Below are positions 1 to 44,828 of a stretch of 44,828 nucleotides of DNA, in pieces. Numbering within the stretch: the first letter of the stretch is position 1; each line of letters opens with the position of its first letter. Location of the stretch: contig JAFGHJ010000016.1 of NCBI GenBank assembly GCA_016930175.1, forward strand, positions 1 to 44,828, written 5' to 3'. Source of the DNA: Caldifarciminota bacterium (GTDB taxonomy: Bacteria > Hydrothermota > UBA3072). The notes beneath the pieces are model-generated. The model worked only from the letters and a program-made list of their open reading frames with translations. It had not been told where the DNA came from and did no database searches. The position numbers and the translations under genes are program-made.

Positions 1-107
1 TAAGTTTACATAATATATATTATCAGACATTACATATATTGAGAAATAAGTCCCTGATTCATCCGTAAAACGCTAATTGTTAAGCATTTAGCTTGTTCGC
101 GACCGAA

Positions 108-1802
108 CTACCAGCCGCCACCGCCTCCGCCGCCGCCTCCTCCGCCGGAAAAACCACCACCGCCACCTCCGGAAAAACCGCTTGAGCTTCCTCTGGGAGG
201 ACTTGAAGCCGCAGAAAATGCGCTAATCGTGTTTCCGATTGAGCCTGTTATTCGGTTAGCCATAATAGGTCCGTGTATACCGCCGTAAGTATTGTACCAG
301 TTTGGGGTCTCTATCTGTAGCCCGCTGAAGCGTTCGGCCCATTCGTCCACAACGCCAAGAGCTATTGCGTATGATAAAAAATCGAAAAATATGGTAGGAT
401 TTTGCTCAAGCATCCTTTTTAAGCGTTCCTTCTCTACCCTCATCAAAAATTCTTTAAATCCAAGGATATCCGTTAAGACTTCCCTACCTCTGTATGTGCG
501 TTTCGGCATTGCCTGGGCAAATATGAGCGAAATTAACCCGCTTAGAGCTATCCCGACCGCTATACCGGCTCCCGTACCCGAAAATAAGCCGAATCCAAAT
601 GGAATAGCCCAAATACCCACAAAAAGACCCGCTGCTCCAAAGCCGGTGTATTTTTTTCGCACTGTATCCGGATTTCCGTGAAAATATCCTTTTTTCTTTA
701 CCGACTTGTATATTTCTTCGGTAACATCCTTTACGTATGTATAGAATTCGCCCTTTAAGTCAGAAATAAGAAACTCTTCACCTCCTTTCGCCCTCAAACC
801 ACGCAAAAAATCCTTCAGATGCTTTTCCCTACCTAAATCAATATCCTTCAATATCTTAATTCTAAAATCTTTATTTTTAAGGAATAGAAACTTGGTGGTT
901 TCTATTTCTTCGATCGATAAATGCCCCAGCCTGGCAAGATCAAATAAAATCGATGTTATATCTACCGTATCTACTCTTTGATCGAGAATTGTACCGACTT
1001 CAGCTGCAGTTAATCCTTTGGGGGGATTATACTTAACCGTGATAGTGCCTATAGGGAGGTCTTTTCCTTCCCGAAGCCATTTTCTAAAGAGTAGTACAAA
1101 TATGAGAAGGGGTAGTAAAACGGCAAATAGGGGTCCTATATAGCTTTTCAACTTAAGCCAGAAGGTTGTTGATAGGGGAGGTTTAGTAAGGTAGTTTTTT
1201 GGAAATCTTATATCTACCGTAGATCCGTAGCCGGGATATAAAGTACCGGTACTGAAAGAAAGTTTATTGCTGGTTAAAGTGTAATTATCTGTAGTTCTAT
1301 CCGAACCATATAAGCCGACAAATATTTTTATGTCTTCGTTTGATAATTGTATTGGAGCGGGAAATATAACCGTACAACGCGATGAATCTATCCTGTCTTC
1401 CCAGCGGTTTCCTGTTACGTTCCAATATAATTCATCCCATTCTTTGAAATACCTGGCGCCAAGTACAGCAGAATATTCTATTGTATATACATGAATTCCG
1501 CTGATTGTTCTATCGGGGTCCCCTATACGAAGCCTTAAATCCTTTCCTCCACCGTAACGTCTCGTGGTTTTCTTTACAGGTACGTCTTTTCCGTCCATTA
1601 AGACTTCATCTACTTTAAAACCCAATGAAAAATTACCAGCAATGCCTTTTAATTCAAGCGGAATATCCCTGTAAATACCGTGATGAAAACCACCATCGTA
1701 GTTTACTGTTATTTTTTCCTTAATATTTAAAGAACCATCCTTATTTAGCCTTATTTCGCTATCGAAAAGTTGTATATATAAGCTTAGAAATAGCAATACC
1801 AT
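108..1802 (-). CDS. DUF2207 family membrane protein, full length
   Basis: This is a 564-residue protein of the DUF2207 (YciQ-like) family, whose biochemical role is not established. A short hydrophobic start (residues 1-13) acts as signal or anchor. It is followed by an extracytoplasmic beta-rich domain (about 14-210), one membrane segment (about 216-240), a cytoplasmic region (about 250-385), two hydrophobic segments (about 390-432) and a soluble part. The tail from about residue 540 is a Gly-rich stretch broken by FSGG units and ending in Trp, as is common in this family. The start lies 2 nt after the lemA stop, so the two are surely cotranscribed; the RBS is weak and translational coupling is likely. 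LemA-DUF2207 neighbours recur in many bacteria, suggesting a shared envelope function, which is inference. Confidence 0.88.
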   Translation of the reverse strand: MVLLFLSLYIQLFDSEIRLNKDGSLNIKEKITVNYDGGFHHGIYRDIPLELKGIAGNFSLGFKVDEVLMDGKDVPVKKTTRRYGGGKDLRLRIGDPDRTISGIHVYTIEYSAVLGARYFKEWDELYWNVTGNRWEDRIDSSRCTVIFPAPIQLSNEDIKIFVGLYGSDRTTDNYTLTSNKLSFSTGTLYPGYGSTVDIRFPKNYLTKPPLSTTFWLKLKSYIGPLFAVLLPLLIFVLLFRKWLREGKDLPIGTITVKYNPPKGLTAAEVGTILDQRVDTVDITSILFDLARLGHLSIEEIETTKFLFLKNKDFRIKILKDIDLGREKHLKDFLRGLRAKGGEEFLISDLKGEFYTYVKDVTEEIYKSVKKKGYFHGNPDTVRKKYTGFGAAGLFVGIWAIPFGFGLFSGTGAGIAVGIALSGLISLIFAQAMPKRTYRGREVLTDILGFKEFLMRVEKERLKRMLEQNPTIFFDFLSYAIALGVVDEWAERFSGLQIETPNWYNTYGGIHGPIMANRITGSIGNTISAFSAASSPPRGSSSGFSGGGGGGFSGGGGGGGGGGGW

Positions 1803-1804
1803 AA

Positions 1805-2353
1805 CTAAAACTCAACTTTTGGTACAGCTCTCTCCCCTTCCGCCATTTCGAAGAATTCGCGTTTTTTAAAGCCGAAAATTGAAGCAATTATATTTGAAGG
1901 AAAAGATTCAACCTTAATATTATTATCTCTCACAACAGCATTATAATACCTTCTTGCATTTTGAATATCGCCTTCGATTTGTGATAGATTACTCTGTAAA
2001 TCAAGGAAATTTGTATTAGCCTTTAACTCAGGATAGTTTTCGGCAACTGCAAAAAGCTGACGAAGGGCACTTGTCAACATATTCTCAGCTTTTGATTGCT
2101 CACCTGGGGTTTTCGCCGCGGTCGCTTCCGCTCTTGCTTTTGTAACGTTTTCAAGTACCCCTCTCTCATGGCTCGCGTAACCTTTAACCGTGTTAACAAG
2201 ATTCGGGATGAGGTCGTATCTTCTTTTTAACTGAACGTCGACATCGCTCCAGGCATTATCACAGAGATTTTTAAGACGTACGAACGTGTTGTAGGCGGCT
2301 ATTACAAAAACAATAACACCTATAACGACAGCAATAACTATTAAATTAACCAT
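1805..2353 (-). CDS. lemA: LemA family protein
   Basis: The 182 residues match the LemA family in length and layout: a single N-terminal membrane helix (about 3-22), then the conserved helical body containing VRLKNLCDNAWSDVDVQLKR and DLIPNLVNTVKGYASHE, and a C-terminal part with the family's ARRYYNAVVRDNN segment. LemA proteins are anchored in the inner membrane and form a four-helix bundle; their function is not settled. A strong GGAGG lies 6 nt before the ATG. It sits between a truncated and a full DUF2207 gene, all on the minus strand and closely spaced, so the three probably form one functional group at the distal end of the tyrS-ftsY unit. Confidence 0.93.
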   Translation of the reverse strand: MVNLIVIAVVIGVIVFVIAAYNTFVRLKNLCDNAWSDVDVQLKRRYDLIPNLVNTVKGYASHERGVLENVTKARAEATAAKTPGEQSKAENMLTSALRQLFAVAENYPELKANTNFLDLQSNLSQIEGDIQNARRYYNAVVRDNNIKVESFPSNIIASIFGFKKREFFEMAEGERAVPKVEF

Positions 2354-2392
2354 GTTTTTCCTCCTTTTTTTGAAACGCGTTTATTTTTCTAA

Positions 2393-3385
2393 TTATTTAA
2401 TATTAAGAATATTCTTCCTTTTAATAGATGTTAGCATCCCTATAAAAAATAGTAGAGAACCTATTCCAAGGGCTTTAGAAGATAGGTTACATCTTTGAGA
2501 AACAACCAACAATAGCACTCCTGCTGCCATAAAGCTTAAGGGCAAGATTGCCTTTATTCTTTCTTTGACCTCATTTCGGGTTGTTGCTGAAATAGATTTA
2601 TTGCTATTTCTAAGTAATTTTGGTTTTTCAACTCTCTTAAAAAATTCTCTAAAACCTAAAAATTCTTTTAAAGCCTTTAACCCCTTTTGAGTTCTCTTCG
2701 GCATAACAGGCGTAAAAATAAGAGCTATAATACCACTCACAATAATACCTAATGCGGGGGCAAAAAGCCATACAAGAGAATTACTATAAGGAAGTGCTAC
2801 AATCATTATTAATAGAGCTCCTAAAAGTATTAAAGTCCAACCTAATTGCAAGTATTTGTCTTTGATCTTTAAAAGATTGTCGTTAAAGTATTTTTTTCTT
2901 TCTAATCCACTATATAAAGATTCTTGTACTTTGTAAAAATCAGTGTAATCATAATATTTCCATGTTGATGTTAGCTCAGATTTAAGAAACTCTGTTTCTC
3001 CGTTTCTTATTAATAGTTGTAGATATATCTTTAGGTACTCTGGTAACTTTTTATCTATGTTTTTTAAGACTCTAATTTTAAAATCTTCAAGGGTAGATTC
3101 CTTTTCGATTTTTTCAAGAGATAAATATCCCAGGTGCTCCAATTCTGATAAAATAGAGGTTATAATATTCTTAGGGGTTTTCTGTTGAATTACAATAGCC
3201 TTTTCTGTGTCTGTAAGTTTAGAAAAGGCTTCGTTGTCCTTGTAAGTAACAGTAATAGTTCCTACAGACAAGTCTTTGCCATTGCGATACCAGTATACAA
3301 AAAGGAAAATAAAAGTAAAAACAGGTAATAAAATACCTATTATTAGACCAACAGTATTATGAAATATTAAAAATACCATATCCAT
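2393..3385 (-). CDS. DUF2207-type protein lacking the N-terminal domain
   Basis: The 330 residues align by eye with the C-terminal half of the full DUF2207 protein encoded 600 bp downstream. Shared landmarks are a membrane helix followed by WYRNGKDLSVGTITVTY, then LGYLSLE, FKIRVLKNID, RKKYF, a hydrophobic pair (about 183-225), MPKRT and LGFREFFKRVEK. The roughly 200-residue extracytoplasmic domain and the Gly-rich tail are missing. The end instead carries two extra hydrophobic segments (about 288-322). The ATG is preceded by AAGGATTAGGG at suitable spacing and the frame is open, so it looks like a working short paralogue rather than a decayed fragment. It appears more AT-rich than its neighbours by eye. 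It is 47 bp from the metallo-hydrolase gene, in the same unit. Confidence 0.8.
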   Translation of the reverse strand: MDMVFLIFHNTVGLIIGILLPVFTFIFLFVYWYRNGKDLSVGTITVTYKDNEAFSKLTDTEKAIVIQQKTPKNIITSILSELEHLGYLSLEKIEKESTLEDFKIRVLKNIDKKLPEYLKIYLQLLIRNGETEFLKSELTSTWKYYDYTDFYKVQESLYSGLERKKYFNDNLLKIKDKYLQLGWTLILLGALLIMIVALPYSNSLVWLFAPALGIIVSGIIALIFTPVMPKRTQKGLKALKEFLGFREFFKRVEKPKLLRNSNKSISATTRNEVKERIKAILPLSFMAAGVLLLVVSQRCNLSSKALGIGSLLFFIGMLTSIKRKNILNIK

Positions 3386-3432
3386 TTTCCCTAATCCTTA
3401 TAAATAATATTACCTTTGACCGTAAATATTCA

Positions 3433-4545
3433 CTAAATTAAATCTACAAGGGGCGGTAAATCGAACCATTCGGCTGCAGTAATAACTGCTTTTCCTGTTT
3501 CAAGAACCGTATCGTAAAAATTCCCCATATGCTCTCTGAATTTTCTTTCTCTGAGCAAATGATGGTCGTAAATCATAATGTCGAAATCGGTTTCTCTTAC
3601 TATCTTTGAAGCGTTTTCTATACATCTGTCTAAGTTAATCTGATTAAACATATAACCCAGGAGATATGTTGAAGGACCGTCGAGTATTATTACATTAGGG
3701 TTCCCTTTTATTATCCACTGCGCATAGTCTTCAATATTAGGTCCCATGATATCGGAAGAGAATAAAACTATTTTATCGTCTCTTTTAACTACCACTGGTT
3801 CTACCCAGCCGGTTTTCGCATACTCTATTCCATGGAATAAGGTACCCGGAAAACTAATGCTGGTTTTGCCGAATTTAATAACTCCTTTACGAATGAAATT
3901 TATACTGGTTCGCGCCACTTTTAATTCGGTCAACCATTTTTCTTTCATCCAGGCTTCTACACTGTTAAACATGTTGGCTCTCCACACCTTCAATAATTCC
4001 GCGCGTCTGCTTGCGTAATCGCCAAAGTCTTTTTTTTGCGCTAAACTCAGCTTATTGTAAGGGTCCTGATAGTTTTTTTCCTCCGGGTCCTTCGTAAATT
4101 CATCGATCTTAAAGACGTTATCGAACACCGCCATCAAGTCTTGATACAACGTCCTCACTCTCTTCCACTGAGAATAGTTAATCCATTCATTAGGATTTTT
4201 TATATAAGTAATTTTATCTATATAGCTTTCTGGAAATTCAGCAGGTCTTTTATGATGGTCGTAATGAAAATGAGTTATTATTACTATATCGGCTTTTTTT
4301 GTATATTCTTTTACTCTCTTTTCGGCAGCACTTAAAAAATCCAATTTTTCTTCTTCTTCCAGCGGATAGGAATGCTGCATAATCGCGTATCCGGGGTCTA
4401 TAATGATTTTTATCTCAGGAGTTTCTATATAGGTACACATGGATTTAGCTCCCATGGAATCGAACCAAACAGGCGTAACACTTATTCTACCTGTTTTTAT
4501 TGTATTTTTAAAATTTCCCTTTTTAAGATACTCTTTTGAAGTCAC
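3433..4545 (-). CDS. Metallo-beta-lactamase fold hydrolase, UPF0282 type
   Basis: The 370-residue product has the metallo-beta-lactamase signature HxHxDH as THFHYDHH (H92, H94, D96, H97). Other matches are a leading TYIETPEIKIIIDPG segment, later SSDIMGPNIEDYAQWI, the family-like ILDGPSTYLLGYMF and a DHH near residue 330. This combination is what I know from the UPF0282 family, mostly seen in archaea; the substrate is unknown. The start is GTG, 9 nt after the ftsY stop. The first 22 residues precede the usual family start (SVTPVWFDSMGAKS), so a later start cannot be excluded, but no better RBS is visible. It is transcribed with ftsY and upstream of the DUF2207/lemA group. Confidence 0.82.
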   Translation of the reverse strand: MTSKEYLKKGNFKNTIKTGRISVTPVWFDSMGAKSMCTYIETPEIKIIIDPGYAIMQHSYPLEEEEKLDFLSAAEKRVKEYTKKADIVIITHFHYDHHKRPAEFPESYIDKITYIKNPNEWINYSQWKRVRTLYQDLMAVFDNVFKIDEFTKDPEEKNYQDPYNKLSLAQKKDFGDYASRRAELLKVWRANMFNSVEAWMKEKWLTELKVARTSINFIRKGVIKFGKTSISFPGTLFHGIEYAKTGWVEPVVVKRDDKIVLFSSDIMGPNIEDYAQWIIKGNPNVIILDGPSTYLLGYMFNQINLDRCIENASKIVRETDFDIMIYDHHLLRERKFREHMGNFYDTVLETGKAVITAAEWFDLPPLVDLI

Positions 4546-4556
4546 AATAAAAACCC

Positions 4557-5423
4557 CTATTCTTCCAGAATCGCTGTTACGAAATCCTCGGCAGAAAATG
4601 GAATTAAATCCCCTTTCTCTTCTCCGATCCCGATATATTTCACAGGTATACCTATATCGTTAACTATGGAAACGACTATACCGCCTTTTGCAGTTCCATC
4701 GAGTTTTGTTAAGGCTATTCCCGTTATTCCTATCGCCTCATTAAATTGTTTCGCCTGTTGTAATGCATTTTGACCGGTTGTTCCATCTACAACCAGAATG
4801 GTTTCCTGAGGTAAATCTTCTCGTTTTCTCTTTAAAACTTTTTTGATTTTTTTCATTTCTTCCATTAAATCGTTACGAGTATGAAGTCTTCCGGCGGTAT
4901 CAATTAATACATAATCGATTTCTCTTGCTACTGCAGCATCCACCGCGTCAAAACACACAGCAGCAGGATCAGCTCCGTAACCGGATTGAACAACATCTGA
5001 ATTAATTCTTTCTCCCCATTTGCTTAATTGTTCTACTGCACCCGTCCTGAATGTATCACCAGAAGCTAAGAGAACTTTTTTTCCTTCCCCATGAAGAGTC
5101 CATCCTCTTTTCCCAATGGTAGTGGTCTTCCCCACCCCGTTGACCCCGACATATAACTCAACAATAGGTTTTGTATAGTCATTCCCTCCAACAGATACGT
5201 TGAGTATATTTATAAGTTCTTTTTTAAGAGAAGAGAGATAGTTTTCAGGAGTTGTCTTTTCAAGAGTCCCAACCAGAGAAACAGCGGTATCTACACCAAA
5301 ATCCGATTCTATTAATAGATTTTCAAAATCTACTAAAGCTTTCGGGTCTCTTTTCCCAAAAAGATTTCGTAGTTTTTTGCTAAAATTATCTCTGGTTTTT
5401 TGTAGAGTCTTCCTTAGATTCAC
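4557..5423 (-). CDS. ftsY: Signal recognition particle receptor FtsY
   Basis: FtsY docks ribosome-SRP complexes at the inner membrane through its SRP-type GTPase. The 288 residues comprise the N domain (about 1-80) and the G domain, with P-loop GVNGVGKT (93-100), DTFR (123-126), DTAGR (175-179) and TKLDGTAKGG followed by the closing GIGEEKGDLIPFSAEDFV. The acidic A domain is essentially absent, as in many bacteria. The P-loop is followed by IGKRGW where most FtsY have a GKLA-like stretch, a mild oddity. The start is GTG and lies inside the glycosyltransferase gene (38-bp overlap), giving a start typical of the family (LRKTLQKTRDNFSKKL). Order in the unit: tyrS, glycosyltransferase, ftsY, UPF0282. 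Confidence 0.96.
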   Translation of the reverse strand: MNLRKTLQKTRDNFSKKLRNLFGKRDPKALVDFENLLIESDFGVDTAVSLVGTLEKTTPENYLSSLKKELINILNVSVGGNDYTKPIVELYVGVNGVGKTTTIGKRGWTLHGEGKKVLLASGDTFRTGAVEQLSKWGERINSDVVQSGYGADPAAVCFDAVDAAVAREIDYVLIDTAGRLHTRNDLMEEMKKIKKVLKRKREDLPQETILVVDGTTGQNALQQAKQFNEAIGITGIALTKLDGTAKGGIVVSIVNDIGIPVKYIGIGEEKGDLIPFSAEDFVTAILEE

Positions 5424-6339
5424 GTTCGGAGATTTCCCTTTCGAGCCTTTTTACGTTTTCAGCCAAAGCAGCTACAGCTTCGGTTATAAAACCTACAGTA
5501 AAAAGGACCAAACCCGAAACAATCAAAAGAATAACGAGATATAAAATAGGCCTATAACCATGTTGATAAATAAATCGCTGAATAATTCCGTAAACACCTA
5601 CAAATATACCGAGTACGATAAGAATAGTGCCGGAAGTTCCAAAAAACAAAAACGGTTTTCTTAAAAGCGAAATTTGCATTTTTACCGCCAAAAGATCCAT
5701 TACCCCTATTACAACTCTTCCCTTACCCGTATATTTGGATTCCCCAAATTTTCGCTCCCTTAATTTTACCTTAATCTCAGAAACCTTAAAACCTTTGTTC
5801 ACAGCAAGAGCCACTATATACCTATGCCAATCTTTCCTTAAATCAATCTCATCCAAAACATTGCTGCGTAAAGCCTTAATGGAGTTCTGGTCATGTATTG
5901 GCAGATGAAATAAGCATCTTGAAAGAAAATTGTAAATGCCGGATACAAATTTTTTCTGATAGGCGCCTTGTTTCCATCCCGTAACTATATCGTAACCTTT
6001 TTCTATTTCTTCAAGTAATCTGGGTATATCGTTTGCATCGAACTGACCATCTGCATCCATAATTACCAAAACGGGTGATTTTGAATGTCTGAATCCCGTT
6101 AGGATTGCTTCTGTCTTACCAAGGTTACTACGATGACTGTAAACTTTCAGGTATTTATATTTTTCTTTTAGGCGTTTGCCTTCTTCGAAAGTTCTGTCAT
6201 CGCTTCCGTCATCAACTATAATCACTTCATAGTTTCTTTTGTCTTTCTTAACAACAGAGTTTATTTCTTCCATCAAAGGAGCTAAGTTTTCTCTTTCGTT
6301 AAAAGCTGGAACTATAATTGCTACATTTTTTTGAGGCAT
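5386..6339 (-). CDS. Family 2 glycosyltransferase, DPM1/ArnC-like
   Basis: The 317-residue protein has a GT-A catalytic domain (1-210) with VPAFNERENL, VDDGSDD and the metal-binding DAD at 95-97 (MDADGQFD). Two C-terminal membrane helices follow (about 232-258 and 267-288), then a short charged cytoplasmic tail. This architecture is that of polyprenyl-phosphate sugar transferases (dolichol-phosphate mannose synthase and ArnC/GtrB types), which load a sugar from a nucleotide donor onto a lipid carrier at the inner membrane. The sugar cannot be read from the sequence. It starts 19 bp after the tyrS stop and overlaps ftsY by 38 bp, so the three are one transcript. No functional link to tRNA charging or SRP is evident. 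Confidence 0.88.
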   Translation of the reverse strand: MPQKNVAIIVPAFNERENLAPLMEEINSVVKKDKRNYEVIIVDDGSDDRTFEEGKRLKEKYKYLKVYSHRSNLGKTEAILTGFRHSKSPVLVIMDADGQFDANDIPRLLEEIEKGYDIVTGWKQGAYQKKFVSGIYNFLSRCLFHLPIHDQNSIKALRSNVLDEIDLRKDWHRYIVALAVNKGFKVSEIKVKLRERKFGESKYTGKGRVVIGVMDLLAVKMQISLLRKPFLFFGTSGTILIVLGIFVGVYGIIQRFIYQHGYRPILYLVILLIVSGLVLFTVGFITEAVAALAENVKRLEREISERESKEDSTKNQR

Positions 6340-6358
6340 TTCTTTATTACCTTAAAAG

Positions 6359-7546
6359 TTATTTTGGTTTAATTTTTACAAACCGTAGTTTTCCCACTTT
6401 CAAAACAGTATCTTTATCAAACGATATATTTAGTGTAAAGTCGGTTACCTTCTTACCGTCTATCTTAAGTGCTCCGCTTGTTATTAGTCGCCTGGCTTCT
6501 CCCCGGGATTTGACAAATCCTGCTTTCTCAATCAGTTCAACAATCCAAATTTTTTCTCCTTTATCAATTTTCAATTCTTTAATACCTGCCGGTGTTTTAT
6601 TCTCTGAAAATACTTTAATGAACTCTTTTCTTGCTTCTTCTCCGGCTTTCTTATTATGATAAAGAGAAACTACTCCTTCTGCGAGTTCCATTTTAATATC
6701 CCTCGGGTTTTCGCCGGCTTTTAGCTTCTTTTCTATATTCCTAAGATGATTTTCATCATAATCCAGGCACAATTTAAAATATCTTAATATTAAATTATCC
6801 GGTATCGACATTAATTTTCCGAATTGTTCCTTCGGAGATTCCGCTACTCCCACATAATTTCCGTACGATTTACTCATTTTCCTGACACCGTCAAGACCTT
6901 CCAGTATAGGCATTAGCATGACAACCTGGGGTTCCATATCAAAGCTCCTCTGCATATCCCTGCCCAGAAGGTGATTCCAGTGCTGATCTGTGCCCCCGAG
7001 CTCTATATCCGACCTAACAGCTACAGAATCGTATGCCTGAAATACAGGATATAGAAACTCATGAAGGGCAATTGGCTGTTCTTCTTTAAATCTTTTTGAA
7101 AAATCATCTCTTTCCATCATCTTTGCCATAGTTATTCTGGAAGTCAGTTTTACTATTTCCGTTGGGGTTAATTTTGCTAACCATTTGGAATTATGTCTAA
7201 TTTCTGTATTTTTATTATCTAATATCTTGAATATCTGTTTCTCGTAATTCTTCATGTTTTTCTTAACATCTTCTTCGGTTAAAGGGGGTCTTGTTTTGGA
7301 AAGCCCGGAAGGATCCCCTATTCTCGCAGTAAAATCCCCTACGACGAGAACAGCGATGTGACCAAGTTCCTGAAAATCCCTAAGTTTTCTAAGAACAACG
7401 GCAAAACCAAGATGGATGTCCGGAGCTGTAGGGTCTATACCCAACTTAACTCTTAAGGGCTTTTTTTTACTTAGTTTTTTCTTAAGTTCTTCTTCCGGTA
7501 TTACTGTTTCGACCCTTGCCAGGATTTTTTCTAATTGAGATTTTAT
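6359..7546 (-). CDS. tyrS: Tyrosyl-tRNA synthetase, probable AUA start
   Basis: TyrS charges tRNA-Tyr. With the start chosen here the protein is 395 residues, normal for the family. It has a class I core with HLGF (HIGH-like, 45-48), GTDQHWN, KMSKS exactly at 223-227, and a C-terminal S4 RNA-binding domain (about 325-390). The open frame has no ATG or GTG before the catalytic core. The first TTG (7444) falls inside the conserved KLGIDPTAPD segment and would delete the N-terminus. Upstream, a GGGAGG stands 6 nt before an in-frame ATA at 7546. That ATA overlaps the TAA of the SPFH gene as ATAA, in the manner of ATGA coupling. I chose it as the start; the exact codon is inference, the identity is not. 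Confidence 0.9.
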   Translation of the reverse strand: MKSQLEKILARVETVIPEEELKKKLSKKKPLRVKLGIDPTAPDIHLGFAVVLRKLRDFQELGHIAVLVVGDFTARIGDPSGLSKTRPPLTEEDVKKNMKNYEKQIFKILDNKNTEIRHNSKWLAKLTPTEIVKLTSRITMAKMMERDDFSKRFKEEQPIALHEFLYPVFQAYDSVAVRSDIELGGTDQHWNHLLGRDMQRSFDMEPQVVMLMPILEGLDGVRKMSKSYGNYVGVAESPKEQFGKLMSIPDNLILRYFKLCLDYDENHLRNIEKKLKAGENPRDIKMELAEGVVSLYHNKKAGEEARKEFIKVFSENKTPAGIKELKIDKGEKIWIVELIEKAGFVKSRGEARRLITSGALKIDGKKVTDFTLNISFDKDTVLKVGKLRFVKIKPK

Positions 7547-8463
7547 TTGCCGCCTCCCGTAGGTATATTTAAAAGGGGCGTTAATTTCTGGTCAAACGGA
7601 GTAACTATCACGGTATTATTGGGCGAATTCACGAGCTGCTGAAGCGTTTTAATGTAATACCACTGTAAATAACTTCCTGAAAGAGACTGGGCTATGATCT
7701 TGTTGTAATCAGAGACACCTTTAGCCTCTACTGCTTTTCTTTCCGCTTCTCTTTTTTCCTTATCGAGAACGAATTCCATTTTTTCCGCTTCCTGTTTTGC
7801 CGCCATTTTCGCATCGATTTCGTTTTGTACCTTGGCGGGCAATTTTACATCTCTTAATAAAACTCTTTCTATTTCTACATTTCTATCCTTCACTGCCGCT
7901 CTAAGATTTTCACTGATTTGGATTGAAACGGCTTCTCTATTTTGTGTGTATATGTCTTCTACTTTATAATTCGAAATAATGTTACGTATAGATGTTCTCG
8001 CCGCGGGACGTACGATTTTATCTACATAATTAAGACCCAGGGTACTGTATACTTCAGCTGCGCCTTCAGGAACTAACTTATGCCAGACTGTAACGTCTAA
8101 TCTAACCATAAGACCTTCAGAAGTCAGAGCCTCTATCGCATCATCTCCCTTTACCTGACCTTCTCTTGGCATTCCGCTCATTGTGTACTCTTCCGTCCTT
8201 ATACTCATTTTTTCAACGGACGCGAAAGGATTAACAAGGTGAAGTCCGTTTTTAAGTGTCGTTTCTTGAACTTTACCAAAAACAATTACTACTCCTACAT
8301 TTCCGGGAGGAACGAGACGAACCATAGAGGCAACGAGGAATATAAACGATAAAAACATAACACCGAAAGGAATTAATTTACCCTGAGGATTTCTTTTCAT
8401 CTCTGGAGAGCTTAGCATTATTATTCCTACGATAAGACAAATAACAAATAAGAAAACTAACAT
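7543..8463 (-). CDS. SPFH/prohibitin (band 7) family protein
   Basis: The 306 residues begin with two hydrophobic segments (about 1-17 and 32-50). They continue into the SPFH domain with VPPGNVGVVIVFGKV, LKNGLHLVNPF and a long helical arm rich in AKQEAEKMEFVLDKEKREAE (about 215-255), then end in a Gly-rich tail. This is the layout of prohibitin/HflC/QmcA-like proteins, which oligomerise at the inner membrane and often regulate FtsH-type proteases or membrane domains; no partner protease is in the window. A strong GGAGG precedes the ATG. The gene begins 22 nt after the tRNA and its stop overlaps the proposed tyrS start, so tRNA, SPFH and tyrS appear to share one transcript. Confidence 0.92.
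   Translation of the reverse strand: MLVFLFVICLIVGIIMLSSPEMKRNPQGKLIPFGVMFLSFIFLVASMVRLVPPGNVGVVIVFGKVQETTLKNGLHLVNPFASVEKMSIRTEEYTMSGMPREGQVKGDDAIEALTSEGLMVRLDVTVWHKLVPEGAAEVYSTLGLNYVDKIVRPAARTSIRNIISNYKVEDIYTQNREAVSIQISENLRAAVKDRNVEIERVLLRDVKLPAKVQNEIDAKMAAKQEAEKMEFVLDKEKREAERKAVEAKGVSDYNKIIAQSLSGSYLQWYYIKTLQQLVNSPNNTVIVTPFDQKLTPLLNIPTGGGK
7553..7558 (-). promoter_or_regulatory. Shine-Dalgarno of tyrS that points to an ATA start
   Basis: GGGAGG on the minus strand lies within the last codons of the SPFH gene, 6 nt before the ATA at 7544-7546. No ATG, GTG or TTG is in range, so this RBS decides the proposed start. Confidence 0.65.
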
Positions 8464-8484
8464 TTTACACCTCCAAAAGATTTA

Positions 8485-8558
8485 TAGCGGCGCAGGGACT
8501 CGAACCCCGGACACGTGGATTATGATTCCACTGCTCTGACCAACTGAGCTACGCCGCC
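8485..8558 (-). tRNA. tRNA with CAT anticodon (Met, elongator type)
   Basis: A full 74-nt cloverleaf folds: acceptor GGCGGCG with CGCCGCT (first pair G-U), D arm GCTC/GAGC, anticodon stem GTGGA/TCCAC with loop ATCATAA (anticodon CAT), a 5-nt variable loop and T arm CGGGG/CCCTG with TTCGAGT. No CCA is encoded. The anticodon stem lacks the three G-C pairs of initiator tRNAs, so elongator Met is most likely; a lysidine-modified Ile2 tRNA is the alternative. It heads the SPFH-tyrS unit. Confidence 0.93.
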
Positions 8559-8584
8559 GTAATTACCACTACATTTCATGACTT

Positions 8585-8612
8585 AATATATTTTAGCGTC
8601 CAGAAATGTCAA
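8585..8612 (-). promoter_or_regulatory. Promoter of the tRNA-SPFH-tyrS unit
   Basis: On the minus strand TTGACA (8612-8607), a 16-nt spacer and TATATT (8590-8585), about 27 nt before the tRNA 5' end. The -35 box overlaps the TGA stop of the macro-domain gene. Confidence 0.8.
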
Positions 8613-9166
8613 CCTCTACTTGAGTCCTGATTGTTCCTCTCTAAATTTCTCAATTTGTTTTCGAAAACACTATATGCCCTATCGTCATAAAGAACAAATT
8701 GAATTAATTTAACCGACGAAAGTTTTTCCGCAATTTCGCTAACGGCTTTGATTGCGATCTCTGCACCTTCTTCCAAAGGATACCCGAAAGCTCCCGTCGA
8801 AATAGCAGGAAAAGAAATAGAACGAACATTATTTTTATCAGCTACCGCGAGTGAATTCACATAGCAGGAATAAAGCATTTGGGGATCTTCATGTCGATTA
8901 GCCCATACAGGACCCACAGTATGAATGACCCACTTTGCCGGTAGCTTGTATCCCTTGGTTATAACCGCTTCTCCTGTTTCACAAATTCCAATTTTTTTAC
9001 ATTCTTCCCAGAGTCCCGACCCCGCCGCATAATGGATGGCACCCGCCACTCCCCCACCGGGTGAAAGCCTTTTATTTGCAGCATTTACCACAGCATCAGT
9101 ATCCTGCTCCGTTATATCTCCCTTTACAGTTTTTATTATTATTCCCTTATATTCTATTCCATACAT
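8609..9166 (-). CDS. Macro domain protein, ADP-ribose related hydrolase
   Basis: The 185-residue protein is a stand-alone macro domain of the YmdB/O-acetyl-ADP-ribose deacetylase kind. It has VKGDITEQDTDAVVNAANKR near the N-terminus (conserved D and N residues), the Gly-rich loop LSPGGGVAGAIH, WVIHTVGPVW and the second loop SFPAISTGAFGYPLEEGAEIA. Such proteins bind ADP-ribose and remove acyl or ADP-ribosyl groups in the cytoplasm. I set the start at 9166, where GGAGG stands 6 nt upstream of ATG. An ATG 33 nt further up has no RBS and would add a hydrophobic stretch unlike the family. The gene is a single-gene unit upstream of the tRNA promoter and divergent from rex. Confidence 0.93.
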   Translation of the reverse strand: MYGIEYKGIIIKTVKGDITEQDTDAVVNAANKRLSPGGGVAGAIHYAAGSGLWEECKKIGICETGEAVITKGYKLPAKWVIHTVGPVWANRHEDPQMLYSCYVNSLAVADKNNVRSISFPAISTGAFGYPLEEGAEIAIKAVSEIAEKLSSVKLIQFVLYDDRAYSVFENKLRNLERNNQDSSRG

Positions 9167-9242
9167 ATTTCCTCCGGTTAATAAAATAATACAAAACAAA
9201 AGATATTCAAGGGAAAACCTTGAGTTTTAGTAAAAGAAAAAA

Positions 9243-9277
9243 GCTCTTAGCTTCTTGCGTTTAGCTAATGGCTTAAA
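9243..9277 (+). repeat. 35-bp five-heptad word array (GCTNTTA family)
   Basis: Five consecutive 7-nt units all begin GC (first GCTCTTA, last GCTTAAA). Same architecture as 11711-11745, 37228-37262 and, inverted, 44248-44282. It is the first element in the 311-bp macro/rex gap. Confidence 0.75.
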
Positions 9278-9301
9278 ATTTGAACTTTGCATTCTCTACG
9301 C

Positions 9302-9343
9302 TTAAATTTTAAGAGTTAGGATTTTGGAGTTGTGGTTTAGTTA
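9302..9343 (+). repeat. Six-heptad word array (TTAGGAT family)
   Basis: Six 7-nt units each start TT, including TTAAGAG, TTAGGAT and TTTGGAG. TTAGGAT also occurs inverted in 33853-33880, and a TTAGGGT/TTTGGAG pair recurs at 31941-31954. Confidence 0.65.
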
Positions 9344-9364
9344 AAACAAAAAAATTATCCTTTT

Positions 9365-9419
9365 GAGTCTGCGTTTATCCGCGCCCCATTATTTTTGTTT
9401 CTTAGTATCTTCGTGGCGT
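9365..9419 (+). repeat. Decad and octad words in the macro/rex gap
   Basis: A GTCTGCG/ATCCGCG pair about 10 nt apart (9365-9385) is followed by CTTAGTAT and CTTCGTGG (9401-9416), an 8-nt period. Together with 9243-9343 they occupy most of the gap up to the rex promoter. Confidence 0.5.
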
Positions 9420-9427
9420 TTTAAATA

Positions 9428-9456
9428 TTGACAAAAGGTAGATTTGTTATTATAAT
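9428..9456 (+). promoter_or_regulatory. rex promoter
   Basis: TTGACA (9428-9433), a 17-nt spacer and TATAAT (9451-9456), a perfect consensus sigma-70 type promoter 22 nt before the rex start codon. Confidence 0.88.
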
Positions 9457-9461
9457 CACAA
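9444..9461 (+). promoter_or_regulatory. Rex operator over the rex -10 box
   Basis: TTGTTATTATAATCACAA differs from the known Rex site form TTGTGA-N6-TCACAA by a single base in the left arm and has a self-complementary centre. It completely covers the -10 hexamer, so Rex bound here would block its own transcription. Autoregulation is inference. Confidence 0.75.
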
Positions 9462-9477
9462 AGTGAGGTAGGAAATT

Positions 9478-10134
9478 TTGAACAAATCAGAAGTACCGGA
9501 CGAAGTTATAAACAGGTTATATATATATGCTCGATGTCTTGAAGGTTTCCGTGAAGAAGGGAAGAAAAGCTTCTCTTCAGACGACATTGCGGACAGGCTA
9601 AATATAAAATCAACTCTTGTAAGAAAAGATTTTTCATATATAGGTACAATGGGGAAACGCGGTGTAGGATACGATACCGAAGAGGTTCTTAAAGAAGTAA
9701 ATCAAATCGCGTTCCCAATTAAAGAAAGAAAAGTAGCCTTAATAGGTGTAGGAAAACTTGGTTCAGCGCTTCTAAATTTTTACGGATTTAAAACGCAGGG
9801 ATTCAAAATCGCTTTAGCTTTTGATAAAGATAGGCGAAAGATAGGAAGTGAAATCAGAGGAATTAAAATAGATGATATTAATAACTTTAAAAAGAGAGTC
9901 AAAAAAGAAGGCATAAAAATAGCCATAATTGCGGTTCCTTCAGAAGAAGTGGTTAACGTTATAAAAGAAATAAAAAATTCTTGCATTGAAGCAGTGCTGA
10001 ACTTTACGCCCTCTTATCTTTCCTCCCTCAATAACTGTTCAAATGATTTTATTATTCGTAATATCGATCTTTCCTCGGAATTAGCGCGTCTCAGCTATTA
10101 TCTTTCAGAAAAAGAGAGCACGAAAAGAAATTAA
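9478..10134 (+). CDS. rex: Redox-sensing transcriptional repressor Rex
   Basis: Rex senses the NADH/NAD+ ratio and represses fermentative and respiratory genes when NADH is low. The 218 residues show the N-terminal winged helix (about 8-70, including the STLVRKDFSYIGTMGKRGVGY recognition part), a Rossmann NAD(H) domain opening with VALIGVGKLGSALL (86-99) and the C-terminal swap helix ending DLSSELARLSYYL. The start is TTG with AGG 5 nt upstream. The gene stands alone, transcribed from a consensus promoter that carries an operator-like palindrome. No other convincing Rex site was found in the window, so its targets lie elsewhere. Confidence 0.97.
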   Translation: MNKSEVPDEVINRLYIYARCLEGFREEGKKSFSSDDIADRLNIKSTLVRKDFSYIGTMGKRGVGYDTEEVLKEVNQIAFPIKERKVALIGVGKLGSALLNFYGFKTQGFKIALAFDKDRRKIGSEIRGIKIDDINNFKKRVKKEGIKIAIIAVPSEEVVNVIKEIKNSCIEAVLNFTPSYLSSLNNCSNDFIIRNIDLSSELARLSYYLSEKESTKRN

Positions 10135-10140
10135 TTCTCA

Positions 10141-10214
10141 CACAAAGACGCAAAGACCACAAAGTTTCTTATTTCTTTTGACTACTTACTACTCCCTACT
10201 ATTTACTCACTGAT
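10141..10214 (+). repeat. Octad then heptad words between rex and a converging gene
   Basis: 10141-10164 holds three CACAAAGA-like units of 8-9 nt. 10180-10207 holds four 7-nt units, three ending TACT and the last TTACT, with a fifth partial unit running into the stop region of the converging gene. These words account for most of the 72-bp gap. Confidence 0.65.
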
Positions 10215-10734
10215 TTATCAGTTGATATATTATTACAAACCACCTGTATTCAACGAAATTTATGATATCGATGTCATTTTCATCTATTCCCTCTTGAACA
10301 TCAATTTTTTCCGGTATGGAATATACAAAAGTTTCAGTCCCAATAGTCATGGTATCGGGTGGCCCGTAGAAACCAACATGATCGAGGGAATCGAGTATAT
10401 CTACCGTAGATCCATCGTCGACAACGGCAAGAAAATAGGTTTCGCCAAACGACAGCATTGTAATATTATATAAACTATCGGCACCTACCCCAATATCAAA
10501 ACCTCTTAAAAGATCAGTCTCTTCGCGAAGAGATGGCGCATCAATGTCGCTAATATCATCCAAATAGCTAAATAAATCTAAGTCACCTTTAACTGCTATG
10601 ACAACTTTGCAGCTGTCCGCATAAACTTTACCTGTAACATTTGTAAGCAGTTCTTTCAACTTTTCGCAGTCTATTAACAGAATGCAAAACATTATTATTA
10701 TACTTATCATTATACTTAATTTCATCTTTATCAT
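10207..10734 (-). CDS. Small exported protein of unknown function
   Basis: I do not recognise a family. The 175-residue product starts with a positively charged, strongly hydrophobic segment (about 4-21) ending at C23 in LIDC. A lipobox would fit except for Asp at the -1 position, so lipoprotein processing is doubtful. The mature part is acidic and rich in Asp (for example DLDLFSYLDDISDIDAP), suggesting a secreted or periplasmic location. It has its own promoter and a GAGAGG RBS 8 nt before the ATG. It lies directly downstream of the terminator of the OmpA-like gene and converges on rex. The frame is open and well served by signals, so I take it as real. Confidence 0.65.
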   Translation of the reverse strand: MIKMKLSIMISIIIMFCILLIDCEKLKELLTNVTGKVYADSCKVVIAVKGDLDLFSYLDDISDIDAPSLREETDLLRGFDIGVGADSLYNITMLSFGETYFLAVVDDGSTVDILDSLDHVGFYGPPDTMTIGTETFVYSIPEKIDVQEGIDENDIDIINFVEYRWFVIIYQLINQ

Positions 10735-10757
10735 AATCGATACCTCTCTTATTAGTT

Positions 10758-10785
10758 ATCTTATTGATTTTTTAGCTAATGTCAA
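10758..10785 (-). promoter_or_regulatory. Promoter of the small exported protein gene
   Basis: Minus strand TTGACA (10785-10780), 16 nt, TAAGAT (10763-10758), about 24 nt before the ATG and just beyond the preceding terminator. Confidence 0.7.
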
Positions 10786-10788
10786 CAT

Positions 10789-10823
10789 AAAAAAAGAGGA
10801 GACTTATATAAATCTCCTCTTTT
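10789..10823 (-). terminator. Rho-independent terminator of the OmpA-like gene
   Basis: A perfect 11-bp stem (10813-10823 with 10792-10802) closes a 10-nt loop and is followed on the minus strand by a run of seven T. It begins 23 nt after the stop codon. Confidence 0.92.
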
Positions 10824-10845
10824 CTAATAAATAAAAATTATTGAA

Positions 10846-11505
10846 TTAACCTGCTTCCTTTTCGGCAATCTTTTTAAGTTTATCGTTGGCAAAGATTGCG
10901 ACTTCAACTCTGCGGTTCTGTGCTTTACCTTCCATTGTCTCATTGCTCGCTATAGGCTGCTGCTCACCATATCCCATTATTGTGAAACGGGTAGGATCTA
11001 CTTGTAAACTTTCAAGATAATTAGCAACCGCGTTAGCTCTCGAACGGGATAACTGCAGGTTATACTCTTCCGAACCATCGGAATCAGTATGCCCTTCCAG
11101 CAATATATTCGTATCTTTATATTTATTGAGAATTCTGGCAAGATTAGACAAATTTTCCCTGCTTGCTGTTTTTAAAGCAGCTTTGCCTGTGTCGAACAAT
11201 AAACCCGAATCAAAGGTAATTTTAATGCCTTCGCCAACTCGCTCAATCTTTGCTCCGGCAATGTCTTGCTTCATTTCCTCTGCCTGATTATCCATATAAT
11301 TGCCTATATAATTACCAGCTGCACCGCCAACTGCTGCACCTATTATAGCACCCAGTGCAGTATTTCCAGCTTTCTTACCAATAAGACCTCCGACTACTCC
11401 TCCGGCTGCTGCTCCAATAACAGTACCCTTTGCCTGATTGCTCGCACAACCAATAATTCCGAGAAGCAACACTGCTACCAATAATACTCCTAATGACTTT
11501 CTCAT
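10846..11505 (-). CDS. OmpA/Pal-type lipoprotein with glycine-zipper region
   Basis: The 219 residues have a lipoprotein signal (lipobox GIIGC, C20), a glycine-zipper region (about 28-70, repeated GAAAGG/GGLIG motifs) and a C-terminal OmpA-like peptidoglycan-binding domain (about 95-205). The last contains EGHTDSDG, LSRSRANAVANYL and the closing NRRVEV Arg pair. It should anchor the outer membrane to peptidoglycan. It is longer than Pal and resembles the YiaD type, which has the same order of domains. A strong AGGAGG precedes the ATG, a consensus promoter lies about 100 nt upstream and a clean terminator follows, so it is a monocistronic, probably abundant message. Confidence 0.93.
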   Translation of the reverse strand: MRKSLGVLLVAVLLLGIIGCASNQAKGTVIGAAAGGVVGGLIGKKAGNTALGAIIGAAVGGAAGNYIGNYMDNQAEEMKQDIAGAKIERVGEGIKITFDSGLLFDTGKAALKTASRENLSNLARILNKYKDTNILLEGHTDSDGSEEYNLQLSRSRANAVANYLESLQVDPTRFTIMGYGEQQPIASNETMEGKAQNRRVEVAIFANDKLKKIAEKEAG

Positions 11506-11608
11506 AATATCTTCCTCCTCCTTTTAATTTTTTTACTAAGTTTTATTATTTATATAAAAAAATCCTTCATAAAATTCTTATTGCTGGTTGATTTCTTGAC
11601 TATGTTTA

Positions 11609-11636
11609 ATTATACAGATTTTTTGATCTTTGTCAA
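11609..11636 (-). promoter_or_regulatory. Promoter of the OmpA-type lipoprotein gene
   Basis: Minus strand TTGACA (11636-11631), 16 nt, TATAAT (11614-11609). The leader is about 97 nt. No operator was recognised. The rest of the 301-bp gap 11506-11806 holds the word arrays listed separately. Confidence 0.88.
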
Positions 11637-11710
11637 GTGAGGGTTTTCCGTTACCTGGGAGAGTTCATGCACATGGTGGTACAGTTAGGAAGTTAAATAT
11701 TATAAACGAA

Positions 11711-11745
11711 GCTCTTAGCCTTTAGCTTTTGGATATTAGCTTAAA
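11711..11745 (+). repeat. 35-bp five-heptad word array (GCTNTTA family)
   Basis: Five 7-nt units, first GCTCTTA, then GCCTTTA, GCTTTTG, GATATTA and a final GCTTAAA. First and last units are identical to those at 9243-9277. Confidence 0.8.
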
Positions 11746-11755
11746 AAGGAAAAAA

Positions 11756-11798
11756 CTTTGTGTTCTTTGTGTCTTTGTGTGAGATTTTCTTTGTGCGG
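11756..11798 (+). repeat. Octad words (CTTTGTGT)
   Basis: CTTTGTGT occurs three times with 9- and 8-nt spacing and once more as CTTTGTGC after an 8-nt interval. It follows the heptad array by 10 A-rich bases, the same order as at 37228-37286. Confidence 0.75.
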
Positions 11799-11806
11799 TT
11801 TACTCT

Positions 11807-13864
11807 TCAATCAATAATTATTTCTTCGAAATCACAGAAAAGGTGAAATAAACTTCTTACATAATAAAGAAGCGCCAACCTATTGTTTCTTAAATTTGCA
11901 TCATCAGTCATTACTAAGACATTATCAAAAAGATTATCGATATACGGTCTTATTTTCTTCAACTGATTTATTCCTTTGGTATAATCTCTTTTATCTATGA
12001 ATTTTTTTAAAGCCGGTTCTATCTCTTTTGCCTTTTCGAATAATTCTTTTTCTTCTTTTTCTTTCAAAAGCGCCTTTTTTACTTCCCCGGGATTTTTAGC
12101 CTCCAAGATATTAGAAACTCTCTTCTGCCCAATAACAAGTTTTTCGAACTCTGCCTCGTCTTTTCTAACTTCCATCATAGATTTAGCAACAAGATACGCA
12201 TCGAAAATATTACTCCACTTCTCCGAAAGAACAGCATTCGCGATATCATACCTGATTCCTTTACTCTGAAGGCTCCCCCCTACTCTCTCTATAATAAATC
12301 GTTTGATTTCCTCAAATATTTCCTTATTTTTTCCAGCCGAAAACAACTCAAGATCTTTTTTAATCAGTTCATCCAGAGGAAAAGCGAGTTCAAATTCTAA
12401 TAATATTTTAATAAAACCGGTCATAGCCTGACGCAAACCAAAAGGATCCCTGGAGCCTGTAGGCTTTTCTCCGGCTAAAAAACTTCCGACGATTAAATCG
12501 ATTCTGTCCGCGAGAGAGACAACCGCCGCCTCTTTTGAACGGGGAAGTTCATCTTCTATATTTCTGGGTTTATAATGGTCTTCTATTACTCTACAAATCT
12601 CTTCCGGTAGCCCTTCAGCTCTGCCATACTCAGAGCCTATATAACCTTCTAAATTTGTGAACTCCTTACCGTCTCTTATCATTAAAGTAGTCAAATCTAC
12701 TTTGGAAAGCCTTGCCCCTTCTTTAACGACTTTCAGGTCAATCTTATCCACCCTCTCCCCTATCCACTTACTCAATTTTTCAAGCCTCTCTGTTCTCTCC
12801 AACAAATTTCCTAAATTTTTATGCCATTTTATACCGGATAATCTTGATATTCTTTCTTTAATTGGTACTTTCCTATCGACTTCCCAGTAAAATTTCGCGT
12901 CTTCCAGCCTTGCGGTAAGGACTTTTTCGTTGCCTTTAATAATTTCTTTATTTGGCTTATTATTTATTGCGGAAATAAAATTCGGCATGAGTTTCGAGTC
13001 TTCCCTTACCGGAAAATATCTCTGATGAGTTTCCATCGCGGAAATCACAACTTCATCCGGCAATGTAAGAAACTTTTTATCAAAAGAACCGAGAATTACA
13101 AAAGGATATTCAATCAAGTTTGAAACTTCATCAAGAAGACCCGGAGAGAAAATAGGCTTAGCCTTAATCTTACTTACTTCTTTTTCAATCAAGCTTCTAA
13201 GAAGTTTCTTTCTTTCCCCTGGATCCACAATAACATGAGAATCTTTAAGTTTCTTTTTATAATTTGAAGGATTGATTTTGATTTTATTATTTGAAATTAA
13301 ACGGTTTCCAAAAGTAGTGTCTGAACTTTTAACTCCGGCGACCGAAACCGATAATACTTTACAACCTAAAATCACAACAAACCATCTTATTGGTCTTGCG
13401 AACGAAAAATTGGTTTTCTCCCAGCGCATCTTTTTAGGAAATTCGATCGCCTTTATCACGGAAACTAAATTTTCACAGATAATATCCTCTGTACTTCGTA
13501 TATCCTCTTCAATTTCCGCAACCACACATTCTTTTTTGCCTATAGTTTCGATTTTTAAAGAATCAACGGATACACCCTTAGATGAAGCGAAACCTTTTAA
13601 CATTTTTGTAGGTTTTCCGTCCTTATAAGCAAGTGCCGCAGGCGGTCCTTTTATTTTAGTTACAACTTTCCCCTGTTTCAGAGCGATATTCTTTATTATA
13701 ACCGCCAATCTCCTTGGCGTATAATATTTTTCTATTTTGGAATAAGAAATTTTATTTGAAAGAAATAACGTCTCAAGACCCTTTTTAAAAGAGCAAATAG
13801 CGTTCTCTAAATATCCCGCCGGGATTTCTTCCGTTCCAATTTCTATGAGTACATCTCTATCCAT
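11807..13864 (-). CDS. glyS: Glycyl-tRNA synthetase beta subunit
   Basis: The beta subunit of the bacterial alpha2-beta2 GlyRS carries tRNA-binding functions. The 685 residues begin LIEIGTEEIPAGYLENA, the family hallmark. They run through PRRLAVII, MRWEKTNFSFARPIRW, the central GSRDPFGLRQAM segment and a C-terminal anticodon-binding region with FDNVLVM. Length is normal. The ATG lies within the last codons of glyQ (22-bp overlap) and has only a weak RBS, so translation is probably coupled to glyQ. Frame and motifs are intact. Confidence 0.97.
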   Translation of the reverse strand: MDRDVLIEIGTEEIPAGYLENAICSFKKGLETLFLSNKISYSKIEKYYTPRRLAVIIKNIALKQGKVVTKIKGPPAALAYKDGKPTKMLKGFASSKGVSVDSLKIETIGKKECVVAEIEEDIRSTEDIICENLVSVIKAIEFPKKMRWEKTNFSFARPIRWFVVILGCKVLSVSVAGVKSSDTTFGNRLISNNKIKINPSNYKKKLKDSHVIVDPGERKKLLRSLIEKEVSKIKAKPIFSPGLLDEVSNLIEYPFVILGSFDKKFLTLPDEVVISAMETHQRYFPVREDSKLMPNFISAINNKPNKEIIKGNEKVLTARLEDAKFYWEVDRKVPIKERISRLSGIKWHKNLGNLLERTERLEKLSKWIGERVDKIDLKVVKEGARLSKVDLTTLMIRDGKEFTNLEGYIGSEYGRAEGLPEEICRVIEDHYKPRNIEDELPRSKEAAVVSLADRIDLIVGSFLAGEKPTGSRDPFGLRQAMTGFIKILLEFELAFPLDELIKKDLELFSAGKNKEIFEEIKRFIIERVGGSLQSKGIRYDIANAVLSEKWSNIFDAYLVAKSMMEVRKDEAEFEKLVIGQKRVSNILEAKNPGEVKKALLKEKEEKELFEKAKEIEPALKKFIDKRDYTKGINQLKKIRPYIDNLFDNVLVMTDDANLRNNRLALLYYVRSLFHLFCDFEEIIID

Positions 13865-14685
13865 TTTTTAGCCGCCATATTCGCCAATTTTCTTATTTCG
13901 AGTATATGATTATTCCTCTGCTCGACAGAAAGAGCTCCGCGAGCATCTAAAAGATTAAAAGTATGCGAAGCTTTTATGACGAAATCATAACCCGGATAAA
14001 GTAAATTTTTATTAATTAATCTTACAGCTTCGCTTTTACATTCATTGAAATAATTAAAAAGAGCATTCACATCAGCTTCATCGAAATTATAAACACAAAA
14101 TTGATATTCCTGCTCCTTATTCAAATCTGCCCAGGTCTTACTCTCCGACCACGGTAAGTCAAAAACCGAATTAGAGCCGGAAAGAAGAATAGCAATTCGT
14201 TCCAATCCATAAGTCAATTCGGCGCAAATAGGATCGAGGTTTATGCCTCCCACCTGCTGAAAATATGTAAATTGAGTGATTTCTTGCCCGTCCAGCCAGA
14301 CTTCCCAACCCAGGCCCCAGGCTCCGAGAGTCGGAGATTCCCAGTCGTCTTCAACAAAACGTATATCATGTTTACCGATATCCAGAGAAATATATTCAAG
14401 ACTCTTGAGGTATAAATCCTGTACATCGTAAGGAGCTGGTTTTAAAATCACCTGGTACTGCTGGAACTGCTGCATGCGGTTTGGATTCTCGGCGTACCTG
14501 CCGTCCTTCGGTCTTCTTGAAGTTTCGATATAGGCTACATTCAAAGGTTCTCTTCCTAACGATCCGAAAAAAGTCAAAGGATTAAAAGTACCCGCTCCGA
14601 CTTCAGAAGTGTACGGAAGACCGATTGTACAACCCTTTTTTGCCCAGAATTCCTCTAATTTTAAATAAACGGTTTGAAAGTCTAT
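13843..14685 (-). CDS. glyQ: Glycyl-tRNA synthetase alpha subunit, probable AUA start
   Basis: The catalytic alpha subunit contains the class II core: FQTVYLKLEEFWAKKGCTI at the N-terminus, EVGAGTFNPLTF, FQQYQVILKPAP, GAWGLGWEVWLDGQEITQFT and AELTYGLERIA. With the start used here it has 280 residues. An in-frame ATG exists 45 nt upstream (14730), but it has no RBS, adds a basic tail foreign to GlyQ and falls between the -35 and -10 boxes of the only visible promoter. Downstream of that promoter an AAGGAG stands exactly 6 nt before an in-frame ATA at 14685, giving the protein start D-F-Q-T-V seen in the family. I therefore chose ATA, as for tyrS. Confidence 0.9.
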   Translation of the reverse strand: MDFQTVYLKLEEFWAKKGCTIGLPYTSEVGAGTFNPLTFFGSLGREPLNVAYIETSRRPKDGRYAENPNRMQQFQQYQVILKPAPYDVQDLYLKSLEYISLDIGKHDIRFVEDDWESPTLGAWGLGWEVWLDGQEITQFTYFQQVGGINLDPICAELTYGLERIAILLSGSNSVFDLPWSESKTWADLNKEQEYQFCVYNFDEADVNALFNYFNECKSEAVRLINKNLLYPGYDFVIKASHTFNLLDARGALSVEQRNNHILEIRKLANMAAKKWIEMYS

Positions 14686-14691
14686 GTTAAT

Positions 14692-14697
14692 CTCCTT
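14692..14697 (-). promoter_or_regulatory. Shine-Dalgarno of glyQ that points to an ATA start
   Basis: AAGGAG on the minus strand, 6 nt before the ATA at 14683-14685. No ATG, GTG or TTG lies at usable distance. Confidence 0.65.
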
Positions 14698-14709
14698 TTT
14701 CCTTTGAAC

Positions 14710-14737
14710 AATATATATTTTTTTTCTCATTTGTCAA
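14710..14737 (-). promoter_or_regulatory. glyQS promoter
   Basis: Minus strand TTGACA (14737-14732), 16 nt, TATATT (14715-14710). Predicted transcription start near 14703 leaves an 18-nt leader containing the AAGGAG. Confidence 0.75.
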
Positions 14738-14759
14738 ATGGAAAAATTACATCTTTTTT

Positions 14760-14780
14760 ACCACAGAGAACACAGAGAAA
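14760..14780 (+). repeat. Octad-type words (CACAGAGA) upstream of glyQ
   Basis: CCACAGAGAA and CACAGAGAAA lie side by side, the complement of the CTCTGTG words found at 32009 and 37276. The word ends 23 nt upstream of the glyQ -35 box. Confidence 0.6.
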
Positions 14781-14819
14781 AAAAGAACTCACTGAGAACA
14801 CTCCCCAAAAAAAACACCC

Positions 14820-14847
14820 TTGCAAAAAAATTTTCTTTCATTATAAT
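14820..14847 (+). promoter_or_regulatory. Promoter of the TonB receptor operon
   Basis: TTGCAA (14820-14825), 16 nt, TATAAT (14842-14847). It diverges from the glyQ promoter and implies a start near 14854. Confidence 0.72.
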
Positions 14848-14853
14848 ATTTGA

Positions 14854-15100
14854 AAATTTTTTTTAATTTAGGTAAGGATAAAGATTATAAGTTGATAAGG
14901 ATAAAGATTTTTTTTTCTACTTCTAAGGATTGGTTAAACTTTCGGATAATTAACCTAAATTTTCAGGGGGTTGTAATAAAGTTGAGTCTTTCTACAAGCG
15001 TATCGGTAATTCAAGTTAGAAAAAGCGTTGTTGTCAAATTTGCTATATCTAAGTTCTCGATTTTAAAGAATTTAGTAAAACCTAATGAAAGGAGGGTTTT
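14854..15100 (+). other. Long 5' leader of the TonB receptor operon
   Basis: About 247 nt of leader precede the receptor ATG. A 14-nt direct repeat TAAGGATAAAGATT sits at 14873-14886 and 14896-14909 (23-nt offset). A GGTTAA/TTAACC hairpin follows with a 12-nt loop (about 14930-14953). No known riboswitch was recognised. An 84-codon open frame crosses the leader and ends in an ATGA overlap with the receptor start, but lacks an ATG and RBS. Confidence 0.5.
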
Positions 15101-18100
15101 ATGAAAGGTACGAGAAGGGGAAGAGATTCGTTACCCAGGTGGATTATAGTAGGGGCACTGGTTATTTTATCTCTACTTGCCTACAGTCCAATCGCAAAAG
15201 CAGCTTCTACCGGAAAGATTGCCGGTCTTGTTGTTGATGCTAAAACGGGCGAACCTCTACCGGGGGCTAATATTTTAATTAGGGGAACTACTATGGGTGC
15301 GGCGACTGATCTGGACGGGTATTTTTACATCCTGAATATCTCTCCGGACATCTATGATGTCCAGACAAGCATGATGGGATATAAGAGTGTAACGAAGACC
15401 GGCGTTGAGATAACGACCGATCACACGACCCAAATCAGATTTGAACTTGAATCCACTGTAATTCCGGGAGAAGGTATTACTGTAAGCGCTGAAGCTGAAA
15501 TTATCAAAATGGATGTATCCTCAAGTATAGTGAGCGCAAAGTCAGAAGAAATAGAAGCAGTTCCATTGGTAATGAATATAGGCGACTACGTGAATTTGCA
15601 GTCCGGAGTGCATAATTGGGAGGTTAGAGGCGGCAGTATGGATCAGACTGCCTTTATGGCTAATGGTCTGATGCTTGTTGATAACCGTTCTAATTCCATG
15701 TTGATGGAACCCAATATTTCTACTATTAAAGAGTTAAATATTGTAAAAGGCGGATTTAATGCCGAATATGGTAATGTACGTTCTGGAGTTGTTAATATTA
15801 TAACCAAAGACCCGTCTTTTAATGAATATCATGGCGCGGTTAACTTTAGATACGTACCCGCACAAATGAAACACAGTGGACCTTCGGTATTCGAGTGGAA
15901 TAATTACATGCTGAGACCATATCTTGATACAACCACTCTGGATTCCACCGGCATGAATGTAGCATTTGATGGGTACCAAGCATGGTATAATGAGTATGGA
16001 ACGGAAGCCGGTCAGGATACAGTTAATAAATATAGAAAAGGAAAATGGGAAGGATGGAATACTTTTGGGCCGGCAAATGGCATGACACCGGAACAGGCTC
16101 ATGAGTTATTTATCTGGACTCACTGCGCGGAAGGGGTTTTAGATTTGGTTCCCGATAATTACAATGGTTATCCAAGGGACAGATCTTATGGAGATGAACC
16201 TGACTGGAATGTAGATGGTGCTTTCGGCGGACCCGTACCTCTTATAGGAAAATATCTTGGTAATCTCGCATTTCTATCTTCCTACCGCACCGATTATCAG
16301 CAATTTGGCCTTCCCGTTACCCAGGGTTATGATTTCTATCATAATTGGAATACAAGTTTTAAACTTACATCTCATTTAAGTAAAAATATAAAAGTTTCTG
16401 CAGAAGCTATGAAAGAAGTAATTTATACTCTCGGATCGTACGCAACCGGAGAAAAATCGGGAGGAAGTGTCGGTATCCTGGGTGGAGGCTCTTATGGTAA
16501 AGGGGATCCGGGAGGCTTTTTCCTGAGCGGAGACGATGTATTCCATAAGGAAAGTTCAGAATATGTAGATGGGGAATGGGGTCTTAACACTCTCTACTAC
16601 CCAATTGCTTTTTCTCCGGCAGTAATCGATAAAAATATGCAGGGAGTTTCAATCAGTCATGCTTTAAGCCCAAACACATTTTATGAATTGAGATTTACTC
16701 ATATTGATTCCGAGAATAAATGTAACGGCATCTTTGGTGTTGATACCGACCAAACCACATTTCAAAAATTTATAGACCCGGGTGTAGCTGCACTTCCTGA
16801 AAGAGATACGATTATGACCTACACACTTCCAAGTGGAATCGAAGTTACAGAGGTCCCCTTTGGATATATTTACGATGATTCTAAAATAAATCCTGATGGC
16901 ACCGCTACAGGAGGAAATGGTGCCTGTCAGATTGATCTTTCCTCGATTTCTACTTACAATCTCAAGTTTGATATTACAAGCCAGATAAATAGATCCAATG
17001 AAATAAAAAGCGGTTTTATTTTTAACTATGATGATATGTATACGTACGCAGAAAAAAACTTCCCGGGCTATGCGGGCGGTGAAGGCTGGGTTATCGAATG
17101 GAACCATCAACCTATAAGAGGCGGGGCATATCTTCAGGATAAGCTTGAGTTCGAAGGTTTTATCGCAAACATTGGTATTCGAATGGATTACAACAATCCT
17201 AACTGTGAGTGGCCGACTCTTGAACGATATGCACAGGTTTTAACATCTGAGCTTAAGGACACTCTAAGGTCAGACAGTCCGCCTTCCGAAATAATGGAAC
17301 CGGCGGAAAGTCAGACGCAGTGGAGTCCCCGAATAGGAATTTCACATCCAATTTCTGAGAACGCGAAATTGTACTTCAACTACGGTCATTTCTATTCAAT
17401 GGCTCCTTCCAAAGAGATGTATTTAATGCACTTCGGAAAACTTGCTGATCCCATGGCGGCAATAGGCAATCCTTCCGCTGCTATGCCGAAGACTGTTGCC
17501 TATGAACTGGGAGCTGACTTTAATATAAAAGAAATGTTCAGGGTCCACCTGGCGGGTTATTATAAGGACGTAGACAGGCAGACGGCCTGGGTTCAATACG
17601 AAAGTTATTTTAGTGATGTATTATATTCGACCGTTGAGAATAAAAACTATGAAGATATTAGAGGTTTTGAACTGAGATTCGAGAAATCATACGGCAGATT
17701 TGTTAAAGGCTGGATAAACTACGATTATATGGTAAAAACTTCAGGAACGGTTGGAAGAGAACATTACTATGAAGATCAAGCTACTAACCAACAAGAGGGC
17801 TTGCGAGACCCCATACAGGAGACACCTCTTCCTCAACCAAGAATGAATGTTTTTCTCCAACTCTCTTCCCCCTACGAATGGGGACCAATCTTTAGAAGAT
17901 TTAATCTTTCTTTCTTATATGAGTGGGAAGCCGGATGGTATGAAAACTGGCCTATAAACATCGAATTACCAAGGTTTCAGAATAATTTACAATGGCAGCC
18001 TTGGAGAAACTTAAATGCCAAAATTAACAAGACAATCTCATACGCCGGTGTAAATATGAATGTTTTCATGGAAGTTCAGAATCTCCTTGACTGGAAGTAT

Positions 18101-18334
18101 TTAGACCCTAATGGCTTTGGGCCCGGAGATGATAAAACAGATTATCTGAATTCATTGAAGTTGAAGATATATGATGATCCGATATTCGAACTCTACCCCC
18201 AATATGAAGCTGGTAATGACAAAGTCGGAGACCTCAATAGCGACGAGAAACCATATATTAACGATCCGAATATCACTTTCCTGGCATTCCACCATCCTAG
18301 AACGTTTGTTTTTGGACTCAAAATGGACTTTTAA
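15101..18334 (+). CDS. TonB-dependent outer membrane receptor
   Basis: The 1077-residue protein has a signal peptide (about 12-34, cut after AKA) and a carboxypeptidase-regulatory-like beta-sandwich (about 37-120, with GLVVDAKTGEPLPGANILI and DLDGYFYI). The plug domain (about 130-245) includes VEVRGG-like WEVRGGSMDQTAFMANG and GGFNAEYGNVRSGVVNIIT. A long beta-barrel follows to the terminal Phe (FVFGLKMDF), the usual outer-membrane insertion signal. It should import a ligand, plausibly oligosaccharide given the downstream hydrolases. AGGAGGG precedes the ATG. It heads a run of five genes with gaps of 10-52 bp. No SusD partner follows; the next gene encodes a sorting-domain protein. Confidence 0.92.
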   Translation: MKGTRRGRDSLPRWIIVGALVILSLLAYSPIAKAASTGKIAGLVVDAKTGEPLPGANILIRGTTMGAATDLDGYFYILNISPDIYDVQTSMMGYKSVTKTGVEITTDHTTQIRFELESTVIPGEGITVSAEAEIIKMDVSSSIVSAKSEEIEAVPLVMNIGDYVNLQSGVHNWEVRGGSMDQTAFMANGLMLVDNRSNSMLMEPNISTIKELNIVKGGFNAEYGNVRSGVVNIITKDPSFNEYHGAVNFRYVPAQMKHSGPSVFEWNNYMLRPYLDTTTLDSTGMNVAFDGYQAWYNEYGTEAGQDTVNKYRKGKWEGWNTFGPANGMTPEQAHELFIWTHCAEGVLDLVPDNYNGYPRDRSYGDEPDWNVDGAFGGPVPLIGKYLGNLAFLSSYRTDYQQFGLPVTQGYDFYHNWNTSFKLTSHLSKNIKVSAEAMKEVIYTLGSYATGEKSGGSVGILGGGSYGKGDPGGFFLSGDDVFHKESSEYVDGEWGLNTLYYPIAFSPAVIDKNMQGVSISHALSPNTFYELRFTHIDSENKCNGIFGVDTDQTTFQKFIDPGVAALPERDTIMTYTLPSGIEVTEVPFGYIYDDSKINPDGTATGGNGACQIDLSSISTYNLKFDITSQINRSNEIKSGFIFNYDDMYTYAEKNFPGYAGGEGWVIEWNHQPIRGGAYLQDKLEFEGFIANIGIRMDYNNPNCEWPTLERYAQVLTSELKDTLRSDSPPSEIMEPAESQTQWSPRIGISHPISENAKLYFNYGHFYSMAPSKEMYLMHFGKLADPMAAIGNPSAAMPKTVAYELGADFNIKEMFRVHLAGYYKDVDRQTAWVQYESYFSDVLYSTVENKNYEDIRGFELRFEKSYGRFVKGWINYDYMVKTSGTVGREHYYEDQATNQQEGLRDPIQETPLPQPRMNVFLQLSSPYEWGPIFRRFNLSFLYEWEAGWYENWPINIELPRFQNNLQWQPWRNLNAKINKTISYAGVNMNVFMEVQNLLDWKYLDPNGFGPGDDKTDYLNSLKLKIYDDPIFELYPQYEAGNDKVGDLNSDEKPYINDPNITFLAFHHPRTFVFGLKMDF

Positions 18335-18362
18335 AGTATAAAGATAAAAGGAGGAAAGAATA

Positions 18363-20729
18363 ATGAAAAGGTCTTTCTATATATTACTTGCTATCTTCTT
18401 GATTGAAATACTCATTTGTCCCCCAAAAGCCAATGCTGATTTTAAGAGAGAACTTAAAGTTAATAACTTCTGGCTAAAAGTCATGGCGACAGGTCGCCAG
18501 ACCGAAGGAACTAACCGTTTGTCGATAGCCTATCCAAAAGTTGACGAGGAATATTATAACATTTGTCATTGTTTTGGTCTTCGCCTGGGAGTGGTAAACT
18601 GGCAGGGTCCCGACTCTTTAGTGGCCGACCCTGATGGTAGAAGAATCAGGCTCGCTGGTGCACCCTTCGGTGAGTATCAGGTATATGAGGCTCCCGAAAA
18701 GATGTTTTCTCGTCCTGGAGAAGGCGGAACGATGATTCGTAAGTATTACAGATATCAACCGCCTGAGGTGATTGTAGATGGAGTACCTCTTCAACCGCCA
18801 GTAATGTCCGGAGAAAGAGTCGATGCCGAACACATTAAAAACTTTGGTAAAAACACCGAATGTACGGCTGATGCAATAGTGGAATCTTACATCGGAACAT
18901 GGATGGGACTCGATATCCACGCAAGATATTTAGTATGGACAGGTAAGAATCACGATGACTACCTTGTTTACGACTGGACTTTTATAAATACAGGGAATAC
19001 CGACGAAGATGAAGAAATCGAGCTTGACGGAGAAAGTCTCGATTCCCTGTATATAACGAGACAGGCACAGTTCATGCCAATGGAGGTAGACTGGGGAACG
19101 AACACATGGACTGACTGGTGGGGAGTAACACCCGAACAGCTCGATTCAATGCCTCTTAGAGCTCAATTCTGGTATACCATTCCAATACCCGGAGGAGCCA
19201 TGCCCGGAACCTGGGCGCTGGGTCTTTCCTGGGCTCAATGTTCCGGCGAATACGGCCGCGGTTATATTGACGAATCGACAAACATCACTTGCGCCACCAT
19301 ATTCGCGCCTAAAACCAGTGATGGTCTTCATCCTGTGGAAAACCAGTTTCCAAATAATCCGGCAGCAGACGACTCAATCCAGCCCAGAAGTAACAGCAAC
19401 TGCGACTGTAACGACGCACCATTCAAGTATCACTCGGGTGAACACTCTAAAGCGGAATGGGAAGTAGTTTATAATGTAATGAAATATGGACAAACGGTAA
19501 ACCCCGATCCTTTATATCAGGATGACATGTATCTTATGCAGGATATACCAGCTTCTGATCCTATGCATTACTGGATAGGCGATCCTTTCCCCAATACCTA
19601 CCATAACGTCCCGTCTGCTGACTTACCGGGTGCCGTACCCACTGATATATCTTGGTATACGGTCTGGCATGCACCGGCACAGAGTAGTTTTGGCCCATAT
19701 CAACTCGAGATAGGCGATTCTATAAGGCTGGTACAGGTTCTTGCTTTAGGAGGACTGGATGCCCAGACCCGTTACGATGTTGGTCAGGCATGGTTGAATG
19801 GAACTCTTCGCTACGATGGAGAACCCAATTGTCCACACAAATGGTATGAACATCCCGAAATCTGGGAAGGGGCTCCGGATCCTATTACGGATTCAGCAAC
19901 TCTGGCAAAAGATGAATGGATTTATTCTGTATTGGATTCCGTAAAACTAAACGCTCTTGCAGCTCAATGGAACTTTGATAATGGGTACAGCGCTCCTGTT
20001 CCTCCCCCACCACCCGAACTCTTCGAGGTTGCTTCACGACCGACTCATATAGAACTCAACTGGGGAACTCAATCCGAAGAGGTTTCAGATTTTGCGGGAT
20101 ACAAAGTATACAGGGCTCTGGGTAACCCCGGACCCGCCTTCAAAGGAGGCAACCTCATAGGTCAATGGGAACTTATATATCAGTGCGGCGGCGGAAATCC
20201 TGGCGGAGATGTCACATATAGTGGGTCAATCGAACATTCATTTGACGATATAACGGCACAGAGAGGACAGGACTATTATTATTATATAGCTGCATTTGAT
20301 GATGGTGGAGAAACGGATTATAATGGAACAACTGAACCTCTCGAAAGCAGCATTTGGCTTACAAGAACCACTGTTTCAACGACACTTAACGCTCCGGCAT
20401 GCGAGTATCTTGATAGTATTCGAGTTGTTCCAAATCCTTTTAGCATGAAAGCCGGAGAGGCGGATCTGCAATTTATAAATACTCCTTACAAACTCATGTT
20501 CGTAAACCTGCCCCCGGAATGTACTATTGATATTTATAATGAAACTGGCGATCTTGTAAAAACTCTTAACCACACGGATGGTTCCGGAGGAGAGGCGTGG
20601 TCGGATGCAACCCGTCAACACTATCTAACGACAAACTCAGGGCAGATGGTTGTGAGCGGTATCTATATTGCGCATATAGTAACTCCTGAAGGCGAAAGCA
20701 AGAACGTAAAATTTGTAATAGTCAGGTAA
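18363..20729 (+). CDS. Large secreted protein with Fn3 and type-9-like sorting domain
   Basis: The 788-residue product has a signal peptide (1-25, cut near NADF) and a long N-terminal region I do not recognise. This region is Trp- and Tyr-rich and extracellular in character, including WLKVMATGRQTEG. A fibronectin type III-like domain follows (about 555-660, THIELNWG, FAGYKVYRA, YYYYIAAFDDGG). The C-terminal module (about 685-788) has SIRVVPNPF, IDIYNETGDLVKTL and SGIYIAHIVTPEGESKNVKF, the hallmarks of FlgD-like/type-9 sorting tails. It would be exported to the cell surface, perhaps with the PorV-like protein of the next gene. AGGAGG precedes the ATG. Position between receptor and PorV suggests a partner of the receptor; that is inference. 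Confidence 0.8.
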   Translation: MKRSFYILLAIFLIEILICPPKANADFKRELKVNNFWLKVMATGRQTEGTNRLSIAYPKVDEEYYNICHCFGLRLGVVNWQGPDSLVADPDGRRIRLAGAPFGEYQVYEAPEKMFSRPGEGGTMIRKYYRYQPPEVIVDGVPLQPPVMSGERVDAEHIKNFGKNTECTADAIVESYIGTWMGLDIHARYLVWTGKNHDDYLVYDWTFINTGNTDEDEEIELDGESLDSLYITRQAQFMPMEVDWGTNTWTDWWGVTPEQLDSMPLRAQFWYTIPIPGGAMPGTWALGLSWAQCSGEYGRGYIDESTNITCATIFAPKTSDGLHPVENQFPNNPAADDSIQPRSNSNCDCNDAPFKYHSGEHSKAEWEVVYNVMKYGQTVNPDPLYQDDMYLMQDIPASDPMHYWIGDPFPNTYHNVPSADLPGAVPTDISWYTVWHAPAQSSFGPYQLEIGDSIRLVQVLALGGLDAQTRYDVGQAWLNGTLRYDGEPNCPHKWYEHPEIWEGAPDPITDSATLAKDEWIYSVLDSVKLNALAAQWNFDNGYSAPVPPPPPELFEVASRPTHIELNWGTQSEEVSDFAGYKVYRALGNPGPAFKGGNLIGQWELIYQCGGGNPGGDVTYSGSIEHSFDDITAQRGQDYYYYIAAFDDGGETDYNGTTEPLESSIWLTRTTVSTTLNAPACEYLDSIRVVPNPFSMKAGEADLQFINTPYKLMFVNLPPECTIDIYNETGDLVKTLNHTDGSGGEAWSDATRQHYLTTNSGQMVVSGIYIAHIVTPEGESKNVKFVIVR

Positions 20730-20739
20730 GGGGGGAACG

Positions 20740-21741
20740 ATGAAAAAACTAATAGGATTTTTATTAATATTGACTTTAATTCTTATCACACCTCTTCAAT
20801 CATTTGCTATCAGCAAGCTGGGACAGACGGGGTTTAAGTTTCTCGATGTTGGTGTAGGAGCAAGGCCCGCTGCTATGGCTGAAGCATACACTGTTATTTC
20901 AGATGACGCTAACGCTATTTTCCATAACCCTGCGGGTATTGCTCAGATGGAAGCTAAGACGTTTGATATGACTGTTTCCAGAACACAGTGGTTCGCCGAG
21001 ATATCATATAATGCTATTGGTATAGCTGTAAACGGTGGCGTATGGGGAAATTTTGGCTTGAGTCTTATTCCAGCTCCCGATTATGGCGATATTTTCGGAA
21101 CCGTGGTTGCGGATAACGAACGGGGCTATGAAGATACAGATCCTGTTGAGGTAAGCGCATATTCCATGGGTTTAGCATATGGTCGTAAATTCACGGATAA
21201 ATTTATGATAGGAGCTCATGTTAAATACGCGTATCAACATCTCGGTTCCAACCCCATGGAGTATCAGAATCCGCTAGGGGATTCCACATGGATAGGAACC
21301 CAGATAAACGAACTCTCCACAATAGCTTATGACCTGGGCACCATCTTTTATCCCGGATTCAAAAGTTTCCGGTTTGGTATGTCTGTTCGCAATTTCTCCG
21401 GAGCAGTCAAATATGAGGAATACGGGTTCCAACTCCCACTTACATTCAAAATAGGAGTGGGTATGGATATTCTGGACTTATTCGGAGAACATCAGGGGCA
21501 ATCACTCCTTTTAGCTATCGATGCTGTTCATCCAAGGGATTATACTGAAAGAATACTAATTGGAGGAGAATACAACATAGGTTTACTAACACTGAGAGCA
21601 GGCTATAAGTTTAATTATTCCGAAGAAGGACTGTGCGCCGGTGTAGGTCTATATACGAAAGGGATTAAGCTCGATTATGCCTACAGCGCATTCGGTGCTT
21701 TTGACCTGGTAAACAGGGTAACACTCGGGGTATCATTCTAA
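20740..21741 (+). CDS. PorV/PorQ family outer membrane protein
   Basis: The 333 residues start with a signal peptide (1-23, SFA). They carry the family opening FLDVGVGARPAAMAEAYTVISDDANAIFHNPAGIAQM, here abridged to key features: GARPAAMAEA and NPAGI. A 14-strand-like barrel follows with SMGLAYGRKF, RFGMSVRNFSG and a C-terminal YAYSAFGAFDLVNRVTLGVSF. In Bacteroidetes PorV shuttles type-9 cargo to the surface attachment complex. In related candidate phyla such genes often sit beside TonB receptors and sorting-tail proteins, as here. The start is 10 bp after the upstream stop with a G-rich RBS. It is the third gene of the receptor operon. Confidence 0.88.
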   Translation: MKKLIGFLLILTLILITPLQSFAISKLGQTGFKFLDVGVGARPAAMAEAYTVISDDANAIFHNPAGIAQMEAKTFDMTVSRTQWFAEISYNAIGIAVNGGVWGNFGLSLIPAPDYGDIFGTVVADNERGYEDTDPVEVSAYSMGLAYGRKFTDKFMIGAHVKYAYQHLGSNPMEYQNPLGDSTWIGTQINELSTIAYDLGTIFYPGFKSFRFGMSVRNFSGAVKYEEYGFQLPLTFKIGVGMDILDLFGEHQGQSLLLAIDAVHPRDYTERILIGGEYNIGLLTLRAGYKFNYSEEGLCAGVGLYTKGIKLDYAYSAFGAFDLVNRVTLGVSF

Positions 21742-21793
21742 GGTTATACAGTTCAGTTAGAAATTTAAGGGTAGTCCAAGAGAGGAACTCGCC

Positions 21794-24736
21794 ATGAGTT
21801 TTGCATTGCGAATTGAAATAAAGAAATCACAAGTACTATTTTATTTTATGCTTTCAGTCTTAATTGGCGGACTAAATTGTGAATATAAAAAGATATCTGA
21901 CGGCGTTATGATTAGACTTAAAAGCGAAAATCCGACTGATCCCAGCTTAATTAGAATTCAGGTATGTTCCGAGAATATTATTCGTGTAACTGCTACCCGT
22001 CCTGTCATGATAACAGATAAATGGACATATGTGCCTTGGCAATTATGCCTTAGAGATATTATTAATTATTATTTCTTTCCGGAAGAGTACTTTTCAAATT
22101 ATACCAGTCTTATGGTCGATAAAACCTACTGGGAAGCAGTACCGTGGTCGCTTGAAGAGAAAGATAGTGAAATCGTACTTTCCACTTCTAAAGTCATGGT
22201 TAAAGTCCAAAGGGAAAAAGGTACTATCGTTTTCTATAACGCAAACGGTCAGTTAATTCTCGAGGAAAAACAAGAAAACAGCAAAATAATTACACCAGCG
22301 GAAGTCATGGGAGAAAAAACCTATCACATTCAACAGATTTTTAACTCACCCGAGGGTGAAGCATTTTACGGATTAGGACAGCACCAAAACAATATTATGA
22401 ACTACAAAGGGCACGACGTAGACTTATGGCAGTATAATATTGTTGTTGCCGTCCCTTTTTTAGTTTCCAGTAAAAATTACGGAATACTCTGGGATAACAA
22501 TTCAAGGACTAAATTCGGAGATATTCGTGATTATCAATCGTTGTCATCGCTAAAATTATACGATAAGGAAGGTAAAGAGGGCGGGCTCGTGTGCGAGTAC
22601 TTCAAGGAATCAAATTTTAAATCGCTCTTAACGTCCCGAAGGAAATCGAAAATAGAGTACGAATTTATCGACGTACACGATACTGTTCCCGAAAGTTTCA
22701 ACACAAATACAGGCAGTATCCGCTGGAGCGGAGAAATCGAGTGTAAAGAACCCGGCGTTCATAAATTCAGGCTCTACTCGTCAAATTATATAAAGATGTG
22801 GTTAAACGGAGAACTCGTTGTCAACGCATGGCGGCAAAACTGGCTACCCTGGACACATCTACTGGAACTGCCGATGGAAGTCGGAAAACGTTACTCAATA
22901 AAAATAGAATGGATCCCGAACGGAGGATTCATCGGGCTTAAACATCTCACCCCTGAAGAAGAATTATATAAAAATAGTTTATCTCTTTATTCGGAAGTAG
23001 CCGACGGAATCGACTATTACTTTATTTATGGTGATAATCCCGATGAAGTAATAAAAGGATACCGTACAATCACAGGTAAGGCAACTATGATGCCAAAGTG
23101 GGCTATGGGCCTTTGGCAGTGCAGACAACGTTACCAGACACAGGAAGAATTGCTATCGGTCACGAGGGAATTCCGTAAACGCAAGATACCTCTCGACAAT
23201 ATAGTTCAGGACTGGTTTTACTGGGAGGAAGATAAATGGGGCTCTCACGAATTCGATTCCACCCGATATCCCGATCCCGACGGCATGGTACGCGAGCTTC
23301 ACGATGAACTTAACACTCACATTATGATATCTGTCTGGCCAAAATTTTATGTCGGAACTAAAAACTATGAAGAATTCAGGAAAAAAGGATGGCTCTATAT
23401 GCGGAACGTAGAAAAAGAACAAAAAGACTGGGTTGGTCCGGGATATGTTTCAACATTCTACGACCCGTACAGCAAAGGAGCTCGAGATTTATTCTGGAAA
23501 CAAATAAACGAACATCTGTTCAGTAAGGGATTTGATGCCTGGTGGCTGGATTGTACCGAACCGGATATTCAATCTAACCTTTCAAGGGAGGAAACCCGTC
23601 TGCGCATGCACCCCACTGCTATTGGGACTGGAGCAAGCTATAGAAACACCTATTCTTTAATGAATTCAAAAGGAGTTTATGAAAGCCAGCGCGAAACTAA
23701 ACCCGACCAGAGAGTGTTTATTCTAACTCGGTCGGCTTTCCCCGGACAGCAGAGATACGCTTCAGCGACATGGAGCGGCGACGTTGCGGCACGATGGTAC
23801 GACCTTGAGGCGCAGATTCCCGCCGGATTAAATTTCTGTTTATCAGGTATCCCCTACTGGACAACGGACGTCGGTGGATTTGCTGTCGAACCTCGTTACA
23901 TGGATGCAAAAGGCGAAGATCTCATCGAATGGAGAGAATTGATGACAAGATGGTTCCAGTTCGCTTCGTTTTGTCCGTTATTTAGAGTACACGGGGAATA
24001 TCCTTATCGTGAAATTTTTTACGTCGCACCTCCTGACCATCCCGCTTACCAGTCGATGTTATATTATGATAAATTACGTTACAGGCTAATGCCTTATATT
24101 TATTCTCTGACAGGCATGGTTACACAAAAGGATTATACAATAATGCGCGCTCTTGTTATGGATTTTGGATATGATGAGAAAGTATTAAATATCGGAAATC
24201 AATATATGTTTGGTCCAGCCCTCCTGATTAATCCCGTAACTGAGTACAAAGCACGGGAACGCGCCGTCTATCTACCTAAGGGAACAGGCTGGTATGAACT
24301 CCAATCCGGGAAATATTTAGAAGGCGGGCAAACAATCATTGCTTCCGCACCCTACACCGATATACCGATTTTTGTAAAAGAGGGTTCTATTATTCCATTC
24401 GGTCCCGAAATACAGTATTCAACTGAAAAACCCGCTGATCCTTTAATCTTATATGTTTATACAGGTGCTGATGCTTCTTTTGAGCTGTATGAAGACGAGA
24501 ATGTGAATTATAACTATGAAAAAGGCGCATTTTCAATTATACCTTTTAAATATGACGAAAAAACACATACCCTTACAATCGGAAAAAGACAGGGTGAATT
24601 TCCGGGAATGCCTGAGATAAGGACTATTAAGGTCATCTGGGTTTCTAAAGAAAAGAATATAAAACTTGACTTTAATATTAAACCCAATGAAATATTAAAA
24701 TATGACGGTTCAGAAAAGTCTGTTAAAATGGATTAA
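21794..24736 (+). CDS. GH31 alpha-xylosidase-type enzyme with PA14 insert
   Basis: The 980-residue enzyme has a hydrophobic start that may be a signal (about 12-29, with C29). The N-terminal GH31 beta-sandwich is interrupted by a PA14 domain (about 262-388, VCEYFKE to GFIGLKHL). The catalytic barrel carries the nucleophile D586 in WWLDCTEPD and the probable acid/base D663 in TWSGD, then GIPYWTTDVGGF. C-terminal beta domains end with VYTGADASFELYEDE. The WLDxxEPD form and the PA14 insert resemble the Cellvibrio alpha-xylosidase Xyl31A that acts on xyloglucan oligosaccharides; other GH31 activities remain possible. It follows the PorV gene by 52 bp without a visible promoter and precedes a GH2, consistent with trimming of galactosylated xyloglucan. 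Confidence 0.9.
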   Translation: MSFALRIEIKKSQVLFYFMLSVLIGGLNCEYKKISDGVMIRLKSENPTDPSLIRIQVCSENIIRVTATRPVMITDKWTYVPWQLCLRDIINYYFFPEEYFSNYTSLMVDKTYWEAVPWSLEEKDSEIVLSTSKVMVKVQREKGTIVFYNANGQLILEEKQENSKIITPAEVMGEKTYHIQQIFNSPEGEAFYGLGQHQNNIMNYKGHDVDLWQYNIVVAVPFLVSSKNYGILWDNNSRTKFGDIRDYQSLSSLKLYDKEGKEGGLVCEYFKESNFKSLLTSRRKSKIEYEFIDVHDTVPESFNTNTGSIRWSGEIECKEPGVHKFRLYSSNYIKMWLNGELVVNAWRQNWLPWTHLLELPMEVGKRYSIKIEWIPNGGFIGLKHLTPEEELYKNSLSLYSEVADGIDYYFIYGDNPDEVIKGYRTITGKATMMPKWAMGLWQCRQRYQTQEELLSVTREFRKRKIPLDNIVQDWFYWEEDKWGSHEFDSTRYPDPDGMVRELHDELNTHIMISVWPKFYVGTKNYEEFRKKGWLYMRNVEKEQKDWVGPGYVSTFYDPYSKGARDLFWKQINEHLFSKGFDAWWLDCTEPDIQSNLSREETRLRMHPTAIGTGASYRNTYSLMNSKGVYESQRETKPDQRVFILTRSAFPGQQRYASATWSGDVAARWYDLEAQIPAGLNFCLSGIPYWTTDVGGFAVEPRYMDAKGEDLIEWRELMTRWFQFASFCPLFRVHGEYPYREIFYVAPPDHPAYQSMLYYDKLRYRLMPYIYSLTGMVTQKDYTIMRALVMDFGYDEKVLNIGNQYMFGPALLINPVTEYKARERAVYLPKGTGWYELQSGKYLEGGQTIIASAPYTDIPIFVKEGSIIPFGPEIQYSTEKPADPLILYVYTGADASFELYEDENVNYNYEKGAFSIIPFKYDEKTHTLTIGKRQGEFPGMPEIRTIKVIWVSKEKNIKLDFNIKPNEILKYDGSEKSVKMD

Positions 24737-24760
24737 AAGAATATTGAAGGAGTTCTATTT

Positions 24761-27199
24761 ATGAGAATTAAAATAAATTTCAAGATAATATCTCTTTCTT
24801 TCTTGTTGGTTATATTTCTCAGCCATTGTACCAGTATCCCTCCAAAAACAAGAATAACCGAAAATTTTTGTAAAGATTGGGAATTTTATCTGGGAGAAAT
24901 TAATGACATTGAGAAATCCAAACTTGCCGCTTCTAACTGGCGGCTACTAAATTTGCCTCATGATTGGAGTATCGAAGGAGAGTTTAACAAAGAAAATCCT
25001 GCCACCCCCGGTGGAGGAGCTTTGCCCGGAGGAACAGGTTGGTACAGAAAGACATTTACGATTACTGAAACCGACAAAGATAAGTTGATTTTTATTGACT
25101 TTGACGGCGTTTATGAAAACAGCAAAGTGTGGATAAACGGGCATTATCTCGGAAAAAGACCATACGGTTATAGTTCTTTCAGATATGAATTAACTCCTCA
25201 TCTTAATTACGGCGAAAAAGAGAATGTAATCGCGGTAAAGGTCGATAATTCTCACCAACCAAATTCGAGATGGTATTCTGGTTCGGGAATTTACAGAAAT
25301 GTCTACTTAGTTCATACAAATAAGATTTTTGTGGACCATTGGGGAACATTTATTACAACACCGCAAATTACCAAAAAATCAGCTGAGATTAACATTAAAA
25401 CAAACATAAGAAAAAAATCAGTAGAAAAACAGCAAATAACTTTAAAAACGGCTATTTATGACGCAAAAGGAAGACAAGTCGCAAGTGTTGCTTCTTCCGG
25501 GATAATATTAGAAGATTCAGTTACACCTGTTGGACAAAAAATATTGGTAAAAAATCCGAATTTATGGTCGATTGAAAATCCCTACCTGTATAAAGCTGTC
25601 TCTCAAATCGAGTATGAGGGAAAAATACTGGACGACTATGAAACACCTTTTGGTATCCGATATTTTAACTTCGATTCCGAAAAGGGCTTTTCACTTAACG
25701 GAGAACCGGTTAAAATTAAAGGTGTATGCAACCACCACGACCTTGGATGTCTGGGAACTGCTGTAAACACGCGTGCAATTGAACGTCAGCTTGAGATATT
25801 AAAAGAAATGGGGTGTAACGGCATTCGTACTTCACACAATCCACCCGCACCCGAACTATTGGATTTATGCGACCAGATGGGATTCATTGTAATGGATGAA
25901 GCATTCGATATGTGGGAAAAGAGCAAAACTGAATTCGACTATCATCTCGCTTTTAAAGAATGGTATAAAAAAGACCTGGAAGATTTAATTAGACGAGATC
26001 GAAACCATCCAAGTGTTTTCATCTGGAGTATAGGAAATGAAGTTATAGAGCAATGGAATAAAGAAGACAGCAGCGGTTCGGTAATCGCAAAAAAACTTGC
26101 ATCTATAGTAAAAAATCTCGACCCAACGCGTCCTGTCACATCGGCTTGTAATAGTACAGACCATTCAAATCCGGTTATCAAGTCTGGCGCTCTGGATATA
26201 ATAGGCTATAACTATAGCCATGAGAAATATCCGGAAATTCCAAAAATATATCCGGGAAAAGCTTTTATAGCCTCAGAAACAAATTCAGCCCTGGCAACCC
26301 GTGGCTCGTACGATATGCCTTCGGACAGCATAAGACGCTGGCCTCCCAGATGGGACTTACCTTTACTGGACGGAAACCCTGATTACACATGTTCTTCTTA
26401 CGACAACTGCAGTACTCCCTGGGGCACCACCCATGAAGAAACCTGGAAAATAGTAAAAAAATATGATTTTATTTCCGGTATGTATATATGGACCGGATTC
26501 GATTATCTGGGAGAGCCCACCCCCTACGACTGGCCTGCACGCAGCTCGTATTTTGGCATTATGGATTTAGCAGGTTTTCCGAAGAACGGCTATTACTTCT
26601 ACGCTAGCGAATGGACAGATGGACCCATTTTGCATGTTTTTCCTCACTGGAACTGGGAGGAGGGAAGTATAATAGATGTATGGGCTTACACCAATTATGA
26701 TGAAGTGGAACTTTTCTTGAATGGAAACTCGCTTGGAAAGAAACAAAAAACTGAAGATGATTATAAATTAGTGTGGCGGTTAATCTACGCACCCGGAACA
26801 ATAAGAGCCATTGCGACAAAAGAAGGCAAAAAGCCGCTTGTAAAAGAGATAAAAACTGCTGGAGAACCGGCAAAGATTGTTCTTGAGGTGGATCGTAACC
26901 ATATTAGTGCTGACGGAAGAGATCTTTCATTTGTAACTGTAAAAGTGGTTGATAATGAAGGGACACTTGTCCCCCACGCTGACAACCTTATAAATTTTGA
27001 CATACAGGGAGAAGGCTTTATTGCCGGAGTCGACAACGGATGCCAGACAAGTCACGAGCCTTTTAAAGCAAATTACAGAAAAGCCTTCAACGGAAAGTGT
27101 CTTGTAGTCGTACAGGCAAAAGAAAAGCGCGGGAAAGTTTCCCTTTACGCTAATTCCGAAGGATTAGAATCTGCTTCGGTAGATATAGCAGTGAAATAA
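24761..27199 (+). CDS. GH2 family glycosidase, beta-galactosidase type, lipoprotein
   Basis: The 812 residues begin with a lipoprotein signal (LSHC, C23). The GH2 sugar-binding domain follows (about 30-185: LPHDWSIEG, GTGWYRK, VWINGHYLG), then the immunoglobulin-like middle domain and the TIM barrel. E427 in SIGNE is the acid/base and E506 in ASETNSA the nucleophile. C-terminal sandwich domains (about 620-812) of the DUF4982/GH2 C5 kind close the protein. The fold suits beta-galactosidase, though beta-glucuronidase and related activities share it. AGGAG precedes the ATG. It is last in the operon. Its final codons form one arm of a hairpin shared with the converging GH13 gene. The lipid anchor should hold it at the periplasmic or outer face. 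Confidence 0.92.
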   Translation: MRIKINFKIISLSFLLVIFLSHCTSIPPKTRITENFCKDWEFYLGEINDIEKSKLAASNWRLLNLPHDWSIEGEFNKENPATPGGGALPGGTGWYRKTFTITETDKDKLIFIDFDGVYENSKVWINGHYLGKRPYGYSSFRYELTPHLNYGEKENVIAVKVDNSHQPNSRWYSGSGIYRNVYLVHTNKIFVDHWGTFITTPQITKKSAEINIKTNIRKKSVEKQQITLKTAIYDAKGRQVASVASSGIILEDSVTPVGQKILVKNPNLWSIENPYLYKAVSQIEYEGKILDDYETPFGIRYFNFDSEKGFSLNGEPVKIKGVCNHHDLGCLGTAVNTRAIERQLEILKEMGCNGIRTSHNPPAPELLDLCDQMGFIVMDEAFDMWEKSKTEFDYHLAFKEWYKKDLEDLIRRDRNHPSVFIWSIGNEVIEQWNKEDSSGSVIAKKLASIVKNLDPTRPVTSACNSTDHSNPVIKSGALDIIGYNYSHEKYPEIPKIYPGKAFIASETNSALATRGSYDMPSDSIRRWPPRWDLPLLDGNPDYTCSSYDNCSTPWGTTHEETWKIVKKYDFISGMYIWTGFDYLGEPTPYDWPARSSYFGIMDLAGFPKNGYYFYASEWTDGPILHVFPHWNWEEGSIIDVWAYTNYDEVELFLNGNSLGKKQKTEDDYKLVWRLIYAPGTIRAIATKEGKKPLVKEIKTAGEPAKIVLEVDRNHISADGRDLSFVTVKVVDNEGTLVPHADNLINFDIQGEGFIAGVDNGCQTSHEPFKANYRKAFNGKCLVVVQAKEKRGKVSLYANSEGLESASVDIAVK

Positions 27200-27219
27200 A
27201 AATTTTCCGTTTATTTCAC
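27191..27219. terminator. Hairpin shared by converging GH2 and GH13 genes
   Basis: A perfect 10-bp inverted repeat, GTGAAATAAA (27191-27200) and TTTATTTCAC (27210-27219), has a 9-nt loop. Each arm encodes the last codons and stop (Val-Lys-stop) of one gene. There is no long T tract, so termination strength is uncertain, but the placement fits a two-way terminator. Confidence 0.65.
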
Positions 27220-28971
27220 GAGTTTATATATAGCGTAACTCTGTCCCGGAGCTATAACATTATACTCTTCCCCATTGCCCTCTATTTGCATCTCTGTACC
27301 CGCTAATATTTCATAACTATTTATTATAGGATTTAATTTAAAATTAGCTTTTGCTTCTTTGCCAGCCGGGTTTAGAATCACCAGTATCATTTCATCATCG
27401 CAGGCTCGGGCATAAATAAACGGATATGTACTTTCTCTGGCATACACAGGTACGAATTCGGCGTACGCGGCTAAAGCTTTTTCTTCTTTTCTTAATTTAA
27501 TTAACTTTTTTACCCTGTTCAACAATGAATTCGGGTCACCTTCCTGATCTGTCACATTGGGAGCATCATTTGCGGTATCAACCGGCAAATACAATTTCTC
27601 AGGAGAAGCAGTTGAAAACCCTTTATTTATACCTCTGCTCCATTGCATAGGAGTTCTGCCACCCGCTCTTGGCTTATAAGCGCCTTCAACATAGGGCAAT
27701 CCGTAAAGCTGACGCATGCCAATTTCGTTGCCGTAAAAGATAAAGGGAACTCCCGGCATTGTAAGAGAAAAAGCGAAGATAATCTCAATGTCCTCTGTTG
27801 AACGTTTAATATTGAGCCTTGAAAGATCGTGATTGCCAAGCGGAAGATTGATATAACCCTTTCCTTTTGTTCTTTCATATTGGTCTAAATAGCTTTTAAG
27901 GAAGTTGGTAATATCTCCTTTGCCTTCTTTATCAAAGAAACTATGCCCTTCCGAATATCCGTTCAGGATTCTCCAGCTTTCTTTCTGCAAAAGGTCATTG
28001 TATCCGGCAAACCAGTGATAGAAATCGGCGTGAAACCCTCCCCCATTCAGGGCTGACGCGGGATATGACCATTCCGCAACCATAAAAGCTTCGGGGTACT
28101 CATTATCGATGATATTGCGTATTTTATTCCAGAACATCTCAGTCCCTTCATCTCGCCTGTCAAAACCTTCGTCACCTTCTTTTATATGAGCGTTTTTAAC
28201 AAGGGCGCCAGCCATATCCGCTCTAAAACCATCAGCACCCATATCCATCCAGAACCGTAGCACTTTTTTCAACTCTTCCTGCATCGCGAGAACATCCGGA
28301 TGATCAATTGGCAGCATCCAGTCTTCAGAGGGCGCGGCGAATCCAAAATTTAACGCGGGCTGGTTCCAGTAGAAATTACTTAAAAATTGGCCGTTGCGTC
28401 TGCTGTAACCCTGGATAAATTTAGCTCTATATTCCTCCGGCGGATTTAACCAGGTATTATTAGTCCAGATATACCAATTTGAGTATTTATTTTTTCCCTG
28501 TTTTGCAGATTCCTGAAACCACGGATGTTCTAAACTCGTGTAACTGATAACATAATCGAATAGTATTTTTAAATTCTGTTTCTCTGCTTCATTAAACATT
28601 CGTTTGGCATCTTCGTTTGTGCCGTATCGTGGAGCTACTTTGTAATAGTTTGAAACATCGTAACCCGCATCGTTGAAAGGGGATTCGAAAAATGGGTTTA
28701 TCCAGAAACCGTCGACACCAAGACTTTTTACATAATCTAGCTTCTGAATAATTCCCGGCAAATCACCAATTCCGTCCCCATTTGAATCGTAGAAAGTCTG
28801 GGGATAAATCTGGTAAAATACCGCGGTGTGCAGCCACTCCGGACAGGGCGGTATTTTATATTCTCCTGTAATGATAGCTGAATCGATGGAAAGAGCTTCT
28901 TCTCCTGCACCTCCACATCCGATTACAATAAGAGAAAAAACAATAAAAACGTTTATTATACTACGGGTCAT
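27211..28971 (-). CDS. GH13 alpha-amylase family enzyme, lipoprotein
   Basis: The 586-residue enzyme has a lipoprotein signal (VIGC, C19). The GH13 barrel carries DSNGDGIGDL (62-71, typical of the oligo-1,6-glucosidase/trehalose synthase group), nucleophile D252 in GFRADMA, acid/base E300 in VAEWS and D382 in GNHD, then a C-terminal beta domain. All three catalytic acids are present. Conserved region I, usually DxVxNH, reads DYVISY (139-144): the Asn-His pair that lines subsite -1 is Ser-Tyr. The enzyme probably acts on short alpha-glucans at the cell envelope, with altered specificity or reduced activity. It follows the second GH31 by 41 bp with a GGAGG RBS, forming a two-gene operon. Confidence 0.9.
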   Translation of the reverse strand: MTRSIINVFIVFSLIVIGCGGAGEEALSIDSAIITGEYKIPPCPEWLHTAVFYQIYPQTFYDSNGDGIGDLPGIIQKLDYVKSLGVDGFWINPFFESPFNDAGYDVSNYYKVAPRYGTNEDAKRMFNEAEKQNLKILFDYVISYTSLEHPWFQESAKQGKNKYSNWYIWTNNTWLNPPEEYRAKFIQGYSRRNGQFLSNFYWNQPALNFGFAAPSEDWMLPIDHPDVLAMQEELKKVLRFWMDMGADGFRADMAGALVKNAHIKEGDEGFDRRDEGTEMFWNKIRNIIDNEYPEAFMVAEWSYPASALNGGGFHADFYHWFAGYNDLLQKESWRILNGYSEGHSFFDKEGKGDITNFLKSYLDQYERTKGKGYINLPLGNHDLSRLNIKRSTEDIEIIFAFSLTMPGVPFIFYGNEIGMRQLYGLPYVEGAYKPRAGGRTPMQWSRGINKGFSTASPEKLYLPVDTANDAPNVTDQEGDPNSLLNRVKKLIKLRKEEKALAAYAEFVPVYARESTYPFIYARACDDEMILVILNPAGKEAKANFKLNPIINSYEILAGTEMQIEGNGEEYNVIAPGQSYAIYKLVK

Positions 28972-29012
28972 TTAAACCTCCATGTTTTAAAAGTATTACA
29001 TACTTAATTTAT

Positions 29013-31829
29013 TTAAATTTTAACCGTAAGTTTTTTGCCTTTATATAAAATAATTTTATCTGGATTCTCTGTTATTTCTATTCCCGTTCCATGTTCGTGT
29101 TTCACAAGAACGATTTTGAACGTTCTTTCTTCAAGCATACCCGGAAAAGACCCTTTTCTATCACCAATAGTTAGTTCCTGTTTTTTATCGTTCCAGTAAA
29201 AAGAAATAGTCGCGTATATGCCTTTTTCATAATTATAATTGTCGTTCTCATCTTCATATAATTTAAATTTAGCGTCAGCACCCGGGTATATTCGAAGTTC
29301 GATCGGGTCAGCTTCTTTCTCCGTAGCGTACTGAATAAATGGACCCATCGGAATTATCGACCCCCCCTTAATAAATAACGGAATTTTACTAACAGGAGCG
29401 TCTGCTACAATTGTTTTTCCACCTGAACAAGCCTTTCCTGTCCAGAAATCCACCCAATTACTTCCGGCAGGCAAATAAACGTCTCTCGTTTCTGCTCTTT
29501 CCTCTACGGTCTGTTCTTTTTTGAATATTGAAGGCGTTTTCCAATAAAGTTTCATCTTTGCCGCGCCAGTTGAATAGTTTTGCATTTCCAGAACAAAATC
29601 GTATTCCCTGCCCGTTTTTAAATCGACAGATTCCGTATATTGTTCTACGCTTGTGTAAACAAAGGAAAGCTCTTTTCCGTCTAATATAATACGCTTGGCA
29701 TCATAACTTTTCAAATGAAATTGATGTTTACCGGTTTCAGACGGGATTAGTTTACCTTTCCACCTGACGGAAAAAGCGGAATCGGTCATATAATCCGGTC
29801 TACCCGTATACCAGAGATGATCGATATCCCGCTCAATCTGCTCATGAGATGGTTTTTTGAACTCCGAATCTTGATAATATTCAGCATGAATCCCCGGTTT
29901 TCCGTCTTCTGTCCGGAAATGCTCCGGGCTTATAGGCACACTATGTTCCGGCGGACGATAAGTCATATATTCCGTTACAGGACAGACCATTATAGCCGAG
30001 CCGAACATAAACTGGTCATCTACCCAATAAGTTTTTTCATCCCCTGTAAAATCCATGGGTAAACCGCGCATAATAGTATAACCTTCACTGGTGACTTTCC
30101 AGGCAAGAGAATAAATATAGGGAAGTAATCGATAGCGTAAATTGTCTATTTTTATCATCGATTCTGTAAATTCACCGAATTCCCAGATTTCACGCGGAGT
30201 TTCGGAACCATGCGCGCGGAAAATAGGACAGAAAGCTCCGAACTGAAACATACGCGCGTAAAGCTCCTGATAAGCCGGATCCTTACCGCCTCCGTTAAAA
30301 ACACCTCCATAAGCGCCTATCACAAAAGCTCCAATATCAAAAGTCCAGTATGGTAACCCTGACATACAAAAATTAACACCGGCAGCAATCTGTTTTTTAT
30401 AAATTTCCCAGCTTGCTCCGATATCACCCGACCATGTAGTGGTAGCATCCCTCTGCTGACCAGCGAATGCTGAACGGGTTAGTATATAGACTCTTTTTTC
30501 ATCTTCTTCTTTTTTCAAATTCTCATATAAATCATCCATCATAGCAAGAGAATAAGCATTAAGGTACCTTGCCCAACTTCCGAGATAATTTTTGCCGACT
30601 TTTTTCATTTCGTACTCCTGGGATTCTTTCATCGTCGCGTTTACAATATCCGGTTCCGGAGAATCGACCCAGAAGGCATCCGCCCCTTTTGAAAATAATC
30701 CTTTCTTCAAATATTTCCAATAAACATCATTAGCATCGGGGTTAAAAGCATCGTAATACTTAAAACTTGCCCATCCAACGACATCATATAGATATCCCTT
30801 CTTCTGCATTTCTTTATAAATTTCGGTATTGGGTCCAAGCCCCGGCCAGATTGAAAACATAATGTGATAATTCATATTGTGAACCGAATCTATCATCTCT
30901 TTGGGCTGCGGATATCTTTCCTTATCGAATACCATACCGCTCCATTTCTCGTTACCGCCCCAGTATTGCCAATCCTGAATCATATTATCAATGGGAATTC
31001 TTCTGCGGCGATATTCCTCAGCAACACTTAACAATTCTTCTTGACTTACGTAATGCTCCTTACTCTGCCAGTATCCATAAGCCCATTTACCATACATTGG
31101 AGCATCGCCTGTGAGGTTTCTATAAGAAGCGATAACTCCATCCATACTCTTACCGAATATAAAGTAATAATCGATGTTATCGCCCACGTCTGAGCGGAGA
31201 TAGGTTTCTTTATAGTTGTCTTCAAAGATTGTCTTGGAATAATTATCCCAGAGTATTCCGTATCCCCGACTTGAAATTAGAAAAGGTACGACCGCATCGG
31301 TATTTGTCTGAACGAGCACAACTTTCTTCCCGCGATAGTTCATATATCCATACTGGTGTTGTCCGAGTCCGTATACTCCTTCATCCCCGGTCAGAAGGAA
31401 TTTTTGCTTGAGACTGAACGCTCTCTCATGTTTATACTCAACCGGCGTAATGTCGGCTTTACTATTTTCCCTTAAAACGCTTTCACCCTGTGAGTTTAAA
31501 TACTCGATTTTGCCGTCTTTTTTTGATACATTCAATGTAATCTTTGAAGAACTAATAATAACTTCTTTACTATTTTCTTTAAACTTTACTTGCAGGTTTG
31601 GCAGAGTATCCTGTATCACCACTAAACTCATTTTTTCCACCGACGCACCAGGCAGCCATTTCACAACACGAACAATATTATCCGCATAAAATTGAACTTT
31701 AAAATTTATCTCGTTAGTCTCGATTTGAACTCCGTTTTGAATTTGTTTGAGAGCAATCGGAGAAGCTAAAATTTTAAAAGCTATTAATGTTAGAATTAAA
31801 GTAAAAAGAGAAATTCTTCTATTTTCCAA
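29013..31829 (-). CDS. GH31 glycosidase with C-terminal PA14 insert
   Basis: The 938-residue enzyme has a signal peptide (about 6-23), an N-terminal GH31 sandwich without insert, and the barrel with nucleophile D389 in FWVDSPEPD and acid/base D469 in TWSGD, then GLPYWTFDIGAF. A PA14 domain (about 645-765: GIHAEYYQD to LYWKTPSIF) is placed between the barrel and the closing beta domains. The latter resume with DVYLPAGSNWVDFWTG and IYPGADAKFKLYEDE. It is clearly related to the other GH31 in this locus, but the PA14 sits elsewhere. Activity is probably alpha-xylosidase or alpha-glucosidase. The start is TTG with AGGAGG 4 nt upstream and a good promoter. The GH13 gene follows in the same operon. 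Confidence 0.9.
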   Translation of the reverse strand: MENRRISLFTLILTLIAFKILASPIALKQIQNGVQIETNEINFKVQFYADNIVRVVKWLPGASVEKMSLVVIQDTLPNLQVKFKENSKEVIISSSKITLNVSKKDGKIEYLNSQGESVLRENSKADITPVEYKHERAFSLKQKFLLTGDEGVYGLGQHQYGYMNYRGKKVVLVQTNTDAVVPFLISSRGYGILWDNYSKTIFEDNYKETYLRSDVGDNIDYYFIFGKSMDGVIASYRNLTGDAPMYGKWAYGYWQSKEHYVSQEELLSVAEEYRRRRIPIDNMIQDWQYWGGNEKWSGMVFDKERYPQPKEMIDSVHNMNYHIMFSIWPGLGPNTEIYKEMQKKGYLYDVVGWASFKYYDAFNPDANDVYWKYLKKGLFSKGADAFWVDSPEPDIVNATMKESQEYEMKKVGKNYLGSWARYLNAYSLAMMDDLYENLKKEEDEKRVYILTRSAFAGQQRDATTTWSGDIGASWEIYKKQIAAGVNFCMSGLPYWTFDIGAFVIGAYGGVFNGGGKDPAYQELYARMFQFGAFCPIFRAHGSETPREIWEFGEFTESMIKIDNLRYRLLPYIYSLAWKVTSEGYTIMRGLPMDFTGDEKTYWVDDQFMFGSAIMVCPVTEYMTYRPPEHSVPISPEHFRTEDGKPGIHAEYYQDSEFKKPSHEQIERDIDHLWYTGRPDYMTDSAFSVRWKGKLIPSETGKHQFHLKSYDAKRIILDGKELSFVYTSVEQYTESVDLKTGREYDFVLEMQNYSTGAAKMKLYWKTPSIFKKEQTVEERAETRDVYLPAGSNWVDFWTGKACSGGKTIVADAPVSKIPLFIKGGSIIPMGPFIQYATEKEADPIELRIYPGADAKFKLYEDENDNYNYEKGIYATISFYWNDKKQELTIGDRKGSFPGMLEERTFKIVLVKHEHGTGIEITENPDKIILYKGKKLTVKI

Positions 31830-31882
31830 TGTTCCTCCTTTTGGTTAAACTATTTTCCGTCAATCTTAAACCGCTTAAAATT

Positions 31883-31911
31883 AATATAGTTTAAGTCTAT
31901 AACTACGTCAA
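31883..31911 (-). promoter_or_regulatory. Promoter of the GH31-GH13 operon
   Basis: Minus strand TTGACG (31911-31906), 17 nt, TATATT (31888-31883). The leader is about 47 nt. Confidence 0.78.
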
Positions 31912-31940
31912 GTGTTTGCAAAAAGTCTTCGGAGAATAAA

Positions 31941-32019
31941 TTAGGGTTTTGGAGCTTTAATAAATATAATTCAAAATGTAGGTGGGTTGGCCTTTGTGTA
32001 CTCCGCATCTCTGTGTGAG
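31941..32019 (+). repeat. Heptad and octad words in the GH31/PTS gap
   Basis: TTAGGGT, TTTGGAG and CTTTAAT lie in 7-nt register at 31941-31961. CTTTGTGT (31992) and CTCTGTGT (32009) followed by GAG are octad words like those at 37267-37286. Together they account for much of the 263-bp divergent gap outside the two promoters. Confidence 0.55.
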
Positions 32020-32054
32020 AATATTTTTCTAGACGGGGGTATTAAAAACAGGTA

Positions 32055-32082
32055 TTGACAACTGGTCAAAGGTCATTATACT
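32055..32082 (+). promoter_or_regulatory. Promoter of the PTS IIA operon
   Basis: TTGACA (32055-32060), 16 nt, TATACT (32077-32082). The ATG is only 10 nt beyond the -10 box, so the predicted leader is about 3-4 nt. Confidence 0.8.
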
Positions 32083-32092
32083 TAAATTAGTT

Positions 32093-32557
32093 ATGGAAAA
32101 AAACCTAATCAAAAAAATACTCGAAAAAGCGGAAATAAGGTTAAACGTCGACGCCAAAGAAAAATTCCAAATAATAAACGAATTAGTAAAAACCCTAAAA
32201 GTTGATAAAGATAAAGAAGAAATGCTTATAAACGCTGTTATCCAGAGGGAAAAAATCGGTTCTACCGGTATAGGTAACGGTATAGCAATACCTCATACAA
32301 GAAGCCTGGTAATCAAAGAGTTAATGGTAGCAATTGGTCGCCCTAAGAAACCAATAAATTTTGACGCTCAGGATAAAAAAAAGGTAAATCTAGTTTTCTT
32401 ATTAGTTGCTCCTCCTTACGCATACAAAAGAGAATATCTAATACTATTGGGTAAAATAGCAGAAACTTTTAATGAAATTTCTGCTGACGAAAAATTATTC
32501 TCGGTAAAAAATGAAGAAGATTTTAAAACCGAACTCAGTAAACTTTTTGGAGTGTAG
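32093..32557 (+). CDS. PTS EIIA protein, fructose/PtsN type
   Basis: The 154 residues form a PTS EIIA domain of the fructose/mannitol/nitrogen type. The active-site His is H68 in GNGIAIPHTR, preceded by REKIGSTGIG and followed by VNLVFLLVAPP and the closing helix LSKLFG. Such proteins accept phosphate from HPr or NPr and either feed a sugar permease or act as regulators. No EIIB, EIIC, HPr or EI gene is nearby, which favours a regulatory PtsN-like role. The message appears leaderless: the promoter's -10 is 10 nt before the ATG and no RBS is present. It is followed without gap by the zinc-ribbon gene. Confidence 0.9.
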   Translation: MEKNLIKKILEKAEIRLNVDAKEKFQIINELVKTLKVDKDKEEMLINAVIQREKIGSTGIGNGIAIPHTRSLVIKELMVAIGRPKKPINFDAQDKKKVNLVFLLVAPPYAYKREYLILLGKIAETFNEISADEKLFSVKNEEDFKTELSKLFGV

Positions 32558-32890
32558 ATGGATAAACAACTTTTACTTTTAATTTCCCTGCAGGAACTGG
32601 ATATTTTACGTAAGGATAGAATAAAAGAAGAAGAGGTTGGTTTTGAGATGGACAATATAAAAAAAATGGAGGAAGCGAGAGCGAGTATCGTGTCTCAACT
32701 AAAAGACCACATCTATAGAAAATACACCAGACTGACCAAAAGATACGGAAGCGCCGTAGTTCCAGTGGTAAACAACATATGTCAGGGGTGTTATTTACTT
32801 CTGCCCACACAGATGATATCCCCTGAACAGCAGAATAAATCCGTTATCACCTGCCCAAACTGCGGAAGAATATTATACTGGATTGACTGA
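32558..32890 (+). CDS. Short C4 zinc-ribbon protein
   Basis: The 110-residue protein has a helical, charged N-terminal half (about 1-62) and a C4 zinc ribbon with C75, C78, C99 and C102 (CQGC and CPNC). The segment leading into it, YGSAVVPVVNNICQGC, matches the zf-RING_7 type C4 zinc-ribbon family. Members of that family usually carry a coiled-coil hairpin of 150 residues or more before the ribbon; here only a short remnant is left. The ATG directly follows the EIIA stop, with GGAG 5 nt upstream, so the two are translationally coupled. Function is unknown; nucleic-acid or protein contact is a guess from the fold. Confidence 0.78.
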   Translation: MDKQLLLLISLQELDILRKDRIKEEEVGFEMDNIKKMEEARASIVSQLKDHIYRKYTRLTKRYGSAVVPVVNNICQGCYLLLPTQMISPEQQNKSVITCPNCGRILYWID

Positions 32891-32907
32891 TTTTTTGAGT
32901 TCAGTCA

Positions 32908-33801
32908 ATGTTACTTCCCAAAAATATTTTCGAAGAAACGCCCTCATTTAAAAAAAACAAATTAAAAAACAACCTTTTTGAAATTAGATTCCGCTCCGAA
33001 GTCAATACTTTTAATAAAACAAACGATAATGTTTACCTCTTACTTAAAGATACAGAAAAAAGGTCAAAAGCCTCCATACTTGTTCACGGTCTCGGAATGG
33101 AAGTCGGGTCAAAATGGGATACTTATTTACGCGTCGTACCCGAAACAATCGGAGCCTGTTACATAGATCTCCCCCACCAGAGGCACAGAAAAACTAAAAA
33201 AGATTTATTAAGTTCATTTAGTGACGGAATCTTTACACTTAATTTTTTCAGGCAGGGAGCTTTAGATATAATTAAAACAGTAAACATATTAAAAAAACTC
33301 GGTTATAAAGATATATCTATAATAGGAATAAGTCTCGGAAGTCTGTTCTCCATTATGGCAATGGGGCTCGATAAACGGATCGAAAAGGGGATCTTCATCT
33401 TATCCGGAGGCGATCACAGTGTAATTACATGGAAAAGTCCGGTTATGTACAAATTAAGAGAAGCTTACAAAAAGAAAAACATAACCCGTGAGAGCTGCCT
33501 TGCGGCGAGGACTATTCTTAATCCTTTTATTGAATCCGTAAAAAAATGCAAAAATCCATTCGATATTAAAAGCAATATAATATGTCTTTATTTCGACCCT
33601 CTGTCCTTCGCGCCTCTAATAGAGCCGGAAAGAGTCCTTATGATAAATGGATTATTTGATTTAATTATACCAAGACAGGCAACAATACGTCTGCACAGGG
33701 CTTTAGGTAAACCTAAAATAATATGGTTTCCAACGGACCACCTGTATCTTTATGTTTTTAGAAACAAAATAATAACTTACATTAAAAGTTTTTTAAGATG
33801 A
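32908..33801 (+). CDS. Alpha/beta hydrolase family protein
   Basis: The 297-residue protein has an alpha/beta-hydrolase core. The ILVHGLG loop (57-63) supplies the oxyanion region, S142 in GISLGS is the nucleophile, D251 in NGLFDLIIP the acid and H278 in PTDHLYLY the base. There is no signal peptide, so it is cytoplasmic. The family is too broad to name a substrate; an esterase or peptidase-like role is possible. A segment ICLYFDPLSFAPLIEPERVLMINGL leads into the Asp loop, as in uncharacterised hydrolases of this shape. It lies 17 bp after the zinc-ribbon gene in the EIIA operon, with a weak RBS. Confidence 0.8.
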   Translation: MLLPKNIFEETPSFKKNKLKNNLFEIRFRSEVNTFNKTNDNVYLLLKDTEKRSKASILVHGLGMEVGSKWDTYLRVVPETIGACYIDLPHQRHRKTKKDLLSSFSDGIFTLNFFRQGALDIIKTVNILKKLGYKDISIIGISLGSLFSIMAMGLDKRIEKGIFILSGGDHSVITWKSPVMYKLREAYKKKNITRESCLAARTILNPFIESVKKCKNPFDIKSNIICLYFDPLSFAPLIEPERVLMINGLFDLIIPRQATIRLHRALGKPKIIWFPTDHLYLYVFRNKIITYIKSFLR

Positions 33802-33819
33802 AATTGGCTAAATAAGCCC

Positions 33820-33919
33820 GATGACCGAGGACTGCAGACCGTTTTTAACTACGAACTAAAATCTAAATTTCAAATCCTAAGTTTGACTCAGGACTCACGA
33901 CGCACGACTCATGACTCTT
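33820..33919 (+). repeat. Gap built almost wholly of heptad words
   Basis: Three sets in 7-nt register lie here: three units with GAC at fixed phase (33820-33840), four units (33853-33880, GAACTAA to ATCCTAA, complement of the TTAGGAT family) and five GACTCAC-type units spanning exactly 35 bp (33885-33919). They fill most of the 122-bp convergent gap. Confidence 0.8.
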
Positions 33920-33923
33920 TTCT

Positions 33924-35489
33924 CTAGCGTAATAACACCATTTTGCTACTTTTCGTAAAATTACCAACTTCCAGCGTACAAATATAAATACCACTTGGCA
34001 ATTCAGAACCATTAAATTTTGCTGCTTGTTTTCCAGCACTCTGTTTTTCGCTTAACAACGTTTTGATTTTCTTACCCGTAATATCATAAACGGAAAGTTG
34101 GACATGACTTTCTTTTTCTAAATAGTAATCTATTGTTGTAACTGAAGAAAAAGGATTTGGGTCATTTCGCATTAGATTGAAATCACCAGAGGGAGGTGAA
34201 ACAGATGCTCCTTCAAGCTCAGGTGTATCCCAGGGAATCCAGGGGGTTAAATCAGGGTCGTACGGACTAATTTCGATATAAGTATTCGCGCTTGTATCCC
34301 CAAGGAGAAATTTTTCTACGAAAGCTATTACCTCCGGTCTCTGACCGTCCGGAAGTACACAGTGATCACTGTGGCCAACTTTTGAAAAGCCAAATCTGTC
34401 CGGTACTCCGAATGCATTCCAGACCTTCTGTGCAGCCTTACAGGAGACGTGACCGGACTCTTCTGCCAGCCATACCATATCAGGATTTCCGATCAATAAT
34501 AAAGCACGGGGAGCTATCATAGCCATCACCTCGTGATGGTCGTATGGTAATTTGGTGACTGCATAGTTGAAATCAGCGAGATCCTGGTAATACCAGGCAT
34601 AACCCTGGGCGCTCCTAAGTACCTCCACACCGCTTAAGGTTTCCGAGTAACGCCATGTCGCATCCCCACCACCGCCGGGCTCCTGCGGAATAGTAAGGGC
34701 AATACGCTCGTCGAATGCCCCGGAGAAGAGCGCAATCTTACCGGCATATGAGCAACCTGTAATAGCCAGATGGGAAAGATCGATATTAGCTTCAGGGCAT
34801 TTTTCTAACCCATCTATAATTCGGCTAGCGCCCCAGGCAAAGGCAATGAATTTCCCCCTTTTTGTATCCGGATAAAGTTCAAAGAAGGGCCCATCGCCAC
34901 GCGCTCCGGACCAGGCATTCGTTACCTGCGATTCCATATATTGGATGGTGGCTATCCCGCGGCTGGTAAAGATATCAGATGGAAGACTACCAGTCGGAGT
35001 GAATCCCACCCCTATCACAGCCGGGAAGGGACCTTCCCCTTCGGGAAGGCTAATAGGCACATACATTGTGAGTGTGTCTTCACCTTCGACTACGGTCACT
35101 ATGAGCATCGAACCAGACAGCGTGATAGAGTCACCTTCCTCAAATATGGGAGGTAATTTGATTAACGTATCCTCAGTAAAGCTGGCTTCCAGGCTTTCCG
35201 GAGGCTCCGGCTTGGTACCCAATTCGTAATGTTCTACCTCGGCGCCGATCTCCGCGCGTCGGCACCGCCAATCGTCAACGCTTTCGATACGGCCACTGCC
35301 ATCGGACCACTCGAACGGGTCGGGTAAAGGCTCGATAATCGGCAATTCTCCAATTGAAGGCAACTGCGGCTCCGGACAGTCCGCGCCCGTATTTTCTACA
35401 TCGTACACAAGCGGTATTTCCTGAGCTAACAAATCGACAAAAACAAATGTACTCAATAAAAGTGTCAATAGAATTATTTTTATTTTCAT
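33924..35489 (-). CDS. CE15-like glucuronoyl esterase with sorting domain
   Basis: The 521-residue product has a signal peptide (1-22) and a CE15-type esterase domain (about 60-400). S247 lies in GCSYAGK, E270 in LTIPQEPGGGG (23 residues later, as in the family) and H376 in GHSDHC, forming the expected triad. CE15 enzymes cleave ester bonds between lignin and 4-O-methyl-glucuronic acid on xylan. The family motif is GCSRxGK; here the Arg that stabilises the transition state is Tyr248. The C-terminal module (about 430-521), with DPNPFSSVTTIDY, VYDITGKKIKTL and SGIYICTLEVG, is a type-9-like sorting tail, so the enzyme should be surface-exposed. It has its own consensus promoter and a GGAG RBS. 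Confidence 0.85.
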   Translation of the reverse strand: MKIKIILLTLLLSTFVFVDLLAQEIPLVYDVENTGADCPEPQLPSIGELPIIEPLPDPFEWSDGSGRIESVDDWRCRRAEIGAEVEHYELGTKPEPPESLEASFTEDTLIKLPPIFEEGDSITLSGSMLIVTVVEGEDTLTMYVPISLPEGEGPFPAVIGVGFTPTGSLPSDIFTSRGIATIQYMESQVTNAWSGARGDGPFFELYPDTKRGKFIAFAWGASRIIDGLEKCPEANIDLSHLAITGCSYAGKIALFSGAFDERIALTIPQEPGGGGDATWRYSETLSGVEVLRSAQGYAWYYQDLADFNYAVTKLPYDHHEVMAMIAPRALLLIGNPDMVWLAEESGHVSCKAAQKVWNAFGVPDRFGFSKVGHSDHCVLPDGQRPEVIAFVEKFLLGDTSANTYIEISPYDPDLTPWIPWDTPELEGASVSPPSGDFNLMRNDPNPFSSVTTIDYYLEKESHVQLSVYDITGKKIKTLLSEKQSAGKQAAKFNGSELPSGIYICTLEVGNFTKSSKMVLLR

Positions 35490-35536
35490 TTTTAATCTCC
35501 TTCTAATAAAAAATATTGTTGATTTTTCAGTATTGT

Positions 35537-35565
35537 ATTATAAAAGCAAATCACATCCTTGTCAA
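35537..35565 (-). promoter_or_regulatory. Promoter of the CE15-like gene
   Basis: Minus strand TTGACA (35565-35560), 17 nt, TATAAT (35542-35537): perfect consensus. The leader is about 41 nt. Confidence 0.9.
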
Positions 35566-35585
35566 CATTTTATATGAGTTGGTGT

Positions 35586-35661
35586 GTTAGTGCGTAGAAG
35601 CGTTAGTGCGTAAAATCAAAACAACAAAGAAAAAATCCTTTTTAATCTGCGTTAATCTGCG
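35586..35661 (+). repeat. Octad and decad words upstream of the CE15-like gene
   Basis: GTTAGTGC, GTAGAAGC and GTTAGTGC run in 8-nt register (35586-35609). Two identical TTAATCTGCG units follow (35642-35661), a 10-nt period. Confidence 0.75.
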
Positions 35662-35678
35662 TCCAATTCCTGTCAATA

Positions 35679-37166
35679 TTATTTTGGAACAATTGTAACA
35701 ATTACCCTTTTATATCTGGATAACGGCGGGCTGCCTTTATCCGTAACTTTTAAAATAAAATGAGCTGTTTCTTTTTTTTCAACTTCAGGAGCTCTCACCC
35801 AAGCCCCATGCGTATTCTCCGCTCCATCAACATTTATCAATTTTTTATATGAACCAGCCTCCGGATAGTGAAACCAGAGGAAGCTTAGATTGTCTCCGTC
35901 ATTATCATATGAGCCGCTGGCATCCAAACCAAAACCCTCTCCTGATTTTACAGTTATATTTTCGGAATGACCTAATACCGGAACAGGCGGATGATTGGCT
36001 TCTTCGTATGATTTAACACACCAGTCCATTCGTGCTGCAAAATCACTTTGAAAGTCATCACGCCAACGCCACAAAGTCACTTTATTACCGGTAAATGAAA
36101 CAGTATCCTTTCGAACCGTTCGTCCATATTCATTTTGTATATATGGCGTATATCTGTCTATTGCGTTTGTCCATATTTTCCTTGTCTCGGGCTCATATGG
36201 AACACCCGAACCAGTGCTTCCTTCTCTCTTTTTATCAAATTCAGGTTTATACAATTCATAACGACCACCCCAACCTCCCCAATCAGGATGTTCCGGCACA
36301 CTTAACCCATTTGGTATTAATGATAACCAAGATGGAGTATCTCCCTCCATCCCCCAGGCTACATCGGGATAGGAAGCGCCGAGAGGACCGTGACCTTGCT
36401 GAATGTTTTGCGCTATCCAACTATTACTAATCTCATCATTGTTTATACCTTGCACATATGTATTAATCGCACTCCATGTTGCGCTTCCGTAATCATCGCC
36501 CGGGCTAACGATGTAAAACAAGTCTGGAAAATTTTCTCTAATCCAAATACCGCTGTCGTCCTGGTCGGATATTGTATAGACCCTGAGTTTACCGATTAAT
36601 CTTTTAGTCTCTTCCCCACTTTTTGTATTTTTAATCTTATATAATGCCTGAGCTAGGGTATTGACACCTCCCCAGACAGAAATCCATAAAGGACGTTCGT
36701 CATTTTCTTCGAGTACTTTTATAATCCAATCCGAGCCCTCTGAATCTCTTCCATCGCCAACTCCCAACATACCATATTTTGGCAAACCCTGTTTTACAAG
36801 CCTCAATAAATCGGATGCTTCAGGATAACCTGCTTCATGCTTATTAAGGTTAGGCTGTACTTTGCCGTAGGCTTGAATTAGTTTTTTTATCGACTCAGGA
36901 GCTACTCTCGTTTTTTGCCAACAAGATGTTGTAGCAATCAATCCTTTTATATCGATTACATTAGAATATAAAAGTAAACGAACTAAAGATTGTGTATCGT
37001 CAGGGTCAGCTTCTATATCCGTTAATACTATCAATCGATGTTTTCCACTGGATTCATCCTGCTGTCTCAGGTTTGACGAATTTGGCGATTCGGATAAGAA
37101 ATTTCGGGCACATGACCCAAGCATCAATATCGATATTATTACGATTGAAGATAATTTTTTAATCAT
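35679..37166 (-). CDS. DUF1593/Sde182-type lipoprotein, nucleoside hydrolase-like
   Basis: The 495-residue product has a lipoprotein signal (LGSC, C19). The N-terminal nucleoside-hydrolase-like domain (about 42-330) has LTDIEADPDDTQSLVRLLLY, the Asp cluster typical of that fold, ATTSCWQ and VWGGVNTLAQAL. A C-terminal beta domain (about 395-495) has VKSGEGFGLDASGSYDNDGD. This pairing matches the Sde182 (DUF1593) family described as cellulose-binding, with unclear catalytic role. It belongs by context to the polysaccharide locus, next to the CE15-like esterase and on the same strand, but has its own consensus promoter. The predicted leader is only about 7 nt and carries no RBS. Confidence 0.85.
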   Translation of the reverse strand: MIKKLSSIVIISILMLGSCARNFLSESPNSSNLRQQDESSGKHRLIVLTDIEADPDDTQSLVRLLLYSNVIDIKGLIATTSCWQKTRVAPESIKKLIQAYGKVQPNLNKHEAGYPEASDLLRLVKQGLPKYGMLGVGDGRDSEGSDWIIKVLEENDERPLWISVWGGVNTLAQALYKIKNTKSGEETKRLIGKLRVYTISDQDDSGIWIRENFPDLFYIVSPGDDYGSATWSAINTYVQGINNDEISNSWIAQNIQQGHGPLGASYPDVAWGMEGDTPSWLSLIPNGLSVPEHPDWGGWGGRYELYKPEFDKKREGSTGSGVPYEPETRKIWTNAIDRYTPYIQNEYGRTVRKDTVSFTGNKVTLWRWRDDFQSDFAARMDWCVKSYEEANHPPVPVLGHSENITVKSGEGFGLDASGSYDNDGDNLSFLWFHYPEAGSYKKLINVDGAENTHGAWVRAPEVEKKETAHFILKVTDKGSPPLSRYKRVIVTIVPK

Positions 37167-37180
37167 TTTTAAATATAGAT

Positions 37181-37209
37181 ATTATAAAAAATATGTCTAT
37201 CTTTGTCAA
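37181..37209 (-). promoter_or_regulatory. Promoter of the DUF1593 gene
   Basis: Minus strand TTGACA (37209-37204), 17 nt, TATAAT (37186-37181). The ATG starts 14 nt beyond the -10 box. Confidence 0.88.
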
Positions 37210-37227
37210 CATTTGTTGTTAAACATA

Positions 37228-37262
37228 GCTGTTTGCCTTTAGCCTTTGGCTATTAGCTTAAA
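37228..37262 (+). repeat. 35-bp five-heptad word array (GCTNTTA family)
   Basis: Five 7-nt units: GCTGTTT, GCCTTTA, GCCTTTG, GCTATTA and final GCTTAAA. The second and last units equal those at 11711-11745. Confidence 0.8.
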
Positions 37263-37266
37263 AAAA

Positions 37267-37402
37267 CTTTGTGATCTCTGTGTGAGTAAAAAAATGGCTG
37301 ACGACTCTCGGCTCACAGCTCCCGGCTGACGGCTAAAAAACTTCGTGTCTTAGTGCCTTAGTGGCATAAAAAATCTTGTGTTAATCTGTGGAATCTCGTG
37401 GT
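37267..37402 (+). repeat. Chain of octad, heptad and decad words
   Basis: CTTTGTGA plus CTCTGTGT then GAG (37267-37286) are followed by six 7-nt units from GCTGACG to GCTAAAA (37297-37338). Three 8-nt units come next, CTTCGTGT, CTTAGTGC and CTTAGTGG (37341-37364), then three AATCT-starting units of 9-11 nt (37372-37402). All lie in the 388-bp DUF1593/proS gap. Confidence 0.75.
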
Positions 37403-37453
37403 TCCTTGATGTGGATGGGATGGGTTTTAAACAACGATATCTTTTTTGTTGTT

Positions 37454-37480
37454 CTTTGCGGTCTCTGCGTCTTTGCGGTG
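37454..37480 (+). repeat. Octad words (CTTTGCGG) before the proS promoter
   Basis: CTTTGCGGT, CTCTGCGT and CTTTGCGG in 8-9-nt register, ending 20 nt before the -35 box. Confidence 0.7.
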
Positions 37481-37500
37481 CAATCGTTTTTTGTGGGGTG

Positions 37501-37528
37501 TTGACAATTCCCCTTATATTATTAAATT
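37501..37528 (+). promoter_or_regulatory. proS promoter
   Basis: TTGACA (37501-37506), 16 nt, TAAATT (37523-37528). The -10 is a weak match. An AGGAG RBS follows before the ATG at 37555. Confidence 0.6.
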
Positions 37529-37554
37529 CAGGCGAAACTGAAGAAGGAGTATAA

Positions 37555-39081
37555 ATGAAAAACAGAAAAAATGCCATTTCACCGACACGCAATGAAGATT
37601 ATCCGGAATGGTATCAGGAAGTAATAAAAGCGGCTGATCTTGCTGAAAATTCACCCGTCAGAGGATGCATGGTAATTAAACCCTGGGGCTTTTCAATCTG
37701 GGAAAATATAAAAAAGGAATTAGATAAAAGATTTAAAGAAACAGGGCATCAAAATGCTTATTTTCCCCTGTTTATTCCCAAAAGTTTCCTTGAGAAAGAA
37801 GCGGAGCACGTAGAAGGTTTTGCCAAAGAATGCGCGGTCGTAACCCATCATCGTCTGGAAAAAGGAAAAGACGGAGGACTTGTCCCCGCAGGTGAACTTG
37901 AAGAACCGCTGGTTGTACGTCCTACTTCAGAAACAATAATAGGAGCTATGTTTTCAAAATGGGTCCAATCATACAGAGACCTACCTTTACTGATAAATCA
38001 ATGGGCAAATATAGTGAGATGGGAAATGCGCACAAGAATGTTCTTAAGAACAACTGAATTCCTGTGGCAGGAAGGCCATACTGTTCACGCAACAGAAAAA
38101 GAAGCAATGGAAGAAACATTAAAGATGTTAAATGTGTACGCCGATTTTATGGAAAGCGATATGGCAATGCCCGTTATTAAAGGCAGAAAAACGGAAAGTG
38201 AAAAATTCCCCGGAGCAGACATAACTTACAGCGTGGAAGCAATGATGCAGGACCGAAAAGCACTTCAGTCAGGAACATCGCATTATTTAGGACAGAACTT
38301 CGCCAAAGCATCGGATATAAAGTTTTTAGACAGAGACGAAAAATTAAAATACGCATATACAACTTCCTGGGGAGTATCTACACGCCTGGTAGGCGGTTTA
38401 ATTATGGTACACGGCGATGATGACGGGCTTGTTTTACCTCCGAAATTATCCCCCTTACACGTAGTAATACTACCAGTGCTCCCCAATAATAAATTTAAAA
38501 ATAAGGTTTTCGAACATTGCGATAGAATAAAGAAGCAACTTTCGAAAATTATATATAACAATTCTCCTCTTAAGGTTTTTGTCGATAAAAGCGAAATTCC
38601 CGGAGGTAGAAAGAAATGGGACTGGGTTAAAAAAGGCGTTCCAATCAGAATAGAAATTGGTCCAAAAGAAATCGAGAAAGACGAAGTAACCGTAAGCAGA
38701 AGAGATACACCCGCACAGGAAAACTCATCCTTAAAGACCGGGAAATTCATCAAAAACGCACCTACATTATTAACCTCGATTCAAAATTCACTTTACGATA
38801 ACGCGCTCAGGTTATTGAAATACAATACGAAAGAAATAAAATCTAAAGAAGATTTCTACGATTTCTTCACCCCCCGAAACATCGAAAAACCGGAAATACA
38901 TGGTGGTTTTGTACTTGCTTATTTTAAAGAAGATGAAGAAATAGAAAAAAAGATACAGGAAGACTTAAATGTATCTATACGCTGTATTCCACTCGAGGAA
39001 GAGAATAACAAGGAAGAAGGCAAGTGCTTATTCACCGGAAAACCTACCAGACAAAAAGTGATTTTCGGGAAAGCTTATTAA
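37555..39081 (+). CDS. proS: Prolyl-tRNA synthetase, archaeal/eukaryotic type
   Basis: ProRS charges tRNA-Pro. The 508-residue protein is of the shorter archaeal/eukaryotic-like type without the YbaK editing insert. It opens with DYPEWYQEVIKAADLAENSPVRGCMVIKP, abridged here to its hallmark VRGCMVI. It has class II motif 2 (VVRPTSETIIGAMFSKW, LWQEGHT), motif 3 (GLVLPPKLSPLHVVILP region), an anticodon-binding domain and the C-terminal zinc-type domain ending TGKPTRQKVIFGKAY. Length and termini are normal. It has its own promoter and an AGGAG RBS and starts the run proS, hflX, glmM, glmS. This ProRS type occurs in several bacterial lineages, so it is not by itself a sign of recent transfer. Confidence 0.96.
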   Translation: MKNRKNAISPTRNEDYPEWYQEVIKAADLAENSPVRGCMVIKPWGFSIWENIKKELDKRFKETGHQNAYFPLFIPKSFLEKEAEHVEGFAKECAVVTHHRLEKGKDGGLVPAGELEEPLVVRPTSETIIGAMFSKWVQSYRDLPLLINQWANIVRWEMRTRMFLRTTEFLWQEGHTVHATEKEAMEETLKMLNVYADFMESDMAMPVIKGRKTESEKFPGADITYSVEAMMQDRKALQSGTSHYLGQNFAKASDIKFLDRDEKLKYAYTTSWGVSTRLVGGLIMVHGDDDGLVLPPKLSPLHVVILPVLPNNKFKNKVFEHCDRIKKQLSKIIYNNSPLKVFVDKSEIPGGRKKWDWVKKGVPIRIEIGPKEIEKDEVTVSRRDTPAQENSSLKTGKFIKNAPTLLTSIQNSLYDNALRLLKYNTKEIKSKEDFYDFFTPRNIEKPEIHGGFVLAYFKEDEEIEKKIQEDLNVSIRCIPLEEENNKEEGKCLFTGKPTRQKVIFGKAY

Positions 39082-39134
39082 TCTATATTTATCTTCGAGC
39101 TTGATTTTTTATTGATTCTATGTTAACTTCTTAA

Positions 39135-40226
39135 ATGTATACTATAGAAGAAAACAAAAAAGAAAGAGCATTAATAATAGGTCTGGCAAAAAAAAGTAAA
39201 GAAAAAAAATCAAAAATCGAAGAATTGAAGGAATTGGAATCTCTTGCAAAAACAGCAGGTGCTCTTCCTGTAGAAAAAATCATACAGATTAAAGAAAGAC
39301 CTGATACGGCTACTTACATAGGAAAAGGTAAGGCTGATTACTTAAAAGATATAAATGTCGATATTCTTCTTTTCAACGAATCTCTTTCTCCGGCACAAAT
39401 ATCAAATCTAGAAGAAATAACAGAAAAAAAAGTGCTCGACAGACAGGACATAATTCTCGATATTTTTGCTCAACACGCGCGAACTAAATCGGCAAAGATT
39501 GAGGTGGAACTTGCTCAGCTTAATTTCCGTCTAAGTAGATTAACAGGACACGGAATTGAACTTTCAAGGCTCGGCGGAGGAATAGGTACGCGTGGTCCGG
39601 GAGAAAAAAAATTAGAAGTCGATAGAAGAAAAATAAGAAGGCGAATTAGCCATTTGAAAAAAGAATTAGAAAAAGTAGAAAAAACAAGGGATATACAGAG
39701 AAGAAACAGAGAAGGTGCTTTCAGTGTAGCATTGCTTGGATATACAAACGCAGGAAAAACGACACTTTTAAACGCTTTCACCAACAGTAATGCTGCTGTG
39801 GCAGATAAGCTTTTCGTAACACTTGATCCCCTCACAAGGATTGCAGAAACACCTGATAACAATAAATTCCTGATGATCGATACGGTCGGCTTTATTCGCG
39901 GAATACCCACTGAAATTATGTCGTCTTTTAAATCGACCCTTGAAGAAGCTAAAAATTCTCACCTAAGGATCATATTGGTTGACAGTTCTTCTGAGAAAAT
40001 CGAAGAAGAACTTGATGAAACCAGAAAAGTAATGGATTTCTTAGAAATCGGTGACTCCGACAATATTCTTACTTTTAATAAAATAGACCAGGTAACAGAA
40101 CCAGCCTTGTTTGCACATCTCCGGAAAAAATATCCAGAAGCTGTTTTTATTTCTGCAAAAACAAAAGAAGGATTTGAAAATCTATTGGAGCGAATAAATG
40201 CTTATAAAAAGCGTTTCCGGAATTAG
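39135..40226 (+). CDS. hflX: Ribosome-associated GTPase HflX
   Basis: HflX binds the large ribosomal subunit and helps rescue stalled ribosomes. The 363 residues comprise the N-terminal HflX domain (about 10-160, with TYIGKGKADYL, RQDIILDIFAQHARTKSAK and RLGGGIGTRGPGEKKLE), a coiled region (160-192) and the GTPase domain. The latter has G1 GYTNAGKT (202-209), G3 DTVG (249-252) and G4 NKID. The ATG lies 53 nt after proS without a visible RBS; the upstream sequence is AT-rich. Its 3' end overlaps glmM by 29 bp, so the two are cotranscribed. Confidence 0.96.
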   Translation: MYTIEENKKERALIIGLAKKSKEKKSKIEELKELESLAKTAGALPVEKIIQIKERPDTATYIGKGKADYLKDINVDILLFNESLSPAQISNLEEITEKKVLDRQDIILDIFAQHARTKSAKIEVELAQLNFRLSRLTGHGIELSRLGGGIGTRGPGEKKLEVDRRKIRRRISHLKKELEKVEKTRDIQRRNREGAFSVALLGYTNAGKTTLLNAFTNSNAAVADKLFVTLDPLTRIAETPDNNKFLMIDTVGFIRGIPTEIMSSFKSTLEEAKNSHLRIILVDSSSEKIEEELDETRKVMDFLEIGDSDNILTFNKIDQVTEPALFAHLRKKYPEAVFISAKTKEGFENLLERINAYKKRFRN

Positions 40227-41553
40227 AGGTATAGTAGGTAACGGACTTAATCCGGAAATTATTTTAAAATTCGCCGCTAAATTCGGCGAATTTATATCAC
40301 ATAATTCTACCGGTGAAAAGAAAATAATTGTGGGTCGAGACTCAAGGATTTCCGGAACTGCTCTTAAAAACGCCGTGATATCCGGTCTTTTAGGTATAGG
40401 CATTGATGTAATTGATATAGACCTCACTCCTACTCCTACCTTATTATACAACGTAAAAAAATTAAAAGCTATGGGAGGTATAGTAATTACAGCTTCACAT
40501 AATACCGATGAGTGGAATGCCTTAAAATTAGTAAACCATTTGGGAGAGTTTTTAAGCAAAGATGAATCCGAAAAATTTCTATCTATGGAAAAAGACGATA
40601 TTTCCTGGAGTTCTGCAAAAAATTACGGGGAATTGGAAACTTATAAAGAAGCGGTTAGAAATCACATAAGAGGAGTACTCTCTATCTCAAGAATAGATGC
40701 AGAATTAATAAAAAAGAAGAAATTTAAGATTGCGTTAGATTGTGTCAACGGAGGAGCCTCTCTGGCTTTTCAGGAATTTCTAAACGCCTTAAATGTTGAA
40801 ATTTTTTCCATTTTCTGCGATGCAAGCGGAGAATTCAAAAGGATTCCTGAACCGCGGGCAGAAAATCTTGAGAGTTTGGCAAAGAAAGTAAAGGAATCAG
40901 GTGCCGACGCAGGCTTTGCAACTGACCCGGATGGCGATAGAATATCACTTGTTTCTGAAGAAGGAATCCCAATAGGCGAAGAATACACAATAGCTCTCGC
41001 CACAAAAGCCGTTTTAAGCAAAAAGAAAGGACCTGTGGTAGTTAATTTATCAACCACTAAAAGCGTTGAAGATATAGCAAAAAGAGCCGGAGTACCATTT
41101 TACCGCTCACCCGTAGGGGAAGCGAACGTGGTTAAAGTCATGAAAGAAAAAAATGCTGTTATCGGAGGAGAAGGCAATGGCGGAGTTATTAATCCCGAAA
41201 TACAGTATACAAGAGACGGAATGGTAGCTATGGCTCTTATATTGCAGTACCTTGCAGAAGAAAAAAAACCCCTATCGGATATAGTCAATGGACTCCCGAG
41301 ATATAAAATGATAAAAGAAGCAGTAAAAATGAAAGGTATTAACGAAGGGAAAAAGCTCTTAGAAAAGATAAAAAATACAAACAAAGAAAAAAATATGGAT
41401 TTAAGAGATGGAATTAGATTGATAGAAAGTGATTGTTGGGTCCATGTAAGAATGAGCGGGACTGAACCAATTTTGCGAATTATCGCAGAAGCACCAACAA
41501 TAAAAAAAGCCAGAGCACTGGTAGACCGCATAAAAAATCAGGGGGCAAAATAA
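40198..41553 (+). CDS. glmM: Phosphoglucosamine mutase
   Basis: GlmM converts glucosamine-6-P to glucosamine-1-P for peptidoglycan and LPS precursors. The 451-residue alpha-D-phosphohexomutase has SGIRGIVG at the N-terminus, the phosphoserine S100 in GIVITASHN, the metal loop DPDGDR (D243, D245, D247), the sugar loop GEGNGG and the phosphate-binding RMSGTEPILRI near the C-terminus. Family members include phosphomannomutases; assignment to GlmM rests on the directly following glmS, which makes its substrate. A GGAG RBS lies 7 nt before the ATG, inside hflX. Confidence 0.92.
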   Translation: MLIKSVSGIRGIVGNGLNPEIILKFAAKFGEFISHNSTGEKKIIVGRDSRISGTALKNAVISGLLGIGIDVIDIDLTPTPTLLYNVKKLKAMGGIVITASHNTDEWNALKLVNHLGEFLSKDESEKFLSMEKDDISWSSAKNYGELETYKEAVRNHIRGVLSISRIDAELIKKKKFKIALDCVNGGASLAFQEFLNALNVEIFSIFCDASGEFKRIPEPRAENLESLAKKVKESGADAGFATDPDGDRISLVSEEGIPIGEEYTIALATKAVLSKKKGPVVVNLSTTKSVEDIAKRAGVPFYRSPVGEANVVKVMKEKNAVIGGEGNGGVINPEIQYTRDGMVAMALILQYLAEEKKPLSDIVNGLPRYKMIKEAVKMKGINEGKKLLEKIKNTNKEKNMDLRDGIRLIESDCWVHVRMSGTEPILRIIAEAPTIKKARALVDRIKNQGAK

Positions 41554-43380
41554 ATGTGTGGTATTGTGGGATATATAGGAGATAAAGACATCAATTCCGT
41601 TTTGATGGCAGGGCTCTGGAGATTAGAATACAGAGGATATGATTCTTCAGGGGTGGCTTCGGTAATGGACGGCGAGCTGGAAGTACGTAAAGTAAAAGGA
41701 AGATTGATGAATCTCCAGGAAATGCTCTCTGAGAAACCCCTTTCAGGAAATATCGGAATAGGACATACACGCTGGGCAACCCACGGAGAACCCTCTGACC
41801 AGAACGCTCATCCTCAAGTCGGATGCAAAAACAAAATAGCAGTTGTACATAACGGGATAATTGAGAACTATTACACGCTCAAAGAAGAACTCTTGAAGAA
41901 AAAACACTTTTTTAAATCTAATACCGATACGGAAGTAATTGCCCATTTAATCGAAGAAAATTACAAAGGCAATTTAAAGGAAAGTGTACTTAAAACGATA
42001 TCCCGGCTTGTAGGATCATACGCTATTGCTGTTATTTGCACTGACGAACCGGATAAAATAGTAATATTTAGATACGGAAGTCCTTTAATCGTTGGAATAG
42101 GAAAGAATGAAAATCTAATTGCTTCCGATATTCCCGCGCTTCTCGACCACACCAAGGATATTATCGCGATGAATGACGGAGAATTAGGTATAATCAAAAA
42201 AGACAAAGTTGAATTCTTTAACGCGGAAGGCGAAAAAATTAAAAAGGAAAAGAAAAAGGTAAAATGGGGACCTGAAAGCATCGAAAAAGAAGACTTCCCG
42301 CACTATATGTTAAAAGAAATTCATGAACAGCCAAATATTATAAGAAATAATATTAGTCTTAAGATTAAAGGAAACGAATTTAATTTCGGAGAAGATTTTA
42401 AGTTTTCGCCTAAAGAACTTGCGCACCTATCTCACATAATAATACAGGCCTGCGGAACTTCATGGCACGCAGGATACATAGGCAAATATCTTTTTGAAGA
42501 TTTCGCCCGAATACGTACCGAAATTGACATCTCCTCGGAATTCAGATACAGAAATCCGGTAATGGACGGCGAACCTCTTGTAATGGCTATAACTCAATCA
42601 GGAGAAACAGCCGATACCCTTGCGGGCCTCCGGGAAGCAAAAGCCAAATTTATAAAAATTCTATCTCTTGTTAACGTAAAGGGAAGTACCATCGCAAGAG
42701 AATCGGACAGCACCATTTACTTAAATGCCGGTCCGGAAATCGGAGTGGCGTCAACAAAAGCTTTTACCTCTCAAATCTTCCAATTATACCTTCTTTCTTT
42801 ATATCTATCAAAACTTAAATGGACCCTCGATAGTTCTGAAATAGACAAAAAAATAAAAGAAATAAAAGAACTACCAAAAAAGATGAAAAAAATACTTAAA
42901 AAGGAAAATGAAATCAAAGAGATTGCCAATAAATTCAAGAATGCAAAGGATTTTATGCTCATAGGAAGAGGAATTAATTACCCGACCGCACTTGAAGGAG
43001 CTTTAAAACTAAAAGAGATTTCCTATATCCACGCAACCGGTTACCCTGCGGGAGAGATGAAACACGGTCCCATTGCTATGATTTCGGAAGGGAGCCCGGT
43101 TGTTGCAATAGCTACAAAATCTTCAGTTTACGATAAAATGCTAAGTAACATAGAAGAATTGAAATCAAGGAAAGCAAAAGTTATAGTTATAGGAACCGAG
43201 AATGACGAAATAATCAAAAATTTAGGAAGCGACGTATTCTATATACCCGAATGCGAAGAAAACCTATCCCCTATCCTCGTAAGCATACCTTTACAATTAT
43301 TTGCTTACCATATAGCAGTTTTAAACGAAAGAGATGTTGATCGTCCGAGAAATCTGGCAAAATCCGTTACAGTAGAATGA
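41554..43380 (+). CDS. glmS: Glucosamine-6-phosphate synthase
   Basis: GlmS makes glucosamine-6-P from fructose-6-P and glutamine. The 608 residues begin with the N-terminal nucleophile Cys2 (MCGIVGYIG), followed by the class II glutaminase domain (about 2-220, RLEYRGYDSSG, GHTRWATHG). Two SIS sugar-isomerase domains follow (about 285-425 with CGTSWHAGYIGKY and TQSGETADTL; about 455-590 with GRGINYPTALEGALKLKE). The canonical end is DRPRNLAKSVTVE. The ATG directly follows the glmM stop with a G-rich RBS. No glmS ribozyme-like leader is possible, since there is no gap. Together with GlmM it gives the two-step route to GlcN-1-P. Confidence 0.98.
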   Translation: MCGIVGYIGDKDINSVLMAGLWRLEYRGYDSSGVASVMDGELEVRKVKGRLMNLQEMLSEKPLSGNIGIGHTRWATHGEPSDQNAHPQVGCKNKIAVVHNGIIENYYTLKEELLKKKHFFKSNTDTEVIAHLIEENYKGNLKESVLKTISRLVGSYAIAVICTDEPDKIVIFRYGSPLIVGIGKNENLIASDIPALLDHTKDIIAMNDGELGIIKKDKVEFFNAEGEKIKKEKKKVKWGPESIEKEDFPHYMLKEIHEQPNIIRNNISLKIKGNEFNFGEDFKFSPKELAHLSHIIIQACGTSWHAGYIGKYLFEDFARIRTEIDISSEFRYRNPVMDGEPLVMAITQSGETADTLAGLREAKAKFIKILSLVNVKGSTIARESDSTIYLNAGPEIGVASTKAFTSQIFQLYLLSLYLSKLKWTLDSSEIDKKIKEIKELPKKMKKILKKENEIKEIANKFKNAKDFMLIGRGINYPTALEGALKLKEISYIHATGYPAGEMKHGPIAMISEGSPVVAIATKSSVYDKMLSNIEELKSRKAKVIVIGTENDEIIKNLGSDVFYIPECEENLSPILVSIPLQLFAYHIAVLNERDVDRPRNLAKSVTVE

Positions 43381-44201
43381 ATATATTTTTACTGCTATCT
43401 TTTACCTATTTAACCATGCCCTATAACGGCAAGATATTCTCTTCGGGAACAGCATTCTCCGCAAATAAAGAAGCACCCGAAAACCTCTTCTGGAATCCAG
43501 CCGGAATGGGAAAGAATGCTTCTATAGCTTCGGCTTTCAACTATGCGGGATTAATTTTTGGGTCCCTTGGAAAAACCTGGGAAAAGAATAATCTTAACTT
43601 AGGCATTGGAATTCAACTGTTACGAAGCGAGACCATGAATAAAACAAACATGATGGGTGAGCAGATAGGTACATTTAATTATCAATCTGCTGTTCCTCTG
43701 ATAGCAGGAAACATAGAGATAAGTAAATTCCTAATAGGCGCAAAAGCTTTCTTTCCTTATACAACCGTAGATGAATATCAAAGTTACGGATTGGGTATTG
43801 ACATTGGCGGAATATACTCTCTAAATGAATTATTGTTTTTTTCTGTTTACATAAGAAATTACGGAAAACAAATTACGGCTTTCTTGAGAGAAAAAGAGAA
43901 TTTTCCGGTAGAATCAAGGCTCGGAGGACTCCTAAAATCCGATAAAACAATATTTTCCCTGGAATATAGCACACTTCTGGGTACATGTTCTTCTATCTCA
44001 TATAATTTCAACAAAATAATTGGTTTTACTGCAGGTTACAACGGTAAAATAGGCAAATTTAACGGTATAGAAAGTTCTAATTTAGCAGGTTTATCCTTCG
44101 GAGTAAGCATAAAACATCGTAAAATATACCTATCTCTCGGTACTATAATGTGTGGTCCCGAAGGTTTTAGCGAAACAATTTCAATTTCTTTTATACCTTA
44201 A
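43377..44201 (+). CDS. PorQ-like outer membrane protein
   Basis: The 274-residue product has a weak N-terminal hydrophobic segment (1-14). A segment ENLFWNPAGMGKNASIA carries the NPAG motif of the PorV/PorQ (UPF0164-like) family. Alternating hydrophobic strands such as LIAGNIEISKFLIGAKAFF and FSVYIRNYG fit a beta-barrel, and it ends SETISISFIP. It is shorter than the PorV-like protein in the receptor operon and distantly similar at best. The start overlaps the glmS stop as ATGA, so it is coupled to glmS, an odd partner for an outer membrane protein. Role unknown. Confidence 0.7.
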   Translation: MNIFLLLSFTYLTMPYNGKIFSSGTAFSANKEAPENLFWNPAGMGKNASIASAFNYAGLIFGSLGKTWEKNNLNLGIGIQLLRSETMNKTNMMGEQIGTFNYQSAVPLIAGNIEISKFLIGAKAFFPYTTVDEYQSYGLGIDIGGIYSLNELLFFSVYIRNYGKQITAFLREKENFPVESRLGGLLKSDKTIFSLEYSTLLGTCSSISYNFNKIIGFTAGYNGKIGKFNGIESSNLAGLSFGVSIKHRKIYLSLGTIMCGPEGFSETISISFIP

Positions 44202-44247
44202 AAAACAAGCTGTTATCTTTACCCCCTCCCCTTAAGAATATTGATTT

Positions 44248-44282
44248 TTTTAGCCAACAGCTAAAAGCCAACGGCTAAGCGC
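44248..44282 (-). repeat. 35-bp five-heptad word array (GCTNTTA family), inverted
   Basis: On the minus strand five 7-nt units run from GCGCTTA through GCCGTTG, GCTTTTA and GCTGTTG to GCTAAAA. It lies directly before the inverted repeat that precedes the rRNA promoter. Confidence 0.75.
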
Positions 44283-44351
44283 TAATTTCATAAATTTTTT
44301 TAAATCAAGGATTTACATAAATAAATAAAATTAAAAAAATTTATGAAATTA
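44283..44351. repeat. 21-bp perfect inverted repeat upstream of 16S rRNA
   Basis: Arms 44283-44303 and 44331-44351 are perfectly complementary, very AT-rich, with a 27-nt loop. The right arm ends 12 nt before the rRNA -35 box, where an UP element would lie. It may also end transcription from the glmS operon. Confidence 0.85.
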
Positions 44352-44363
44352 CTTTAAAAGCCC

Positions 44364-44391
44364 TTGACAAAAAAGGAAAATTCTATATTAT
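44364..44391 (+). promoter_or_regulatory. rRNA operon promoter
   Basis: TTGACA (44364-44369), 16 nt, TATTAT (44386-44391). The A/T-rich sequence upstream resembles an UP element. The predicted leader before mature 16S is about 50 nt. Confidence 0.8.
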
Positions 44392-44445
44392 ATACCACAG
44401 TTCATTGATAATTGGATAGTTGTCAGGGTTCTCTAAATAAAACTC

Positions 44446-44828
44446 TTTTCACGAAGGGTTTGATCCTGGCTCAGGACTAACGCTGGTGGTGTGTCTAAGC
44501 CATGCAAGTCGTGCGTAGCTTCAGTGATTTATATTACTGAAGTTCAGCGGCGGACGGGTGAGTAACGCGTGAGTAACCTGTCATCGAGTTAGGCATAGCC
44601 TTGAGAAATCAAGGGTAATTCCCAATAACGCCAGAAAGTTTAAGCTTAATGGTTAAAGATGTCCTATCCTTGGAAGATATCGCTTGATGAGGGGCTCGCG
44701 TCCTATTAGCTTGTTGGTGAGGTAACGGCTCACCAAGGCTTTGATAGGTAGCCGGCTTGAGAGGGTGACCGGCCACGCTGGGACTGAGACACGGCCCAGG
44801 CTCCTACGGGAGGCAGCAGGCTAGAAAA
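44446..44828 (+). rRNA. 16S ribosomal RNA, 5' part, cut by window end
   Basis: GGGTTTGATCCTGGCTCAG, GGCGGACGGGTGAGTAACGC, a GGGACTGAGACACGGCCCAG-like segment and CCTACGGGAGGCAGCAG are in order and spaced as in 16S. The mature 5' end is estimated by analogy with E. coli and may be off by a few bases. About 380 nt are present, through the region of E. coli position 360. Confidence 0.97.

Follow-up and report, generated by a model that had tools for sequence, protein, structure and literature searches.

Dispersed intergenic arrays of degenerate heptads with a fixed format in a Caldifarciminota bacterium and other genomes of its phylum

Heptad arrays in the window

The window (the whole stretch of 44,828 nucleotides that was analysed, contig JAFGHJ010000016.1 of assembly GCA_016930175.1) belongs to the 2.34 Mb, 48-contig genome of a Caldifarciminota bacterium (G000). 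The gap upstream of proS holds a 35-nucleotide array of five 7-nucleotide units (the seed array), and three further intergenic sites of the window carry arrays of the same kind, one of them inverted. These four sites had been described from the letters alone, and all four read exactly as claimed. What that first description overlooked is another array 35 bp 3' of the seed, the CTTTGTG-type (GTG-word) arrays that follow some copies and the inverted pairs found elsewhere in the genome. The features are listed below.

9243 to 9277, plus strand: heptad array GCTCTTA GCTTCTT GCGTTTA GCTAATG, terminal unit GCTTAAA (profile E 3.5e-6)
11711 to 11745, plus strand: heptad array GCTCTTA GCCTTTA GCTTTTG GATATTA, terminal unit GCTTAAA (profile E 3.1e-8)
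11756 to 11783, plus strand: GTG-word array CTTTGTGTTCTTTGTGTCTTTGTGTGAG, 3' of the 11711 array
37228 to 37262, plus strand: seed heptad array GCTGTTT GCCTTTA GCCTTTG GCTATTA, terminal unit GCTTAAA (profile E 2e-8)
37267 to 37286, plus strand: GTG-word array CTTTGTGATCTCTGTGTGAG, 3' of the seed array past an A-run
37297 to 37338, plus strand: second heptad array in a GC-richer dialect, GCTGACG ACTCTCG GCTCACA GCTCCCG GCTGACG, terminal unit GCTAAAA, repeating the seed layout directly after it
37341 to 37364, plus strand: GTG-word array CTTCGTGTCTTAGTGCCTTAGTGG, 3' of the second heptad array
44248 to 44282, minus strand: heptad array GCGCTTA GCCGTTG GCTTTTA GCTGTTG, terminal unit GCTAAAA (profile E 1.2e-7)

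The seed gap consists of two composites in a row (heptads, GCTTAAA, A-run and GTG-words, then GC-richer heptads, GCTAAAA and GTG-words), and the promoter-like TTGACA stretch before proS is located downstream of both. Between 37341 and 37500 this gap runs on as degenerate word arrays (CTTAGTG, AATCTGTGG and CTTTGCG words), and arrays of degenerate words occupy much of the intergenic DNA seen across the phylum. The 9243 array is flanked by a macro-domain-like gene (minus strand) on one side and a Rex-like repressor gene (plus strand) on the other, while the 44248 array lies in the gap between the 3' end of the gene at 43377-44201 and the 16S rRNA gene. Starting exactly at the end of the latter array, a perfect 21-nt inverted repeat (44283-44303 and 44331-44351, with a 27-nt loop) lies just upstream of the 16S promoter region; it is absent from the sister genome G001. 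GTG-word arrays also occur in the window with no adjoining heptad array, at 10149-10164 (CTTTGTGGTCTTTGCG) and 14762-14777 (CTCTGTGTTCTCTGTG), both on the minus strand.

Enrichment over chance

The window contains four four-unit arrays of the GCYNTT type, compared with a mean of 0.006 and a maximum of one in 500 shuffles of its intergenic DNA that preserved dinucleotides; when the whole window was shuffled in the same manner the mean was 0.017. Across the genome, a 23-nt three-unit pattern gave 108 matches and its reversed control none. On these two comparisons a chance origin was rejected, and the first of them, named in the sequence-only reading as a check that could refute it, came out in its favour. 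A sequence-only 35-nt profile built from 20 copies detected 67 places at E<=1, and 60 remained at E<0.05. The copies are almost all intergenic; the element consists of tandem 7-nt units that are dispersed between genes, as in the STRR type of repeat.

The period is specific. In about 0.22 Mb of fetched stretches, strict runs of the GC dinucleotide at period 7 numbered 25 with three units, 12 with four, 46 with five, one with six and one with seven, while all the other periods inspected (5, 6 and 8-11) together yielded a single GC run of five. Because the motif itself served to fetch these stretches, bias affects the low counts for runs shorter than five but not the lack of longer ones. Genome-wide, none of the 42 matches to five consecutive GCY units was offset by 7 nt from another on the same strand, and the genome therefore has no strict six-unit GCY run.

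Fixed unit number and free words

The usual form comprises four GCYNTTN words and a terminal unit of the GCWWAAA type, followed by an A-rich spacer. Among 48 curated arrays, 34 are solo and 14 stand in inward-facing pairs. Exactly four NTT units precede the AA-rich terminal unit in 29 of the 34 solo copies, and a GTG-word array is located 3' of 17 of these 34, always on the same strand (opposite strand, 0). Most of the 14 paired arrays have five NTT units, and none of them is accompanied by GTG-words. The initial description of exactly five units holds in that runs of five far outnumber those of six and seven, but the format is more precisely expressed as four variable units plus the AA-rich terminal one.

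Along the unit, the composition is G 97%, C 93%, T or C 73 and 24%, any base, T 98%, T 90% and then A, G, T or C; position 4 varies almost freely, spread over the four bases, and the anchors are about 90-98% constant. Compared with shuffled arrays, the real ones contain words that are more distinct from each other (176 vs 164+-4, p about 0.003). VNTRs and simple sequence repeats are built of near-identical units whose number varies between copies, and neither property was found; the fixed unit number together with the high diversity of words within arrays led to the rejection of a slippage-type tandem repeat. A wider version of this idea, in which slippage or template switching yields neutral tandem words that resemble each other by accident, draws on the abundance of other degenerate word arrays in the intergenic DNA of the phylum and on two genomes (G019 and G030) with long, more perfect heptad arrays of 10-16 units. 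It is nevertheless very improbable given the sharp cut at five units, an AA-rich terminal unit common to unrelated dialects, and adjacent words that are more different than chance and not more alike.

Gene context and RNA-level explanations

According to a home-made gene caller, the gaps that hold arrays comprise 20 tandem, 11 divergent and 10 convergent ones, with no preference for gene orientation. An Rfam search of the window returned no family at the array sites and recovered only the 16S gene and a tRNA. Folding of the arrays was close to that of shuffled sequences (z about -0.6 and -1.0). In inverted pairs the two arms displayed no covariation, and pairing between them was not superior to pairing with arms taken from different loci. 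The random gene orientation and the absence of RNA covariation disfavour a promoter, terminator or structured-RNA role, and the two negative comparisons, of arm pairing with cross-locus arms and of folding with shuffles, led to the rejection of a hairpin or RNA role; the hint of small RNAs in the sequence-only reading did not stand. An element acting at the RNA level, be it a small RNA, a leader or a terminator, is hardly tenable: to the findings just given is added the position of the seed copy upstream of the promoter-like TTGACA before proS, against which can be set several copies in a genome of the same class (G008) that directly precede a Shine-Dalgarno-like stretch of the opposite strand.

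Gain, loss and dialects among relatives

The comparison within the genus relies on one genome (G001, about 71-72% DNA identity), with one genome per species. The profile search of G001 gave no match. The gap before the 16S gene, which is syntenic, has no array in G001 and measures about 110 bp vs 246 bp in G000; a second syntenic gap, on contig C29, likewise has none and spans 38 bp vs 172 bp between aligned blocks, the array present in G000 being GCTGACA GCTGACA GCCGACA GCTGACG GCGAAAA. Several arrays are located at synteny breaks relative to G001, but in the regions checked this was not enriched beyond gap length, since nearly all the long gaps checked sit at breaks.

In a genome of the same family (G004), at least eight copies carry GCTGATAGCTGTTCGCTGTAAGCTGTTGGCT or a close variant with an A-rich/ACAAAG stretch; near-identical 31-mers and neighbouring modules are common to the copies and the outer flanks are unrelated. 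The opposite strand of this repeat reads GCCAACA GCTTACA GCGAACA GCTATCA GCTAAGA, after which come GTG-words, and the order of these parts agrees with that in G000. The G008 genome also contains near-identical dispersed copies with shared neighbouring modules and unrelated outer flanks; its arrays (e.g., GCTAACC GCTATCC GCCTACC GCTGACC GCTAAAA) form several subfamilies that reuse words in different order. In G026, from another family of the phylum, four GCCNTGN units and GCAAAAA are usually followed by a word array of the AGTTAATAGTTTATAG type. The four-plus-one layout recurs, with different words (GCTNNCC, GCCNTGN, GCYNACA), in other genomes of the phylum, and five is the commonest run length also in G008 (18), G004 (12) and G026 (10).

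Among 147 genomes of the phylum, 17 contain the exact pattern of four units plus GCNAAAA, and bursts of it are seen in G000 (12 matches, 0 in the control), G008 (51 and 5) and G026 (9 and 0). Allowing two mismatches in G008 produced 92 matches vs a high control of 46, so that the exact pattern is the cleaner measure. In 50 genomes reached via their ProRS loci, mostly labelled as other phyla, the pattern gave two matches vs three in the control.

Other observations concern the variety of these arrays. G008 holds three heptad dialects at once (GCTNNCC, GCTNCCA and GCCGANR; L246-L274), all of which have four units closed by an AA-rich one, and the ribosome-site-like stretches next to several of its copies, on the opposite strand, are of the AACAAGGAGG kind. 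The long arrays of G030 and G019 (L142, L151, L232, L233) have more regular units (GCTGTTA, GCTTTAC) and lack the fixed-five format. Close to proS, one Desulfobacteraceae record and one Cloacimonadota record have near-perfect heptad arrays that use a different anchor (CCGTGAA, CCGTCTC; L069, L081).

The near-identical dispersed copies in G004 and G008 point to copying of the element, while the copies in G000 are too diverged to show recent movement. The earlier view that the element is maintained or copied and does not represent random AT-rich DNA is supported by the genome-wide enrichment, the fixed unit count, the constancy of the anchors and these near-identical copies in relatives.

Mobility and a possible transposase link

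REPs are palindromic hairpins, many per genome, that are linked to a rayt (Y1 transposase) gene. Like REPs and the inward-facing pairs known as REPINs (PMC3116915), the arrays described here are short and intergenic, stand singly or in inward-facing pairs and are numerous in the genome; unlike them, they have neither a hairpin core, given the weak folding and the lack of covariation between arms, nor a linked rayt gene. Around 20 Y1 genes of four genomes, a search for strict GC runs found no clear five-unit array next to any gene. A REP/RAYT origin was rejected for this reason, in spite of the presence of Y1 genes, and a Y1-transposase (REP-like) route is not supported. G000 itself has a single Y1 gene (IS200/REP-associated-like, 295 aa, C29:64510-64839, L311), and no GC-heptad array lies less than about 2 kb from it. 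No terminal inverted repeats or target duplications were seen in the aligned G004 copies or in two gaps compared with G001; the ends of the element are blurred because the neighbouring intergenic DNA itself consists of other word arrays.

It is possible, although on balance unlikely, that the copies are selfish or passive relics of the MITE or REP kind, with a transposase acting in trans on the heptads and no host function. The random orientation in gaps, the lineage-specific bursts, the near-identical copies in relatives and the paired inverted copies would all fit such an origin, as would the distribution of five-GCY matches, which are scarcely found outside genomes that have Y1 transposases (11 of 20 with them, one of 10 without), an association confounded by kinship and by general mobile-DNA load. 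The lack of adjoining arrays at the Y1 genes examined, of a REP-like hairpin core and of terminal repeats or target duplications argues in the opposite direction.

Comparison with other short-unit repeats

Cyanobacterial STRR sequences are dispersed intergenic heptanucleotide repeats, made mainly of identical copies of one word in variable copy number. The arrays share with them the tandem heptanucleotides and the dispersed, intergenic location, but here the words differ within an array and their number is fixed. The comparison with STRR made at the outset is fair as to kind, and a nearer precedent is found in Geobacter metallireducens, whose multicopy sites are the closest described kind (PMC2700814). 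They comprise five heptamers MTYCTGA in class 3, four octamers GTTGCTYN in class 1 and four heptamers GGACCGG in H4; classes 1-3 are mostly opposite-strand pairs at variable distance, and binding of global regulators was proposed for the sites of four octamers or five heptamers (PMC2700814). Like those sites, the arrays are dispersed, multicopy and composed of degenerate units of 7-8 nt in a small fixed number, four or five; they differ in consensus (GCYNTTN). As to pairing, the Geobacter sites are mostly paired (PMC2700814), and 14 of the 48 curated arrays stand in inward-facing pairs, the other 34 being solo. An AA-rich terminal unit, an A-rich spacer, a second word array and cross-genome dialects of one layout do not figure in the available portion of that description (PMC2700814).

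By analogy with Geobacter, the arrays could be chromosome-organising or global-regulator sites that are fixed in place and selected for host benefit. The fixed register and number, the degenerate interior and the inward-facing pairs are shared with the Geobacter sites (PMC2700814), but the sister species retains no copy and divergent gaps, which bear promoters, are not favoured over convergent ones (11 vs 10), making this explanation decidedly unlikely.

TAACTGA heptamer repeats of Beggiatoaceae, Cyanobacteria and Bacteroidetes repeat one exact word two to six times, with a maximum of 43, and most sets directly precede a start codon (PMC4679880). They resemble the present arrays in the many intergenic sets of direct heptamer repeats per genome and in their patchy distribution, and differ in that the words here are degenerate, fixed in number and free of start-codon bias (PMC4679880). 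A literature search with the words of the neighbouring arrays found nothing. What is new here is the fixed four-plus-one format kept across word dialects and its composite with a second word array.

A proposed copied repeat with a putative multi-site binding core

The copies are dispersed, of fixed format and free of gene-orientation bias, and their gain or loss is lineage-specific. With roughly even confidence, it can be proposed that the sites represent a copied, dispersed, short non-coding repeat, and that its heptad core is retained as an array of multiple binding sites. The core has four degenerate heptads (here GCYNTTN) in a block of constant size, with the AA-rich heptad GCTTAAA or GCTAAAA at its end. 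In the solo form the A-rich spacer comes next and then, often, GTG-words of 8-9 nt that make up a second array; in the other form two heptad blocks face each other. Intergenic spread of copies in either orientation, and their rapid gain or loss between species, are either evident or strongly indicated.

From the constant anchors and the free position 4 we infer that the core may be read in 7-bp steps, and such reading would explain why register and unit number are kept. By analogy, the most plausible reader is a putative DNA-binding protein that would load cooperatively on four adjacent 7-bp sites, in the manner of ribbon-helix-helix (RHH) proteins on unspaced repeats of that length; alternatively, the reader of the core could be the copying enzyme itself. 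The nearest physical precedent for a requirement of four heptads is parS of plasmid pSM19035, where the RHH protein Omega/ParB binds as one dimer per unspaced 7-bp repeat and at least four contiguous repeats are needed for full activity (PMC9499535). The arrays likewise offer four or more contiguous unspaced 7-bp units, whereas parS consists of 7-10 WATCACW units and is located on a plasmid beside par genes (PMC9499535), and the words are unrelated.

More tentatively, the arrays may belong to a hitherto undescribed class of fixed-format elements (four GC-anchored variable words and GCNAAAA, usually with a second array) whose words would change in concert inside a genome, the format staying constant throughout the phylum, read and perhaps spread by a putative protein that steps by 7 bp.

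Concluding remarks

The scattered copies, about sixty in this bacterium, point to a copied and maintained element that is neither junk nor a normal tandem repeat, whatever its function. Dispersed repeats of bacteria are normally recognised by their shared sequence; here unit length, unit number, terminal unit and following array are conserved across distant genomes and the words differ, so that the family would escape ordinary similarity searches. Should a reader protein exist, these arrays would represent a new way to mark bacterial chromosomes at dozens of sites; if there is none, the element still shows a copying process that keeps the number of words and not their identity. Either way, the 7-nt run-length statistics make the element testable in any genome.
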